Assembly: GCA_024998815.1 (NCBI GenBank)
Contig: JACEUQ010000003.1
Coordinates: 695,900-759,899, forward strand
Direction: 5' to 3'
Source: Opitutus sp.
GTDB lineage: Bacteria; Verrucomicrobiota; Verrucomicrobiia; Opitutales; Opitutaceae
DNA: 64,000 bases
The notes under the pieces were generated by a model that saw nothing but the letters and a program-made list of their open reading frames with translations, had not been told where the DNA came from and did not search any database. Shown here piece by piece: positions 1 to 64,000 of the stretch. How positions within the stretch are numbered: position 1 is the first letter of the stretch; each line of letters opens with the position of its first letter. The position numbers and the translations under genes are program-made.

Positions 1-1200
1 AGACGGCGATGGATTTGGGGATAAGACCGTTGTTTGTCGCCAGCATGCTGGCCAGGGTGGAGGGAACCCGATAACGGGAATTGGTGTTGCCTGCCTTGCT
101 GAGGTCGAAGGAGACGTGGCCGTTGATGTCGATGCAGAGCTGGGTGTAGCCGGTGCCGAAATAGGGAAAGGTAAAGCCGAGTGAGAGCGCCGAGGAAAAG
201 GCGTTATCGAAAATATTAGTGCCAAAAGAGACCGCGTTGCCGGTGGCGGAAATATCCACCCAGCTGTAGGCGGGGCCGGTGGGGGAAAGGGAGTCGGCGA
301 AGGTATAAAGTTTCGGGAGAGCGGCGTTCCAGGTGAGCGAGGCGCTACCGCGGTTGGTAAGAACGAAGCCGTTGTGGGTGGCCGAGGTGGTCACGGGCAA
401 GGTGGCGGAAAGGCTGGTCGCGGAAAGACCGACGGTCGGTATCTGGGTGGCGGTGCCGGAGAGGGCAAAGGTGAAGGGGCTGGTGGTGCCGGGACTGGAG
501 TGAACCAGCGAGACCGTGCCGGACTGGGTGCCGGCGGCGGTGGGCAAAAACCGCACTTGGAACGTGACGCTGGCCGAAGGTGCGAGAACGAGCGGGAGCA
601 CGGGTGCGTTGACCAAGGTGAAGGCCGAGGAACCACCGAGGCTGAGTGAGGAAAGGGTGATGCTGGAGTTGTCGCGGTTGAGGAGGGTGAAGGTATGAAG
701 GGGGACGTTGGCCGCGGGCTGGTTGATCTCGGTTGCTGGGAAGGAGGTGTCGTTCACGGCGGCGGCGGTGGGGTCGCCGGCGAGGATGGCTTCCCCCAGG
801 CCGGTCACGACAAGCCCGGTGGTCGGGATGGCCCGGCCGATGCGTTCGTAGGCGCCGATGTCGGTAACACTGTTGCGCGTGCGAATGCCGCCGGTGATAT
901 CGTTGGTGAGGGTGGCGACCCACGAGAGGGTGACGCTGTTGTAGGTCGTCAGGGCCACGTCGAGGGCTGGACTGGTCGAGCTGACGCCGAAATCCGCCGT
1001 GGCGAGGTCAAGGGCTGCGTTGAGGAAAAGCGGATCCGCAGTGGTGTTGTTGGCCGTGTAATAAGCCGCGTTGGCGTAGCCGCCGAAGTAGATATTGGAG
1101 CGGTAGTCTAAATTGGTGCTGGATTGGCTGAGTTTGTTGATCACCCGGTCGGGACGGGCGTAGCAGATGTTGTTATAGATTCTGATAGTGCCGCTTTCGG
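1..1200. repeat. Long duplicated segment, partner at about 24,824-26,010
   Basis: Bases 1-240 align with 24,824-25,063 without gaps, with only about seven differences by eye. Clear similarity continues to about position 1,200 and then fades in the beta-helix part. The copies encode the C-terminal half of the beta-helix and the anchor domains of two paralogous secreted proteins. A recent duplication or gene conversion is the likely cause. Confidence 0.85.
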
Positions 1201-2221
1201 AGGCGAATATCTCGCCCCAGTCGAGCACCTGGCCGTTGAAGTAGGCGGTATTGTGGACGATATCGACGTTGTCGGAACGATAGGTGTGAATGCCGGAGCC
1301 GCCGTTGTTTACGACGAGGTTGTTGGCCACCAGAGTTTTTCCGGTGTAGGCACCGAGGGTCGAGTCGTTCTGGGTGTTGCGGCCGTCGTCGATGATGATG
1401 CCGTTGCCGTCGGAGACGCTTTGCGTCGCGGACCAGATCATCTGGCTCTTGTTTCCAAAGACCCGGTTGCCGAGGATCTTGATCCTATAATCGGCGGTGC
1501 TGGTGTCGGCGTTGCGCGCCTGCCAGATCGAGATGCCGCTATTGGCAAAAACCGAATACCAGGCGCAGTCCTGCACGATGTTGTTTTCAATCGTGACGTA
1601 GTCGGCCTGGATGCAGGATATGCCTCCCCCGGCGAACCCGCGCACGGTGTTGTTACGAATGATTAAGTTTCGCGGCATCAGCGTGACGTCGACGGTGGAT
1701 GCGAAGGTTGCCGCGTCGCGGCCGTCGGCCACGATGCCGTTGCCGTTGAACTGGGGGATGGGTGCTGACTCGGCGGCCGTAGTGGCGGCTTCGACCGTCA
1801 TGCCGGTGTCATAAACGGTGCCTTCCAGGGTGAGCCCGTCGATGATAACGTAGGCGGCGCGGTTGAGATCGATGGCCGACCAATCGGTGGATTTGAGCAG
1901 CGGACGATGGCCGGGGTAGGCGGTGATGGTGGTCCACGCCGCGTCGCTGCCGCGCACTGTCACCCTCATCAATCCGTTGCCGGGCGCGTTGGTGTAGGTG
2001 CCGTTCATCACGTAGAGCGTGTCGCCGGGGGCGAGGACGGAGGCGCCTTTGGCCAAGGTGAGGAAGGCGCTATTGTTGTCGGTACCGGTGCCGGCGTTCG
2101 TGTCCATGCCCGTGCCGGAGACGTAATAAACGGCGGCGTGAGCTGCAGGGATGAGCGAAAACAGGCAAAGGCCGAGGCGCACAGCGGCATTCCATGACAC
2201 GAAGCGTGGTCGCAGTGACAT
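1..2221 (-). CDS. Secreted beta-helix protein with choice-of-anchor domains (3' part outside window)
   Basis: Only the N-terminal ~740 codons are in the window; the gene continues past position 1. The protein begins MSLRPRFVSWNAAVRLGLC, a signal peptide ending near AHAA. A right-handed parallel beta-helix region follows (about residues 25-430), with repeated short motifs such as [25 protein letters not shown] and [12 protein letters not shown]. After about residue 440 come choice-of-anchor/ASH-like beta-sandwich repeats. It is paralogous to the genes at 22,323-27,080 and 38,503-40,431, and its anchor part is nearly identical in DNA to the first of these. Such beta-helices are often polysaccharide lyases or glycan-binding proteins; I cannot name a family or active site, so the carbohydrate role is inferred from the neighbouring glycosidase and transporter genes. 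The start is the ATG just before the signal peptide; no Shine-Dalgarno is visible. Confidence 0.75.
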   Translation of the reverse strand, partial: MSLRPRFVSWNAAVRLGLCLFSLIPAAHAAVYYVSGTGMDTNAGTGTDNNSAFLTLAKGASVLAPGDTLYVMNGTYTNAPGNGLMRVTVRGSDAAWTTITAYPGHRPLLKSTDWSAIDLNRAAYVIIDGLTLEGTVYDTGMTVEAATTAAESAPIPQFNGNGIVADGRDAATFASTVDVTLMPRNLIIRNNTVRGFAGGGISCIQADYVTIENNIVQDCAWYSVFANSGISIWQARNADTSTADYRIKILGNRVFGNKSQMIWSATQSVSDGNGIIIDDGRNTQNDSTLGAYTGKTLVANNLVVNNGGSGIHTYRSDNVDIVHNTAYFNGQVLDWGEIFASESGTIRIYNNICYARPDRVINKLSQSSTNLDYRSNIYFGGYANAAYYTANNTTADPLFLNAALDLATADFGVSSTSPALDVALTTYNSVTLSWVATLTNDITGGIRTRNSVTDIGAYERIGRAIPTTGLVVTGLGEAILAGDPTAAAVNDTSFPATEINQPAANVPLHTFTLLNRDNSSITLSSLSLGGSSAFTLVNAPVLPLVLAPSASVTFQVRFLPTAAGTQSGTVSLVHSSPGTTSPFTFALSGTATQIPTVGLSATSLSATLPVTTSATHNGFVLTNRGSASLTWNAALPKLYTFADSLSPTGPAYSWVDISATGNAVSFGTNIFDNAFSSALSLGFTFPYFGTGYTQLCIDINGHVSFDLSKAGNTNSRYRVPSTLASMLATNNGLIPKSIAV

Positions 2222-2275
2222 AAGCGGAGGGGGGGGTATCGGGGGGTAAAGAAAGCGGGGCTGTCTGAGGCGGCA

Positions 2276-4063
2276 TTAAACGCGCCATCGATCGCGCAGC
2301 AGGCGGGCGGCCTGCTTGGGCTGCCGACTGCGAGAGAACACGCCTTTGCGGTTACCAAAAGCCCGGCCTGCCGCCTGCTTGGTCGCGAAGTCCGCAAAGT
2401 TCCACACGTGTTCGCCGATGACGAAGTCGACGGAGTCCATCGCTTTGTGAAAACGTGCCAGCGACTCGGCCTGATATTCCTCGGTGAACATCTGCGGCGG
2501 GTCCGAGTGGAAGCCCTCGATGGTGTCGGCACCGTATTCGGCCAGCAGAATGGGTTTGCCGTGCTCACTCCACCAGAGCTTCAGTTCGCGCTCCAGTTGG
2601 TGGCGTACGAGATCGAGGCGGCCGGCATCGTTGTACCAACCATAGTAGCGATTGATGCCCACGATATCGACGAGGTGGGCAACGCGGGAAGCGGGCATGC
2701 GGTCGGGTTCGGTGATGGCGCGGCCGGCCTCGACGATCATGACCGGGCGGGAGGGGTCCAGCTGGCGCACATGACCACAGACTTTCTCGTAGTAGGGCAC
2801 CGCGCCGGGTTCCCAGGTGGCGGCTTCGTTGGCCACAGACCAAATAATGACACTGGGGTGGTTATGATCGCGTTCGATTAGATCCGTGAGGGTGTCCAAG
2901 TGTGCGGCGAGGGTAGCGTCGTTGGCACGTTCCGGGAGGTAAACCACGGGGTCATGCCGCCAGGTGTTGAAGCCCACCGCCGGAACTTCGTCGATGATCA
3001 GGATGCCGCGTTCGTCGGCCATACGCATGGCTTCCTCGCTGTAAGGGTAATGACTGGTGCGATAAGAATTCGCCCCGATCCACTCCATGAGGTTGTGGTC
3101 TTTAACGAGCAACGCCATGTCCAGACCGCGTCCGCGCACGTCAGCATCCTCGTGGCGGCCGAAGCCTTTTAGGTAAATCGGCGTGCCGTTAAGCAGGAGT
3201 TTTTTCCCAGCTACAGCTACGGTGCGGATGCCCACTCGCTCGGTGTAGGTGTCGATCGTCTTATTTTGGTCGTCAACGAGGCGGCATTCGAGGTGGTAGA
3301 GGTAAGGATCGGTCGGCGACCAAAGACGCGGGGATGGCACGGTTAAGCGGCCGGTGGGGGTGGTTTGGCTAGCTACCGAGTTGCCCTCGGTGTCGCGGAG
3401 GGTGACAAGAATCTTGGCGTTCCCTTTGGTGACAGTGGAGTAGTCCAACCAACCGGAATTTGGATCGAAGCCCGTGTTGACGCGGATCTTTTCAATGCGA
3501 CTTGCCGGGGTCATCACCAGTCGCACGGGACGGAAGATACCGGCGTAGTTGAAGAAATCGAAATGGGTCTCCTGGCAGCGGTAATCGGGCGGGTAGTTCT
3601 CAATATCGCGCGGGGTGCGGATCTCGCCGGGCGGGAAGGTTTGCCAGCTCAGGACGTTCCCCACCTTCACGGTGAGGCGGTGCAGGTGGCCGGGACGAAT
3701 CAGGGCGGTCACGTCAAAGACGAACGGTAGAAAACCGCCCTGATGTTCGCCGAGTTTGTGATCATCCAGCCAGACCACGGCATGGTGCGCGACGGCGTCG
3801 AAGCGCAGCTCCAAGCGCCCGGCCGAGGTGTGTGTAGGGACGCAGAGGCTGCGTTGATACCAGACGTCGCCGACGTGGTCGCGCAACGAGGCATCTTGGC
3901 CGATGTCGTTGTAACTTGCGGGCACCGGCATCGGAATGGCGTGAGCCAAAGGAGCGCGAAACCAGCCGGAGGCTTCGCCGGTGGAAGCGGTATCGACTTT
4001 GAAGTCCCACACCCCGGCCAGATCGATGAAACTGCGGTGGGCGTTGATTACAGGATAAAGCAT
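2276..4063 (-). CDS. uidA: Beta-glucuronidase, GH2
   Basis: At 595 aa it is close to E. coli UidA (603 aa), with the GH2 layout: sugar-binding jelly roll (about 10-180), immunoglobulin-like domain (about 185-275) and TIM barrel (about 280-595). The acid/base is Glu413 in VANEA and the nucleophile is Glu509 in LAEYGADT. The NxK motif (Asn571, Lys573 in GNRKGVF) that reads the glucuronate carboxylate is intact, which favours glucuronidase over galactosidase. No signal peptide is seen, so it should act in the cytoplasm on imported glucuronides, for example after glucuronoxylan breakdown. It follows an uncharacterised gene and a GPH transporter on the same strand. A palindromic candidate operator lies about 105 bases upstream (4,168-4,178). 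Confidence 0.9.
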   Translation of the reverse strand: MLYPVINAHRSFIDLAGVWDFKVDTASTGEASGWFRAPLAHAIPMPVPASYNDIGQDASLRDHVGDVWYQRSLCVPTHTSAGRLELRFDAVAHHAVVWLDDHKLGEHQGGFLPFVFDVTALIRPGHLHRLTVKVGNVLSWQTFPPGEIRTPRDIENYPPDYRCQETHFDFFNYAGIFRPVRLVMTPASRIEKIRVNTGFDPNSGWLDYSTVTKGNAKILVTLRDTEGNSVASQTTPTGRLTVPSPRLWSPTDPYLYHLECRLVDDQNKTIDTYTERVGIRTVAVAGKKLLLNGTPIYLKGFGRHEDADVRGRGLDMALLVKDHNLMEWIGANSYRTSHYPYSEEAMRMADERGILIIDEVPAVGFNTWRHDPVVYLPERANDATLAAHLDTLTDLIERDHNHPSVIIWSVANEAATWEPGAVPYYEKVCGHVRQLDPSRPVMIVEAGRAITEPDRMPASRVAHLVDIVGINRYYGWYNDAGRLDLVRHQLERELKLWWSEHGKPILLAEYGADTIEGFHSDPPQMFTEEYQAESLARFHKAMDSVDFVIGEHVWNFADFATKQAAGRAFGNRKGVFSRSRQPKQAARLLRDRWRV

Positions 4064-4167
4064 GGTGTAAAAAAAATATTACCTGCGGCTTCCGGATAGG
4101 GAGAGCGGGCGGCGGGCTAGTGTTAATCTTGCTGGTGCGAGGTGGTTCTCGCCACTGCGGCGCGGTC

Positions 4168-4178
4168 CTTATGTTAAG
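4168..4178. promoter_or_regulatory. Candidate LacI-type operator CTTATGTTAAG upstream of uidA
   Basis: An inverted repeat CTTA-N3-TAAG lies about 105 bases before the beta-glucuronidase start and overlaps the stop codon of the upstream gene. Closely similar sequences lie at 44,177-44,189, beside a LacI-family gene, and at the insertion-sequence target upstream of the hydrolase gene at 17,162-19,684. Regulation by that LacI protein is inferred only. Confidence 0.35.
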
Positions 4179-5268
4179 CTCGGCTATTCGCGATTCCGTG
4201 CCGGCGTAGGTGTGCGTAATATTTGGCTGACATCTCGTGGTGGTAAACCGGATGAGAACCGGCGTGGGTGACGGGTCCGGTCAGGAGGATGCGGTAGTGC
4301 TGGAATGGAATCGGAAAAAGGTCGTTTTCGCCGAGCAGGCCGTTCCAGCCACTCGTCTCGGCGGGCCCGAGCCATTCACCGTAGAGCGTCACCCCGCCGG
4401 CGTTGTCCACCAGGACAGCGCCGTAACGCTGGAGTGCGCGTGCAATGGTGCGAGCGGCGGGAGTCAGATTAAATTGATCTAGGTTTAGCGCGGGATCGAG
4501 CTGGAGAATGCAGCCTTCGGGCAGGCCACCCGGCAGCCAGCCGTCGGTCCAAATGGCGGGCGCAATAAATTCCTGCAAAGCGGCTACTTCGCAGGCAAAG
4601 GCGAGTTTGTGGGCGATCTCGCCAGCGAGCAGTTCGTCGCGGCGGATGAGGCCGGCGCAGGCGGGCACTCCGGGGGCGCGGCAGGGGCCGTAGAAGTGAA
4701 CACTTTCGTCGTTGTGAATTCCCGCGATGGTTTCGGCGGTGAAAACGCCCGGTCCGTCCAGCGGGTAGCTGATGGCGGCGTTGGTTGACCAAGAGCCGTC
4801 TGCTTCGGGGCGGCACTGCCAGAGGTCGTAGATGCGGTTCTCTTGCGGTGCCACGATGACGAGATGGGCGTCGGCTTCGGCATCGGTGCAAGCGGCCGCT
4901 GGTATTGGCACGCCGTCGGCAACCGAGGCGTGCAGCCCGAGCGGGTGGGCATCGTGCAGGTAGGGGCGCGAGACCAACAGGTGACCCTGCGAGTAGCGAC
5001 ACTCGGGGAGCTTCGGGCGCAACGTGCGACGCGGAGTGCTGGCGTCGGCATAGTAAATGGGCAACGTCCACGCGTTCAGGTTGAGATGCAGGCCGGCTTC
5101 TCCGCGCGTCGGGTCTGCGGTGTGGGCAGCGGTGAGGAGCTCAATCCAGCGCGGCGATTGCGGGTCTGATGTGGCGGTGTCCGCCAAAGGCTGATTCCAA
5201 AAGCTATCGGGCGCGAACCAGCGAGGGCCTCTGGCGCCGAGTTGTGGAGGGACGGTCGGGTTAGACAT
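4174..5268 (-). CDS. Conserved protein of unknown function in glucuronide-use cluster
   Basis: I do not recognise an experimentally defined family for this 364-residue protein. It has no signal peptide. Visible blocks are FAPDSFWNQPLAD near the N-terminus, GLIRRDELLAGEIAHKLAFA mid-protein, and ARALQRYGAVLVDNAG toward the C-terminus. Aromatic-rich, Asn/Asp-rich blocks of this kind occur in beta-sandwich or beta-propeller carbohydrate enzymes, but no catalytic residues can be assigned. It sits between a GPH transporter and beta-glucuronidase on the same strand, separated from them by 217 and 110 bases. A role in glucuronide or xylan-oligosaccharide handling is plausible from position alone. Confidence 0.6.
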   Translation of the reverse strand: MSNPTVPPQLGARGPRWFAPDSFWNQPLADTATSDPQSPRWIELLTAAHTADPTRGEAGLHLNLNAWTLPIYYADASTPRRTLRPKLPECRYSQGHLLVSRPYLHDAHPLGLHASVADGVPIPAAACTDAEADAHLVIVAPQENRIYDLWQCRPEADGSWSTNAAISYPLDGPGVFTAETIAGIHNDESVHFYGPCRAPGVPACAGLIRRDELLAGEIAHKLAFACEVAALQEFIAPAIWTDGWLPGGLPEGCILQLDPALNLDQFNLTPAARTIARALQRYGAVLVDNAGGVTLYGEWLGPAETSGWNGLLGENDLFPIPFQHYRILLTGPVTHAGSHPVYHHEMSAKYYAHLRRHGIANSRA

Positions 5269-5485
5269 AGGGGTATATTTAACGATGTAGATTCAGCCCG
5301 TGGCGTCCGTGGTGGTGTCTGTTGGTGTGGTCAGCGGGCATCCAGATTTGGGTGAGAAATTTTCCGGAACGGGAGCGGGTTGCTGTAGCGGGTACGCTGT
5401 ACGTAGCTTCACGACCACATCAGCTCCCGTTCCGGGTAAGTCGAAATTGTGTAATTGCGGCAGGGCTGGCGCGGCCAGAACCCGA

Positions 5486-6970
5486 TCAGAGGCAGCCTCG
5501 GCGCGCTTCGAGTTCGGCGCGGACTTCCTGCATACGGCCCGGCGAGAGCGGGTAGCGTAAAAGCACGGCCATCGCCAGGGTCACCAGCGTGGCGGGCAGG
5601 AACGCATCGAGCAGACGCATGTGGGTGAAGATGCCGTCGATCTGGGTCGAGCCGTGTGAGACGACGAAGCCGCTCCACACCACCAGCGGGCCACCAAAGC
5701 CCATGCCGATGGAGAAGCTGGCTTTGACGATCCAGGAGAAGATGGAGGCGAACGCACCTTCGCGGCGTTCACCGGTGCGCAGTTCATCGTAGTCCACCAC
5801 GTCGCCGTTGATCGATGGGATGAGCTGCCAGATGCCGGTGAAGGCCGGCGCGAGCAGCACGCCGCAGACGACAGAGAGCCACGGATAGGCCGGGTTAAAG
5901 AGCCACCAGCGCAGCACCAGGCCGACGAGCATGAGGCCCATACAGGTCATGAGGGTCCAGGTCTTGCCGATGCGTTGCGAGAGCCAGTTGAAGGCCGGGA
6001 TCGCAAGTATGCCTAGCACGACGATGATGGTCGACTCCACGCCTTGGAGCTTGGAGGCGAGCTCCATGTTGCCAGCGGAGACGTAGTAGAGGCGCAGGTA
6101 GAAACCGAAGGCGTTGCTCAACGAACTGGCGCAGACGAAGAACAGGGTGAACAGCGCCGTGATCAGGAAGGGCCGGTTGGCGAACGTCCATCGGAAGTTG
6201 TCCTTTAGCGATACCTTGGGTTGATTCACGGCACTCTTGTAGGACCGTTCCGTGGTCGTGAAGACCGGCAACATACCGAGTACGATGACCAGCGCGCCGG
6301 CGATGAGGGTGACGCGTTGCGCGCCGAGGATCGTGTCGGGGCCGCCGTCGGCAGCACGGGCGATGAGGGGTTGCTGCGCCAGCCACCAGGCCCAGCCGAC
6401 GAGCAGCCCGGCGATTTTTTGGAAAAAAGTGCGGTAGGAGCTGACGCTGGTGCGCTCGTTGTAGTCGGGGGTGAGCTCCAACATCATGCTCTGGTAGGGC
6501 ATGGCCCAGACGGCAAAGCAGGTGTAGAAGAGCAGGCCGGTGCCGATGAGCCAGTAGATGAGAGCGGTTTCGCTCCAATCACGCCCGACTTGCCACATCA
6601 CCGGAAAGGCCAGGCCGGTGAGGATCGCTCCGACAAAGATGTAGGGCTTGCGCCGGCCCCAGCGGCTGCGGGTGTTGTCGGAGATCCAGCCCATGAGCGT
6701 GTCAATCATCGCGTCGTAGAGGCGGAAGATGACCATCGCCAGGCTGGCGATCGCCGGGGAGAGGCCGAGCGTGGTCACGAAGATGGGCGTGGCCAGTTGG
6801 TTGGGGATGTTGTTGGCCCAGACATCCACCGCGCCGGCTGCCCCGCTGGCGATTTTGGCCTTGAGCGGGACTCGGTCTTCGGGGCGGGTTGTGGTGCTGG
6901 CGGCGGCTCTGGGGGCTTCGCCCGCGATGAGCGGGCGGGCCTCGGCGGCGGGGGTAGGGGTGACGGACAT
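5486..6970 (-). CDS. GPH-family (MelB-like) MFS sugar:cation symporter
   Basis: The protein has 494 residues, with an unusually long Ala/Pro/Thr-rich N-terminal extension (about 40 residues) before the first transmembrane segment. Family features are visible: YDAMIDTLMGWISDNTRSRWGRRKPY in the first cytoplasmic loop, an acidic Asp in the helix before it, about 12 hydrophobic helices, and GERREGAFASIFSWIVKASFS late in the protein. GPH transporters import oligosaccharides or glycosides with Na+ or H+. It is closely related to the transporter at 29,278-30,732, sharing long identical stretches. It starts 36 bases after the trehalase-like gene and probably shares its transcript. The substrate cannot be read from sequence. 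Confidence 0.88.
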   Translation of the reverse strand: MSVTPTPAAEARPLIAGEAPRAAASTTTRPEDRVPLKAKIASGAAGAVDVWANNIPNQLATPIFVTTLGLSPAIASLAMVIFRLYDAMIDTLMGWISDNTRSRWGRRKPYIFVGAILTGLAFPVMWQVGRDWSETALIYWLIGTGLLFYTCFAVWAMPYQSMMLELTPDYNERTSVSSYRTFFQKIAGLLVGWAWWLAQQPLIARAADGGPDTILGAQRVTLIAGALVIVLGMLPVFTTTERSYKSAVNQPKVSLKDNFRWTFANRPFLITALFTLFFVCASSLSNAFGFYLRLYYVSAGNMELASKLQGVESTIIVVLGILAIPAFNWLSQRIGKTWTLMTCMGLMLVGLVLRWWLFNPAYPWLSVVCGVLLAPAFTGIWQLIPSINGDVVDYDELRTGERREGAFASIFSWIVKASFSIGMGFGGPLVVWSGFVVSHGSTQIDGIFTHMRLLDAFLPATLVTLAMAVLLRYPLSPGRMQEVRAELEARRGCL

Positions 6971-7006
6971 GGGGTGGTTTTTTGGGGTTCTGCGCGAGCA
7001 GAGGGG

Positions 7007-8260
7007 TTAACTGTCTGACTGGAGCGCGGGCTCGGCGGAGAAGGCGGCGAACACGCCCGCAGTCCAGCCTAGCATGGCGGGCATCTCGTATTCGTTAAGC
7101 GCCTCGGTGGTGCCGTCGGCAACGTTGTATTTCTCCCAGAGTTCACCGGTGCGCTCGAAGTTTTCGGCGAGCGTGACGAGGTATTTGCCGGCGAGGCGGC
7201 GGGCGTCGTCGATGTAGCCGGTCTGCAAAAGGGCGTGGACGGCCGCGTAGTGCAGGGGCGGCCAACCGTTGGGGGCGTCCCATTGATAGGCGAACGTACG
7301 CGGGCCGGGTTCGGCGCACAGCAAGCCGTGGGGCGTTTCCAGGCGGGGTAGCAACGCCACCGTGGCCGCCGCTTCCTCTGAGTTGGCCACCCCGAGCCAG
7401 AGTGGATAAAACACCGCCGCCGATAAGATGGGCGACAGTTCACCGGTCTTAAAATTCACGTCGGTAAAGGCACCGAGTTCGGGGGACCACAGGTGGCGGC
7501 GCATGAGTGCGGCGCGTTTTTCGGCGGCGCTTTTCCAGCGAGCGGCGGTGAGGCTGTCGCCGAGTTCCTCGTAGGAGGAGGACAGGAAACTTTCGTGGGC
7601 GAAGAGCAGCGCGTTGAGATCAACCGGGCAGAAATCGGCGCAGCGGCGGTCAAAGCGCGCACAGTAGTCCCAGCCGGACTCGCACTCGGCCTGGTCGTGA
7701 CGGATGAGTTCGAGCAACGCCTCATCGTTCGCAGGCACGGGTCGTCCCAAGCGATCGGTTTGGTTGCGAAATTCGTCGATGGAGCGGGCGGGGTCGTCGT
7801 GTGTGCCGTAGTAATTGAGCCCGTTGGGGGCGAGGCGACCGGTCATCCAAAAGTCGTGTTCGCGCTCAAGCGTGGGGAGTTGGGCGCGCAACCAGGCTTG
7901 GTCGCCGGTGGCTTTGTAGACGTCGCGCACCATCAGTGCTGCGTGAGGGGGTTGCGAGCGGCCCAGGAACCAGACTTGGTTACCATTGGGATAAAAACCG
8001 AAGCGCTCGATCAGCGAGAGGATGTTTTCGGTGTTTTGGCGGGCGAGGACGATTTCGCCCGTCGCGATCAGGCCGGTGTTGGTATAAAACGTATCCCAGT
8101 AAAAGAGGGTCTGAAACATGCCCGACTTGCAGGGCACCGTGTAGGGATAGGGCAGCCCGATGCGCCGGCTGTCGTCGGCAGTGATGGTGCGAACGGTGTC
8201 CGCCCAGCCGTCACGAATGAAGGCGAGCACGGCAGAATGAGTTGGGGTGGCGAGGGGCAT
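7007..8260 (-). CDS. Trehalase-like glycoside hydrolase, GH37
   Basis: This 417-residue protein carries the GH37 signatures: FYWDTFYTNTGL (residues 53-64, cf. trehalase signature 1), SGWDYCARF with the likely acid Asp198, QWDAPNGWPP (326-335, signature 2) and GELWEKYNV with the likely base Glu376. Fold and residues agree with an inverting (alpha/alpha)6 alpha-glucosidase such as trehalase. No signal peptide is present, so it is probably cytoplasmic. It is shorter than E. coli TreF (549 aa), lacking the N-terminal part. It lies directly upstream of a GPH transporter in the same operon, so transport followed by intracellular cleavage of an alpha-linked glucoside is likely. Strict trehalose specificity is not certain. 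Confidence 0.8.
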   Translation of the reverse strand: MPLATPTHSAVLAFIRDGWADTVRTITADDSRRIGLPYPYTVPCKSGMFQTLFYWDTFYTNTGLIATGEIVLARQNTENILSLIERFGFYPNGNQVWFLGRSQPPHAALMVRDVYKATGDQAWLRAQLPTLEREHDFWMTGRLAPNGLNYYGTHDDPARSIDEFRNQTDRLGRPVPANDEALLELIRHDQAECESGWDYCARFDRRCADFCPVDLNALLFAHESFLSSSYEELGDSLTAARWKSAAEKRAALMRRHLWSPELGAFTDVNFKTGELSPILSAAVFYPLWLGVANSEEAAATVALLPRLETPHGLLCAEPGPRTFAYQWDAPNGWPPLHYAAVHALLQTGYIDDARRLAGKYLVTLAENFERTGELWEKYNVADGTTEALNEYEMPAMLGWTAGVFAAFSAEPALQSDS

Positions 8261-8284
8261 GGCGAGGGTTGAGGATAAATTGAG

Positions 8285-8346
8285 CCCGAAACCGCCTGAG
8301 AGCGGTCTCGGGGTTAAGCGACCGACGACCTGGGTGGTCGTCGGTC
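8285..8346. terminator. Two tandem hairpins between PEP-CTERM gene and trehalase-like gene
   Basis: The first hairpin (8,285-8,312) has an 11-bp stem with one mismatch. The second (8,320-8,346) has a perfect 11-bp stem GACCGACGACC with a 5-base loop. No clear U-run follows on the minus strand. They sit about 30 bases after the PEP-CTERM stop codon, so termination or transcript stabilisation is likely. Confidence 0.5.
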
Positions 8347-8374
8347 AAAGAGTCCAGGCTAGCTAAGCGTAGGC

Positions 8375-9313
8375 TTAGGCGGCGGGACGGCGGCGAAGAA
8401 CAGCGAGAATGAGCACACCAAGGCCGGCGAGAGCGGCGTAGGTCGAGGGCTCGGGGATGGCGGAGATGGCCGTTGTCTCAACGGTTACGTTGTCCAAACG
8501 GAGGCCACCGGTGCTGGCGCTTGTGTAGGTCGTGTAAAAGCCGATGGCGTTGATCGCACTCGACGCCGGAAGCACAGCGGAGGCACCGACCGATATCGTC
8601 GAAGTGGTGCTACCCTCGATGAAGGCGGACATGCCGGACAGTGGAGCCCAATCTGCGCTGGTAAAAACGCTGCGGTCCCAGACCGTGGGGCTGTTTGTTG
8701 CGAGTGCCGTAAAGCTGCCATCGACTGCTGGGGTAGTGCCCACGGTGTAGGCAAACCACGTAGTCCCGATGCGGAGCGTCGGCACGACGACGGCTGTCCG
8801 ACCAAACGCAAACACAGCCGATATTTTCGAGATGTTGTCGGTTGTCAGAACACCGCTAGCGATGCCAGCTCCAGTAGTGGGGTTGTTGCCGGTGCTAAAA
8901 TACTCGTTGGTGGCGAAGATAGTGCCGACATTTCCCACGTTTTGGGTTGGGTTGGAGAATAGGAACCCGTTGTTTGAGGTATCGGCAGTCTGCGTGGTCT
9001 GTTGGCTGCTGGTGCTGGGGGTGTTGTTGGAGATGTTGTTGATGTTGGGGAGGGCGCTGAAATTTCCCGCCCCCGCATTGGGACTGATTAGCATGTTGCC
9101 GGTGTATTGCTGAGTCGTGGCAGGCGTCGTCGAGTTCGTCTGATAGAGAAACCAACCCGTCGTGTTTAGGTTCGCGTTGCTGCCGCTAGTGTTCTGGAAG
9201 GTCTCGCGGTAGATCACGGTCTGAGCGGAGGCTAGCGGAGCGGAGGCAAACAGCGCGAGTAAGGCCAGAAGCCCCGTACGCACCGGATTTTTAGTGTAGT
9301 TTTTGTTTTTCAT
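8375..9313 (-). CDS. PEP-CTERM sorting-domain secreted protein
   Basis: The 312-residue protein has an N-terminal signal peptide (NYTKNPVRTGLLALLALF... ending SAQ). A Ser/Thr/Asn-rich beta-type middle part of no recognised family follows. The C-terminus is a typical PEP-CTERM signal: IPEPSTYAALAGLG, a hydrophobic helix, then RRRPAA. Proteins with this signal are handled by exosortase at the envelope; no exosortase lies in this window. The promoter holds a TAACGTTAAG-type palindrome 13 bases before the ATG, shared with the xylanase and GH1 genes, suggesting co-control by the LacI protein at 11,498-12,556. Confidence 0.85.
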   Translation of the reverse strand: MKNKNYTKNPVRTGLLALLALFASAPLASAQTVIYRETFQNTSGSNANLNTTGWFLYQTNSTTPATTQQYTGNMLISPNAGAGNFSALPNINNISNNTPSTSSQQTTQTADTSNNGFLFSNPTQNVGNVGTIFATNEYFSTGNNPTTGAGIASGVLTTDNISKISAVFAFGRTAVVVPTLRIGTTWFAYTVGTTPAVDGSFTALATNSPTVWDRSVFTSADWAPLSGMSAFIEGSTTSTISVGASAVLPASSAINAIGFYTTYTSASTGGLRLDNVTVETTAISAIPEPSTYAALAGLGVLILAVLRRRPAA

Positions 9314-9325
9314 AGCAGGGAAATT

Positions 9326-9336
9326 GTAACGTTAAG
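9326..9336. promoter_or_regulatory. Candidate LacI operator before PEP-CTERM gene
   Basis: GTAACGTTAAG contains the palindrome TAACGTTA and lies just before the start codon at 9,313. It matches the perfect 12-bp palindrome at 11,408-11,419. The site position fits repression by blocking transcription. Confidence 0.45.
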
Positions 9337-9373
9337 ATTTCGTGGCGAAAAAAATGGGGACCTAATGTCAGCG

Positions 9374-9544
9374 TTAGGAAGTGCTGTTGCCCGAGGTCAG
9401 GCTGCCGGCTTTGAAGGCGCGGGCCCCACCGTCGACCCCAGCGGCACGGATGCCGTTGGGGGTGGTGACGGTGAGTAACTCGCCTAGCGAAAGGCCGCAG
9501 TCGGTCCTCGGTGTCGTCAAGCGTGCTGGGTGGGCGAAACTCAT
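9374..9544 (-). CDS. Small hypothetical ORF overlapping the xylanase stop
   Basis: A 56-codon frame starts at an ATG overlapping the xylanase stop codon (ATGA arrangement) and ends before the PEP-CTERM gene promoter. The peptide MSFAHPARLTTPRTDCG continues with GELLTVTTPNGIRAAGVDGG and resembles no family I know. It may be a remnant of the C-terminus of a larger secreted protein, or a chance frame. An inverted repeat CCTAA-N8-TTAGG at 9,361-9,378 overlaps its end. Confidence 0.25.
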   Translation of the reverse strand: MSFAHPARLTTPRTDCGLSLGELLTVTTPNGIRAAGVDGGARAFKAGSLTSGNSTS

Positions 9545-11376
9545 GGGAGGGTAATGATCACCTTTGCGGCTGAGGCGGACACGGTTACCTTGCTCGGGGT
9601 GGTCGTTGCACGCTTATCGGCCCGCACGGACACTTCATAATCGCCGTGGTGGACGGTTGAAGTGAACGAGCCGCTGGCGTCGGTTTTGCCGGTGGAACGG
9701 CTGTTCCAGGCCTCATTTACGAGCGAGCGCCAAGCGGCGGCGTTGGGGCGTTCGCTCCAATCCGGCCGGAACATGGCTGCTTGTGGGAGCCAATGGTTCT
9801 TTTCCCAAAAGCCCCAGGTGATGACGCCGGCGACGGCGGGATGACTGTAGCAGGCCAGAAGAAAGTCGCGGGTGAAATCACCAAGCACCTCTTCATCGGG
9901 CGTGTTGATGTCGAACTCGGTGATCAGGACCGGCAGGCCGGCGCTGGCCAGCAAATCAAGGTCGGCCAAGATGCGTTCTGGCCCCAGAATCGCCTGACCG
10001 AAGTGCCCTTGAACCCCTAAGCCTTCGACAGGCGCACCGGCGGCGCGCAGGGCGGCAACTTTTTCCAGGATACTTTGCACGGTTTCCCGGCTGGTGCCGC
10101 CGGTGAGCATATCGTAATCATTGAGAAACAGCCGGGGCTTCGGGTCGGTTTTTTTCGCCAATTTATACCAACCGGCCATGGCCTCGGTCTCGGGGAGCAG
10201 GGTGAAGTAGTCGCGCTCGTGCAGCGGCTCATTCACCACATCCCAGGAGTCCAATTTGCCCTTGGTGACGTTCATCAGATCGACGATGTGCTGATCGATT
10301 GCTTTGCTGAGGGTGGCGGCATCGGTGAGCGCGGGCGGACGGAATTCCTCGGGGGTGTATTTCCAGCCGGGCCACACCAAGGTGTGCCCACGAAGGCGTA
10401 AATTCTGGGCCGAAAGCCAGTCGAAGGCGGCGATCGTTTCGGCGCGCGGCCAACGGCCTTTCGGCTGATTGGGGGCCCAGCGCTGCCATTTGAAGCCGTT
10501 TTCGATCACGGCGGTGTTAAAATTCTCCAACAGCGCTCGCCGGTAACGCTGCGCGTCGGGCGTCTTGTTCATGATCATCGCCGAATCGACGGAGGTGCCG
10601 AACTGGAAAGCGTTGCGAGTCTGGTTTACGACAACCGTAGCGTTGGGAACCGGTTTTCCATCAGCTCCGCGGACCTCGACGACGAGTGGCGTTGTGCGTA
10701 TTTTCTTAATGCGCTCGATCGCTTGCGCTCTCCAAGCGGCATCGGCGGCTCTGCCCTCATACGTGTAACGCGTGCGCGGCAGCTGCGCTAGGGGCACGGT
10801 TTTGGGGAAACGCCACAATTCGACACCGGCGATTTCGATGACTTGGGGCCGAAAACCGAGGCCGAGATTGAGCGTCGCCTCGCCCGCAGGCTGGTTGTGC
10901 TGGGTCGTGAAGGGCAGTTCGAGCTGGGTCCATTCTGGGCCCACGGAGACGCGGTGGACGACCGACTTGCCCCAGGGAGAGTCCTTCTGCTGAAAATAGA
11001 CGCAGAGTTCGGCTTCGCGCTGCTCGTTTTCGGCCGAGATGGTGCGGAACCAGAGGCGCATCCAAAGTGTATCGCCTTTGGCGATGGCGCGCTCCGTAGG
11101 AAGGGCAATTTCGGCAAGCCAGTAGTCGGGATAGCGCTTCGATGTGGTGGCGCGGACAACCTGGGAGAATCGCTCCGTTTGGGCGTCTTTCACCGATTCT
11201 ATACTGAATGCCGCCTGGCCCCAGTCGCGGGGACCTGAATCGCGCACTACGGCGGTGCCCGCCCAATCCGCTGCGAGCATGGATTCACCGCCCAAAGCAA
11301 CGGGCTCAAACGCCCGCAGTGGCATGGAAAACGTTAACAAAAGGAGAGTCAGAAAGCGTAAAAGAAGGGGGGTCAT
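9541..11376 (-). CDS. Endo-1,4-beta-xylanase, GH10, with N-terminal CBM-like domain
   Basis: The chosen start MTPLLLRFLTLLLLTFSMPL gives a clean signal peptide and 611 residues; an upstream in-frame start would add 18 poorly fitting residues. Residues about 25-200 form a beta-sandwich resembling CBM4/9 modules. A GH10 TIM barrel follows (about 215-560), with acid/base Glu383 in DVVNEPLHERD and nucleophile Glu487 in ITEFDINTP. The C-terminal ~50 residues resemble a small carboxypeptidase-regulatory-like beta domain (GKTDASGSF...). The product should cut xylan outside the cytoplasm. The promoter carries a perfect 12-bp palindrome at 11,408-11,419. The divergently placed sugar genes and the lacI gene directly upstream fit a xylan regulon. 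Confidence 0.92.
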   Translation of the reverse strand: MTPLLLRFLTLLLLTFSMPLRAFEPVALGGESMLAADWAGTAVVRDSGPRDWGQAAFSIESVKDAQTERFSQVVRATTSKRYPDYWLAEIALPTERAIAKGDTLWMRLWFRTISAENEQREAELCVYFQQKDSPWGKSVVHRVSVGPEWTQLELPFTTQHNQPAGEATLNLGLGFRPQVIEIAGVELWRFPKTVPLAQLPRTRYTYEGRAADAAWRAQAIERIKKIRTTPLVVEVRGADGKPVPNATVVVNQTRNAFQFGTSVDSAMIMNKTPDAQRYRRALLENFNTAVIENGFKWQRWAPNQPKGRWPRAETIAAFDWLSAQNLRLRGHTLVWPGWKYTPEEFRPPALTDAATLSKAIDQHIVDLMNVTKGKLDSWDVVNEPLHERDYFTLLPETEAMAGWYKLAKKTDPKPRLFLNDYDMLTGGTSRETVQSILEKVAALRAAGAPVEGLGVQGHFGQAILGPERILADLDLLASAGLPVLITEFDINTPDEEVLGDFTRDFLLACYSHPAVAGVITWGFWEKNHWLPQAAMFRPDWSERPNAAAWRSLVNEAWNSRSTGKTDASGSFTSTVHHGDYEVSVRADKRATTTPSKVTVSASAAKVIITLP

Positions 11377-11407
11377 AGAGGGTATTTGGACGAGGCAAGA
11401 TTCATGT

Positions 11408-11419
11408 CTTAACGTTAAG
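11408..11419. promoter_or_regulatory. Perfect 12-bp palindrome CTTAACGTTAAG, candidate LacI operator
   Basis: The site lies 32 bases before the xylanase start and about 80 bases after the lacI stop codon. It is the best copy of a motif also found at 9,326, 12,555 and 15,399. LacI-family operators are typically even palindromes with a central CG, as here. Confidence 0.55.
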
Positions 11420-11497
11420 GGTTGTGGCAAGAAAAAAAAGGCGAAAGTCCGCTGGTGGATTTGAGCGGAGCTGGTCGCCTGCCGACGCGAAGTGTGC

Positions 11498-12556
11498 TTA
11501 AACGCTAGCGCCCAACACTAAGGTGGCCTCAAAGCGTTGCGATTCTAAGGTGGCCATGGGCCCGGTTTGACCGAGTTTGAAGGCCATCTCGGCAGCGGCG
11601 AGGCCCATCTCATACCACGGGATGGCAAGTGTGGTGAGTGCGACAGGGGATAACTCCGAGTTGCCGAGGCGACCGTTAAAGCCGAGAAGCGCGAGATCGC
11701 CGGGAACTTTTAAGCCGAGTCGGGTGGTCACGCGCTGGGCAAGCATGGCGTCGTGGTCACTATAACAGACAAAGGCCTCGGGCCGGTCTTTCGAGAGAAG
11801 TACCGCCTCCAGTTGCTGGTAGCCGATCGGGCGATCCGCGATGATGACCTCTCTAGCGGGAAGGCCCGCCTCGCTCATCACCGCAAAATAGGCGCCGCGC
11901 CGGACTTCGTAGCTGTAGTGCCCGTTGTGCAGCCCGAGAGAAAAAGACAGGAAGGCCACGCGGCGGTAGCCTTTGCTCAGGATATATTGCGTGCCGATAC
12001 GCGCAGCGGCGGCATCGTCCACCCAGACGCTATTTGAGACTTGTTTATCGTTAAGGTTGGCGATCGGGACGCGGGATTCTTCCAGGCGCTTCCGGACTGC
12101 GGGGCCCACGCCTACGGTTGCGTCCACGATGAGGGCGTCGACGGAGTGTTCGCGTACGGCACGCGGGAGTGTGGGTGCTTGGTTACCCTGATCCGGTGGG
12201 ACGCCAATAAAGGTGAAGTGTTGGTCGTGGTTGTTGAGACCGTTGAACACGCCGGCGAGCATTTCGGGGATCACGATCAGGTAACGGGTTTCCTTCACCA
12301 TGACGTAGCCGATATTCCCCATGCGCTGGCTTCGCATGGCGCGCGCCATGCCATTGGGCCGATAGCCAAGACGCTGTGCGGCTTCGAGGACGCGTGCGCG
12401 CGTTTCCGGTGCCACCGGATACGTGTCACCGGGGTCACGAAAAACACCGCTTACCGTCATGACGGATACACCAGCCAACTTGGCCACATCAGACATCCGG
12501 ACTCTGCCGGATTTGGCTGGAGAAATTTTTTCTACCGAGGTTGCGCTCTTTTTCAT
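11498..12556 (-). CDS. LacI-family transcriptional regulator
   Basis: The protein has 352 residues. The N-terminal helix-turn-helix is at about residues 20-70 (MSDVAKLAGVSVMTVSGVF, hinge helix near RPNGMARAMRSQ), followed by a periplasmic-binding-protein-like effector domain. The first ~18 residues are a basic extension; a downstream ATG at MSDVAKL is an alternative start. It lies just upstream of the GH10 xylanase gene and divergent from a lactonase gene. The motif TAACGTTAAG is found before xylanase, the PEP-CTERM gene, GH1 and, as a half-conserved copy, over its own start, so it probably represses these genes and itself until a xylo- or gluco-oligosaccharide binds. The effector is unknown. 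Confidence 0.88.
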   Translation of the reverse strand: MKKSATSVEKISPAKSGRVRMSDVAKLAGVSVMTVSGVFRDPGDTYPVAPETRARVLEAAQRLGYRPNGMARAMRSQRMGNIGYVMVKETRYLIVIPEMLAGVFNGLNNHDQHFTFIGVPPDQGNQAPTLPRAVREHSVDALIVDATVGVGPAVRKRLEESRVPIANLNDKQVSNSVWVDDAAAARIGTQYILSKGYRRVAFLSFSLGLHNGHYSYEVRRGAYFAVMSEAGLPAREVIIADRPIGYQQLEAVLLSKDRPEAFVCYSDHDAMLAQRVTTRLGLKVPGDLALLGFNGRLGNSELSPVALTTLAIPWYEMGLAAAEMAFKLGQTGPMATLESQRFEATLVLGASV

Positions 12557-12566
12557 ATCGTTAAGA
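12555..12566. promoter_or_regulatory. Partial operator-like site over the lacI start
   Basis: ATATCGTTAAGA overlaps the start codon of the LacI gene and keeps the CGTTAAG half of the palindrome. It would fit autoregulation but is only a half match. Confidence 0.3.
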
Positions 12567-12773
12567 AAATAAGTGGGATGTAGCTTTGAGTAGCAACTCG
12601 GTTTTTGGCCGAGGTATATTTCGCCGAGAGGCCTGCTCCAGTCGTGAAAAAATGACCACCACCTCAGCCGCTACCTAGCCCTTGGAACGTGTTGGCAATG
12701 CGTGTTCTGAGCTTTTGCTTGTCACGCTTTTGACGCGCCACCTATTTCCCTGTCGGTCGTAAAACTTCACCGC

Positions 12774-13679
12774 ATGATAAAACTACTCTCATCCCTCGTG
12801 ACTCTATGGGTTTTCATTGCTGCGTGTTGCTTCGGTGCCGAAGAACACCCCGTTCTCGCTCCCGGCGCGCAACTCGAGAAACTGGCTGGTGGCTTCAAGT
12901 TCACCGAAGGTGCCACCTGCGATCCGCAGGGAAATGTCTTTTTTGTCGACCAGCCCAACAACCGCATCCACCGGTGGAGCACCGACGGCAAGCTTTCCAC
13001 TTTCATGGACCCCGCAGGCCGCGCGAACGGCATGTGCTTCGACAGCAAGGGAATGCTGTTCGTCTGCGCCGACGAAAAGAACGAGCTTTGGGCGGTCACC
13101 GCCGATGGCAAGGCCAGCGTACTGGCCCAGACGTTTGGCGACAAACGGCTCAACGGCCCCAACGACGTTTATGCGCATCCTTCCGGCGCGCTCTATTTTA
13201 CCGACCCCTATTACCCGCGTCCTTGGTGGGGGCACAAAATCATGCCGCAGCCCTCGCAGCAGGTGTATCGCCTCTCGGCAGACCGCCAGCATCTGGTGAA
13301 GCTCACCGACGACTTGAAGCAGCCCAACGGCATCGTCGGCACGCCGGACGGGAAACGGCTCTTCGTGGCCGACATAGGTGCCAAGCGGACTTGGGTTTAT
13401 GAGGTACAAGCCGATGGCACGCTAACGAACAAGAAGCTTTTTTGCGAAATGGGTTCCGATGGTATGACGCTCGACACCCAGGGTAATATTTACCTCACCG
13501 GTAAGGGCGTAACCGTTTTCGACAAGTCCGGTGTTCGCATCTCGCAGATTGAGGTGCCGGAGAACTGGACGGCCAACATCTGCTTCGGCGGGGCCGACCG
13601 GCAGACTCTCTTCATCACCGCCAGCACGGGCCTGTATAGTGTGCGCACCCAGTTCAAAGGCGCGAACCCTGGCAAGTAA
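12774..13679 (+). CDS. SMP-30/gluconolactonase-family protein, exported
   Basis: This 301-residue six-bladed beta-propeller has an N-terminal signal sequence with a possible lipobox (IAAC, Cys18). Expected metal ligands of the SMP-30 family are visible: Glu45 in KFTEGATCD, Asn185 in KQPNGIVGTPDG and Asp229 in GSDGMTLD; Asn130 in LNGPNDV is a likely substrate-side residue. The family opens sugar lactones such as gluconolactone or xylonolactone. It is the only plus-strand gene in this part of the cluster, divergent from lacI with a 217-base shared promoter region. A role in oxidising or hydrolysing sugar lactones outside the cytoplasm is likely, but the substrate is unknown. Confidence 0.85.
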   Translation: MIKLLSSLVTLWVFIAACCFGAEEHPVLAPGAQLEKLAGGFKFTEGATCDPQGNVFFVDQPNNRIHRWSTDGKLSTFMDPAGRANGMCFDSKGMLFVCADEKNELWAVTADGKASVLAQTFGDKRLNGPNDVYAHPSGALYFTDPYYPRPWWGHKIMPQPSQQVYRLSADRQHLVKLTDDLKQPNGIVGTPDGKRLFVADIGAKRTWVYEVQADGTLTNKKLFCEMGSDGMTLDTQGNIYLTGKGVTVFDKSGVRISQIEVPENWTANICFGGADRQTLFITASTGLYSVRTQFKGANPGK

Positions 13680-13764
13680 TACTCTTTTTAGAACAAAAAG
13701 GATAGATGCTATGAGACGATTTCGAGTGTAGGAGTCGTTTGATATAGGTCTCAAAAATCTTTCA

Positions 13765-13835
13765 CCTTGGCCGAGCCAAGGATCGGGGATGTTTTATGCG
13801 CGATCATAGATCCGCTTTTCGCCCATAAATGGGCG
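13765..13835. terminator. Two short hairpins between convergent genes
   Basis: CCTTGG-ccgag-CCAAGG (13,765-13,781) and CGCCCAT-aa-ATGGGCG (about 13,820-13,835) lie between the convergent lactonase and GH1 genes. Neither has a long U-run. They may act as bidirectional terminators. Confidence 0.35.
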
Positions 13836-13873
13836 CCTACCTTTATCAGTCCAAAACTATGTAGCGATCGGTA

Positions 13874-15238
13874 TTAGACGATGCGGTTTTCACGCATCAC
13901 GGTGGAATACCAGTGGGCGCTCAGCTTGGGGGTGCGTTTTTGGGTTTGATAGTCGGTGTGGACCAGTCCGAAGCGGATGCTGTAACCGTCTTCCCATTCA
14001 TAATTGTCCATGAACGACCAGCAGAAATAGCCCTTCACCGGAACGCGATCGGTGATGGCACGACGCAGTTCGACCAAGTATTGGCGCAGATAGTCCCGGC
14101 GATGCAGGTCGTGGATCTCTCCGGAGGAGTTGGGCTCCTCAATGGTGCCGTAGCCGTTTTCGGTGATGTAGATGTTTTTGGCACCGTAGACGTCCGCAGC
14201 CATTTTGGTGCCCCAATAAATCGACTGGGGGACCGTCTTAAGCCAGCCGGCAAGCGTGGTCTGGGGATAACCGGGCGGAAAGGCCAGGCGCTCGAAGCCC
14301 TTGCCTTTGGTGGCGCGAACAAAGGTGCCGGTATAGATATTGAGGCCAAGGAAGTCGGTGGGCTGGCCGATCAGATCGAAGTCGCCGCGTTTGACCTCGG
14401 GGCGATCTTTGCCGCAGGCACGCAAAAAAGCGGGGGTGTAGCGGCCGTGATAAATAGCGCCGAGGATACGGTCATTTTCATAAGTGAAGGCGGCTCGGGT
14501 GGCGGCGAGGTGGGGCTCCGTCTCTTCGACCGGTATAAACACTTCGAGGTTGTCGGTGATGCCGACACGAGCGCCCCGGCCGCCGAATTCGCGGACGGCG
14601 CGCACGCCATGGCCGTGCGCGAGCAGGGCGTGGTGAACGGTCTGATTGACCACCTGGGGCGATTCCCGCAGGCCGGGCGCCTTGTTGAGATTCCCCGCGT
14701 AGGATAAATGCGTGAAGCAGCGGATTTCGTTAATCGTTATCCAGTTTTTCACCCGTTTACCAAAGGCTTTTACGATGGTGTCGGCATACCGCCCGAAGGC
14801 TTCCGGGGTGCGGCGATTGCGCCAGCCGCCGTGGACTTCGAGGGCTTGGGGCGTGTCCCAGTGAAACATCGTCACCCAGGGCGTGATCCCGTGTTTTTCG
14901 AGGGAATCGAACAGGCGGTGGTAAAAATCGATACCGGCTTGGTTCACCGCACCTTCGCCATCCGGGATGATGCGAGGCCACGCGATTGAAAGCCGGTAGT
15001 GCTTTACCCCGAGTTTCGCCATGAGGGCAAAGTCGTCGTCGAAGCGATGGTAATGGTCGCAGGCTATGTCGAGGGTGTCGCCCTTGTGCACCCGGCCTGG
15101 CTGGCGGGAAAAGTGGTCCCAGACGGATTCCCCTTTGCCGTCGGCGAAGGCGGCGCCTTCAATTTGCGGGGCGGCGGTGGCCACGCCCCAGACAAAGTTT
15201 TTGGGGAAATCAAGACGGCGTGATTCGGCGGGATGCAT
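13874..15238 (-). CDS. Beta-glucosidase-type glycoside hydrolase, GH1
   Basis: The ATG giving MHPAESRRLDFPKNFVWG is preferred over an upstream TTG; the protein is then 454 residues, usual for bacterial GH1. The N-terminal GH1 signature is visible (FVWGVATAAPQIEG). The nucleophile is Glu360 in YITENGYG. The acid/base Glu171 is kept, but the normally invariant NEP reads NEI (TINEIRCF). The C-terminal aglycone/glycone loop WSFMDNYEWEDGY is present. No signal peptide is seen, so it should cleave imported beta-glucosides or related disaccharides in the cytoplasm. An operator-like palindrome (15,399-15,410) lies about 160 bases upstream. Confidence 0.9.
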   Translation of the reverse strand: MHPAESRRLDFPKNFVWGVATAAPQIEGAAFADGKGESVWDHFSRQPGRVHKGDTLDIACDHYHRFDDDFALMAKLGVKHYRLSIAWPRIIPDGEGAVNQAGIDFYHRLFDSLEKHGITPWVTMFHWDTPQALEVHGGWRNRRTPEAFGRYADTIVKAFGKRVKNWITINEIRCFTHLSYAGNLNKAPGLRESPQVVNQTVHHALLAHGHGVRAVREFGGRGARVGITDNLEVFIPVEETEPHLAATRAAFTYENDRILGAIYHGRYTPAFLRACGKDRPEVKRGDFDLIGQPTDFLGLNIYTGTFVRATKGKGFERLAFPPGYPQTTLAGWLKTVPQSIYWGTKMAADVYGAKNIYITENGYGTIEEPNSSGEIHDLHRRDYLRQYLVELRRAITDRVPVKGYFCWSFMDNYEWEDGYSIRFGLVHTDYQTQKRTPKLSAHWYSTVMRENRIV

Positions 15239-15398
15239 AAGGTGAGAGGCGGCGGAGGGTGGGTTAGTAACCGAGCGTGAGAACGACAAGACGACGGACG
15301 ATATTCATGGCGTGCAGGGGGATGATTTTAGGGCAAAGACGCGGTTACCCTCAGGCGGCATGAAACGCCAGCGGCCGGTAGGCAGCAAGTCTTTTGTC

Positions 15399-15410
15399 AT
15401 AACGTTAAGA
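15399..15410. promoter_or_regulatory. Candidate LacI operator upstream of GH1 gene
   Basis: ATAACGTTAAGA shares the TAACGTTAAG core with the xylanase operator. A second, weaker TGTAACGTCA lies about 30 bases further at 15,431-15,440, so a paired-operator arrangement is possible. Confidence 0.45.
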
Positions 15411-15629
15411 TTGGTGGGAATGGGGGTGATTGTAACGTCATTCCCTGGTGTGAGATCGGACGATTTTTTTACCGTGTTTTGTTGGTTTAGAGTCAGCGGC
15501 CTGGCCGCGTCAAACAGGAGGAAGGTTAACGGTGGACGGCTGCGTGTGGGGAATGATTCGGCCTGACGAGGGAAATGCCGGTAAATCGACTTGGGCTCGC
15601 TAGGGCTCTGGTTTTTGCTGCCGAAAATT

Positions 15630-16796
15630 TTAGGGCACGAGCGGGTGGTGACCCACGTCGAACTGGGCGTACTTCGACATACTCTTTGGGCCAATGAGCG
15701 GTAGGAGCAGCTCAAACGCTTTATCGCGTCCCCACGTTGCAAATCGACCCTCCCACTGGCCGATGGAACCGAAGCGCAAGGATTCTTTGGTGACTGCGGT
15801 CGTCCGTGGAAACCGCTCGGCGGCGAATGATGTTAAACCCGCTTCCGGGTCCGCCCCGTTGCTCAGGTGCCTCGCAAGTGCTACGGCGTCCTCGATGGCC
15901 AGGCACCCGCCCTGTCCCAAATTAGGGGTCGTGGGGTGGGCCGCATCCCCAATGAGTCCTATGCGATCTTTGGACCAAAAGCGCGTCGGCGGGCGGTCGA
16001 GGATGTCGTTGCGGAGGACGGCCGCCGCAGGCGTGGCAGCAATAATCTCGGTGACCGGGCCCGCCCAACCCTGAAACGCCGTGGTTACGGCGGCTCGCTC
16101 GTTGGCGCCGCGTTCGAACGCTGGCTCATTCTTCGTCGCCCACCAATAAACCTGATCCCCTGGCAGGGTCGTGATGCCGAACCTCCTCCCACGGCCCCAC
16201 CACTCGGCCAAATATCCTGGACCCACTGTGGAAGGGCGGTCGCACACGCCTCGCCAACAGGTGTAGCCGGCGTAGCGAGGCTGGGTAGCCCCGAACAGCG
16301 TGGTGCGGATCGCCGACCGAATCCCGTCGGCACCGATGACGAGATCCGCTTCGTCGCAGTGTCCGTTCTTGAAGCGGACCACGGCCCGCGATCCCTGCGT
16401 TTCGGCGCCGACGCACTCGAACCCATAGTGGGCCGTGTCTGCGGGTAAGTATTTAGATAACAAGGCCACCAAGTCGGCGCGGTGGATCATCGCAAGAAAC
16501 GGAGTTGTTGCGAGCTGCCGCTCGAACGATGCGGTTTGGAATGAACCCGCGATCTTGTGCCCGTTACGGGTGCGGAACTCGGATAAGTTGACTGGCAGGC
16601 ATGCGGCCCGGACGGCGGCGCCAACCCCAAGGCAATCCAGTGCGCGAAAGGCATTGGCCCAGAGGCTGATGCCTGCGCCAATTTCGGTTAGTTGGGGCGC
16701 TCGCTCGTAGATCGTCGCTTCGATCCCGACGCGTCGCAGGGCAAGGGCGAGCGAAAGTCCTGCGATGCCGGAGCCGATCACGATTACCCGCATCAT
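15630..16796 (-). CDS. FAD-dependent aromatic monooxygenase-like protein
   Basis: The 388-residue protein has the class A flavoprotein hydroxylase plan: GSGIAG dinucleotide-binding motif at 8-13, Glu of the second strand in IYERAP, the DG motif in IGADGIRSAIR (about 155), and the FAD ribityl motif GDAAHPTTPNLGQGG (about 282-296). Salicylate hydroxylase, 6-hydroxynicotinate monooxygenase and UbiH/zeaxanthin epoxidase relatives share this plan. A single-component enzyme using NAD(P)H and O2 is expected. It has no obvious partner among the neighbouring sugar genes; perhaps it acts on aromatic decorations of plant polymers, but this is speculative. Confidence 0.82.
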   Translation of the reverse strand: MMRVIVIGSGIAGLSLALALRRVGIEATIYERAPQLTEIGAGISLWANAFRALDCLGVGAAVRAACLPVNLSEFRTRNGHKIAGSFQTASFERQLATTPFLAMIHRADLVALLSKYLPADTAHYGFECVGAETQGSRAVVRFKNGHCDEADLVIGADGIRSAIRTTLFGATQPRYAGYTCWRGVCDRPSTVGPGYLAEWWGRGRRFGITTLPGDQVYWWATKNEPAFERGANERAAVTTAFQGWAGPVTEIIAATPAAAVLRNDILDRPPTRFWSKDRIGLIGDAAHPTTPNLGQGGCLAIEDAVALARHLSNGADPEAGLTSFAAERFPRTTAVTKESLRFGSIGQWEGRFATWGRDKAFELLLPLIGPKSMSKYAQFDVGHHPLVP

Positions 16797-17161
16797 ACTT
16801 GTTTTTTTGACTGCAAGTTACCGAGGCACCACGACCGTGCTTGGCGTGACTGAACCGATCCTGAAAAACAGTCGGCATCGGCGTCAACCTGTTTTTTTCG
16901 GGCACGGCCAAAACCCGATTTTGGGGCGGCGATTGACATGAAACTGGATTTTGCCGGATTGAGTGCTGAGCCCCATTAAAATCAAAGCCATCCATCGAGC
17001 CTTTTAGCTGCGAAAGAACTCAGAGAACGCATAGAAATACAGGGATGGATCTTTGCGATCCTTGCGATCTTTCGCGGCAAAACTGCCTCGGTTTAATCCG
17101 ACGCTTTAAATGTTACTGCCTACTACTCACACCCGAGATTCTGGCGTCGGCCTGCGCTGAT
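16797..17161. other. Intergenic region with a partial MITE-like repeat
   Basis: This 365-base stretch holds no convincing gene. Its right part (about 17,010-17,125) resembles the right half of the tandem elements at 45,284-45,844. It has the same CGCAAAGA/GATCTTTCGCGGCAAAA-type text, ACGCTTTAAATGTTAC, and ends with the terminal repeat GTTACTGCCTAC followed by TA (17,112-17,125). The left end of the element is not found. Nothing recognisable lies in 16,797-17,000 apart from the monooxygenase upstream region. Confidence 0.6.
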
Positions 17162-19684
17162 TCAAGGGAGAGGGTCCTCCACACCAAGTCGCACGAACGT
17201 TTTTGGCCGCGTGCTCGGTGTCAGAATCTCGATAAGGTTACCCGAACGGCGCAGGATCGCCCCCTGAGTCTCCCCGACGGTTTTGAAGGTGGTCAGATCA
17301 TCGGAAATTAAGGGAGTAACTTGGATCTGAGCATCGCGGGCCTCATTACTGATCGTGTAGGAAAACTTAGTGTAAGTGACGCCTGCGATTTGCTCCGTCG
17401 CACCGCCGCTCTGAACCACCTGCGTGCCCCGTTGACTCGAACCCAACCCGAACGCAAAACGCACCAAATTCGGCACGCCATCATCAAAGCCCGCTTGATT
17501 GCGCCCCTGGCGCCCGGCTGGAAGCGAAGCTTGGGACCACGTATCATAGGCGGATGGTGCCGCTGGACCCTTCACGAACACCCGACGAATCGGCGTCGCC
17601 ACGGCGGTGCCGCTGGTGCGGGTAACCACCGTGTGAAACGCACGCATGCCACCGAACGAGGTCGCCATGCTGATCTGAGGAGAGTTTCCACCCGCCGGAA
17701 ATGCCTCCCCAATCTTTTTGTCCCCCTCATAAAACTCCACGCGATTCCAGGTTCCGGCCGGGAGCGTGACGCTGTGGGTCAAAGTCGCCGGTGAGGTGGC
17801 AGTTGCTGTGGGAACATCGGTCCATTCTGCGGTCGAGCTTCCTCCGGTCGCGTCGAGCGCGTAGGAAAGCCGATTGTAGGCGGCGAAGGCGCGATAGAGG
17901 AACGCTATCCTTTGGCTTGGGACCCACCCCAAGGTTCGCGGATTGGCAGGCGCAAGGTCATAGCGATAAATAGCGGGGAATTCTGTCGCCCAGGTCGTTT
18001 GATCGACCAGCCACCCCTCCCACTCGTTGAGGGCTTTCAATGTGACCGGGCCATTCACCGGAGATTGGTCGCGAGGGTAACGCAGGCGGTAGCATTCGGC
18101 CAGAAACGGGAGGATAATTTGCCGGCTATTGCCTTCGACATGCCCTGTATATTCTTCCTCGACCCATGCCCAAAGGGCACCGCAGTCAATGTTCCGGGTG
18201 TCACGATCAATGCTCCGGTTGCCGGTAAACAGGCCTTTGATATTCGCTCGGCGCGAATCGCTATCGATTGCCCCGGCAATAAGGAGACCTGGCGTTCGTA
18301 GCGCTTCAGCACTGGGCCGAGAATTATTGTAGTTGCCGCCTTTGTTGGCGATGAAGCCGATAACCTTGGACGGTCGCAGCGCGTTCAATCCGTATGCCAT
18401 CTGGCCGCCATTGGAGAACCCCATCGGCATCCACGGCGCGCGCACAATCTCTGGACGTCTAGTAACAGCGGCGTATTGCCTGAGCGACGCCTCGAAGAGG
18501 CTGAGCTCACTCGACGAGTTAGTTGCTGGTGTTGTAATTGAGAAATTCCCCCACTTCCCAGTCGCGAGCACCACGAATCCCATGCTCTGCGCAAATGCGA
18601 CCAACTCGGGATGCCTAGCCATATACGTATCATCCCCACCGGCCCCGTTACCATAGATCAAAATACCCCGCACCTCATTCACACCATCCGGGATCTTTAG
18701 ACTGAGCAGCCGGCCGGTGTTACTAGTGGGGTCGAGTTTGAGCTCATAGACCCCGTCAGTCGGGTTATAGACTGCGGGCAAAGTTTCGCTGGAACTCGGT
18801 AAGCAGCTCATCTCGGCAGAGTTGGCGCTGGTGCCGGTGAGGTTGGTGGCGGTGACGACGTAGAAGTAGGTGGTGCTGTTGGTCAGGCCGGTGTCGGTGT
18901 AGGACGGGGAGGTGAGTCCGGTGGCGACACTGACGTAGCCGGAGCCGCTGGTGGTAGAGCGGAGAACGGAGTAACTGGTGGCGGTGGCGAGGGTGTTCCA
19001 GGTGAGGACGGCATGGGCGTTGCCGGCGGTGGCGGTGAGGCCGGTCGGGGCGGAGGGGGCGGCGGGGATTTCGTTGGTCGTGAGCCGCACGTTGTCGATG
19101 CGGTAGCTGGTAGATTCAGCGTTGAAATCATCCAGACCGATACGGATGGTAGCGCCGGCGTCCGCAGCAACGGCCGTGTAGGCTATCGAGAAAGAGCGGA
19201 AGGTTCCGTCGGCAACCGAATTGATTTCAGCACCGTTGATCGACCGCTGGCCGGCGGTAATAAACTCGGTGTTAGCCGCATTCCGAAAACCGAACTTAAG
19301 GTTTTTGTTAGTGGCCATATTAGCCACAGTCGAAGGATTACCTACGTCGATGCTGAGGGTATAAGTCACGCCAGTGGTGAAAGTGGCACCGGTGCGCTGG
19401 GAGATGGCTCCGTTCACCCAAATCGCGTTGGTTCCCGTGAGTCCGCTCGTAAACGAACTTGTGACATTATCGACAGAACCATAAGCGGCGGTTTGGTTCG
19501 TCCAGCCCGGGATGCGGCTGGTGCCTGGGTTCGTTGTGCTGAGTAGGTTGCCGCCGATATAGCCGCCGCCGGCGATAGGGGTCTCGAAGCTGGGGTTGGT
19601 GATGCTGATGGACTGGGCAAACGCGGAGGTGCCGCCGAGCGCGAGAAGCAGGGCGAAGGAGGCGAGGAGCTGGCGGGTTTTCAT
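17162..19684 (-). CDS. Secreted modular alpha/beta hydrolase with FnIII domain
   Basis: The start MKTRQLLASFALLLALGGTSAFAQ gives a signal peptide and 840 residues; in-frame sequence upstream runs into insertion-sequence DNA. Residues about 25-203 form an N-terminal beta domain (QSISITNPSFETP...RIDNVRLT) also found in the PEP-CTERM protein at 43,409-44,074. Residues about 207-291 are fibronectin type III. Residues about 330-620 form an alpha/beta hydrolase with nucleophile Ser424 in MGFSNGGQM, similar to polyhydroxybutyrate depolymerase/feruloyl-esterase-like enzymes. The C-terminal ~130 residues (DDGVPNLVRFAFGLG...) are a module common in verrucomicrobial secreted proteins. It probably removes ester groups from plant polysaccharides. 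An insertion sequence sits 130 bases upstream and may have separated it from its promoter. Confidence 0.8.
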   Translation of the reverse strand: MKTRQLLASFALLLALGGTSAFAQSISITNPSFETPIAGGGYIGGNLLSTTNPGTSRIPGWTNQTAAYGSVDNVTSSFTSGLTGTNAIWVNGAISQRTGATFTTGVTYTLSIDVGNPSTVANMATNKNLKFGFRNAANTEFITAGQRSINGAEINSVADGTFRSFSIAYTAVAADAGATIRIGLDDFNAESTSYRIDNVRLTTNEIPAAPSAPTGLTATAGNAHAVLTWNTLATATSYSVLRSTTSGSGYVSVATGLTSPSYTDTGLTNSTTYFYVVTATNLTGTSANSAEMSCLPSSSETLPAVYNPTDGVYELKLDPTSNTGRLLSLKIPDGVNEVRGILIYGNGAGGDDTYMARHPELVAFAQSMGFVVLATGKWGNFSITTPATNSSSELSLFEASLRQYAAVTRRPEIVRAPWMPMGFSNGGQMAYGLNALRPSKVIGFIANKGGNYNNSRPSAEALRTPGLLIAGAIDSDSRRANIKGLFTGNRSIDRDTRNIDCGALWAWVEEEYTGHVEGNSRQIILPFLAECYRLRYPRDQSPVNGPVTLKALNEWEGWLVDQTTWATEFPAIYRYDLAPANPRTLGWVPSQRIAFLYRAFAAYNRLSYALDATGGSSTAEWTDVPTATATSPATLTHSVTLPAGTWNRVEFYEGDKKIGEAFPAGGNSPQISMATSFGGMRAFHTVVTRTSGTAVATPIRRVFVKGPAAPSAYDTWSQASLPAGRQGRNQAGFDDGVPNLVRFAFGLGSSQRGTQVVQSGGATEQIAGVTYTKFSYTISNEARDAQIQVTPLISDDLTTFKTVGETQGAILRRSGNLIEILTPSTRPKTFVRLGVEDPLP

Positions 19685-19807
19685 CGGGAGGGATCGCGTC
19701 GGGACGGGTTTGCAGGGGCTTTTTACCTCACAGGAGGGAGGGGGGCGCAGGGGTGGTGACGCTAAGTTGCGGGCACAGGAGTGCCCGGGCGAAACAGCCA
19801 AAGACCT

Positions 19808-21287
19808 TATGTTAGTCGGCCCTGAATAATTCATAAAATACTAACCAATAACCACTTGACGTTTTTACTGACTCCCTATTTTCTTGGTTAAGTTTAACCA
19901 CACCAACAAAAACTGGGAAAATCGATGAAGCCAAAAGCCACCGTCCACCAAGCGCAGCGGGAACTGTTCCGAACCGAGTTGGAGGGTTTGGTGGATGCGG
20001 GCCATGCGCTAGTGAAGATGGGACGGCAGATGAACTGGGCCGTGTTCGACGAGCAATTGGGGCAGACGTACGACCCGAGCACCGGGGCGCCCGGGGTGAG
20101 CACGAGGCTGATGGTGGCGCTGCACTATTTGAAGTACCGGTATGATCTGAGTGACGATGTCGTGCTGGCCCAGTGGGTGGAGAATCCCTACTGGCAGCAT
20201 TTTAGCGGGATGCAGTTTTTTGAGCATGAGATGCCGATCCACCCCTCGAGCATGTCACGGTGGCGCAAGCGGCTCGGGGAAGCCGGGGCGGAGGCGATGC
20301 TCATGGCAACGATCGACACGGGACTAAAGATGAAGGTGATAACGCCCGCGCAGATTGAGCGGGTGAATGTGGACACCACGGTACAGACAAAAGCGGTGCG
20401 GTTTCCGACGGACTCCCGCCTCTACGACAGGGCGCGAGAGCGCTTGGTGAAAACGGCCCGCAAGCAGGGGCTCAGTATCAAACAAAGTTACGAGCGGGTA
20501 GGTCGGCGTTTACTCATGGCACAAAGCCGCTACGCCCATGCCCGCCAGATGAAACGGGCGCAGGCGTGCACCCGCAAACTCCGGACCAATTTGGGCCGAG
20601 TGATCCGTGAGATCGAACGCCAACAATCACAGCCACAAGGTCTGCTCGGCAAGTTACTGGAGACAGCCAAACGCATCCATGCACAAGAGCGCGGCGATGG
20701 GCAAAAAGTGTACAGTGTGCATGAGCCTGAGGTGGCGTGCATCGCCAAAGGTAAGGCCGGTAAAAAGTACGAGTTCGGCAACAAGGTCAGCCTGGCCGCA
20801 ACCAGCAAGGGCGGGTGGTTACTCGGAGCGTTGAGTTTATTGGGCAATCCCTATGACGGACACACCCTTGATGCGCAACTGGCTCAAGTGCGCCGTTTGG
20901 TCACCACGCATGCAGTAAAAGAAGGCCATGTGGACATGGGCTACCGGGGCAATAATCATCAGGGCCCCGAGACGATCATCGTCGATAAACGCCGCCGGGG
21001 AACGATCCCCAAACGAGTTTGGAAATGGATGAAACGCCGCGCCGCCATCGAACCAACCATTGGACACCTCAAGGCCGAACACAGATTGGAGCGCAATCGC
21101 CTCAAAGGCACGCAGGGCAATGCCATCAATGCCCTGCTCAGTGCCGCCGCCATGAACTTCCAGAAGCTCCTCGGCTTCTTTTTGTGCCGTTTACTCCACC
21201 TCCTAGGTTCCTTGTTCGTCCCGGCATCCCGGGATCAGTTTTTGGCGGTGATGCCGTAAGGTGCCTTTTTCAGGGCCGACTATGTTA
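19808..21287. mobile_element. Complete insertion sequence with 7-bp target duplication
   Basis: Inverted ends GTCGGCCCTGAA (19,815-19,826, and its complement at 21,269-21,280) bound a 1,466-base element carrying one transposase gene. The 7-base direct repeat TATGTTA flanks it on both sides (19,808-19,814 and 21,281-21,287). Joining the flanks restores CCTTATGTTAAAG, a sequence like the candidate operators at 4,168 and 44,177. The intact ends, intact gene and perfect duplication suggest recent transposition. Confidence 0.85.
19925..21259 (+). CDS. IS5-family-like DDE transposase
   Basis: The 444-residue protein has an N-terminal DUF772-type region (LMVALHYLKYRYDLSDDVVL...WVENPYWQHFSG) and a split DDE catalytic core. 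The first Asp lies in NVDTTVQTKAVRFPTD, the second in HVDMGYRG, and the Glu in IEPTIGHLKAEHRLERNRLKG. This matches the IS4/IS5 superfamily, most likely IS5 family. The frame is uninterrupted and fills the element between its terminal repeats, so it is probably functional. The C-terminal tail FLCRLLHLLGSLF is hydrophobic and of unknown meaning. Confidence 0.88.
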   Translation: MKPKATVHQAQRELFRTELEGLVDAGHALVKMGRQMNWAVFDEQLGQTYDPSTGAPGVSTRLMVALHYLKYRYDLSDDVVLAQWVENPYWQHFSGMQFFEHEMPIHPSSMSRWRKRLGEAGAEAMLMATIDTGLKMKVITPAQIERVNVDTTVQTKAVRFPTDSRLYDRARERLVKTARKQGLSIKQSYERVGRRLLMAQSRYAHARQMKRAQACTRKLRTNLGRVIREIERQQSQPQGLLGKLLETAKRIHAQERGDGQKVYSVHEPEVACIAKGKAGKKYEFGNKVSLAATSKGGWLLGALSLLGNPYDGHTLDAQLAQVRRLVTTHAVKEGHVDMGYRGNNHQGPETIIVDKRRRGTIPKRVWKWMKRRAAIEPTIGHLKAEHRLERNRLKGTQGNAINALLSAAAMNFQKLLGFFLCRLLHLLGSLFVPASRDQFLAVMP

Positions 21288-21340
21288 AAGTTAACAGGCG
21301 CGCTGGCCGTGCCCGACGGGCATTTCCTGTTTGGCCTCAC

Positions 21341-21477
21341 TCATGGCGAGGTGACGCGCAGGCGCAGGAAACGCCGGGGCGAAACCGGGACTGTGTCGGT
21401 GAAGGTCACCTCGCCGAGGCGGCAGAGAGAGGTTGGGTGAAAGCCGGGGCGGATGGTTTGGGCACCGGCGGGTGCAG
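21341..21477 (-). pseudogene. C-terminal remnant of a paralogous secreted protein
   Basis: On the minus strand this stretch reads as ~45 codons ending SPRRFLRLRVTSP then stop, almost the same end as the beta-helix protein at 22,323-27,080 (KRFLRLRVTSP). The DNA GACGCGCAGGCGCAGGAAACG is identical in both. No start codon or N-terminal part is present before the esterase gene ends. It looks like the tail of a second copy of the upstream gene, left by duplication or deletion around the esterase gene. Confidence 0.55.
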
Positions 21478-22326
21478 TCAGGGCCGAGGCGGGCGGGCGG
21501 CGGAAAGGCGGGTGATCTCGGCGACGAGCAGCGGGATGCCGGCGGACTGCATGGTGCTGTGGTCGGTGCCCGGTAACTCCACTAACCGGCAGCTCTTGTG
21601 GCCGTCGGCTTGCAGTCGGGCGAGCATGTCAGCGTTTTCTGAATATCGACCGGCAAGATCTTTGTCGCGGTCGCCCGTGAGCAGAAGGAGGGGTGGTGCG
21701 TCAGCGCGGGCGTGGGCGCGCGGGGCGAACGATTCAAGGTCGGCTATACCCGGGGTGGAGCGGATGGAGGAGTGAGGCCCCATTTGAGCGCTGAAGGGGA
21801 TGAGGCCGGCGATGCGATTGGCGTCGATCCGGTGGGCGGCGAGCCAGGAGCGATCCAGCGTGATGAGGGTCGAGAGGTAGCCGCCGGCGGAGTGGCCGGA
21901 GAGGAAGATACGCTGCGGGTCGCCGCCATATTCTTGGATGTGAGCGAACACCCACGCCACCGCAGCGGCAGCGTCTTTGATTGTGTTTGCTGGAGTGGCG
22001 CGAGGGAGGAGGCGGTAGTTGGCCGACACCACGAGCAGGCCCTGTTGCAACAGTTCGCCCGGTATCCAGGTCTTGTTGCCTTCAGTTAAACTGCCGCCGT
22101 GGAACCAGACCACGACGGGGAGGTTTTGCGCGGCACCTGCGGGAACGTGAATGTCGAGCACGCAGCGTTCCTGCCGGTCAGGGTCTTTGGCTTCTTTAGG
22201 CGAAAGGTAGGAAATGTCTTTGGCGCTGCGGGCCTCGGACGCTGACGCGCTCATGAGCGAGAAGAGACAGGCGGAGAGCAGGGAGGCGAAGGCCTTGAGG
22301 GAGACGATTGAACAGGGTGTTTTCAT
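21478..22326 (-). CDS. Exported alpha/beta hydrolase (BD-FAE/carboxylesterase type)
   Basis: The 282-residue protein has a signal peptide ending near SASA. The esterase/lipase features are the oxyanion loop VVVWFHGGSLTEG, nucleophile motif SGHSAGGYLS, acid Asp in LLTGDRDKDLAG and base His in ELPGTDHSTM. This plan fits bifunctional acetyl-xylan/feruloyl esterases (BD-FAE) and related carboxylesterases that deacylate hemicellulose. The start codon overlaps the stop codon of the long beta-helix gene (ATGA), so translation is probably coupled. The combination suggests that both proteins act on the same esterified polysaccharide. Confidence 0.85.
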   Translation of the reverse strand: MKTPCSIVSLKAFASLLSACLFSLMSASASEARSAKDISYLSPKEAKDPDRQERCVLDIHVPAGAAQNLPVVVWFHGGSLTEGNKTWIPGELLQQGLLVVSANYRLLPRATPANTIKDAAAAVAWVFAHIQEYGGDPQRIFLSGHSAGGYLSTLITLDRSWLAAHRIDANRIAGLIPFSAQMGPHSSIRSTPGIADLESFAPRAHARADAPPLLLLTGDRDKDLAGRYSENADMLARLQADGHKSCRLVELPGTDHSTMQSAGIPLLVAEITRLSAARPPRP

Positions 22327-25300
22327 GGGGATGTGACGCGCAGGCGCAGGAAACGCTTGGTGGCCCCGACGGGCGGTTTGTCGGTGACGGCCACGGCAAC
22401 GGTCTGGCTGACGGTGCCAGGGTTGGTGGCGAGGTCGGTCCAGGTGGCGAGGTCGGAGGAGCCTTGAACGGTGTAGGTCACGTCGCTGCGGGCGCGCAGG
22501 AAGGTGAGCGTGAGCTTGCCGGTGGGGTCGAGGGTCGAGGTGGGCAGGCCGGTGGGGTTGGTCGTGGAGGGCGAGAGTCCGAGGGCGTATTCGAGCAGGT
22601 TGGGGATGCCGTCGCCGTCGGGGTCGGCGAGGTCGGCGGCGTTGCCGGTGGCGGTGGCGGAGCCCAAGTTGGCGTTGCGCCAGGCTTGGAGCGCAGTCCA
22701 GGTGGTCGCCGAGGTGGTCGTGGAAACGGGGCCGGTGTCGCCGGAGGCGGTCGCGGTGAGCGTGTAAAAATACGTCGTGCCGGGGGCGGTCGTCGTGTCG
22801 GTGAAGCTGGTGGCGCCGAGGTTGGTGGCGAGGGTGGCGAAGGGGCCGCTGGCGAAGGGGCCGCTGGCGGAGAGACTGCGGGCGAGTTGATACGTGACGA
22901 TGCCGTTGGTGGAAGTGACGGGGTTCCAGGTGATCAGGAGGCCGGCGGTGGCGGGCGCGGCGGAGAGGTTGGCGGGTGCGCCCGGGCCGCCGTCGTCGAG
23001 GTAGAGGGTGTTTACTTCACTGGCGGTGAGCACGCGGTTGTAGAGGCGCACCTGGTCGATGCGGCCGGCGTAGGGGCGGGTAGTATCGACGCGGTTGCCG
23101 ATGAGGCCCTTGATGGTCGAGGTGCTGGCGATGACACCCGGAACGCCGATGGCGGTGCCGGTGCCGAAGGTCGTGTAGAGGGTGTTGTTGATGTAATACA
23201 CCGGTGCGGAGGTGGACGAGCCGTCGAAGGTGACGACTATGTGATACCAGACGCCGGTCTGCAGTCCGATGGTCCACCAAAAGCGGCCGGTGCCGTCGGA
23301 GAAACCGAGGCCTCCGGTGAACTGGGCGTCGACTACGCTATTGGTGGTGTTGCGTCGGAAAAACACCTCGTAGCCATTGCTGCCGGTCCCGTTGTTGCCG
23401 GGTAGGGCGATGATGCGCGGCGAGGCAATGGAACTGACATCGCCCAAGACCCAGGCGCTGATGCTGAAGGCGTTGAATATCGGGTGATCGAAGGAGGCTT
23501 TTGCCGCCGTGTTGCCATCGACGGCGAGCGCGTTGCGGAAACGGCCGGACGACGACCAGGTGAGGTTGGTCGAGTTGGCAAGGGTGAGCGGGCGGGCGTT
23601 GCCGGATTGGTCGGGGGCGTTGAGGCCGGTGGTTTCGTCGAGGCGCCAGTAGGCAATCAGGCCGACCGAAGGGTTTTCGGGCGACACGACGGTAACGTTG
23701 ACGGTCGCGCTGGTGGTGCTCGCGCCGCTGTTGTCGAAGGCCTTGGCTTTAATCGTGACGGGGCCGTAAGTGGAGGGAGTCCATGGCAAGGTAAACGGCG
23801 CGGTAAAGTCGGTGCCGGTGAGCACGTCGTTCAGGTAGAACTCGACCTTGGTGAGGGTGCCGGCGTCGCCATCGGCCGCAGCGGCGGTGACGGTGAGGGG
23901 CACGCCGGAGGGAAGCACGGCGTCGGCCGCAGGTGCGGCGATGCTGATGACGGGCGGGAGGTTGACCACGGTGACGATGTAGCCTTGGGACGTGACCGTG
24001 ACGCTGCGGTTGTCGGTGATTTTGGCGGTGATCGTGTGGGTGCCGGCGGTGGATGAATTCCACGTGTAAGTGTAGGGCGAGGTGGTGTCGGTGGCGAGCA
24101 GGGTTGTGCCGGAGTAGAACTCAACCTGGGTGATGGAGCCGTCGGGGTCGGAGGCGGAGGCGGTGAGCGTGATGTGCGAACCGGCGCCTTGGACAGTGAG
24201 GTTGCGGGAAGGTTGGGTGAGGCTGACGCTCGGACTGAGATTGGAGGTGCCGCCGACGGAGAGAGAGACGGGGATGTAAAGGGTGCTGTTGGCCGTGTCG
24301 TTGGTGGTCAGGGTCAGGCTGGTCGCGTAGTTTAGGCCGCTGACGAGGCCGGTGGAGTTGAATGCCAGTGGAATGGTCTGGCTCGCGCCGGGGGCGAGGG
24401 TGCCGGAGGTGGAGCCGGTGAAATTGGCCCAAGAATTGGTCGAGCCACCGGGGGCGAAGTTAGTGGTGCCGTCGAAAGCACGGGGGGGTGGGGTGAAGCG
24501 CACGGCAAGGCCGGAGTTTACGGCGTTGGCGGTGTAGGCGTATTGGACGTATTGCTTGGAGTCGTTGACCCCGGTCGTGGGGAGGCTGTTGACGATGCCG
24601 ATGAGGTAGTTGCCGTCGGTATTGGTGACGCCCTGGTATTGGGCGGTGATGGTGCCGTCGCGTTTCAGGATGACTTGGAAATTAAGCTTACGCTGGAGAT
24701 TGGCGGCCTTGCCGGAGTCGGCATTGAAGGTGACATTGATCCACGAGACGACAAAGGTGTTGCTGTCGGTCTGCTGGTAACGCACCGAGCTGGTCCCGGA
24801 GATGAGCAGTAGATCGTCAAAGAAGACGGCGATGGATTTGGGGATTAGACCGTTGTTGGTCGCCAGCATGCTGGCCAGGGTGGAGGGAACCCGATAACGG
24901 CGATTGGTGTTGCCGGCCTTGCTGAGGTCGAAGGAGACGTGGCCGTTGATGTCTATGCAGAGCTGGGTGTAGCCGGTGCCGAAATAGGGAAAGGCAAAGC
25001 CGAGTGAGAGCGCCGAGGAAAAGGCGTTATCGAAGATATTTGTGCCAAAGTTGATCGCTTGGCCCGTGGAAGAAATGTCCACCCAGGCATAAGAGGGCCC
25101 GGTGGGGGAAAGGGAGTCGGCGACGGTATAAACTTTCGGGAGAGCGGCGTTCCAAGTGAGCGAGGCGCTGCCGCGGTTGGTGAGAATGAAGCCGTTGTGG
25201 GTGGACGAGGTGGTGACGGGCAAGGTGGCGGAAAGGCTGGACGCGGAAAAACCGGCGGCCGGTATCTGGGTGGCGGTGCCGGAGAGGGCAAAGGTGAAGG

Positions 25301-27080
25301 GGCTGGTGGTGTTTGGACTGGAGTGAACCAGCGAGATCGTGCCGGACTGGATGCCGGCGGCGGTGGGCAAGAACCGGACTTTCAACGTGACGCTGGCCGA
25401 AGGCGCGAGGACGAGCGGGAGCACGGGTGCGTTGACCAAGGTGAAGGCTGATGAACCAGCGAGGCTGAGTGAGGAAAGGGTGATGCTGGAGCTGTCGCGA
25501 TTGAGGAGGGTGAACGTGTGGACCGGGGCGTTGCCGGTGGGGAGGTTTACCTCGGTAGAGGGGAAGGAGGTGTCGTTCACAGCGGCGGCGGTGGTGTCGC
25601 CGGCGAGGATCGCTTCCGACAGGCCGGTCACGACAAGTCCGGTGGCCGGTATGGGTCGGCCGCTGCGTTCGTAGGCGCCGATGTCGGGAACAAAGTTGCG
25701 CGTGCGGGGGCCGCCGGTGATGTCGCTGTTTAGCGTGGCGACCCACGTGAGGGGGCCGTTGTAATTCGTCAGAGCGACGTCGATGGCCGGACTGGTCGAG
25801 CTGACGCCAAAATCCGCCGTGGATAAGTCGATATCAGCGTTAAGGAAAAGCGGATCGGCGGTGGTGTTGTTGGCCGTGTAAAAAGCGGCGTTCGCGTAGC
25901 CGCCGAAGTAGATATTGGAGCGGTAATCCACATTGGTGTTGGAGTTGCTCTGATTGTTGATCGGCCGATCGGGACGGGCGTAGCAGATGTTGTTATAGAT
26001 TCTGACGTTGACGCTCTCGCTGGCGAAGATCTCGCCGTAATCGAGCATCACTTGGCCGTTGTAGTAGGCGGTGTTGTGGACGATATCGACGTTGTCGCCA
26101 CGGTAGCTGTGGATGCCGGAGCCGCCGTTGTTCACGACGAGATTGCTGGCGACGAGGATGCGGCCGTTGTAGACGCCACGGGTGGAGCCGTTCTGGGTGT
26201 TTTGACTGTCGTCGATGATGATGCCGTTGCCGTCCGAGGGACGGCCGTAAGCGGTCCAATCCACCAGGGTCTTGTTGCCGAAGCAGCGGTTTCCGATGAC
26301 ATTAATGCGGTAGTTGGTCGTGTCGGCGGTTGCCGCATCGGGATAATTCCAAGCCTGCCAGATGCTGATACCGCTGGTCGCGAAGCGGGTGTACCAGGAG
26401 TTGTCCTCGACGGTGTTGTTTTCGATCTGGATGTAGTCGCTCTGGATGAAACTGATGCCGCCGCCGGGGAATTTGCTCACGGTGTTGCCGATGATGCGGA
26501 TATGGTGCGGGCGATTGGCGCTGGTGCGCGTGAGGACGATGATGCCGTTACTGTCGGTTTGATCACGGCCATCGCAGCTGATGCCGTTGCCGTTGTAGGT
26601 CGGAACCGGGGAGTTAGTCGATTCGCCGTTGGTGGCGGCGTCGGCGAGGAGCATCGTGGGGTCGTCGTTCCAGCCGAGGAGGGTGAGACCGGAAATCTCC
26701 ACATAGGCGGCGTTGTGGAGCTCGATCGCATTCCAGACCGCGCCGGCCTTGGTAACCTGGATCACCGGCGTTTCACCGGGATAATTTTTGACCGTCAACC
26801 AAGCTGTATCGGAGCCGCGATGGACGGTGGAAAACACCATCGGCACAGAGCCATCCGAGTAAATGTAGTTGCCGCCGCGTAGGAGCACGGTGTCGCCAGG
26901 GACAGCCTTGTTGAGCGCGGTCTGCGGCAACGCGAACGGTGCATTGATGGTGCCGGTGTTGATGTTGTTCGTGTCGTTGTCCTTATTAAGCCCAGGCGCG
27001 ACGTAGTAGGTCGCAGCGTGCAGACCCACCACACCGAATAACATCAGGATAAAACTCAGAACAGGGAGTTGGAGGGGCAT
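22323..27080 (-). CDS. Large secreted beta-helix / Ig / LamG / FnIII protein
   Basis: The start MPLQLPVLSFILMLFGVVGLHAA is chosen because it begins a signal peptide; the protein has 1,585 residues. Layout: parallel beta-helix (about 25-480, [37 protein letters not shown]), choice-of-anchor/ASH-like beta-sandwich domains (about 500-960), two Ig-like domains of the ...FYSGTTLLATDTTSPYTYTW type (about 1,000-1,180), a LamG-like lectin fold (about 1,190-1,375), FnIII (about 1,385-1,465), and a C-terminal module with DPDGDGIPNLLEYALGLSP. It is probably a surface-bound polysaccharide lyase or binding protein. It ends in an ATGA overlap with an esterase gene and follows the GH52 xylosidase gene by 34 bases. 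Its anchor part is nearly identical to the gene at 1-2,221. Confidence 0.85.
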   Translation of the reverse strand: MPLQLPVLSFILMLFGVVGLHAATYYVAPGLNKDNDTNNINTGTINAPFALPQTALNKAVPGDTVLLRGGNYIYSDGSVPMVFSTVHRGSDTAWLTVKNYPGETPVIQVTKAGAVWNAIELHNAAYVEISGLTLLGWNDDPTMLLADAATNGESTNSPVPTYNGNGISCDGRDQTDSNGIIVLTRTSANRPHHIRIIGNTVSKFPGGGISFIQSDYIQIENNTVEDNSWYTRFATSGISIWQAWNYPDAATADTTNYRINVIGNRCFGNKTLVDWTAYGRPSDGNGIIIDDSQNTQNGSTRGVYNGRILVASNLVVNNGGSGIHSYRGDNVDIVHNTAYYNGQVMLDYGEIFASESVNVRIYNNICYARPDRPINNQSNSNTNVDYRSNIYFGGYANAAFYTANNTTADPLFLNADIDLSTADFGVSSTSPAIDVALTNYNGPLTWVATLNSDITGGPRTRNFVPDIGAYERSGRPIPATGLVVTGLSEAILAGDTTAAAVNDTSFPSTEVNLPTGNAPVHTFTLLNRDSSSITLSSLSLAGSSAFTLVNAPVLPLVLAPSASVTLKVRFLPTAAGIQSGTISLVHSSPNTTSPFTFALSGTATQIPAAGFSASSLSATLPVTTSSTHNGFILTNRGSASLTWNAALPKVYTVADSLSPTGPSYAWVDISSTGQAINFGTNIFDNAFSSALSLGFAFPYFGTGYTQLCIDINGHVSFDLSKAGNTNRRYRVPSTLASMLATNNGLIPKSIAVFFDDLLLISGTSSVRYQQTDSNTFVVSWINVTFNADSGKAANLQRKLNFQVILKRDGTITAQYQGVTNTDGNYLIGIVNSLPTTGVNDSKQYVQYAYTANAVNSGLAVRFTPPPRAFDGTTNFAPGGSTNSWANFTGSTSGTLAPGASQTIPLAFNSTGLVSGLNYATSLTLTTNDTANSTLYIPVSLSVGGTSNLSPSVSLTQPSRNLTVQGAGSHITLTASASDPDGSITQVEFYSGTTLLATDTTSPYTYTWNSSTAGTHTITAKITDNRSVTVTSQGYIVTVVNLPPVISIAAPAADAVLPSGVPLTVTAAAADGDAGTLTKVEFYLNDVLTGTDFTAPFTLPWTPSTYGPVTIKAKAFDNSGASTTSATVNVTVVSPENPSVGLIAYWRLDETTGLNAPDQSGNARPLTLANSTNLTWSSSGRFRNALAVDGNTAAKASFDHPIFNAFSISAWVLGDVSSIASPRIIALPGNNGTGSNGYEVFFRRNTTNSVVDAQFTGGLGFSDGTGRFWWTIGLQTGVWYHIVVTFDGSSTSAPVYYINNTLYTTFGTGTAIGVPGVIASTSTIKGLIGNRVDTTRPYAGRIDQVRLYNRVLTASEVNTLYLDDGGPGAPANLSAAPATAGLLITWNPVTSTNGIVTYQLARSLSASGPFASGPFATLATNLGATSFTDTTTAPGTTYFYTLTATASGDTGPVSTTTSATTWTALQAWRNANLGSATATGNAADLADPDGDGIPNLLEYALGLSPSTTNPTGLPTSTLDPTGKLTLTFLRARSDVTYTVQGSSDLATWTDLATNPGTVSQTVAVAVTDKPPVGATKRFLRLRVTSP

Positions 27081-27114
27081 GGGGTAATGCGAGCGGAGGT
27101 TTATGGGGTAACGC

Positions 27115-29235
27115 TTAATCAAATACAGAATCCAGCCACAGCCAGGCGGTGACGCCGCGGGGGTAGTATTTGGAGCCCTTGGCCTCGCCTGAAACCATCT
27201 GGTCGCTCCAGGCGAAATACGTGTTGCGCGGATCGAGCAGCCAGGCGCGGTGCGCGGCGTCGGCGCGCGGATCGGCGGGGCGGGCAAAGACGGCGGGGGC
27301 GACGAATTGGCAGAGGTAGATTTTGCTCAGCCAGGAGTTGTCGTTGGTCGAGCTGAGTTTCCAGCCGCCGTCGGCAAAGAGACACACGCCGGGGACAAAC
27401 ACGGTGTCGAGGTGGGTGCGGAGGGCAGCGAGAAGACCCGCATACGGGCCGTCCGGCGCGAGCGCGTCGTCCAGGCCCCATTGCTGCGGGAAAACGAGAC
27501 CCTCGATGGCGGGGATGATGCGCGAGGTGTTGCCCTCGCCGAGGATCGCGGGGATGTAGCCCTCGGCGTTGAGGTGGCGGGCGATGGTCGCAGCGGCGAG
27601 CCCGGCCTGGCGCGTCGCGAGCGCGGCGGGTGCGGCGAGCTTGGTGGAGGCGAAGACCTCGCGCAGGCCGAGGTAAGCGGCCCAGGTTTTGACCGCGAGG
27701 TAGAGGTTGTTGCGCGCCTGGCCGAGGGAGGTGTCGAGCGAATCGTAAGTGGTGATCTCGGCGCCGCCGAGGCAGCGGGAGGAGTCGGCGCTCATGACGC
27801 CGTCGCGCTGGCGCGGATCGGGGTGGTCGCGGTTGACGAGACTGCGCAGACAGGCGCGGAAGGTCGGCAGGTTTTTCTTTAGCCAGGCGCGGTCGCTCGT
27901 GTGGCGCGTGTAGCTGACGGCGCAGCAGACCCAGTTGACGAGTTGCTCGTGGGTCATGTGGGAAAAGCAGCCGTGGAGGCCGAACTTTTCGTAGGATGAG
28001 TGGCGGGGTCGGGAGAAGCAGTTGGCCACGCCCATGTCGTGGGTGAAGCTGAGGCCGCCGGGATAGTCGCGGGTGTCGCCGGGGAGGCGCACGGTGTCGG
28101 TGTAGGCGTAGCGGCGGGAGAACCAATCGAGCTGGTTGCGCACGACCCACGGGTTTTGACGCAGCTCGTAGAAGAGGTGGTCCACCGTGAGATCGAAGGT
28201 ATTCAACATGCGATACTCGCCCTCGTTGACGGCCCAGAGCGGTTCGTCGGCGGCGGTGAGCAGAAACTCGGTCGAGCCGAAATAGCTGCGCACGGCATGG
28301 GCGAGTTGGAAGCGCTGGTCGTCGCTCAGCTTGGCAGCGGAGAGGCGGCGGTCGGCCGCAAGCGCGAGAGCGCGTTGCGTGTCGAAGGAGGCGAGCGCGT
28401 AGGTCGCGACGCTTTCGAGCGAAGGGAAAAACCGCGTGTAGTAATAACGCGCGGGCACCCCGGAGGTGACGATGCCCTCGCGGTGAAAACAGATCGCGAA
28501 GCGGAAGGTGCGGCGTTTGCCGGCGGGCACGGTGGCGAGGAGTGCGGCGGTGCCGCCGAGGCCAAAGGTGAGATTCTCCTCGCGGTCGGGGCGCAGGATC
28601 TGGTCGAGCGTGAACCCTTGGCCGGAGCGCACGCCGGGCGAGTCGCTCACAATGGCGGTGTTCACGCCCTGGCCGATGCCGGTGAATTTTCCGCGTGCAT
28701 CGGCATCGAGCCGGCGCATCGAGGCGAAGGGATTGGAGCCTTCGTAGCCGAAGAAAACGGTGCGGGCGCCGGTGCCGTGGCGGTTGTCGAGCGTGAGCTC
28801 GGCGAAGACGGCGGGCACCAGTGCGGTCTTGAGCGCAGCGGCGGAGGCACGCGCGGGATCGGGCACGGGTTTCGGCGCGGAATAAACGGTGAACGTCAAA
28901 TCGCCTGCGCGCCACGTGTCGGTGGCGAGGGCGAAGTCGCGCGCGAGGGCGGTGTCGGCGAAAGGGCGCACGAGGCCCGGCGCGGCCTGGGTGCCGGCGG
29001 AGACATCGTAGCGGAGGGCGGCGTCGGCGCTGTTGGCGAAGAAAGGCAGGGCCTCGTAGCCGGAGCCATCGGCCGATTCGGCACCGATGAAAAGGCTTTC
29101 GTTGGCGGGCCCGCCCAGCTCAAGCCCGAGACCGCCGCGCGGCCCGCGCTCACCGAGCGTGAAGGTGGCGAAGGCGCCAACGGGAGCGTGGTGGGCGTTG
29201 AAGAAAACACCCGAGGATTGCGTGGAAGTGGACAT
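27115..29235 (-). CDS. Beta-xylosidase, GH52
   Basis: At 706 residues it matches the usual GH52 length, with the conserved N-terminus FFNAHHAPVGAFATFTLGERG. The expected nucleophile is Glu338 in VNEGEYRMLNTFDLTVDH and the acid/base is Asp498 in TYDSLDTSLGQARNN, three residues offset from the Geobacillus enzyme (Glu335, Asp495). No signal peptide is seen, so it should release xylose from imported xylo-oligosaccharides in the cytoplasm. The ATG is preferred over a GTG one codon upstream. It lies 42 bases after the transporter stop and 34 bases before the beta-helix start, in a run of minus-strand genes that looks like one xylan-use operon. Confidence 0.92.
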   Translation of the reverse strand: MSTSTQSSGVFFNAHHAPVGAFATFTLGERGPRGGLGLELGGPANESLFIGAESADGSGYEALPFFANSADAALRYDVSAGTQAAPGLVRPFADTALARDFALATDTWRAGDLTFTVYSAPKPVPDPARASAAALKTALVPAVFAELTLDNRHGTGARTVFFGYEGSNPFASMRRLDADARGKFTGIGQGVNTAIVSDSPGVRSGQGFTLDQILRPDREENLTFGLGGTAALLATVPAGKRRTFRFAICFHREGIVTSGVPARYYYTRFFPSLESVATYALASFDTQRALALAADRRLSAAKLSDDQRFQLAHAVRSYFGSTEFLLTAADEPLWAVNEGEYRMLNTFDLTVDHLFYELRQNPWVVRNQLDWFSRRYAYTDTVRLPGDTRDYPGGLSFTHDMGVANCFSRPRHSSYEKFGLHGCFSHMTHEQLVNWVCCAVSYTRHTSDRAWLKKNLPTFRACLRSLVNRDHPDPRQRDGVMSADSSRCLGGAEITTYDSLDTSLGQARNNLYLAVKTWAAYLGLREVFASTKLAAPAALATRQAGLAAATIARHLNAEGYIPAILGEGNTSRIIPAIEGLVFPQQWGLDDALAPDGPYAGLLAALRTHLDTVFVPGVCLFADGGWKLSSTNDNSWLSKIYLCQFVAPAVFARPADPRADAAHRAWLLDPRNTYFAWSDQMVSGEAKGSKYYPRGVTAWLWLDSVFD

Positions 29236-29277
29236 CACGGTGGTAAAAAACGTTGAGGAGAGCGCGGCCCAAGTGGG

Positions 29278-30732
29278 TCAGAGCCGGCCGCGGCGCTCCT
29301 CCAACTCGGCGCGGATCTGCGTCATGCGCAGGGGTGTAAGCGGATAACGCCCGAGGACGATCAGGCCCGCCACAAACAGCCCGGGAGGAAGCAAGGCATA
29401 GACGAGGCGCATCTGCGTAAAGGCCTCGGCCGTCTGCGCCGCCGCCTGGGCAACCTCGAAGCCACACCACACCACCAACGGGCCGGCGAGCCCGATGCCC
29501 GCCGAGAAGCTGGCCTTTACGATCCAAGAGAATATCGAGGCGAACGCCCCTTCGCGGCGTTCGCCCGTGCGCGTCTCGTCGAAATCAACCACGTCGCCAT
29601 TGATCGACGGGATGATCATCCAGATACCCGTGAATGCAGGCGAGGCCAGCACGCCGTTGACAATAGAAAGCCAAGGGTAATCGGGCGTAAACATCCACCA
29701 CTTCGTCGCCATGCCAAAAGTCACGAGCGCCATGGCGCCGATCAATGTATTCTTTTTTCCATAACGGCGGCAGAGGTAATTAAAGACCGGTATAGACAGC
29801 AGCCCGAGGATCGTCGAAAGCGTCGATTCCACCCCTTGCAGCTTCGCGGCCAGCGCCTGGTTGCCCTCGGCCACGTAATAGAGCTTCAGGTAAAACCCCA
29901 AGCCACTGGACAACATGCTGCCGACACAAAAAAGGAGCGTAAAAACACCGATCAACACGAAGGGGCGGTTGGTGAACGTCCACTTGAAGTTGTCCTTCAG
30001 CGACACGCGGCCCTGCTTCGACGCCGCCTTGTAGAATCGCTCCTTTACATAAATCGCCGGAAGCAGCCCCACGACGATAATCAGCACGCCCACCACGATG
30101 GATAACGAGCGAACACCGCCCACGGCATCGGGCACGCCCGACACCACGGGTGCGAAAAACGGCAGCTGAGCCAGATACCACGCCCAGCCGATGGTCAGGC
30201 CCGCGCAGGTTTGGAAAAAGGTCCGATACCCGCTTACGTTGGTGCGTTCATTCTGATCCGGCGTGATCTCCAGCAGCATGCTCTGGTAGGGCATCGCCCA
30301 GACCGTGAAGCAGGTGTAGAACAAGAGCCCGGTCCCGAGCAGCCACGCGAGCAATGCGGGGTGGCTCCAATCGCGGCCGGCGTGCCACAACAGCGGGAAG
30401 GTAAGCCCGGTCAAAATCGCGCCTACCACGATGAAGGGCTTGCGCCGGCCGAAACGCGAACGCGTGTTGTCCGACACCCAGCCCATGATCGGATCGATGA
30501 TCGCGTCGTAGAGCCTAAAGATGAACATCGCCAGGCTCACCATCGCGGGCGAAAGCCCCATGCCCGTGACAAAAATCGGCGTGGCCAGCTGGCTGGGCAA
30601 TTGCGACGACCAGTTATCCACCGCGCCGGCCGCACCGTAGGCGAGCTTCGCCTTCATGGGCACGCGATCCTCTTGCGGAGTGCCGTCCGGGAGTGCTGAA
30701 GTCTTGGTGGAAATAGAATTTAAGGCGGCCAT
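29278..30732 (-). CDS. GPH-family MFS sugar symporter
   Basis: The 484-residue form starts at MAALNSISTKTSALP; a longer frame upstream is not supported. It is strongly similar to the transporter at 5,486-6,970, including YDAIIDPIMGWVSDNTRSRFGRRKPF, WAMPYQSMLLEITPDQNERT and GERREGAFASIFSWIVKASFS. About 12 transmembrane helices are visible. It probably imports xylo-oligosaccharides for the following GH52 beta-xylosidase (gene order inference). It begins 41 bases after the end of the broken GH5-like gene. Confidence 0.88.
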   Translation of the reverse strand: MAALNSISTKTSALPDGTPQEDRVPMKAKLAYGAAGAVDNWSSQLPSQLATPIFVTGMGLSPAMVSLAMFIFRLYDAIIDPIMGWVSDNTRSRFGRRKPFIVVGAILTGLTFPLLWHAGRDWSHPALLAWLLGTGLLFYTCFTVWAMPYQSMLLEITPDQNERTNVSGYRTFFQTCAGLTIGWAWYLAQLPFFAPVVSGVPDAVGGVRSLSIVVGVLIIVVGLLPAIYVKERFYKAASKQGRVSLKDNFKWTFTNRPFVLIGVFTLLFCVGSMLSSGLGFYLKLYYVAEGNQALAAKLQGVESTLSTILGLLSIPVFNYLCRRYGKKNTLIGAMALVTFGMATKWWMFTPDYPWLSIVNGVLASPAFTGIWMIIPSINGDVVDFDETRTGERREGAFASIFSWIVKASFSAGIGLAGPLVVWCGFEVAQAAAQTAEAFTQMRLVYALLPPGLFVAGLIVLGRYPLTPLRMTQIRAELEERRGRL

Positions 30733-30773
30733 GAATGGGGTAGTGATCGATGAGGAGATTTGATTCCAGCGGT

Positions 30774-32471
30774 TCACGTAGAGGATGCGGTGGACGGCTG
30801 CGTCACCCAGGCCTTGAACCACGCCGCCCAGCGGTCGCCTGAGGCGAGGGAAACACCGCGCGCCTCGGCCGCAGCGTCTTCCACTGAGTGCAGGCAGTAG
30901 GCGAAGGTGCCTTCGCCGTGCGACTGACGGAGGACGACTGCGTGACCGTCGGAATCGCGTGCCAACACCTCGGCCGTCATCGGCTTCACCACATAGCGTG
31001 CTTGGCGAGGCGACGGGGGCATGATCCAGCTTTCGTCAGCCCACTTCACCGAGACACGGGTGTTCAGCGCGTAATCCGCGATACGGGCCCCGACGATGCG
31101 GGCAAAATCATGGCCCCAGCTGAGGGCCAGCACCCCATGCCAGATGAATTGGCCCCCCTCGGCCACCCAGGCCATGATCGACGCCAGTTCGGCAGTCCTT
31201 AACGAGTCGCCCACGAATAAGACCGGCATTTCTCCCGGTGCCGGCATATCCGCGCGTTTGACGATGCAAGGCGCCAAACCCGCCTCCAACGAGAGATGCC
31301 ACGCCATTCCCATGCGACGACCCAAGAGGCTCGGTGCGTTGGCGTGCCGCAGGTGCTCGGGTGCGTGCGGTGCCGTGTCATCGGGGATGTAGAGCGCGAT
31401 TCCCGCCTTGGCCGGCACTGGCAGGGACGCCGGGTCGGCCGCCCAGCCGGTCATCAGGCGCAACGCGTGCTCAAGACCAGCCTTGAGTCGGCCCTCGCGA
31501 TCCACGAGCCCCAGACTGCGCTCCTGCTCACACAACTCGTAGGGGTGCTCCTGAGAATCGATGTCGTTCAGGCACCACCAGAGCATGCCGTTGACACCGG
31601 TCGCGGCCACTGCGGGCAACACCTCCGCCAAGTAGGCGCGCTGCTCCTCGACCGCGAGCGTGAGAAAGCTGCCGAACTCCTGAAAGAACACCGGCCCGTG
31701 CGCGCGGGCGTAGGCACAGAAAAACGGCGACATCCGGCGAGACAATGGGTCCGCCATACCGCCGATCGGCAGGCACGACCAGTTTGATACCGGATAATTG
31801 TGAATGCTAAAAAGATCAGTGCCTGGCTGATTGTCGAACGACCACGGCGTGTCGCTCACCACTTGGTTGAGTTCGCATCCGCTCACCATGAGCACTCCAG
31901 TCATTTCCGCGCGCACCGCCGCGCAGATGCGGTCGCACCAGGCTCCGACGGCGCCACGACCGGCGGCATTGGACTCGGGCAGGCAATTCAACTCGTTGCC
32001 CAGGTCCACCGTGAAGATACAGTCGCGATAACGCGCGAACACCTTCGCCGCCTTGCGCGCGAAAGCCTCCGAGCGCTCGATCATCTCCGGATCGCTAAAG
32101 AGGTTGCGCTCGCCTTTCCAACGGGGCCAGAAAATGCCTCCGCTCATCCACCCCACAAACAGCGACGGATTCACGTGCAGACGACGTTTTGCACACTGCG
32201 CAAGCAACCAATCGAGGCGATCGAACTGGACCTCGTCGTAGCGGCCCGACTCCGGCTCGAAGTCCTGCCAGCGCAGGAAAAAGCGGATCGCGTTCAACCC
32301 CAGCGAGGCGAGGGTATCGAGATCGCGCGCCACTTCGTCTGCATCCCAGCGCTCCCACATCCGCAGGCCTGACGACGCGGGCCATTAGTTCACACCGACC
32401 GGAAAGATCCGGGTGCCTTCGCGTGTGAAAAATCCATTCGAGTCAATACGGTAAGGAGTGGGTGACGACAT
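30774..32471 (-). pseudogene. GH5-like (clan GH-A) glycosidase gene with one in-frame stop
   Basis: A frame of 566 codons starts at the ATG at 32,471 (MSSPTPYRIDSNGFFTREG) and is broken only by TAA at 32,385-32,387, in the conserved context FPVGVN-stop-WPASSGLRMWERWD, where relatives have GVNYWP. Without it the protein is a TIM-barrel glycosidase with acid/base Glu in DLGNELNC and nucleophile Glu in FFQEFGSF, plus a C-terminal ~200-residue beta-galactosidase-like glutamine-amidotransferase/beta domain. Translation from the internal ATG at 32,360 would lose the first barrel strand. One base (TAC or TAT to TAA) explains it, so it is a very recent mutation, a sequencing error or readthrough. Neighbours are a GPH transporter (downstream) and a GH36 gene (upstream). 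Confidence 0.75.
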
Positions 32472-32552
32472 GCTGCAGCGGTGCTGAGGGTGAGGTGAGT
32501 GGTGGGCGTTGAAGAAAAGGGGAAGACGGGGTTCAGGCATGGGCGGAGCATA

Positions 32553-34739
32553 TTAGCCGCGTTTGAGATGCAGAATCAGCGCGGAGAAGTCGGCGGACAC
32601 GGTGAGCGAGAGGCCTGCGGGTGTCGGTTCGGCGGATACATCGACGCCGGAGCTTGCAGCAATGCTCCAGCCGGAGCCCTCGGGCCAAGGGAGTTGCGCG
32701 GTGGTGCCGGCGCTGGCTTCGAAGGCGTGAAACACCACGAGGGCTTCGTCGCCCGCCGTGCGCACCACGGCCTGCCAGCCTCGCGGGTGGCGGCGGCTAG
32801 GGCCAATCTCGCGAAGGAGCCGCGACCGGCCGTCACGAATGATGGGGGATATGCGTTTGTAGAGTTCGAGCACGCTGCGCACGTGGCGGATTTGTTCTTC
32901 GTTTAAGTCGGCCACCTCGCCGGAGAGGCAGGCGCGGCCCAGGAAACACGCCGCGAGCTTGTAATGCAGCCGGCGCATGGAATCCGAGGGATGAAGGACG
33001 GCCCAAGTCTGGTTTTGCCTAGGCAGGATGAGGCGATGGAGGTCGGCGGAGATGATCGGCAGATCCACCGGCTCGTGGGCGTCGCTGAAGGACGCCATGG
33101 CGCCGAGCGCGAGGAACGAGGGCTCCAGACGGTGGCCGCCGGAGGCGCAGATCTCGATCACGAGATCGGGCAACTCGGAACGCAGGCGGCTAAAAAAGCG
33201 CTGCACGCCGTCGAGATGCGCGCGGAGCCCCTCGCCGAGGCCGTCGGGGTGATCGCACCCTATACCGATGGTGTCGTTGTAATCGACTTTTAGATACTCG
33301 AAGCCGTCTTCGCGCAGGCGGGCGATGACTTTTTCAGCCAGGTAGTCGTGGGTCCACGGGTCGGTGAAATCCCAGAAGCGGCGTGGGCCGACCTGGAGCA
33401 CGCGGCCGTCGCGTCGAAGCTGGTGATCGGTGAGCAGCCAGGCGGCGCTGCCCTCGGTGCATACCTCGAACTCAAACCAGATGCCCGGTCGCAGCCCGAG
33501 CTTTTTCAACGATCGGACGACGGGGGCCAGTCCTTGGGGAAAGCGATCCATGGCAATGTTCCAATCGCCGTTGATCTGGAATCCTCCCGGAGGTTTTTCC
33601 GCCCAACCGTCGTCGATGACGAATATATCCACCGGCAGTTCGCGCAGCACGTTGGCGGTGCGCAAGATGAACTCTGGGGTGGGTTTACCCCACGATGAGC
33701 ACCACTCGTTGAAGATCACGGGGAGATCGCGCTCGATGACGGGAACCGATTTCAGCGGCTTGGCCTGCATGGAAGTGAGGCGCTGGCAGCAGGTGTCGAA
33801 ATCGGCGGTCGATACGGTCAACCAGGCCGGAAGAGTGGTGAAGGTTTCCCCCGGCTGGATGGTTTTCTTCCAATGGCCGAATTCTCGGTCCGCCAGTCCG
33901 CCCGAGATGGAGAGACGATCGTCGCCGCGACGAAAGATCTCCATCTGCCATGAGCCCGGGGCGTGAAGCTGGGCGGCCCAGAAGACCCCGGCCCCGGCGT
34001 CTTCCACGGCCACGAAGGGAAACCAGCCGCGCACGGGCAGGGAGCCGACCTGGCCGTAACGCTCGCTGGTGACGCCGAAACCGCCCCAGGACCGTTCGAG
34101 ATGGAGGTCTTCGATGCGGACGCGCTCATGACGGCCCTCGTCGGCCCAGCAGGAGCGGAAGCGATGCACCCAGAGGCGTTCGGAAGCATCGGCGACGTGG
34201 AACGGGGTCAGATGGCCGAGACAAAAACTCGAAAGCATTTCGAGCGTGAGGGCGTTGTCGCCTTGGTTTGAAAACTCGGTCCACACCGTAACCGATTCGT
34301 CGCCCGGCTGGTGCAGGAGGTGGTGGATGCAAGAGAAGTTTCGCGCGCCGCTGAGTTCGGTGCGGACCCGCAAGCTGCCGTCGGGTGCGTGTTGCGCGGT
34401 TTGGCTGGTCAGGCGCAGGCCGTCCACGGTGGGATTTTGGCGCATGCTGCGACCGCCGGTGAAGGCGTTGCCCTGAGGATCCTCCGCGAGCTTGAGCTGC
34501 ACCAGCGAGTGTTCTCCGCGGGAGGCCGGTTGAGGCTGCCAGGCGAGGGGCGTGTGCACGGTTTCGGGGCCGGAGTGATGCGCACGCGGAGTAGCCTCGT
34601 TCGCGAGATGGGAATGCGGCATGAGCCGCAGGCCCACCGCGTGTGTGACCGGGTCGAGCACGTAGATGGCGTCGAAATCGCCGCAGGCGTAGGCGACGCG
34701 GGGCTGGCTGGCGGAAAGAGTGAGTGCGGGTGAAATCAT
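32553..34739 (-). CDS. Alpha-galactosidase, GH36
   Basis: The 728-residue protein has the GH36 plan: N-terminal beta-supersandwich (about 1-330), TIM barrel with IDDGWAEKP and WFEFEVCTEGS, and a C-terminal beta domain. The nucleophile is Asp486 in YLKVDYNDT and the acid/base is Asp553 in ASFSDAHEP. No signal peptide is visible, suggesting intracellular release of galactose from galacto-oligosaccharides or galactosylated hemicellulose fragments. It is 54 bases downstream of a probable fucosidase-type gene and upstream of the interrupted GH5-like gene, all on the minus strand. Confidence 0.88.
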   Translation of the reverse strand: MISPALTLSASQPRVAYACGDFDAIYVLDPVTHAVGLRLMPHSHLANEATPRAHHSGPETVHTPLAWQPQPASRGEHSLVQLKLAEDPQGNAFTGGRSMRQNPTVDGLRLTSQTAQHAPDGSLRVRTELSGARNFSCIHHLLHQPGDESVTVWTEFSNQGDNALTLEMLSSFCLGHLTPFHVADASERLWVHRFRSCWADEGRHERVRIEDLHLERSWGGFGVTSERYGQVGSLPVRGWFPFVAVEDAGAGVFWAAQLHAPGSWQMEIFRRGDDRLSISGGLADREFGHWKKTIQPGETFTTLPAWLTVSTADFDTCCQRLTSMQAKPLKSVPVIERDLPVIFNEWCSSWGKPTPEFILRTANVLRELPVDIFVIDDGWAEKPPGGFQINGDWNIAMDRFPQGLAPVVRSLKKLGLRPGIWFEFEVCTEGSAAWLLTDHQLRRDGRVLQVGPRRFWDFTDPWTHDYLAEKVIARLREDGFEYLKVDYNDTIGIGCDHPDGLGEGLRAHLDGVQRFFSRLRSELPDLVIEICASGGHRLEPSFLALGAMASFSDAHEPVDLPIISADLHRLILPRQNQTWAVLHPSDSMRRLHYKLAACFLGRACLSGEVADLNEEQIRHVRSVLELYKRISPIIRDGRSRLLREIGPSRRHPRGWQAVVRTAGDEALVVFHAFEASAGTTAQLPWPEGSGWSIAASSGVDVSAEPTPAGLSLTVSADFSALILHLKRG

Positions 34740-34793
34740 AAATTACAATAAGGGAATGTGGGATCGTGGGAGTGACTGAGGGAGCGGGGAAAT

Positions 34794-36821
34794 TCAGGCG
34801 AAATAACCGGGAGATTCGAGGAGTAGCCGGCCTTCGGCGTTGGGCAGAATGAAGGTGCCCGGCTTGTCTGACAGGAGGTCTTCGTCGTCGCCAAAAACAC
34901 GCAGGCGTTTTGTTTTGACCGGCAGGCGCAGCCGCAGACCGCCAAAGCCGGTGCGCTCCTCGATCATATCAATCTCGATGGCCTTGCGGGTGGGTATGTA
35001 GTGCAAGAGCGTGAGAAGCAGATCGCGGCCGCGGCGGCGCGGCACGCAGAGCACGGTGGTGGGCAAGCCGTCGCCAAACGGCGCGGGACCGATCAGGCGT
35101 TGCATGGCGGCGCGCCAGCCATCGCGCGCGGCGGTGTTGCCCGACTGGCGGTAATCGCGGAAGATCGGATCGGCGAAATACACCCAGTCGTCGCCCGCCA
35201 GAACGGCGGCATGGTCGGCGGGTCGTGCCTGCGGTGGCACTTGAAAATGAGAGGAAAACGCGAGTTCGCTGCGGTGAAAATAGGGCGGGACGCGCTCGAC
35301 AAGCACCTTGATGCGGCGTCGGGCGGCCGGAGTAACCGGGCTCACGTTGTCGCCGGGCAGGTAGTGGACGCGGTCGCTGCGGGCGAGCAGCGGGGAAAAG
35401 TCGGCGCGGGCTCGCCAGTAGGTCGGTGCGTCGGCGACCGGGCCGGTGTTGAGCAGCTCGACGCCGGGGAGCTCGCATACGCCGTTGGCCGCGAAGGCGC
35501 TGCGGTGCGAGAAGAGGATTTTACCGCCGCGGGCGCGGTGGGCGGCTAGCTTGCGGGCGAGAGCGGGCGTGATGCTCACGGTGTCGGGCAGCATCACCAG
35601 ATCGAGGCCGGCAAAGGAGGAGGCGTCGTCGAGGACGACGGTCTCGTAGTGGCTCTCCTCGCACATTTGCACCGCACCTTCGAGCACGATGTCGGTGTGG
35701 GCGGGGTCGAGATCCGGGCGACCCGGCGCGACAATTCCGACCTGAGCGAGCGCCCGCGAATCGGCGTAAAAGGGTTCGGCGGCTTTGCACTGGGCATAGA
35801 CTCCGCCGATGAGATCGTAGGCCCCGGCATCGAGGCGGCCGCGCGGGGGGAGTTGATCGCCGATGGAGTTGGCTCCGCCGAGCGCCTGGGAGCGGAAGCA
35901 TTCGAATTCGAGGGCGGCGGGTGGCTTGAGTCCGCCGAAGTCGCCCCACATTTTCTGGAAGCGGCCGGTCATGCCCAGCCAGGGTTTTCCCCAGTGGCCG
36001 AAGGCGCGGGCGAGCCGCGGGAAGTGTTGGTAACCCCAGAAACCCGAGGGTAGCGATTCAAGTTCCCAGTGGGTCTGCTGGTCGTGGCGGGTGCGCACGC
36101 CGCAACGGTGGTCGGCGTAGATGGGATTGGAGGAATTATAGAAAATGGTGGCGTCTTTTTTCAGGCCGCGCACCAGGCGGCTGAAGCGCCGGGCAAACGA
36201 AGCCTGGGCGAGCGATTCGAAGCGGGCCTGGGTGGCCTGGTCGTCGGCGAGGAGCCCGTGTTTCTCGCGGAAGCGGATGCTGGCTTCACTCCAGCAGGAT
36301 TGGGGGGCGAAAAAAACGATGTCGATCCAGAGGCCGTCCACATCGTAAGCGGCGAAGAGCTCGCGGAGATGCGTCTCGATGTAATCCTGATAATCGGGGT
36401 GAAGCCAGTTGTTGAAGTGCCACGGCGCTTGGCCGGGGGGCGCGCTGGGTTCGGGAAAGCCGACGCGGGCGGCACGGCCGTCGCGGCGGAGCTGGCGCCA
36501 GTCGAGGTGCTTTTGCGCGACATCCTCCTCCCAAGCCACGGTGGTGTAGATCGGCGCACGGATACCGGCGCGGTGCAGGGCTTCGATCTGCTCACCCAGA
36601 AGATCGCGACCTTTGAGCGCCGGGTGCATCACCCCGACCTTGGTCGGATAATAGCTCATGCCGTGGTGGCATTTTGCGAAGACGTTCACGCTGTCGACAT
36701 GGGCGTCCTGAAGAGTGCGCACGAACTCGCCCGCATCAAACTCCGCTCCGGCGTCGGTGATGAGCGGGGAGGTGTGGTAATCCAGGTGGATGTGGCGTTG
36801 AGGGAAGCGACTGGCTGGCAT
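34794..36821 (-). CDS. Glycoside hydrolase with beta-galactosidase trimerisation-like domain, possibly GH151
   Basis: The 675-residue protein starts RHIHLDYHTSPLI, followed by a TIM-barrel glycosidase-like region with NVFAKCHHGMSYYPT and DVDGLWIDIVFF. A beta-galactosidase trimerisation/GATase-like domain (about 380-560) and a C-terminal beta domain follow. This plan resembles GHL6-type hypothetical glycosidases and the GH151 alpha-L-fucosidases. I cannot fix the catalytic pair from sequence alone. No signal peptide is seen. It lies 5 bases after the pentulose kinase gene, so the two are surely cotranscribed, suggesting removal of a side-chain sugar from imported oligosaccharides. Confidence 0.65.
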   Translation of the reverse strand: MPASRFPQRHIHLDYHTSPLITDAGAEFDAGEFVRTLQDAHVDSVNVFAKCHHGMSYYPTKVGVMHPALKGRDLLGEQIEALHRAGIRAPIYTTVAWEEDVAQKHLDWRQLRRDGRAARVGFPEPSAPPGQAPWHFNNWLHPDYQDYIETHLRELFAAYDVDGLWIDIVFFAPQSCWSEASIRFREKHGLLADDQATQARFESLAQASFARRFSRLVRGLKKDATIFYNSSNPIYADHRCGVRTRHDQQTHWELESLPSGFWGYQHFPRLARAFGHWGKPWLGMTGRFQKMWGDFGGLKPPAALEFECFRSQALGGANSIGDQLPPRGRLDAGAYDLIGGVYAQCKAAEPFYADSRALAQVGIVAPGRPDLDPAHTDIVLEGAVQMCEESHYETVVLDDASSFAGLDLVMLPDTVSITPALARKLAAHRARGGKILFSHRSAFAANGVCELPGVELLNTGPVADAPTYWRARADFSPLLARSDRVHYLPGDNVSPVTPAARRRIKVLVERVPPYFHRSELAFSSHFQVPPQARPADHAAVLAGDDWVYFADPIFRDYRQSGNTAARDGWRAAMQRLIGPAPFGDGLPTTVLCVPRRRGRDLLLTLLHYIPTRKAIEIDMIEERTGFGGLRLRLPVKTKRLRVFGDDEDLLSDKPGTFILPNAEGRLLLESPGYFA

Positions 36822-36826
36822 AAAGA

Positions 36827-38488
36827 TTAACCGGCCATGAGGCTGCGGTAGGCCATGAAATCGCGGTGCAGGCGAAGGAAGACGCGGTGCTTGGCGTCGT
36901 GGTAGCGGCGCACTCGGGCCGGGCCCGGCGTGATCACGCGCTCGACGTGGTTCATGACGCGCATGGCGGCGAACACGTCGGGCTGCGCACCGGCGGCGAC
37001 CGCGCCGAGCACGGCGGAGCCGAGTAGCACGGCCTCGGGCTCGCGGGCGAGCACGAGCTTGCAGCCGGTGATGTCGGCGTGTTCACGCAGAAAGACGGGG
37101 TTCTTGGTGCCGCCGCCGCAGGCGAAGATCGTGTCGATGGCGTAGCCCCGGCGGTTCATTGCGGCGATGATCTCCCGCGTGCCGTGGGCCACGGCTTGGA
37201 TGGTCGCGAGGTAGAGCCGGGCGAGATCGTCGAGCGTGGCGGAAAGCGGCAGGCCGACGATGGCGCCGCGCAGGGTCGGGTCGGCCAGCGGCGATCGGTT
37301 GCCATGAAAATTCGGGTACACGTGGAGATCGGCGGTGAGCGCGGCCGGATGGGAAACGCGTTCGGCGGCGGCGAGCGCTTCGAGCCGGGTGTTGAGAGCG
37401 GCGTAAACGGTGGTCTGGGCGCGCGCGGCCTCGGCCTGGAGTTCGGCGTAGGCGGCGTGAGTCTGGATGACGTGGTCAATAAGCGCGCCGGTGGCGGTCT
37501 GGCCGCCCTCGGTGAGCCAGAGGCCGGGGATCATCGCGGAGTGATAGGGACCCCAAATGCCGCCGATGAATCGGGGACGGGCGGATACAGCCATGTGACA
37601 CGACGACGTGCCGCCGATGAGCGCGAGGCGGTGTTCGAGCGCGGCAGGAGTGGGTCGGCGCGAGCCGAATGAAGCGCCGAGCAGGCCGAGGCCGCCGGCG
37701 TGGGCGTCGATGATGGCAACGCCCACGGCGGTGCCGGCGACCAGGCCCAGGTGCTGCGCGGCTGTAGCGGTGAGGCCGCGACCGAGGGGCTCGCCCATGG
37801 GGCGTACGCGGGTGCCGATGCGGCGGAAGCCTTCGGTGGCGAGGTCGCCGAGGCCGATTTTTTTGAAGTAAGTGGTGTCCCAACCTGCGCCGTCGGGGCC
37901 GCGGTGGCCGAGGTAGGTCCACTTGCACACGGTGGTGCAGAGCGAGCGGGTGTCGTCACCGGTGGCGCGATAGGTGAGGTAGTCGGGCAGGTCGAGGAAG
38001 CGGGCGGTTTTTTTCCAGGCGGCGGGGAGATTTTCTTTCAACCAGAGCAGCTTGGGCGTCTGCATCTCGGGGGAGATCACACCTCCGACGTGACGGAGCA
38101 CCGGGTGCTTGGTGGCGTTGATGCGGGCGGACTGGGGGATGGCGCGGTGGTCCATCCAGACGATGACGTTTTGCTCGGTGCGGCCGGTCGGGCTGAAGGA
38201 GACGGGGCGATCCTGGGCGTCGAGCAATACGAGGGAACACGTCGCGTCAAAACCGACGCCGAGGATCGCGGCGGGCGGCACGCCGGAATCGGCGACGGCC
38301 TGGCGGGCGGCCTCGCCGCAGGCGGCCCAGATGTCGTCGGAGGATTGTTCGACGAAATCGGGCGCGGGTTTCCACATTTGGATAGGACGCGATGCGCTGG
38401 CGAGCAGGCGGCCGTCGGCGGTGAAAACACCGGCGCGGGCGCTGCCGGTGCCGACATCAATGCCGAGGAAACGGGCGGGCGTGGACAT
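36827..38488 (-). CDS. FGGY-family pentulose kinase (D-ribulokinase-like)
   Basis: The 553-residue protein has the FGGY actin-like fold: first phosphate loop [16 protein letters not shown], substrate region with [11 protein letters not shown] and IVWMDHRAI, and ATP-side motif [21 protein letters not shown]. Length and motifs fit the ribulokinase/D-ribulose kinase branch more than xylulokinase. It would phosphorylate a ketopentose released from plant sugars for the pentose phosphate pathway. It is 14 bases from the beta-helix gene upstream and 5 bases from the glycosidase gene downstream, so it belongs to the same operon. The substrate could be L- or D-ribulose. Confidence 0.85.
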
Positions 38489-38502
38489 GGGCTCGGCGTG
38501 CT

Positions 38503-40431
38503 TTATTTGGTGAACTCGTAAGCGCCGAGGTCGGGCGCGGCGTCGCGCCAGCGGCCGTCGAGATCGGTGAGTGGGACGCCGGGATGGTCGGGCGCGGCGA
38601 CGTCGATGGCGGGGCTGCCGGGGAGGAGGTGGAAATCTGCGGCGGTGGCATCGACCGACGGGGCGACGAGCAGCGGGTCACCGGAGAGGTGGCCGGTGAC
38701 GACAGCTTGGCCGTCGTTGTCTGGAGAGGTGCCGAGGCCGCCGCCGTCGGCGAGGCCGTTGTCGCCGTCGCCGAACATGAGGTTGCGAGTGTAACTCACG
38801 GCTTTTGACCGGCCCATGCCGGTGTGGAGCGGGCGGCCTTTTTGCGCCCAGTGAATGTTGTTGGCCAGGCGCACGTCCTTGCATCTGCTGCCGGCCCAGA
38901 TCTGGCGCCAGACGAGCTCGGGCGACTGGGCGTTGTGGTAGGCGGTGTTGTGGACGATGTCCACGTGGTTGGCGGCGTAGGTATGGATGCCGGAGCCGCC
39001 GTTGTTGAAGACGAGATTGTTTTGGACGAGGGTGCGACCCTCGTAAGGGATGTCGCTGGCACCGTCCTGGTAGTTGATGAAGTCGTCGATGATGATGCCG
39101 TTCCCGTCGGAGATGCGGCTGAGTTCGGACCAGGGGATGTAGCAGCGGTTACCGGAGGAGCGGTTGCCGATGACAAACATCTTGTAGTGGGTGTCGGTGT
39201 CGAAATCCCAGGCGCGGAAGAGACTGATGCCGCTGCCGGCGTAGCGCATGCCGTGGCAGTTGTCGCGAGTGGTGTTGCCCTCGACGGTGATGTGGTCGCC
39301 GGCAATGGCGGAGATGCCGCCGCCAGGAACCTCGCGGACGATATTGTTGATGAAACGGACATGGTGGGCCTTGCCGCCTTCCTCGGTGCCCTTGCGCGAA
39401 TCGAGGGCGAGGCCGTTGGTGTTCATTCGGGGATCGCCGCTGTAGGTCTGGCCGTCTTTTTTGCGGAGGAGGCCGTCGGCCATGGCGGCGGCGCGCGGGA
39501 TGTCGGCCGAGTAGCCGTGGACATCGAGGCCGCGCAGCTCGATGTAGGCGGCGTTGTGGTTGAGACTCACGATGTCCCAGCCGTTGCCGCGCAGGATCGG
39601 GTGCTGGCCGGGGGCGGCGCGCAGGGTGATCCAACGGTCGGGCTCGCCGGCCTTGGCGATTCTCACGAGCGGTTCGGCGTCGGCGGAGACGTAGGTGCCG
39701 CCGAGCAGGAGGATGCTGTCTCCGGGTAGGGCAAGACCCACGGCACGCTGGATCGTGGCGAGCGCGGTGGCGGGAGTGCGGCCGTCGCGGGTGTTGTCGC
39801 CTTGGGGTGAAACGTAGAGGGCGGGCGCGGCGTAGGAGAGATTATCCACGACGAGGCTGAATTCGCCGCGCGGGAGCGGGAATGGGCAGGCGTCGTCGGC
39901 CATCTCGAAGCTCACACGAATGGCGGGGGCACGTGGATCGAAGGTACCGGCGATGGCTTTGAAGTCGGCCAGATCAGGGGTGAAACGATAGAAGCTTTCG
40001 ATGACAGGTGGCACCACCACGGTGGTGAGCGTACCGGTGGAGACACCGTTGGCTTGCACGCTTTCGATGAAGACGCGTACGGGGCGGAGGACGGAAACGC
40101 GTAGGTCGAAGCCGAGCGACAGATTCGCGAGGGATGTCTGGGTGGTGGTCACAGGGAACGCCGGAATGGTGACGCGGACGCGAGCGCCGGGAGCGGCGTC
40201 AGTTTGTAGCTTGGCGCGGAGGACAAGCGCACCGGTACGCGGTCCTCGATAGGTATCGATGGTGCCGAGCGGTTCCAGCGAGGCGCGGGCGCTTGCGCCA
40301 GGCGAGGCGGCGGCGGTGGCGAAGGGTTTTGCGGCCAGCGCGTCGAAGCGGGTGGAGAAGAGCGTCTGCGCCGGGGCGGCGGTGACGAGGGCGAGCGAGG
40401 CAAGGAAGGAGGCGGCGCGGCGGGGGTTCAT
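38503..40431 (-). CDS. Secreted right-handed beta-helix protein
   Basis: The start [22 protein letters not shown] gives a signal peptide and 642 residues; a longer in-frame extension is shadow sequence. Residues about 25-195 form a jelly-roll-like domain resembling the two small secreted proteins at 41,892 and 42,636. A parallel beta-helix starts at [23 protein letters not shown] and carries [37 protein letters not shown] and [11 protein letters not shown], the same series as in the proteins at 1-2,221 and 22,323-27,080. It ends [10 protein letters not shown]. It is a likely polysaccharide lyase or glycan-binding protein. Its ATG overlaps the transporter stop codon (ATGA), coupling the two. 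Confidence 0.82.
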
Positions 40432-41852
40432 GTGGAGAGTTTCCGGGCTTCGAGTTCGGCGCGGATGGCGGCCATGCGGGCGCGGGTGAGGGGGTAGAAA
40501 AGGCAGATAACGAAAGCGATGGCCCAAAAGGCGATGGGCAGGGAAATGAAGAGGATCAGCATGCGGTGAAGCACCTCGGGGGCCTGGTGGGTGATCTTGG
40601 CGGAGAAGCCGGAGAACGAGAGCACCGCCCCGCCGATGCCGACGGAGGCGGTGAGCGAGGCTTTGATGAACCACGAGTAGAACGAGTTGATCGCGCCCTC
40701 GCGGCGGCGACCGGTGGTGAGCGCGTCGTAGTCGCCGACATCGGCCTTCATGGACGGAAGGAAGAGCCACACGGCGGAGATGCCGCAGGACTCGAAGACG
40801 GCGGGCACGAGCATGAGGTAAGGCATGTCGGGCCGCAGGCACACGAAGTTGAGCGCGTAGCTGGACACGCAGAGGATGAGCATGGCCATGACCATAGTGC
40901 GTTTGTCGTAGCGACCGGCCAGCCAGGTGAGCAGCGGGATGGAGGCGAGGCCGGTGGCGACGTTGACGGTGGCCTTCCAGCCGAGGAGGACGGAGCCCGC
41001 GTTGATGTCGCCGTCGAAGATGTAGTAAATGTAGATGTAGTTCGCGAGCGAGGCGACCGAGCTGTAGCCGAGCACGAGGAAAAACGAGACGCCGATGAGC
41101 ACCCAGAGCGGACGGCAGGCGGCGGAGTCTTTCACGCTTTGCCAGAACGGCTCACGCGGCTGGCGGGCGGCGGTGGCGGCGTAGGTGCGCTCTTTGGTGA
41201 AGGCGACGGGCAGGATGCCGAAGACGACGATGAGGCCGGCGATGAACCAGCAGAGCGTGCGCATGCCGTGGACGATGTCGCCCTTGCCGGTGGCGGGATC
41301 GGCGAAGAGCGGGCCGGTGACGAGGGCGAGCACCCAACTGCCGCCGAGGTAGGAGAGTTTGCTCACGACGGCCGACCACGCGCTGAGGCTGGTGCGCTCA
41401 TCGTAGTTTGGCGTGAGCTCCATCTGGAAGCCGTAGTAGGGCATGGCCCAGGTGGCGAAGCAGGTGAAGAACACGAGCCCGACGCCCGTGAGGTAAACGA
41501 GTTTGCCCGTGTCGCCGAGCCCGGCGGGCATGAACCAGAAAAGCGGGAACAAGGCGGCGGTGAGCAGCGCGCCGACCACGATGAAGGGACGACGCCGGCC
41601 CCAGCGGGTGCGGGCGTTGTCGGAGAAATTGCCAATGACGGGATCGATAAACGCCTCCCACAGGCGCAGGATCATGAGCACCGCGCCGAGCGCGAGCGGC
41701 TCCATGCCCAGGCCGATATTGAAGAACGGCATCCAGAGCACGCTGGTCATGAGTTGAACGGCCACATACTCGGCGTTCACGCCAAGGGAGAACGTGAGTT
41801 TTTGCAGCAGCGGGATGCGCTCGTGCTCGGGGATGATGGGGCGGGTGGACAT
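40428..41852 (-). CDS. GPH-family MFS sugar symporter, third copy
   Basis: The 474-residue protein has about 12 transmembrane helices and the GPH loop motif WEAFIDPVIGNFSDNARTRWGRRRPF. Later blocks are WAMPYYGFQMELTPNYDERTS and LTTGRRREGAINSFYSWFIKASL. It is clearly more distant from the other two transporters than they are from each other, suggesting another substrate. It overlaps the downstream beta-helix gene by four bases and follows two small secreted proteins, forming an uptake unit for the polymer those proteins bind or cut. Confidence 0.87.
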   Translation of the reverse strand: MSTRPIIPEHERIPLLQKLTFSLGVNAEYVAVQLMTSVLWMPFFNIGLGMEPLALGAVLMILRLWEAFIDPVIGNFSDNARTRWGRRRPFIVVGALLTAALFPLFWFMPAGLGDTGKLVYLTGVGLVFFTCFATWAMPYYGFQMELTPNYDERTSLSAWSAVVSKLSYLGGSWVLALVTGPLFADPATGKGDIVHGMRTLCWFIAGLIVVFGILPVAFTKERTYAATAARQPREPFWQSVKDSAACRPLWVLIGVSFFLVLGYSSVASLANYIYIYYIFDGDINAGSVLLGWKATVNVATGLASIPLLTWLAGRYDKRTMVMAMLILCVSSYALNFVCLRPDMPYLMLVPAVFESCGISAVWLFLPSMKADVGDYDALTTGRRREGAINSFYSWFIKASLTASVGIGGAVLSFSGFSAKITHQAPEVLHRMLILFISLPIAFWAIAFVICLFYPLTRARMAAIRAELEARKLST

Positions 41853-41891
41853 GCGTTGGGGAGGTCGGTCGGGCCAGGGAAAAACGGTGAC

Positions 41892-42596
41892 TCAACGCTC
41901 CGCGCCGAGGGTGAGATCGTCGAGGGAGATGCTATCGCCGGGAGTCCAGGCGGAGGGTGCGGCGATGCGCCACTCGATCTTGAGGCGCAGACGACGGCCT
42001 TGGAGCGTGCGGGCGACCGCGATGAACTCATCGATCGCTTTCGCCGGAAGCTGGTCGCCCCGGACGGCGTATTTTTCGAAGCGGCCGGAGCCGGTGGTCT
42101 CAGGCAGCTCCAAATAGGCGCGGGCTTCGAGCTCCTCGAAACCGGAGGGCATGGCCCAGCCCAGCAGGCATTGCACGGATTGACCGGTGGGGACGCGAAT
42201 CGCGAACGCGAGGCGCAACGCCCAGAGATCGCCTGCGCGGAGGGATGCCCCCGTGTGTTCGAGGAACACGATCGGCCCGGCGGTGACGCTGTAGAATTCG
42301 ACTTGGTCGGAACCCTCGACCGGCGTAATCAGCAAGGCTACGCCACCCTTCTCGCCGGCACCCGGGCGCACGGCGATTTGAATCACACCGCCCTTGGACC
42401 AGGCGTTGAAACGTCCATCAAGCAGAGAGGTAAATGTGGTGCCCGTTGGCGGCGGGTAGAGCGCCTCCTGCGCCGGCACCGCATCAAAATTCTCTGCATA
42501 GAGCCGGGTGGTTTCAGCTGATGCAGTTACTGACAGCGCTAGAGCAAGGCCGAGCCAAGGCGTCACCCGAAAGGCGACGGCGAAGAAACTGGACAT
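41892..42596 (-). CDS. Small secreted protein, probable carbohydrate-binding jelly roll
   Basis: The 234-residue protein has a signal peptide (WLGLALALSVTASA). The body begins RLYAENFDAVP and has alternating beta strands ending SISLDDLTLGAER, the shape of secreted carbohydrate-binding beta-sandwiches. It resembles its neighbour at 42,636-43,289 and the N-terminal domain of the beta-helix protein at 38,503-40,431 in starting with an E/T-x-F-x-x motif after the signal peptide and ending with a D/L-D-N/D-L motif. No catalytic residues are assignable. Confidence 0.6.
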   Translation of the reverse strand: MSSFFAVAFRVTPWLGLALALSVTASAETTRLYAENFDAVPAQEALYPPPTGTTFTSLLDGRFNAWSKGGVIQIAVRPGAGEKGGVALLITPVEGSDQVEFYSVTAGPIVFLEHTGASLRAGDLWALRLAFAIRVPTGQSVQCLLGWAMPSGFEELEARAYLELPETTGSGRFEKYAVRGDQLPAKAIDEFIAVARTLQGRRLRLKIEWRIAAPSAWTPGDSISLDDLTLGAER

Positions 42597-42635
42597 GGGG
42601 AAAGCGGCGAACGGGGTAACTCGTTGAAGCGAGGC

Positions 42636-43289
42636 TTAGTTCGAGGCGTTTTCAAAGCCGACGTTGTCGAGTTGGAAGGCGTCCGTTTCCTGCCAGGCGG
42701 AGAATTCGGCGAGGTAGAATGCGATATCTATATCGGCTGTCTCCGATTGGTTGATGTTCTCGACGAAGCGGGTGATTTCCTCGGGCTTGGCTTTGGACAG
42801 CGGGAGACGCACGGTGGTCCACTTAGGCGTGAGTGTGATGGTGCTCAGATCAATGCGGGACGGCCAGGCATCCTTATGCGTGGTTTGCAAGGTGGTGAGA
42901 ATTTTGAGCGGCTGATCGCCGCGGATGTCGAAGACGAGGACGAGATCCTTCACCTGCTCGGCAGTCACGCTGCCCTTGATTAAACCGGGGACGGCGTGCT
43001 GGAGTTTGGCGAAAGCAAAATTGGTGCCGGCGCGGGCCACCGCGACCATGATGCCGCCGGTGCCGTCCTTGCCCAACGCTTCCCCGTAGGTAATGGCCAC
43101 GGCTCCGTCGCCGGACCAGCCGGAGAGACGGCCGCGGAGGTGATCCCTCCAATCGTCTTTGGGCGGGAAGGTGTAGGTTCTCCCGTTGGGCTCCTCGAAG
43201 GTTTCACTAACTAGGGGAGTGGCGGCAAACGAGACGAGGGGCGAAAGCGCCGGGATCAATACGCAGATACGGAGGAGGGAGGTATTCAT
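42636..43289 (-). CDS. Small secreted protein, probable carbohydrate-binding jelly roll
   Basis: The 217-residue protein has a signal peptide ending SFAA and a beta-rich body from PLVSETFEEPNGRTY to AFQLDNVGFENASN. It is the second of two similar secreted genes upstream of the transporter, 39 bases apart, likely one transcript. Function is unknown; a glycan-binding role is inferred from the fold-like pattern and context. The 119 bases to the next gene show no clear signal. Confidence 0.6.
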   Translation of the reverse strand: MNTSLLRICVLIPALSPLVSFAATPLVSETFEEPNGRTYTFPPKDDWRDHLRGRLSGWSGDGAVAITYGEALGKDGTGGIMVAVARAGTNFAFAKLQHAVPGLIKGSVTAEQVKDLVLVFDIRGDQPLKILTTLQTTHKDAWPSRIDLSTITLTPKWTTVRLPLSKAKPEEITRFVENINQSETADIDIAFYLAEFSAWQETDAFQLDNVGFENASN

Positions 43290-43408
43290 TTTGTGGAGTT
43301 AAGGAAACGTGGAGTATAGGGGGAAATTAGCAGCGCACCGGGGCGGTGGCGACAAGGGCGGGGGTGGAAGGCGGGCGGGGGTAGGGAGGCGGGCCGAAGG
43401 CCCGTGGT

Positions 43409-44074
43409 TTAGGCGCGGCGGCGGCGCAGGGTGGCGAGGCCGATGGCCGCAATGCCGACGAAGGCGGCGAAGGTGGAGGGCTCAGGGATGGCGGATGCGG
43501 AGAGCTGCACGTTGTCGATGCGGTAGGTAGCCGATGACGCAAAAAAGTCCGTGGCACCGATGCGGATGGTATTACCATTGTCGCCGGACACAGCGGTGTA
43601 GGCCACGCTGTAGGTCTGGAACGCACCCGCAGTCAGGTCATTGACAGCCACGAAACTTTCCCCTCCGGCGATAAAGGCGGTGTTAGCATTATTGATAAAC
43701 CCGAACTGAAAGCCGTCTGTGGTGGGGCCGGCTCCCGTCGGTTTACCGATATCGAAAGAGAGGGTGTAGGTGCGCCCGGTTTCAAAGGTCGCCGCTGTGA
43801 GCTGAGCGATGTTTCCACCTATGTAGAAAGCATTGGTGCCCGACAAGCCCGAGGTAAACGCTGCGGAAACGTCGTCCACCGAACCGTAGGTTCCCAAACC
43901 GATGGGAAAGGAATTGGCCTGCCATCCTATGACGCTACTGGTGGTGCCTCCGGAGTAACCGCTGTTGGCCTCGAAGCTCGGGTTGGTGATGCTGATGGAC
44001 TGGGCCGAGGCGGAAGCGAGGCCGAGCATGAGGGCGAGGCCGGCGGTGGTGAGATGTGGCATGTAGTTTTTCAT
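43409..44074 (-). CDS. PEP-CTERM sorting-domain secreted protein
   Basis: The start MKNYMPHLTTAGLALMLGLASASAQ gives a signal peptide and 221 residues. The body SISITNPSFEANSGY...YRIDNVQL is homologous to the N-terminal domain of the hydrolase at 17,162-19,684. The C-terminus IPEPSTFAAFVGIAAIGLATLRRRRA is a PEP-CTERM signal. The shared domain is found once with a sorting tail and once fused to FnIII plus hydrolase. It is divergent from a LacI-family gene, and the 146-base gap holds an operator-like CTTTATGTTAAGG. Confidence 0.85.
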   Translation of the reverse strand: MKNYMPHLTTAGLALMLGLASASAQSISITNPSFEANSGYSGGTTSSVIGWQANSFPIGLGTYGSVDDVSAAFTSGLSGTNAFYIGGNIAQLTAATFETGRTYTLSFDIGKPTGAGPTTDGFQFGFINNANTAFIAGGESFVAVNDLTAGAFQTYSVAYTAVSGDNGNTIRIGATDFFASSATYRIDNVQLSASAIPEPSTFAAFVGIAAIGLATLRRRRA

Positions 44075-44176
44075 AGGAAAAATAAGTACGAGGGGCGTGC
44101 GGAGTGATTTTAGAGCGGTGCTGACCGTGATCAGCAAAAAGCCGATCCCGGCTTCGGCGCACAAACGCGGCGGGAA

Positions 44177-44189
44177 CTTTATGTTAAGG
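44177..44189. promoter_or_regulatory. Candidate operator CTTTATGTTAAGG in a divergent promoter
   Basis: This near-palindrome lies 32 bases before the GTG of the LacI-family gene and about 100 bases upstream of the divergent PEP-CTERM gene. It resembles the site at 4,168-4,178 and the insertion-sequence target at 19,805-19,814/21,281. It would be the natural operator of the adjacent regulator. Confidence 0.4.
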
Positions 44190-44220
44190 ATTTTGTGCGC
44201 TTGTCGTCCCTACACGGGCT

Positions 44221-45252
44221 GTGCAGCGTGTCGGCGTGCAACGCGTCAGTATTACCCAAATTGCTTCCGATCTCGGTGTTTCCGCGATGTCGGTGTCCGT
44301 GGCGTTGCGGGGTAAGCCGGGCGTGTCGGAAAAATTGCGCGCACGGATACTCGCCCGGGCGGAGGAGCTGGGGTATCGACCCGATCCGGTGGCCTCCGAG
44401 TTAATGTCGATGGTGCGGGCCCAGCAGCGGGCGAAGGGCGTGGAGACAATCGCGTTCATCAACACGTTCGCCGAGCCGGCGTTGTTTGCACGGATCCCGG
44501 GTTTGATCGACTTCTTGCACGGGGCACAGGCGCGCGCGGTCGATTACGGCTACCACGTGGAGCAGTTCGATGCTGGGCAGCGCGGGCTGAGCGGCCGTCG
44601 GCTGGCGGAAATTTTAAAGGCGCGCGGCGTGCGCGGTTTGTTGGTGGGGCCGCGCTGGCGCACGGAGCCGGACATCGATTTCCCGTGGAAAGATTTTAGC
44701 GTTATGCTGGTCGGCGAGTCCAAATACGGGCCGAATCTCCATCGGGTGTGTAATCATCAAATGCATAGCTGCACCACGTTGCTCACTGCACTCGTGGCGC
44801 GCGGCTACCGCCGGATCGGCCTCGCCTTGGTGAAGGAGGATGAGGTGAATCACGGTTACGGCTACTTGCTCGGGCTGGAGCAGTTCCGGCTGAGCGCACC
44901 GAACGAGGTGCAGGTCGAAACCTGGCTTTATCAGGACTATGACGAAGGGGCGTTTAGCCAGTGGGTCTCGGATCGTGGGCTGGACGCAGTCGTGTCGCTG
45001 CCGGTTCAACCGGGTGAGCTCGTGCCCCAGTTGCGAACGGCAACAGGCGAGGCGGTCGGTTATGCGAATCTGAACGTTGTCGTAGGCTCGAAATATTCAG
45101 GTATCAATCAGTTCGCGCCGGAAATTGGAGCGGTAGCGGTCGATATGCTGCGCAGCTTGTTGTTAAGCGGTGAGCGCGGAATGGCCCCTCGACCGCATAT
45201 CGTGCTAGTCGAGGGCATGTGGGTAGACGGGGAGACGACACGGGGAATCTGA
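44221..45252 (+). CDS. LacI-family transcriptional regulator
   Basis: The 343-residue protein starts with GTG (a second in-frame GTG lies five codons later). The helix-turn-helix is at about 8-30 (VSITQIASDLGVSAMSVSVALRG), the hinge near YRPDPVASELMSMVR, then a periplasmic-binding-protein-like effector domain. The hinge lacks the usual ARxLR consensus (PVASELMSMVR), as in some verrucomicrobial LacI relatives. It is divergent from a PEP-CTERM gene and probably controls it and perhaps uidA and the hydrolase gene through CTTATGTTAAG sites. The effector is unknown. Confidence 0.87.
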   Translation: MQRVGVQRVSITQIASDLGVSAMSVSVALRGKPGVSEKLRARILARAEELGYRPDPVASELMSMVRAQQRAKGVETIAFINTFAEPALFARIPGLIDFLHGAQARAVDYGYHVEQFDAGQRGLSGRRLAEILKARGVRGLLVGPRWRTEPDIDFPWKDFSVMLVGESKYGPNLHRVCNHQMHSCTTLLTALVARGYRRIGLALVKEDEVNHGYGYLLGLEQFRLSAPNEVQVETWLYQDYDEGAFSQWVSDRGLDAVVSLPVQPGELVPQLRTATGEAVGYANLNVVVGSKYSGINQFAPEIGAVAVDMLRSLLLSGERGMAPRPHIVLVEGMWVDGETTRGI

Positions 45253-45283
45253 CGACGCAAAGTTAACGCCAAGACTCATCCTA

Positions 45284-45558
45284 GTAGGCAGTAACCTTCG
45301 AGTTGTCGGATGCAGCATGGCAGTTTTGCCATGTAGCGTTGGCCGTCTCGGCCAAGGTTTGAGACGGCGGACTTGGCCGGGGACGGCCAACACTACAACC
45401 GGAAATGCCACACCCAGGGCAGTTTGGCCGCGAGAGTACGCAAGGAGCGCAAAGAACAAGACCTGTGTTTTTATGCGTTCTTTCGCGGCTTAAAGATCGA
45501 TGTTTGGCGTTGATTTTAAGGGGTATCTGGATGCGACACTTTAAATGTTACCACCTAT
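45284..45558. repeat. MITE-like element, copy 1 of a tandem pair
   Basis: The 275-base element has imperfect terminal inverted repeats GTAGGCAGTAAC and GTTACCACCTAT and is flanked by TA on both sides. It contains an inner inverted pair, TGTAG-GTTGGCCGTC against GACGGCCAAC-CTACA, and a GCAAGGAGCGCAAAGAA stretch. No gene is inside. TA duplication is typical of IS630/Tc1-mariner-type transposition, so mobilisation in trans by such a transposase is likely. None is seen in this window. Confidence 0.7.
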
Positions 45559-45560
45559 TA

Positions 45561-45844
45561 GTAGGCAGTAACCTTCGAGTTGTCGGATGCAGCATGGCAG
45601 TTTTGCCGTGTAGCGTTGGCCGTCTCGGCCAAGGTTTGAGACGGCGGAATTGGCCGGGGACGGCCAACACTACAACCGGAAATGCCACACCCAGGGCAGT
45701 TTGGCCGCGAGAGTACGCAAGGAGCGCAAAGAACAAGCCATGTATTTTTATGCATTCCCTGCGTTCTTTTGCGGCAAAAGGATCGAAGTAGTTCGTTGAT
45801 TTTGCAGTACCGGCAGATGCGACACTTTGAATGTTACTACCTAC
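45561..45844. repeat. MITE-like element, copy 2 of a tandem pair
   Basis: The 284-base second copy follows directly after the shared TA at 45,559-45,560 and ends with GTTACTACCTAC then TA. It is nearly identical to copy 1 over the first ~170 bases (offset 277) and diverges in the right third. A partial relative lies at about 17,010-17,125. Confidence 0.7.
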
Positions 45845-45947
45845 TAGCCAACGTTGGAGCTTTTGAAGGGGTGGATTTAACCCAGTTCATCCTTTTTAGC
45901 CGACGCTCGGGTTGAAGGTTTTCAATCGGCCGCTGCCAACGATCTCC

Positions 45948-46031
45948 AAGGTAGCGCGGTGCTTTAGCCCGCAGGATGGAATCGCATTCTTCGCTGTATC
46001 GCCGATGCGGGCTGAAGCACCGCGCTACTTT
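45948..46031. repeat. Long REP-like inverted repeat
   Basis: Arms of 25 bases (45,948-45,972 and 46,007-46,031) pair with only two mismatches around a 34-base loop. The arm GCGGGCTGAAGCACCGCGCT recurs as a single copy at 62,682-62,706. It sits between the MITE pair and the GH130 gene. It may fold into a hairpin at the 3' end of the GH130 transcript, or be a REP-type element. Confidence 0.65.
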
Positions 46032-46120
46032 GGATTCAGCAATGCTCAAACCGCTCCTGTTCTAAGCCGAAGAGTGCTCCCGTTGGCGATTAGGCAACGG
46101 GATCACTTGGGGTATCGTTT

Positions 46121-47329
46121 TTAGGCGCCCAGGGCGGCGTCGAGGACCGGGTTGAGTCCGCGCAGGGTTTGGTTGCGGTCGATCAATTCGAGGCGTTGGC
46201 GAACGCTTTCGTGGGTCCGCAGGCCGTCCGCAGGCGTGCCGTGCACGTAGGCGAGGAGCTGCTTGATCGAGGTCGTGCCGACGTGCAGGCGGGTGTCGCT
46301 CGAAGCATAGTAGAGCAGGACCGAGCCGTCGTTGCGGGCGATCAGGCCGTTGGAGAACAGGACATTTGAGACGTCGCCTACGCGCTCAGCTCCAAACGGT
46401 GCGAGAAAATACCCGCCCGGAGCCGCGATGATACGGGTGGGGTCCTCAAGATCGGTGAGGAAGGCGTAGAGCACATAACGCATGCCCGCTGCACAACCGC
46501 GCACCGCGTGGGCGATGTGCAACCAGCCTTCGCTGGTTTTGATCGGGGCTGCGCCAGCACCGACTTTCCCCTCTTTGATGGTGTGGTAGGTTTGTTTATC
46601 GAGAGTCGGCTGCTCGCCGATCACGCAGGGCGACATCGAGTCGGCCAGCGCCCAGCAAAGACGCCCTTCCGCGCCGGCGTGCATGAAAAACTCCATCGGG
46701 CGGGTGTAGAGGAAGTATTTCCCGTTTACGAACTCGGGGTGCAGGACAACATTGCGCTGCTGTTTGGAGGGGCTTTTCAGGTCTGGCAGGCGTTCCCAGG
46801 TCTCGAGGTCACGGGTGCGCACAATACCACAGTTGGCGGTGGCTGCGGAGATACTGTCGCTCTTGGTATCCGGGTCCTGGCGTTCGGTGCAAAAAAGGCC
46901 GTAGATCCACCCATCCGCGTGGCGGGTCAGGCGCATGTCGTAGAGATTGGTTTCGGCGGGATCGCCGTCCGGGATCTGCAGCGGACGGGCGCGGAAGCGG
47001 AAGCCGTCAATACCGGTGTCGCTTTCAGCCAAGGCGAAGAAACTTTTGCGATCAGCGCCTTCGATGCGCACGACGAGGACGATCTTTCCCTCGTACTCGA
47101 TCGCACCGGCGTTAAAGGTGGCGTTAACCCCGAGTTGTTCGACCAGCAGCGGGTTGGTGCTTTCGTTCAAATCGTAGCGCCACGACAGCGGAATGTGTTC
47201 GCGGGTGATGACCGGGTGTTGGCGGCGCTGGAGCACGCCGTTGTCGGTTTCGAGGTCGGGCGGATTAACGCGCGATAGGTGGTTGTGGTGGCGGTCGACG
47301 AGTTGCTGGAGGGTGTAGAGGTGGTTCAT
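46121..47329 (-). CDS. 4-O-beta-D-mannosyl-D-glucose phosphorylase-like, GH130
   Basis: The 402-residue five-bladed beta-propeller matches GH130 subfamily 1. Diagnostic blocks are ESTNPLLVEQLGVNATFNAGAI, VVRIEGADRKSFFALAES, catalytic Asp131 in NLYDMRLTRH, WIYGLFCTERQDP and QQRNVVLHPEFVNGKY with phosphate-side Arg and His residues. Enzymes of this group split mannosyl-glucose with phosphate to mannose-1-phosphate and glucose in the cytoplasm, the last step of beta-mannan use. It is divergent from a XylR-like regulator with an 87-base shared promoter region. Exact disaccharide specificity needs biochemical proof. Confidence 0.88.
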   Translation of the reverse strand: MNHLYTLQQLVDRHHNHLSRVNPPDLETDNGVLQRRQHPVITREHIPLSWRYDLNESTNPLLVEQLGVNATFNAGAIEYEGKIVLVVRIEGADRKSFFALAESDTGIDGFRFRARPLQIPDGDPAETNLYDMRLTRHADGWIYGLFCTERQDPDTKSDSISAATANCGIVRTRDLETWERLPDLKSPSKQQRNVVLHPEFVNGKYFLYTRPMEFFMHAGAEGRLCWALADSMSPCVIGEQPTLDKQTYHTIKEGKVGAGAAPIKTSEGWLHIAHAVRGCAAGMRYVLYAFLTDLEDPTRIIAAPGGYFLAPFGAERVGDVSNVLFSNGLIARNDGSVLLYYASSDTRLHVGTTSIKQLLAYVHGTPADGLRTHESVRQRLELIDRNQTLRGLNPVLDAALGA

Positions 47330-47416
47330 TGAGGTGTGGGTTTTGACTCCATCAGCGTAACGTATCGGCGAAGATTTATCGTTGCCTGAAACGACATTTT
47401 TTTTGTCATTTCAGCC

Positions 47417-48598
47417 ATGCCCCAATTGGTCGCTCCTTATCCGGTGCAAGTGCTTGTTGATCCGGCGCTGCAATATTTCCGTGAGGCGGCCCTGGGGGCA
47501 CGGCACTACGGATTCGAGACCGGTCGCCTGAGTTTTGTTGACGCCTGGTTACCCCATGAATTGCGGGGTGATCTGCGCGCGCTCGCTAGGCGGGATGGAA
47601 TCTGTGGCGTGGTGGCCCCCCTGCACACGCCGTCGGAAGCCGCACGATTTGCACGGCTGGGCCTGCCGGTGGTTAACATCTCCAACGCCGTGATTCACCC
47701 GCAAATCCCGGTGGTAACGCAGGATGACGAAGGCGCGGGGCGTATCGCCGCCCTGCATTTGATCGAATGCGGTTGCCGAGCGTTCGGATTCTGGGGGCAT
47801 CCAGGCAAACCGTATTCGGCCGCACGCTTGAAGGGGTTTCGCGACACATTGAAGCGTGCTGCTCCGGGCGCTTCGCTGAGCATCGGCGGCGGCGGGGAGC
47901 GAGGCATGCCGGATTGGTTACGGGCGTTACCACAACCGGCCGGGGTGTTTACGGTGCTGGATAGCTATGCGCTTTCGTTGATGCGGGCTGCGCGTTCACT
48001 GGGGCGACGAGTGCCTGATGACGTCGCTGTTTTGGGTGCCGGTAACGACCACTTCTGGGTGGATTTTGAGAGTATTCCCCTTTCGAGCGTTCGGTTGCCG
48101 GCTTGGAATATCGGTTACGAGGCGGCGCGCTTGTTGGCTGATTTGATCGCTGCAAAGAAAACAAGCCACGCTGGGGTGCGTTTGCCCGTTGTAGACGTGG
48201 CGGCGCGACAATCCACGGCGGTGCGTTTTGTGGAGGACGCTGCGGTGGCGCGTGCGGTGGACTACATTCGTGCCCATGCTCACGAAAACCCTTACGTTAA
48301 AGACGTGGCGCGGGCAGTCGGATTGTCGCGCACCTCCCTCGGCGCTCGTTTCCAACAAAGTCTAGGCCGGACTTTACTCACGGAAATTCAGTTAGCGCGG
48401 ATCGAGCTGGCCAAGCGCCTTTTGCGCGACAGTGACACTCGGTTAACCGAGATTGCCGAGCGGTGCGGTTTCCCGAATTCGCAACGGTTCAGTGTGCTGT
48501 TTCGCCAGCGGACAGGGCAGTCTCCGCGGGCTTGGCGTAAGTTTGCGCAGGCTGTCGGCGGTAGCGCTCTGTCTTCGGCTGGGGCCGGCGGGTTGTAA
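47417..48598 (+). CDS. XylR-like regulator (LacI-type sensor plus AraC-type HTH)
   Basis: The 393-residue protein has a periplasmic-binding-protein-like sensor (about 8-270, with the LacI-type dimer region VPDDVAVLGAGND) and a C-terminal AraC double helix-turn-helix (about 285-380, ENPYVKDVARAVGLSRTSLGARFQ and LTEIAERCGFPNSQRFSVLFRQRTGQSPRAWR). This is the XylR plan. It is probably an activator responding to a monosaccharide. Its position divergent to the GH130 gene suggests mannose- or glucose-linked control of that gene, while relatives of this type often sense xylose. Confidence 0.87.
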   Translation: MPQLVAPYPVQVLVDPALQYFREAALGARHYGFETGRLSFVDAWLPHELRGDLRALARRDGICGVVAPLHTPSEAARFARLGLPVVNISNAVIHPQIPVVTQDDEGAGRIAALHLIECGCRAFGFWGHPGKPYSAARLKGFRDTLKRAAPGASLSIGGGGERGMPDWLRALPQPAGVFTVLDSYALSLMRAARSLGRRVPDDVAVLGAGNDHFWVDFESIPLSSVRLPAWNIGYEAARLLADLIAAKKTSHAGVRLPVVDVAARQSTAVRFVEDAAVARAVDYIRAHAHENPYVKDVARAVGLSRTSLGARFQQSLGRTLLTEIQLARIELAKRLLRDSDTRLTEIAERCGFPNSQRFSVLFRQRTGQSPRAWRKFAQAVGGSALSSAGAGGL

Positions 48599-48601
48599 GC
48601 C

Positions 48602-48697
48602 TTAGCGCATGGTCGAGACGGCGAAGACCGTGAGGCCAACGGGCGTGTCGGAGAAGGGGCCGGCGAGTCTGGTCCAACTCAGGTACCTGAAACCCGG
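48602..48697 (-). pseudogene. Short C-terminal gene remnant
   Basis: About 31 codons on the minus strand read PGFRYLSWTRLAGPFSDTPVG and then GLTVFAVSTMR before a stop, preceded directly by a stop. This looks like the end of a longer protein whose N-terminal part is gone. The source family is not recognised. Confidence 0.3.
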
Positions 48698-49172
48698 TTA
48701 TGGGGCCGTTCGTTGAATACGTCACGAATGAGTACTCAGTCTGGCCAAACATGCGAAAGAGGAGTTGGATAGGCCTTCAGGACGCAACCCTCTCGCGCCT
48801 TGCTGGAGATCACACAGTGATGCCGGACCGGACTGTCGAAAAAGGGGCGGGTAGAGTGCCAATAAAGGCCTTGATTCGTCCTAACCACACCGATGGCCCA
48901 ATTGCTACCGCTCGGAATCAGTGCCCGAATGCACCACTCTCGCTCGCGGCGTCTTGCTGAAGCTCACCACGGAGGGTGGTTTTCTTGCTGGCGCTCAAAA
49001 TCTCGGCCCGAACCGGGAAATCCACCTCGATTATGGGCCGAAAAACGGCTCTTAACGCTCAATTCGGCTGCCCGAAGCGCTCGTTTTACAATCCCAACGA
49101 CATGTCTGTCGTTTTGCGCAATTTTCCGACCAAGAGTCGGCGACTTGTTTCCGAAAACTAAGGTCAGTTTAA
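48698..49172. other. Non-coding or decayed DNA at island edge
   Basis: No convincing gene, RNA or repeat is seen here. Composition is lower in GC than in the sugar genes on the left. It lies between the XylR-like gene and the DUF3800 remnant and probably consists of decayed mobile DNA. Confidence 0.5.
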
Positions 49173-49412
49173 TGCTTCCAACTTGCCGGATTACAACTCG
49201 CCGACGCGGTCGCCTCCGGACTCTACGCTGCGGTGACTCCCAACCGCTTCGGCGACGTGGAAGACCGCTATGCCCGCCTGCTTCACCCCACCTTCCGCCG
49301 ACACAAAGGGGCGGTGCTCGGTTTCGGCCTCAAATTCTGGCCCGACGACCTCGCAGTCGTGAAAACCAAAAGCCCGCACTTGGCGGGCCTTTCGGACTGG
49401 ATTGGAAAATGA
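49173..49412 (+). pseudogene. C-terminal fragment of a DUF3800 protein
   Basis: The frame after a stop at 49,170 reads CFQLAGLQLADAVASGLYAA, then NRFGDVEDRYARLLHP and GAVLGFGLKFWP, ending PHLAGLSDWIGK. The QLADAVASGLY block and the FKFWP-type block are typical of the C-terminal half of DUF3800 (an RNase H-like family frequent in mobile and defence loci). The N-terminal catalytic part is missing, so this is a remnant. Confidence 0.6.
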
Positions 49413-49572
49413 TGCAGATCCCAGGTTCGAGATGCCACCCGTGCGGGCTGCCACCGTTGCCGGCGACCTCTACAAGTCCTGCGCTTATCTGCGTAGGCCA
49501 ACGAGCCGCCACCCCGGCCGCCTGTCAAACCAGGAGTCGTTTTACTGCCACTAACCACGCCATATCCCTTTC

Positions 49573-49578
49573 AGGAGG
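49573..49578 (+). promoter_or_regulatory. Canonical ribosome-binding site of dinD
   Basis: AGGAGG lies 9 bases before the dinD ATG. Such a full Shine-Dalgarno is uncommon among the other genes in this window and fixes this start. Confidence 0.7.
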
Positions 49579-49587
49579 AAATGCACC

Positions 49588-50403
49588 ATGAGCCACGAAA
49601 TCACCCCGTTTGAATCCATTCGCCGGACCAACCCGGCGGGCAACGAATTCTGGTCGAGCCGCGACTTCGCCAAAGTTCTCGGCTATGCCGACTATCGTAA
49701 TTTCCTGTCCGTCATAGAGGCTGCCCGCACCGCCTGCTTCAACAGCGGCCAGCGGGTGGATGACCATTTCGTTGAGGTCACCGAAATGGTCGAGATTGGC
49801 AGTGGTGCTCAACGCCGCCTGAAAACCGTGATGATGTCGCGGTATGCGTGTTACCTCGCCATCCAGAACGCCGACCCGTCCAAGGAAATAGTTGCCCAAG
49901 GCCAAACCTACTTCGCCATCCAGACCCGGCGGCAGGAGCTTTCCGACGAGCAAGTGGAAACGCAGCGCCGCCTCGCCATCCGTGCCGAGCTACGCACCCA
50001 CAACGGCCAGCTTGCCGACGCCGCCAAAGATGCCGGCGTAATCGCACCCCTGGACTATGCCATCTTCCAAAACCATGGTTACATGGGTCTCTATGGTGGA
50101 CTCGACGCGCAAGACACCCACCGCCGGAAAGGGCTAAAAAAGGGCGAGCAAATCCTCGACCACATGGGCAGCACCGAGCTGGCGGCCAACCTCTTCCGAG
50201 CCACCCAAGCCGAGGAGAAACTCCGCCGGGAAAAGATCACCGGGAAAGACAAAGCCAACCAAGCCCACCGCGAAGTGGGAGCAAAGGTTCGCCAGACGAT
50301 CAAAGAACTGGGTGGCACGATGCCGGAGGCGTTACCCCCGGCCGAAAGCATCAAGAAGCTGGAGACCCGGCACCGCAAAGCGCTCAAGCAATCGCCGAAG
50401 TAA
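49588..50403 (+). CDS. dinD: DNA damage-inducible protein D
   Basis: The 271-residue protein matches DinD over its whole length. The BRO-N-like N-terminus is visible in EFWSSRDFAKVLGYADYRNFL, the core in RYACYLAIQNADPSKEIVAQGQTYFAIQTR, and the C-terminal part in LGSTELAANLFRATQAEEKL-type sequence. E. coli DinD (274 aa) is SOS-induced and inhibits RecA strand exchange. No LexA box is recognisable upstream, so SOS control is not shown here. dinD genes are often found in mobile and defence islands, as here between a DUF3800 remnant and a Wadjet operon. Confidence 0.9.
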   Translation: MSHEITPFESIRRTNPAGNEFWSSRDFAKVLGYADYRNFLSVIEAARTACFNSGQRVDDHFVEVTEMVEIGSGAQRRLKTVMMSRYACYLAIQNADPSKEIVAQGQTYFAIQTRRQELSDEQVETQRRLAIRAELRTHNGQLADAAKDAGVIAPLDYAIFQNHGYMGLYGGLDAQDTHRRKGLKKGEQILDHMGSTELAANLFRATQAEEKLRREKITGKDKANQAHREVGAKVRQTIKELGGTMPEALPPAESIKKLETRHRKALKQSPK

Positions 50404-50847
50404 GAGCTCACTGCCAAAGACTGAAAACGCCGATTAGGTTTCCACAAGGTTGCTAAAACCGTTGGGTTCAGTCTCTTTTGTAAGCCGGTGACTGCACTTA
50501 CTGGAACAACCTAGCCCGTTAACCATTAATTATGTGCACGTTTTACGGCGACTTGGCCAAAGTGGCCCGTGTCGGTTCAAATCCGGCACCTCCACCACTT
50601 TTCTCCTCCGGAGAGCCGTTTTTTGTCCTTGGGCACTCAAAGTTAGCCTCAAGCTAACGTTTGATGTCTTTTGCGGCGGGGGGCATAATTCGACGCCGCA
50701 ACGTTCGCACTTCCCTTCGCCGTCATTTTACGGTGGCCGCCCAGTCGGACTCCGGTTTGGCTGCGGGCCGCGTGACCTCTTTTTGCTGCCTTAACCCCTT
50801 TACCTGCTGCGGCATCTCGCCGCACGCCTAGCCTGCGATTCCTGTCG
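50404..50847. other. Intergenic region between dinD and the Wadjet operon
   Basis: This 444-base stretch has no supported protein gene. It holds a tRNA/tmRNA 3'-end-like sequence at 50,571-50,597 and a small hairpin GTTAGC-ctcaa-GCTAAC at 50,642-50,658 that could lie in the Wadjet leader. The Wadjet promoter must be in the right part. Confidence 0.6.
50571..50597 (+). other. tRNA/tmRNA 3'-end-like remnant
   Basis: GTCGG-TTCAAAT-CCGGC forms a T-arm with a correct 7-base loop, followed by ACCTCC-A-CCA. The acceptor strand is one base too short and no matching 5' half lies within 100 bases upstream. It therefore looks like the duplicated or decayed end of a tRNA or tmRNA gene, the usual integration site of genomic islands. 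Confidence 0.35.
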
Positions 50848-52359
50848 ATGTCCGCGCCCGATTCGCCCCCCTTAACGTATTCGGTTTTCGCGCACCTCAA
50901 CGTCGAGAAAACCGGCCTCTACCGCGCGGTCCTGGGCGTCTTCGTCGCCGAACGCGCCCGTTTCGTTATCTCACTGCGCCCCTCCGAGATTTACGCTCTC
51001 CTTCCCTCTGCCACCCCGACCGAGATCGACCAGGTCCTCCCGCAACTGCGCGCTTGGGGCAATCTCGACGACTCACCGGATAGTGCCGAGGCCGCCACCA
51101 TCGAGGAGTTTTACCAGCGCCGTCGGCTCTACCAACTGAGCGCCGCCGGCGAGGCCGCCGAGCAAGCCCTGACGGTCTTCGGCGACTACCTGCTCCGCCC
51201 CGGCGAACTCCAGACCACCGCCCTGCACGACATTGCCGAGTTGCTCGACGCGCTTCTGCCGCGCCTCGCCGATAGCCCGCCCGACGACGCCAAGCTCCTT
51301 CAACTGCTCTCCAGTCTCGTCGCTCGTTTTGAGCAGCTCACCTCCCGCGCCCAAACCTTTATGCGCGGACTGCAGAGCACGGTTGAACTTCACGGCATCT
51401 CCGTCGAGGCCTTCCTCGCCTACAAGGAGCGGCTGATCGACTACCTTGAAAAATTCATCGGCGAACTGGTCGTCGCCACCAGCCGCATCGCCGAGGCCAT
51501 CCTGCGCTTGGAAGGCTGCGGGCTCGACCTCGCCTTCGTCGCCTGCGCGCGCCGCGAACTGGCCGACGCCCTTGCCCCAGCGCCCGAGGCCTTTGCCGAG
51601 GCCGAGACGCGTTGGCGCGACCGCTGGGCCGGACTGCGGCGCTGGTTCATCGCTGGCGAAACACCCTCCCAGGCCGAGCTGCTGCGCGCCCGCGCCCGCT
51701 CCGCCATCCCCGCCCTGCTCACCGCCGTCTCCCAGATCAACGACCGCCGCGCCTCCCGCGCCGACCGCGCGGCCGATTTCCTTTCCCTCGCCCGCTGGTT
51801 CGCCGAGGCCCCCGACGACGGCGCCTGCCACCGGCTCTGGCGCACCGCCTTCGCCCTCACTCCGGCCCGCCACCTGAGGATCAACTCCGAAACCCTAGCC
51901 GAACGCTCCGCCCGCGCAGAAACCCCGCGTACCAGCTGGCTGCAAGGCGCGCCCGTCTGGTTGTCGCCCCGGCTGCGCCAGAGTGGTCGCAACGCCCCGC
52001 GCGGCGTCGCCTCCATTACCATCGATCGCACCGCTGAAAAAGCCCACCTGCTCGCCCTCGCCCGCGAGCAAGCCGAGCAAATCGAGCGCGCCCGCCGCGT
52101 GCTCACCGCCGCCGGCCGCCGTCGTCTCGCCGACCTCGGCCCGTTCGGCGACGCCTCTTTTCGCCTGTTTCTCGACCTGCTTGGCCACGCCCTCAGCCAA
52201 CGCCCAGATCGCACCGGCCCGATCGATATCGAGTCCGCCGACGGCACCCTGCGCATTCGTCTCGAGCCAGTGCCTGCTGGCGAGACTGCTACCCTCGCCA
52301 CTGCCGACGGTGAGTTCACCGGCACCGATCACTGGATCACTATCGAGCCGGTTCATTAA
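50848..52359 (+). CDS. jetA: Wadjet type II subunit JetA (DUF2397 family, kleisin-like)
   Basis: The 503-residue protein matches the TIGR02677/DUF2397 family: N-terminal winged-helix part with FAHLNVEKTGLYRAVLGVF and RRRLYQLSAAGEAAE, a long helical middle including FMRGLQSTVELHGISVEAFLAYKERLIDYL, and a C-terminal winged-helix-like end. In Wadjet systems JetA is the kleisin that bridges JetC SMC heads and recruits JetB. It is the first gene of a four-gene operon, with 77 bases to jetB. The complex senses and cleaves small circular plasmid DNA after loop extrusion. Confidence 0.88.
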   Translation: MSAPDSPPLTYSVFAHLNVEKTGLYRAVLGVFVAERARFVISLRPSEIYALLPSATPTEIDQVLPQLRAWGNLDDSPDSAEAATIEEFYQRRRLYQLSAAGEAAEQALTVFGDYLLRPGELQTTALHDIAELLDALLPRLADSPPDDAKLLQLLSSLVARFEQLTSRAQTFMRGLQSTVELHGISVEAFLAYKERLIDYLEKFIGELVVATSRIAEAILRLEGCGLDLAFVACARRELADALAPAPEAFAEAETRWRDRWAGLRRWFIAGETPSQAELLRARARSAIPALLTAVSQINDRRASRADRAADFLSLARWFAEAPDDGACHRLWRTAFALTPARHLRINSETLAERSARAETPRTSWLQGAPVWLSPRLRQSGRNAPRGVASITIDRTAEKAHLLALAREQAEQIERARRVLTAAGRRRLADLGPFGDASFRLFLDLLGHALSQRPDRTGPIDIESADGTLRIRLEPVPAGETATLATADGEFTGTDHWITIEPVH

Positions 52360-52436
52360 CTGCCGCCCTGTATCCTCGCTCTGTCTACAGCCTCCGCCCT
52401 GCCGCACTTCGATCGCCGAACCTTCGCCTTGCCCAC

Positions 52437-53807
52437 GTGACCCCGCCTCCTTCTTCCGCCGTCCCGCCGCCCGCGCCACCGGCTGGGTTTAGCCCACCGT
52501 CCGCTGTCCCGGCCACGGCTCCAGCGGCGTTGCCAGGCCCCTCGCGACGCACCGCCCGCCGTGCCCGGCTGGCTCGGTTGCGAGAGGAGTCCGAACCGCT
52601 CGAAGCTGAGGAGCGCCGCACCGCACTGCGCGCCCTGTTGCAACGCCCGTTGCTCATCCCCGACGGCCCCACCGCCGAGGCGTTCACCTTGGTGCGCCGC
52701 CATCGCAAATGGCTCGCCGATTGGTTTGCCCACCACGTCGATTGGTCGCTGGTCGTCACCGCCGAAGCCGCCCGGTTGCGTAAGTTGCCAGCCACCACCA
52801 CCGACGCCACCCGCCCGGCTCTCGACCCGCGCAGCGAGGAGCCGTTTAACCGCATTCGTTACCTCCTCTTCTGCCTGGCCGTGTCCGTGCTCGAACGCGG
52901 CGACCGCCAGACCACCCTCGGCCGACTCGCCGAAAACATCGCCCTCGCGCTCGCCGCCGACCCGGCCTTCGCCGCTCACGGCGTGCTCTGGTCGCTCGAC
53001 GAGCCCGCCGGCCGCCGCGATTTCGTGCACACTCTGCGGCTGCTGGTCGCGCTCGGGGTTCTGCGCCGTATCCAGGGTGACGAGGAACAACTGCTGCGCG
53101 ACCGCAGTTCCGACGCCCTCTACAACATCAACCGTCCCGTCCTCGCGCTCCTGCTGGCCGTCCGCCGCAGTCCCTCGTTGGTCGCCGACGAAGGCTTCGA
53201 CGAACGTCTTGTCGCCCTTCTCGACCAGCCCCGCCCCGACACCCCCGACGCGCGCAACCGCGCCCTGCGCACCGGCCTCGCCGCCCGGCTGCTCGACGAT
53301 CCGGTGCTGTATTACGCGGGCCTCGACGAAGAGGCCCGCGCCTACCTCGACCGCCAGCGCCCCTTTTTGCTCGGTCCGCTCACCGAGGCCACCGGCCTGC
53401 ACGCCGAGGTTCGCGCCGAGGGCCTGGCCCTGGTCGATCTCGATGGCGATTGCTCCGATGCCGGCCTTCCCGAGGAAGGCACCGAGGGCCACCTCACGTT
53501 GCTCTTGGCCACTTGGCTCGCCGATCGTCTCCGCGCCGGGGATACCACTGCGCTCACCACCGAAACGCTTCGCCAGAAAACCGCCCGCCTCATCCGCCAG
53601 CACCGGCACCACTGGCGCAAAGAGGTCGCCCAACGCGGGGCCGAGGGCCCTCTGTGCGAGCTCGTACTCAATCGCCTCGCCGGCCTCGCCCTGATCGAAC
53701 GGGTAGGGGACAGCCTGCGCCCGCTGCCCGCGCTGGGCCGTTTCGCCCTGCGCGCCTCCGCCGAAAACGCCCCGGCAACCGACGACACCGCCGAACTTAA
53801 CTTTTAA
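52437..53807 (+). CDS. jetB: Wadjet type II subunit JetB (DUF2398 family, KITE-like)
   Basis: This 456-residue protein (GTG start) matches TIGR02678/DUF2398. A Pro/Ala-rich N-terminal tail of ~40 residues precedes the family core RTALRALLQRPLLIPDGPTA. The core continues with FTLVRRHRKWLADWFAHHVDW, FVHTLRLLVALGVLRRIQGDE and TARLIRQHRHHWRKEV. JetB is the tandem winged-helix (KITE) partner of the kleisin, like MukE. The N-terminal tail is unusual, and a start further downstream cannot be excluded, but no ATG fits. It ends two bases before jetC, suggesting coupled translation. Confidence 0.86.
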   Translation: MTPPPSSAVPPPAPPAGFSPPSAVPATAPAALPGPSRRTARRARLARLREESEPLEAEERRTALRALLQRPLLIPDGPTAEAFTLVRRHRKWLADWFAHHVDWSLVVTAEAARLRKLPATTTDATRPALDPRSEEPFNRIRYLLFCLAVSVLERGDRQTTLGRLAENIALALAADPAFAAHGVLWSLDEPAGRRDFVHTLRLLVALGVLRRIQGDEEQLLRDRSSDALYNINRPVLALLLAVRRSPSLVADEGFDERLVALLDQPRPDTPDARNRALRTGLAARLLDDPVLYYAGLDEEARAYLDRQRPFLLGPLTEATGLHAEVRAEGLALVDLDGDCSDAGLPEEGTEGHLTLLLATWLADRLRAGDTTALTTETLRQKTARLIRQHRHHWRKEVAQRGAEGPLCELVLNRLAGLALIERVGDSLRPLPALGRFALRASAENAPATDDTAELNF

Positions 53808-53809
53808 CC

Positions 53810-56800
53810 ATGCCCGCCGCCGCCCCTTCCGCCGTCCCCGCCATCGCTGACTCCTCCCCGCTGCCCGCACCGGCGCGAACCGATCGTTGGCAACCGCTGC
53901 GCAGCGGCGTGCTCAACCTCTACCGCTACGACTACGAGGAGTTTCATTACGCGGAGGGCCGCCTGCTGTTGCGTGGCAACAACGGCAGTGGCAAGTCCCG
54001 CATCCTCGCCCTGCAGCTCCCCTTCCTACTCGACGGCGAGGTCTCGCCCGCCCGCGTCGAGCCCGACGGCGACGCCGCCAAACGCATCGAGTGGAACCTG
54101 CTCATGGGCAAATACCCCGAGCGCACCGGCTACACCTGGATCGAGTTCGGCCGCCGCGACGCCGACGGCACCGCACACACCCTGACCCTGGGCTGCGGCC
54201 TGCGCGCCGTCGCCGGCCACACCGGCCTGCACAGCCGCTGGTTTTTCATCACCACCCAGCGCATCGGTCGCGACCTGTTTTTGCAGACGGCGCAACGCAC
54301 CCCGCTCGGCCGCGACCGCCTCACCGAGGCAATCGGCGACCACGGCCGCGTTTTCAAAGAAGCCAAGGACTACCGCGCGGCCGTCAACGACACCCTCTTC
54401 GGCCTCGGCCCCCGCTATGGCGCGCTCATCGAACTGCTGCTGCGCCTGCGCCGCCCCCAGCTCACGCGCAAACTCGACGAAAACGAGCTGCCCAACGCCC
54501 TCAGCGACGCCCTGCCCACACTTTCCGGCACCATCATCGAGGAGGTCGCCGAATCCTTCCGCAGCCTCCAGGCCGACAAGGACACCCTGCGCGCCTTCAC
54601 CGAGGCCCGCGCCGCCGTCGGCGTTTTCCTTCAGGACTACGCCACCTACGTCCGCATTGCGGTGCGCCGCCGGGCCGCCCAGGTGCGGACCACTCAGTCT
54701 GGCTACGAAAGCGCCCAACGCGCCGCCAAGGACGCCGCCGCTCGGCTCGAAGCCGCCAGTGCCGAGCTCGCCAGCCTCAGCCGTCTGCGTGCCGAACTCG
54801 ACACCCAACAGGCCGGCGCCGAGACCGCCGAGCGCACCTTAGCCGAAAGCCCCGAGATGCGCACCGCCGACGAAATTCGCCTGGCCAGCGAAGCCGCCGC
54901 TAAGGAGGCCGACGCGCTCGGGGTTGCCAGTGGCGACGAAGTTCGTGCCGCCAGCGCCGAGCAACTAGCCCGCTCGCGTCAACTCCAGGCCGAGGAAGCC
55001 GCCGCCGGTTTTAACGAAAACCTTGCCGCCAGCCTGCACGCCACCGCCAGCGCCGCTGCTGCCGCCGACCTCGCCGAGCCCAACCGCCTCCACCTCGGCC
55101 GCGCCGCCGAGACCGATGCCGCATCCCTGCCTTCCACCGCCGCCACCGCCGAGAAGCAACTCCACCGCGTCCTCGCCCAACGCGAACGCGCCCTCGGTAT
55201 TCTTCGCGTCCAGGAAAAATCCGCCGCTCAGTCGCTGGCCCAGCTCCACCTCGCCGACGCCGAGCTGCGCCGCGCCCAGGAACACGCCACTGCCGCCCGC
55301 GAGGCCGAGCACTCCGCCCGCGAAACCCTTGATGCCCGTGCCGCCGCCCTATTCGCGTCCTACTCCAGCTGGCGCGCCGCACTTCGCCACCTCCAACCCC
55401 CGCACGGCGAGACCCTGGCCGACACCTTTGCTGACTGGGTTGAAACCCGCGAGGGGCCCGGCCCGCTCCTGCGTGCGGCGGATGCCGCCAGCACCGCGAC
55501 CACCGCGCTCCTCGCCGCCCGTCAGGTCACCGTTGCCCGTACCGCCGCCGAACTCACCGCCGAGCTTGCCCAGATCGCCGCTGAAATCGACCGCCTAGAA
55601 AACGGCGACACTCCGCCGCCCCCGCCGCCGTCCACGCGCCGCGCCGAACGCACCGGACGTCCCGGCGCACCGCTCTGGCGGGTTTGCGATTTCCATCCCG
55701 CTTTGCCGCTCACCGAGCGCGCCGGGCTTGAAGCCGCGCTCCAAGCCTCCGGGCTGCTCGATGCCTGGGTGCTGCCCGACGGCCGCCTGCTCGCCGCCGA
55801 CGAAGACACCTACCTCGTCCATGCCGCCAGCGACGCCACCGGCCCGGCCCGCCACCTCGGGCAACTGCTCGTGCCCGCCATCGACACCGAGGACGCCGCC
55901 GCCGGTCAGCTCACCCCGGCGACTCTGGCCGGTTTGCTTGCCAACCTCGGCGGTGCCCCCGGCCAAGGTCCGCACTGGGTCGCCCCCGATGGCCGTTGGC
56001 AACTCGGCCCGCTCTCCGGACGCTGGACCAAGCCCGAGGCCGATTACCTGGGCGCGAGCACCCGTGCCGCCGCGCGTCGCCGTCAAATAGATACGCTGCG
56101 CGGCCGTCAGCTTGAGTTAACTGCCCACCTGGACCAAGCCCGCGAGGCCATCGAAGCACTGGTCGCCGACCAGGCAGCGGCCGCCGCCGAGTTTACCGCC
56201 GCGCCCTCCGAGGAACCGCTGCTGCGGGCCGGCTACGAACTGGAAACCGCCGCTCAGTCCGTGGCAAATTCACTTTATGCTGCTGAGCGCGCCGCCCAGC
56301 TCGCCTCCGCCCGGCGCATCGAGTGGGAAAATACCCAAGCGGCCCTCCACCGCGATGCGGCCGACCTGCATCTCGCCGCCTGGCTTGGCCGCCTCGACGA
56401 GCTCGTCGGCTTGACCCAGGCCTACGACAAAGCCCTCGCCGGCCTCTGGCCCACGCTGCGCCACGCCGCGACCCTTGAAGCACAGCTGGCCGCGTTGCGT
56501 GAACAGACCGCCACCGCCGGAGCCGAGGCCCACACCCGCCGCTCCCGCCGCGAGCAGACCGCCGCCCTCGCCGAAGCCGCCCGCCAGCGCTTCCTTACCT
56601 TGCAGGAGACCCATGGTGCCAGCGTCGCCGAGATTTTGGAAAAGCACCGCGCTGCCCGCGCCGAAGTGGTGCGCCTCAAGAACGAGATCCACGCCAACGA
56701 AAGCCAGCAGCGCACCCAGACCGCCGAGCAGTCTCGGGCCGAGGAAAACAAGTCCACCGCCGAGCAAAAACGCGCCGACCAAGAGGTCTTTCGCCGCACC

Positions 56801-58063
56801 GCCATCGCCCACCTCCAAGGACTCGCCGCTCAGCGTCTGTTCGCCGAGGCCGACCCCGCTTTCCGCGCCATTGAAGCAGGCGAGTGGAGTGTGGCCGAGG
56901 CGGTCGACATTGCCCGCCAGATCGAAACCCGCCTCGCCGACACGCCCGCCGACGACACCGCTTGGCAACAGCGGCAAGACCGCATCCACAGCCATATCCA
57001 AGAACTGCGCGACCAGCTCGTCACGCACGGCCACCAGCCCGAAACCCACCAAGTCGAAGACATTATTCTGGTGCGCTGTTTGTTTCAGGGAAAACCCCAC
57101 ACCATGACCGAGCTGCACGCCGCCTTCTCCGCCGAGCTGGCCGAGCGCGATCGCCTCCTCCAAGCCCGCGAGCGGGAGATCATTGAAAACCACCTGTTGG
57201 CGGAGGCAGCCGTGGAGTTGCAAAAACTCATCCGCGCGGCCGACGCCTGGCGCACCGACGCCAATGCCGAACTCGCCTCCCGACCCACCAGCACCGGCGT
57301 GCGTTTTCGCTTTCAATGGGAATCCGACACCGAGAGCCGTTTCCACGAAGTCCGGCCGATTCTCCTACGTAAAGGCGAACTGTGGACGCCGTCCGAACGC
57401 ACTGCGCTGGCCGGCTTCCTGCAAGGGCGAATCGCCGCCGAGCAGACGGCCGATGAATCCGGCTCCTGGCGCGACCATCTGGCCCGCGCCCTCGATTACC
57501 GACGCTGGCACCGCTTCGTGATCGAGCGCCAGCAAGAAGGCCACTGGCGCCGCCTCGATAAAACCACCTATGGCACGGGCTCCGGCGGCGAAAAGGCCCT
57601 CGCGCTCACCCTGCCGCGCTTTGCCGCCGCTGCCGCGCATTACCGTGGAGCCGCGCCCACCGCGCCCCGCCTGGTCATGCTCGACGAGGCCTTCGCCGGC
57701 ATCGACCCGACGATGCGCGCCCAGTGCCTCGGCGTACTCACCCAATTCGACCTCGATATCGTCATGACCAGCGAACTCGAGTGGGGCTGCTATGCCACCG
57801 TGCCCGCGCTGGCCATTTACCACCTCACCACGCTGCCCGGCCTCGACGCGGTTGCCGCCACCCGCTGGCTGTGGAACGGACGCGAAAAGAAACAACGCGA
57901 CCTTCCGCTTTCGCCCGCCGCGCCACCAATCAGTCTTGCATCGAGTGACGGCGCGCAGGTGGCGGCGGCCACCTCCAACGCTGACGACGACGGCACCGCC
58001 CACGGGCCAACCGGCGCGCCCGCCGACAACGAGGAAGCTCCGCCGGAACTTCCTCTCGGTTAA
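53810..58063 (+). CDS. jetC: Wadjet type II SMC ATPase JetC (TIGR02680, MukB-like)
   Basis: At 1,417 residues it has the SMC plan. The Walker A is RGNNGSGKS (P-loop 56-63) in the N-terminal head, followed by long Ala/Glu-rich coiled coils (about 270-560 and 700-1,200) around a hinge region near 600-700. The signature-like TGSGGEKALAL (Gly1257-Leu1265) and Walker B LVMLDEAFAGIDP with Glu1293 form the C-terminal head. This is TIGR02680, the SMC protein of type II Wadjet, which extrudes loops on circular plasmids. The C-terminal ~80 residues are a low-complexity Ala/Pro/acidic tail not needed by the fold. The coding strand is extremely rich in GCC, CTC and CGC. Confidence 0.92.
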   Translation: MPAAAPSAVPAIADSSPLPAPARTDRWQPLRSGVLNLYRYDYEEFHYAEGRLLLRGNNGSGKSRILALQLPFLLDGEVSPARVEPDGDAAKRIEWNLLMGKYPERTGYTWIEFGRRDADGTAHTLTLGCGLRAVAGHTGLHSRWFFITTQRIGRDLFLQTAQRTPLGRDRLTEAIGDHGRVFKEAKDYRAAVNDTLFGLGPRYGALIELLLRLRRPQLTRKLDENELPNALSDALPTLSGTIIEEVAESFRSLQADKDTLRAFTEARAAVGVFLQDYATYVRIAVRRRAAQVRTTQSGYESAQRAAKDAAARLEAASAELASLSRLRAELDTQQAGAETAERTLAESPEMRTADEIRLASEAAAKEADALGVASGDEVRAASAEQLARSRQLQAEEAAAGFNENLAASLHATASAAAAADLAEPNRLHLGRAAETDAASLPSTAATAEKQLHRVLAQRERALGILRVQEKSAAQSLAQLHLADAELRRAQEHATAAREAEHSARETLDARAAALFASYSSWRAALRHLQPPHGETLADTFADWVETREGPGPLLRAADAASTATTALLAARQVTVARTAAELTAELAQIAAEIDRLENGDTPPPPPPSTRRAERTGRPGAPLWRVCDFHPALPLTERAGLEAALQASGLLDAWVLPDGRLLAADEDTYLVHAASDATGPARHLGQLLVPAIDTEDAAAGQLTPATLAGLLANLGGAPGQGPHWVAPDGRWQLGPLSGRWTKPEADYLGASTRAAARRRQIDTLRGRQLELTAHLDQAREAIEALVADQAAAAAEFTAAPSEEPLLRAGYELETAAQSVANSLYAAERAAQLASARRIEWENTQAALHRDAADLHLAAWLGRLDELVGLTQAYDKALAGLWPTLRHAATLEAQLAALREQTATAGAEAHTRRSRREQTAALAEAARQRFLTLQETHGASVAEILEKHRAARAEVVRLKNEIHANESQQRTQTAEQSRAEENKSTAEQKRADQEVFRRTAIAHLQGLAAQRLFAEADPAFRAIEAGEWSVAEAVDIARQIETRLADTPADDTAWQQRQDRIHSHIQELRDQLVTHGHQPETHQVEDIILVRCLFQGKPHTMTELHAAFSAELAERDRLLQAREREIIENHLLAEAAVELQKLIRAADAWRTDANAELASRPTSTGVRFRFQWESDTESRFHEVRPILLRKGELWTPSERTALAGFLQGRIAAEQTADESGSWRDHLARALDYRRWHRFVIERQQEGHWRRLDKTTYGTGSGGEKALALTLPRFAAAAAHYRGAAPTAPRLVMLDEAFAGIDPTMRAQCLGVLTQFDLDIVMTSELEWGCYATVPALAIYHLTTLPGLDAVAATRWLWNGREKKQRDLPLSPAAPPISLASSDGAQVAAATSNADDDGTAHGPTGAPADNEEAPPELPLG

Positions 58064-58068
58064 CCGTC

Positions 58069-59382
58069 ATGTCTGCCCCGTCGCCCACGCCTACGAATTC
58101 GCCCAAGCCCGCGCCCACGAATTTGCCCAAGCCCGCGCCTACGCCGGTTGATCTACCCCGGTTGCGCAGCACCCTCGGCCAACCCGAGTTGGGTCGGTTG
58201 GTGGATGCGCTCCAGCGCCGGCTCGAATTGGGCCGTCCGCTGGAGGGCCGCCTCACCCTCGTTGATGCCACGGCGAGCGAACGCACCGCCTTCGACGCCC
58301 TGCTCGGCCGCGTGAGCCGCCCGGGCGCTTCGCTCGGGATCGACCTCGGCGAACTCGTCGAGGTGCTCCACGACGCTGGCATTTGCGCCGATCTTACCAC
58401 GGCGGTGCACGCCCTGCGCGGCCCGGTGGACGATCGCCGCGCCCTGGCCGAGCGCCACCAAGCGGTGTGGACCGCGGTGTTGGGCACCGCCACCGCTCGT
58501 TTCGCCGCCTGGCCGCCCTTGCAAAACTGGCTGGGTGAACTCGCCGCCAGCGGACTGCTCAAACGCCTCTGCGACGATCAACCAGCGTGTGCCGCCTCGT
58601 TAGTTGACGAGCTTGCCCGCCTCGCCACCGCGCTGCCCGTGCACGCCGAGCCGCTGGCGACACTGGCTGCGCGACTTTTTGGTGATGCGCACGCCCTCGA
58701 TCCCGGCACGCCCCGCGCCACGCTGGCCCTGCGCCTCGCCGCTCGTCTGGGAGGCGTGGAGTTGGACGACGATGCCGAAGGTCGCCGCACCGCCTGGGCC
58801 TCGGTGGGCGTGCTTTGTGACGAGCTCAGCACGCCGGTGTTGGTGTTTAATTTGCCCGCGCAAGCCGACACCCCCTTGACCCGCCTGCTGGCGACGGCGC
58901 GTCGGGATGGCGAACCGCTCCACCTCTCGTTGCGTCACCTCCTAGTCTGGCCGCTGGCGGGTGATCCGGGGTTGGCAGGGCGGACGGTTTTTGTGTGCGA
59001 AAACCCGACCATCGTGGCGCTGGCGGTGCGCCGGCTGGGAGTGCGGTGTGCGCCGTTGGTGTGCGTGAACGGGCAGTTTGCCACCCCGGCAAAGGTCCTG
59101 CTGCGCCAACTCGCCGCCGCCGGTGCCCGGCTACGTTACCATGGCGATTTCGATTTGGGCGGGCTGACGATTGCCCGCCGCGTGCTGGCCGAGCCCGGTG
59201 CGCTGCCCTGGCGGATGAGCCCGGCGGATTACCTGTCCGCGCCCAAGGGGAAAAAGCTGGCGACGCGCGAAGGGTTAACCAGCCCGTGGTGTCCGGAGTT
59301 GGCCGAGGTGATGAAGCAAAACGGCAACTCGGTGCACGAGGAAGCGGTGGTTGAGTCGCTGCTCGCCGATCTGGCGGGGTAG
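58069..59382 (+). CDS. jetD: Wadjet type II nuclease JetD (DUF2399, Toprim)
   Basis: The 437-residue protein matches TIGR02679/DUF2399. After a Pro-rich start comes a helical arm region and, in the C-terminal half, the Toprim catalytic core with Glu311 in FVCENPTIVALAV and Asp360-Phe-Asp362 in YHGDFDLGGLTIARR. JetD is the nuclease that cuts plasmid DNA once the SMC complex has measured a small circle. The N-terminus has a tandem repeat (NSPKPAPTNLPKPAPTPVDLP) encoded by 24-base direct repeats at 58,087-58,147. It starts 5 bases after jetC; both catalytic acidic sites are intact, so the system should be active. Confidence 0.9.
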   Translation: MSAPSPTPTNSPKPAPTNLPKPAPTPVDLPRLRSTLGQPELGRLVDALQRRLELGRPLEGRLTLVDATASERTAFDALLGRVSRPGASLGIDLGELVEVLHDAGICADLTTAVHALRGPVDDRRALAERHQAVWTAVLGTATARFAAWPPLQNWLGELAASGLLKRLCDDQPACAASLVDELARLATALPVHAEPLATLAARLFGDAHALDPGTPRATLALRLAARLGGVELDDDAEGRRTAWASVGVLCDELSTPVLVFNLPAQADTPLTRLLATARRDGEPLHLSLRHLLVWPLAGDPGLAGRTVFVCENPTIVALAVRRLGVRCAPLVCVNGQFATPAKVLLRQLAAAGARLRYHGDFDLGGLTIARRVLAEPGALPWRMSPADYLSAPKGKKLATREGLTSPWCPELAEVMKQNGNSVHEEAVVESLLADLAG

Positions 59383-59501
59383 TCCACACCCTGCCGAAGC
59401 GAGCGCCCGCCCCCTGTTCTCGCGCTTGCACGCCGGCTATTAAGGCGAACACCGGTTCGCCTGCTGCCCGCCCGCTCCGGCACAAGTCTGTCGCAACCGC
59501 A

Positions 59502-59548
59502 AAAAAAGCGCCGGCACGCCGAGGTGTTCGGCGTGCCGGCGCTTTTTT
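59502..59548. terminator. Strong bidirectional terminator after jetD
   Basis: A perfect 21-bp stem (AAAAAAGCGCCGGCACGCCGA and its complement) with a 5-base loop is A-rich on the left and T-rich on the right. It can stop both the Wadjet transcript and the convergent SurA-like transcript. Confidence 0.92.
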
Positions 59549-59561
59549 GGCGGTCTCCCGC

Positions 59562-60575
59562 TCAGTAGATTTTAACGTACGCGTTGCGGCGCAGGCGCTC
59601 CAGCCAGCGGGCTTCGGATTCACGCGCAATTTGATTACCAAGGATGCGCTCGATCTGCTCGCGCACTTCAGCCAGGGGCTGCAAGCCGGCAAATTTGCGG
59701 TCTTCCACGTACAGCAGGTAAACGGCCTCGGGGGCGAGAATCGGGTCGGTGGCCTGCCCTTTGGTTAACTCAAAGAGGGGCTTGCTGAACTCGGCCTTGA
59801 GGTCGGCGCGGGGCTGCCAACCCCAGTCGCCGCCCTTGGTGCGTTTGGCGTCTTGGCTGAGCTCGCGGGCCAGGTCCTCGAACTTCTCGCCGGCCTTGAA
59901 GCGGTCGACGATTTTTTGCGCGCGGGCGAGCAGGGTTTCGTCGGTTTCGCCCGTCTGGCGGGTCAGTGAGAGCAGGCGCATGTGAACCTGGTCCTCTTGC
60001 TGAAAGCGGTCCTTGTTTTCGTTGTAGAAGGACTCGACGCGGGCGGGGCTGACAATGTTGCTGCTCTTGCGCTGCTGGCTGCGCATGTAGTCGTAGATCA
60101 TGTCGTCTTCGACCTTCCTGCGGTAGTCGCGGTAGGTCATGCCGGTGTTGCGCAGGTAGGCGAGGAACTTGGTCCGGTCGCTCTCGAAACGGCGGATCTG
60201 CTCCTCGGCGATGGCGTTGTTAATGTAACTGGCCGGGACCTTGCGCTTATCGTCCTTCTTGAAGTCCTTCACGATGAGGATGCGGTCGATCATCTCCTGG
60301 ATGATTTCGTCCTGAAGGGATTCGAGCTTTTCGTTGAACTCCTTCTCGTTGCGAGCGGAGCGCTGCAGGGCGGGCACGCGCGGGCCGATTTCGCGGCGCA
60401 GGTCGTCGACGGTGATCACCTTGTCCTCGGCGACCGCGACAACGCCGTTGGCGAAGCGTTGGGAGAGGTTGTCGGTGTGTACTGGAGCCATTTGCGGTGC
60501 AAGTGGTTGTGCCAATACGGCAAGCGGGGTGAGGGCGGCAAGGGTGGCGAGCGTACAGAGCCGGCGGATCATCAT
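59562..60575 (-). CDS. SurA-like periplasmic peptidyl-prolyl isomerase
   Basis: The start MMIRRLCTLATLAALTPLAVLAQ gives a signal peptide and 337 residues. An N-terminal SurA-type chaperone domain (about 40-190) begins FANGVVAVAEDKVITVDDLRREIG, followed by a parvulin rotamase domain (about 190-290) with VHMRLLSLTRQ, GEKFEDLARELSQD, TKGGDWGWQPRADL and APEAVYLLYVEDRK. It would help fold outer-membrane proteins. It is one of the housekeeping genes beyond the Wadjet operon and converges on its terminator. Confidence 0.87.
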   Translation of the reverse strand: MMIRRLCTLATLAALTPLAVLAQPLAPQMAPVHTDNLSQRFANGVVAVAEDKVITVDDLRREIGPRVPALQRSARNEKEFNEKLESLQDEIIQEMIDRILIVKDFKKDDKRKVPASYINNAIAEEQIRRFESDRTKFLAYLRNTGMTYRDYRRKVEDDMIYDYMRSQQRKSSNIVSPARVESFYNENKDRFQQEDQVHMRLLSLTRQTGETDETLLARAQKIVDRFKAGEKFEDLARELSQDAKRTKGGDWGWQPRADLKAEFSKPLFELTKGQATDPILAPEAVYLLYVEDRKFAGLQPLAEVREQIERILGNQIARESEARWLERLRRNAYVKIY

Positions 60576-60599
60576 GGAATGGGCGGATTGGGCAAACAC

Positions 60600-60932
60600 G
60601 GAGGGAATACTGGAGTTAACCTAGGTGGGCGAACAGGGCGGTCAACCGTGGAAACCGCGTAGCACAACAGTCGGGGCGTTGCTCAACTTACACCCTTGGA
60701 GTGTTGGGGTGAAACGGGTGCGGCGTAGGCGGGCGACGGTGGGGTTGCCCCGGCCAAACCAATTCGTGTTCGAGATGAGCTTAACGAGAGCGATTCCTCG
60801 GGGCGCGACTACCTTGAGATAAACACCCTGAGCTCACGCTCAAGGCCACGTGGAGTTTACTCGCGAAGCGTGTGGCCTTGAGCGTGAGCTTGTTTACCCA
60901 CCGAAACTATCGGCGAACTGAGTTAAAGCGCG
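60600..60932. other. Intergenic region with long hairpin
   Basis: No gene is seen in these 333 bases. The right part holds a hairpin with a perfect 19-bp stem (60,831-60,849 with 60,872-60,890) extended by TAAACA/TGTTTA after a 5-base bulge. The left part is the SurA-like gene upstream region. Confidence 0.55.
60820..60896. terminator. Long hairpin downstream of HDOD genes
   Basis: The 19-bp perfect stem AGCTCACGCTCAAGGCCAC lies about 40 bases after the HDOD stop codon on the minus strand. It may terminate or protect that transcript, or be a REP-type element. Confidence 0.45.
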
Positions 60933-61814
60933 CTAAAGTGATTTCGATCCTTCGGTAGCTATAACCACACCGCTTTGCTCGCAGATACTCTTGGTTGCCT
61001 CAGTGATATCCTCGCTCAATTGAAGTATATCTACTTTAGAAATACCGGCCTGCGTGAAATCCGCTTCGGAGGTGGGCCATGCGTCACTGGTAACGCCAAG
61101 CCCAAATTCAGTGCTGGCCACCAAGGTCCCTGTGATGCGCAAAAGAGCGCACCACCGATTAATCGCAGGGTCAGCTAATGGTGCTAGATCGTGTTGATGG
61201 TTTATTACCTCCACCAGCAATGGATTCATCCCCCACAGGGCGAGCACGGAGCCGCCGATTTCGGTGTGGCTGAGTCCAAAGGTTTGCCGCTCCCAGTTAA
61301 CGACCGCCTGGATATCCGGCAAATCGGCGGCACCGGCCGGAATCTCCATTTGCAGTGCAACACGCTGGATCACAATACGTCCTAAATTGTGTAATAAGCC
61401 GATGGTGTAGCCCGCCTTGTGATCCAGTCCAGCGGCGGAGGTGATGATCTCCATGCCAACCGCCATCGCAATGGTGTTGGCCTGGAGGCGATCCGCGGAG
61501 ATTCGGTAAATGGGGAGACTTTGCTCGCAGAGTTGAGCGGATACGGTGATGCAGGCGACCCGATAGGCCTGAAACGCGCCCAGCCAAGCGAGCGCCTGGT
61601 CGAGGCTGGTGACCGCCTCGTTTCGCGAGTAGCAGGCGCTGTTGGCCATGCGTAAGAGGCGACTCGTTATAGCGACATCCATTGAGGCCAAGCGCACGAC
61701 CAACTCCATATCTACATCGGGTTTATTTATAGCCCGGTAAAGCGCGTCGATAAGTTTGGCGGATGAAGGCAGTCTTGCGGAGGCCGCTTTAAGGCAATTG
61801 AGGTCGACCTTCAT
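60933..61814 (-). CDS. HDOD-domain protein
   Basis: The ATG of MKVDLNCLKAASARLPSSAK is chosen over an upstream TTG; the protein has 293 residues. The HDOD core is clear: LDALYRAINKPDVDMELVVRLASMD-type start, RLLRMANSACYSRNEAVTSLDQALAWLG, and GYTIGLLHNLGRIVIQ followed by LSHTEIGGSVLALWGMNPLLVEVINHQH. As usual for HDOD, the metal-binding HD pair of true HD-GYP phosphodiesterases is not complete. These proteins take part in stress, motility or cyclic-di-GMP related signalling. It lies 19 bases after a shorter HDOD gene. Confidence 0.82.
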   Translation of the reverse strand: MKVDLNCLKAASARLPSSAKLIDALYRAINKPDVDMELVVRLASMDVAITSRLLRMANSACYSRNEAVTSLDQALAWLGAFQAYRVACITVSAQLCEQSLPIYRISADRLQANTIAMAVGMEIITSAAGLDHKAGYTIGLLHNLGRIVIQRVALQMEIPAGAADLPDIQAVVNWERQTFGLSHTEIGGSVLALWGMNPLLVEVINHQHDLAPLADPAINRWCALLRITGTLVASTEFGLGVTSDAWPTSEADFTQAGISKVDILQLSEDITEATKSICEQSGVVIATEGSKSL

Positions 61815-61833
61815 GGAGTTGGGAATGCGGCAG

Positions 61834-62190
61834 TTAGGCGCCAAGATTAGACTCGATCACGTCCTCCGTAGTGGCTGCGGCGATAAGTCGGGTGATTTCC
61901 CGCAGTCCCACCAACCGTAAGGCCTCCTCAATGGTTTTGCAGATGTTGCTGGTCCTGATGGGGAAAACCGTGTTGGCGAACGTAACAATCTGCGTCGAGA
62001 GCTCCCGGTGACTACTCATAATGTGAGCGACCTCAGGAATCGTGGTGCGCGGATTACGAATGGCGTGTTGAAGCATTCCGAGGGTCTCGCCGGATCCATT
62101 CAATGTCTCGGTTATGGCCAAGACACAAACCGCGTCGTTCGCCAGTCGTTTTGCTCCGCATGGCAGGTTTGGGTTGGCTCCTAAATTCAT
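61834..62190 (-). CDS. Short HDOD-like protein (partial domain)
   Basis: The 118-residue protein resembles only the first half of an HDOD domain: NPRTTIPEVAHIMSSHRELSTQIVTFANT and KTIEEALRLVGLREITRLI. The second half, with the HxxIG region, is missing. It could be a truncated duplicate of the downstream gene or a regulatory half-domain partner. It is only 19 bases upstream of the full HDOD gene, so they are likely cotranscribed. Confidence 0.65.
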   Translation of the reverse strand: MNLGANPNLPCGAKRLANDAVCVLAITETLNGSGETLGMLQHAIRNPRTTIPEVAHIMSSHRELSTQIVTFANTVFPIRTSNICKTIEEALRLVGLREITRLIAAATTEDVIESNLGA

Positions 62191-62777
62191 GGTGAAGAGG
62201 TGTCTGTAGGAGTTTTTACTAAATCGTGGCTTTGGTTTTTTACCTCAGGGAGCCTCCTCTTATGCAGAGTGCAGTCCATGCGACTCGGTCACTTTAGCGC
62301 ATTTCTCGATTAAGGACATGAGGGTGTTTCCCGATGCCTCAACGGGAAACACCCCAGTCGAGTCCTAACGTGTTAAAATTTAAACGGATGCGGATGGGGA
62401 AAAGTTTTGGCGCTTCTGCATGAAGTGCTGCTTGCGGTGCACCTGAACGCAGGCAGGGTGCTCATCTCCGTTTTTGGGGCAAGCGCCTCAAACCGTTAAC
62501 CACTGATGGGCACTCATGGACACTGAACAACCCGCAGAGATCGCGATCGATTGCGTAATCCTCTTTTTGCGACTCCTGCGCATTTTTGCGGCTCAATCTC
62601 CCGTTTTTTAACTCACGCGAGTGGGGCGGTTTTTATGTCATTTGGTGTTTTTTGTGGCCAATGGTTTGGAGGCTCGGTCATGCGGGCTGAAGCACCGCAC
62701 TACTTCCGCCCCGCGCAGCCGCTTTTGCGTGGAATTTGATTCCGGTGGCGGCGACTTGCCGGCCTAATGCGGTTTTC
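62191..62777. other. Intergenic region with dispersed repeats
   Basis: No gene is supported in these 587 bases. A hairpin GGGTGTTTCCCG-N9-CGGGAAACACCC lies at 62,322-62,354. The stretch CACTGATGGGCACTCATGGA (about 62,501-62,520) is a decayed tandem-like repeat of a kind widespread in environmental bacterial genomes. A TTTTTGCGACTCCTGCGCAT stretch follows, and one arm of the REP-like repeat of 45,948-46,031 lies at 62,682-62,706, close before recF. Confidence 0.55.
62682..62706. repeat. Single arm of REP-like repeat
   Basis: GCGGGCTGAAGCACCGCACT plus TACTTC matches the right arm of the inverted repeat at 46,007-46,031 with two changes. The partner arm is absent here. Confidence 0.6.
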
Positions 62778-63857
62778 ATGCGCCTTCGCCGGATTACCCT
62801 GCAGCACTTCCGCAATGTCCCTTTCGCCGAACTCACGTTTGCCGGGCGGCAGCAGTTTTTCGTGGGCACCAACGGCCAGGGCAAAACCAACCTGCTGGAG
62901 GCGGCCGGATTTGTGAGTGCGTTGCGCTCGTTTCGCACCACCGACACGCGCCTGCTCATCGCCCACGGCCAGCCGGAGGCGGCGCTGGCTTGCGAGTTTG
63001 AACATGAGCGTTTCGGCGTTTCGAAACTGGTCATCAAACTGCGTGCCGGCGGCAAAGAGGTCTGGTGCGACGGCGAAAAGGTGACGCGCCTGGGCGACTA
63101 CCTGGGGCGGTTTCCCACCGTGGTGTTTTCGTCGCAAGATCAGCAGTGGGTGCGTGGCGCGCCGGGGCTGCGGCGGCGGTGGCTCGATTTTACGCTGGCG
63201 GCCATGGATCCGGCCTACCTGCGCGCCTTGCAGGCCTACCACAAGGCGCTGGCCGAACGGAATGCGTTGCTCAAACGCGGTGCGGGCGGGGGCGAACTGA
63301 GCGCCTTTGAAAAGCCGTTGGCGTTGGCCGCCGCCGAGGTTCAGGCCAAGCGCACCGCTGGCATCGCCGAATTGGCCGGGCATGTGACCACCGCCTATGC
63401 GCAAATCGCCGACGGCGCCGAACGCGCTGGGTTGCGCCATGCCCCCGATATCACCGCCGAAAACGCAACCGCATGGCTGGGGGTTTTTGAGCGGGGCAGG
63501 GGACGCGACCTGCAGTTCCGCACCACCGTGGCCGGGCCGCACCGCGATGATTTTCACTTTTTGTTGGATGACCGGCTTGCGCGCGACTTCGGCTCGGAGG
63601 GGCAGCAGCGCAGCCTGGTGCTGGCGCTGCGGTTGGCGCAGGTGAGTTATTTCCGCGTGCGCGCCGGGGTGGAGCCGTTGCTGCTGGCCGACGATGTGCT
63701 TGGCGAACTGGACCCGGCGCGGCGGCGGCGGTTTTGGGCGACCTTGGGCGAGTCGCGGCAGGTGCTCGCCACCGGCACGAGTTTGCCCGACGCGGAGTTG
63801 GGCGAATGGGAAGTGTTTCGGGTGGCCGGCGGCGTGTTTACCAAGGAGGGCGCGTGA
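62778..63857 (+). CDS. recF: DNA replication and repair protein RecF
   Basis: The ATG of [19 protein letters not shown] is chosen because RecF proteins begin this way; the protein has 359 residues, usual for the family. Walker A is [15 protein letters not shown], the Q-loop/core region [26 protein letters not shown], the signature [18 protein letters not shown], and Walker [17 protein letters not shown]. RecF loads RecA at gaps with RecO and RecR. No dnaA, dnaN or gyrB is nearby, so it is outside the classical origin cluster. Its stop overlaps the next gene start (GTGA). Confidence 0.95.
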
Positions 63858-64000
63858 ACCTCGATCCGTGGCAATGGGCGCTGGCGTTGGCCGGTGCGCT
63901 CCTCGTCGGGCTTTCAAAAACCGGGATCGGCGGGCTGGGCATGGTGGTGGCGGTGATTTTCACCAGCTTTATCCCCGCTAAGCAGGCCAGCGGCGTGGTC
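63854..64000 (+). CDS. TauE/SafE-family membrane permease (start only)
   Basis: Only the first 49 codons are in the window. [20 protein letters not shown] continues with SKTGIGGLG and a hydrophobic stretch IFTSFIPAK, the typical N-terminus of TauE/SafE (DUF81) exporters. The GTG start overlaps the recF stop and has an AAGGAGG ribosome site at 63,843-63,849. Confidence 0.75.

Follow-up and report, generated by a model that had tools for sequence, protein, structure and literature searches.

A complete type II Wadjet operon beside an ssrA-derived boundary in an Opitutus genome

The window analysed here, i.e. a stretch of 64,000 nucleotides (C3:695900-759899) from a nearly complete Opitutus sp. 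genome (4.24 Mb, three contigs), carries at positions 50848-59382 a type II Wadjet system made up of four plus-strand ORFs, which encode JetA, JetB, JetC and JetD. We are highly confident that this locus is a complete, probably functional and horizontally acquired type II Wadjet operon, in which JetABC would lead to plasmid cutting by JetD, and that the dinD gene beside it is an independent neighbour. The locus is another example of a known system. It adds a well-formed operon from a Verrucomicrobia-type genome, a useful addition given that the type II form of Wadjet has been studied less.

Identification of the Wadjet operon

That the operon is complete, as claimed in the initial annotation, is borne out by its gene content and order, by family membership according to Pfam, NCBIfam and PADLOC, by the intact active-site residues and by the predicted fold of JetD. 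The genes and their key motifs are as follows:

50848-52359, plus strand: jetA (type II), 503 aa, kleisin-like subunit (DUF2397/TIGR02677, PADLOC JetA2, alignment)
52437-53807, plus strand: jetB (type II), KITE-like subunit (DUF2398/TIGR02678, PADLOC JetB2)
53810-58063, plus strand: jetC (type II), 1417 aa, SMC ATPase (TIGR02680, PADLOC JetC2, JetC of PDB 9qe0)
53975-53998, plus strand: JetC Walker A, GNNGSGKS, residues 56-63 (alignment)
57581-57592, plus strand: JetC ABC signature, SGGE, residues 1258-1261 (intact in the window JetC)
57683-57688, plus strand: JetC Walker B Asp-Glu, D1292 and E1293 (alignment)
58069-59382, plus strand: jetD (type II), 437 aa, Toprim nuclease (DUF3323 and DUF2399/TIGR02679, PADLOC JetD2, predicted fold)
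58999-59001, plus strand: JetD Toprim Glu, E311
59146-59154, plus strand: JetD Toprim DxD, D360 and D362

All four type II families stand side by side in the canonical A-B-C-D order on a single strand. The tight spacing around jetC noted earlier was found again, with 2 bases on the jetB side and 5 bases on the jetD side. JetB is 456 aa long when read from a putative GTG start at 52437, and its family homology begins only near residue 49.

The four genes had been read from the sequence as the TIGR02677-TIGR02678-TIGR02680-TIGR02679 set. The NCBIfam HMM search confirmed this with scores far above the cut-offs: 430 bits versus 166 for JetA (TIGR02677), 290 versus 125 for JetB (TIGR02678), 1042 versus 463 for JetC (TIGR02680) and 308 versus 196 for JetD (TIGR02679). 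Pfam matched DUF2397, DUF2398, SbcC_Walker_B and DUF3323 with DUF2399 across the operon, and PADLOC matches were limited to the JetA2, JetB2, JetC2 and JetD2 models, which assigns the system to type II and not to type I or III. The thresholds of all three collections were exceeded widely by each of the Jet proteins.

Residue conservation was judged from alignments of the window proteins with five other systems (six in total). The Walker A and Walker B motifs of JetC and residues E311, D360 and D362 of JetD were already reported as intact; the key residues of these motifs and the three JetD residues are invariant in all six. JetD was modelled with AlphaFold (mean pLDDT 80), and the top two PDB matches of the model were archaeal Topo VI-A (1d3y) and the Wadjet nuclease of C. 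glutamicum (8b7f), with a probability of 1.00 and low global TM-scores.

Predicted mode of action

The JetABC complex of Wadjet systems acts by extruding DNA; after extrusion is completed, small circles are cut by JetD (PMC10586767). Mechanistic work has mostly been done on type I, and according to the same review types II and III are still to be characterised. For the window operon we infer loop extrusion, size sensing, cleavage and the anti-plasmid effect by carrying them over mostly from the type I studies. JetA (kleisin), JetB (KITE) and JetC (SMC) would form an ATP-driven loop-extruding complex; full extrusion of a small circular DNA would activate the Toprim nuclease JetD, and the plasmid would be cut. 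The most likely role of the operon would be the cutting of invading circular plasmids.

Comparison with known systems and distribution

The window operon shares protein families, gene order and catalytic residues with other type II Wadjet systems, and does not differ from them in any substantive respect. The nearest JetC copies, both at 62% identity, come from G325, a genome of the same family, and from L090, an Opitutus bin. In the window, jetB as called is separated from jetA by a 77-bp gap, whereas in the nearest relative the two genes overlap.

Chains of PDB 9qe0/9qe1 (JetABC) were the sole solved structures matched by profile for JetC (E 9e-139), JetA (1.5e-46) and JetB (6.6e-13). They are distant relatives, and no JetD chain of the window kind was matched by sequence. 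The four-part logic of the operon is common to the type I Wadjet, or MksBEFG, systems of E. coli, P. aeruginosa and C. glutamicum, and the JetD model has a fold resembling those of Topo VI-A and of 8b7f, the nuclease of C. glutamicum. However, the type I protein families differ by sequence from those of the window, and no PADLOC type I model was matched.

Of the 384 genomes of the class, 7 have JetA, and among 13 congeners it occurs in one. At least 80 further type II loci, from several phyla, came to light when 84,980 species genomes were scanned; the neighbourhood comparisons below are based on 86 other type II Wadjet loci among the matches listed. The A-B-C-D order is kept in 76 of these 86, and the remaining ten are without at least one gene in the stretch examined. 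In the JetA tree the window protein groups with copies from Opitutaceae and other Verrucomicrobia, beside two proteobacterial bins. No conserved fifth gene beside Wadjet was evident among the listed loci; gene clusters recurring near many of them resembled ORFs antisense to the GC-rich jet genes. At another type II locus (L060, G127:C2:11208-14820) jetA is split, perhaps by an insertion, with about 2 kb between its two pieces.

Boundaries of the operon and evidence for import

The following features flank the operon:

49158-49397, plus strand: C-terminal remnant of a DUF3800 gene, 80 aa (tblastn; parent protein PF12686)
49408-49493, minus strand: DUF3800-VII RNA (RF02967), full length (Rfam covariance model)
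49588-50403, plus strand: dinD, complete, 271 aa, BRO-N and DinD C-terminal part, not part of Wadjet (NF008573, PADLOC)
50574-50706, plus strand: copy of the ssrA (tmRNA) 3' end with about 110 bp of flank, an integration-type boundary between dinD and jetA (direct repeat)
59496-59554, no strand assigned: bidirectional terminator-like hairpin between jetD and surA, inside the surA segment
59562-60599, minus strand: SurA/PpiC-type peptidyl-prolyl isomerase, second copy (95%) on contig C2

The initial annotation had placed a tRNA-like scrap on one side of the operon. The feature itself is real, but its identity as a tRNA is wrong: no full tRNA matched it within 2 mismatches in its own genome or in 36 relatives, and it is instead the 3' end of a tmRNA gene. 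An intact ssrA lies upstream at C3:675005-675356, in the same orientation and 71,141 bp away from the copy. The direct repeat formed by the two ssrA ends covers 136 columns with 83% identity and extends past the CCA by about 110 bp; two copies and no third were found. The distal boundary carries the ssrA 3'-end repeat in the same orientation, as would be the case had an element inserted into the tmRNA gene. The tmRNA locus is known as a hotspot for the integration of elements that carry defence systems (PMC10121019).

Positions 1-48600 of the window, which fall within the 71-kb segment from ssrA to its copy, form a large carbohydrate-utilisation region with GH1, GH52, GH130, trehalase-like and melibiase-like genes, an FGGY kinase, and LacI and AraC regulators.

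On the right-hand side, a perfect 21-bp terminator had been counted among the marks of a separate imported unit. The hairpin exists, with 27-nt arms that are 96% complementary and hold the 21-bp perfect core. However, the DNA common to both surA copies and to a congener (G394) stops at 59472-59482, and as the hairpin lies within this shared segment, the terminator belongs to surA and not to the Wadjet operon. The import therefore ends between jetD and about 59472. As to surA itself, the two copies share 95% protein identity in unrelated surroundings (window 59472-60625 and C2:863886-864920, L082), and the one on C2 adjoins a DDE transposase.

The earlier description of the operon as a separate imported unit agrees with its patchy presence, with a GC content of 0.69 versus 0.63 for the window, with the tmRNA-type boundary on the left and with the breakpoint near 59472 on the right. 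Patchiness, raised GC and the two boundaries together suggest that the Wadjet operon was acquired horizontally.

Alternative interpretations of the locus

The means of arrival might be a mobile element. The Wadjet operon could be the cargo of an ssrA-associated element, Tn7-like or other, with the repeat before jetA being the end of this second, decayed element and not just the end of the 71-kb segment; we consider this possible, although rather doubtful. A Tn7-like TniA/TniB/TniQ module is indeed present beside the ssrA target site: TniQ, TniB, an ISL3 insertion and a TniA-type transposase follow directly downstream of the intact gene (C3:675005-682041, L222). The scrap and the intact ssrA are alike for about 110 bp past the CCA, and this likeness is absent from nine congeners, as expected if both repeats are element ends. 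In a genome of the same family, a type II jetA is preceded, about 3 kb upstream, by homologues of TniA/TniB/TniQ (L056, G093:C1, 16351-19505), and Wadjet is known to be carried by Tn7-like transposons (PMC8649781). On the other hand, such a module was found at only this one of the 86 other listed loci. A fuzzy search of 132 kb found no terminal inverted repeats or target-site duplication enclosing the operon, there is no third repeat copy to mark a right end, and no tyrosine integrase occurred among the subset of ORFs scanned. No empty site was recovered through ssrA, whose flanks are unrelated in nine congeners, or through surA or GH130 synteny, for which the relatives are too rearranged. The more specific proposal that Wadjet is cargo of Tn7-like elements that target tmRNA and are arrayed in tandem, in which the repeat before jetA would end a second, decayed ssrA-homing (TniQ-type) element, seems to us unlikely; a tmRNA target site goes unmentioned in the one survey of Tn7-like cargo consulted (PMC8649781).

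Whatever the vehicle, the horizontally acquired operon has dinD as its immediate neighbour, as the initial annotation had stated. The gene is complete, and its product matches NF008573 at 396 bits versus a cut-off of 242. DinD acts on RecA, and joint action with Wadjet had been held worth considering. In such a partnership Wadjet would cut the plasmid and DinD, via RecA, would block repair of the cuts. The adjacency of dinD and jetA on the same strand, 444 bp apart, speaks for such a partnership, as does the listing of intact DinD on its own as defence candidate PDC-S13 by PADLOC. However, an HMM built from 31 DinD sequences, which recovers the window copy at 8.8e-131, found no dinD in the 1.1 Mb of sequence flanking the 86 other listed type II Wadjet loci, 73 of which had 1.5 kb or more of upstream sequence, and this makes a true dinD-Wadjet pairing rate above about 3.5% unlikely. 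Conversely, Jet genes were found at none of 33 other dinD loci (flanks up to about 10 kb), while type I restriction genes stood beside 11 of them, so that in this class dinD tends toward type I restriction genes and not toward Wadjet. A literature search gave no paper naming DinD together with Wadjet. Moreover, the tmRNA-derived repeat separates the two: dinD, the DUF3800 remnant and the DUF3800-VII RNA lie on the ssrA side of the boundary and Wadjet on the other, which points to probably separate arrivals. The proposal did not withstand this survey, and we hold joint action to be extremely improbable. DinD is an independent, chance neighbour among debris across the ssrA-derived boundary. The tempting hypothesis of a DinD-Wadjet pair is thereby removed, and the case illustrates how two independent imports can pass for one locus owing to an integration scar. 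The same debris, i.e. the truncated DUF3800 gene and the ssrA fragment, might suggest that the operon looks intact and yet is silent or decaying, and directly upstream there is no strong promoter but one weak sigma-70-like site at 50661-50689. Against this, the four reading frames are all uninterrupted and of full length, their active sites are conserved, and the coding GC3 (about 0.80) resembles that of neighbouring housekeeping genes such as surA and recF; we regard silence or decay as very unlikely.

DUF3800 remnant and DUF3800-VII RNA

The DUF3800 remnant mentioned in the initial annotation proved to be real, although it is missed by Pfam alone: tblastn aligned the last 80 codons at 59% identity (E 8e-31). 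The Rfam search added a feature absent from that annotation, a DUF3800-VII RNA scoring 64.5 bits versus a gathering score of 36.2, with one C lost in a stretch retained by the aligned relatives. The RNA and the remnant are convergent. The match is full length, and its placement, convergent with the end of a DUF3800 gene, is also seen in relatives; the window differs from them in that the gene is cut to its last 80 codons. A DUF3800 gene accompanies the RNA in the usual arrangement at 9 of 13 other RNA loci, and at the remaining 4 of the 13 none was found by tblastn, which indicates that the RNA may outlive its gene.

The RNA was not found near Wadjet at any of the 86 other listed loci. It lies side by side with dinD in the window and at no other locus examined. 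At the genome level, dinD and the DUF3800-VII RNA co-occur in 7 of the 14 RNA-bearing genomes of the class, where about 1 would be expected (naive p 3e-5, ignoring kinship).
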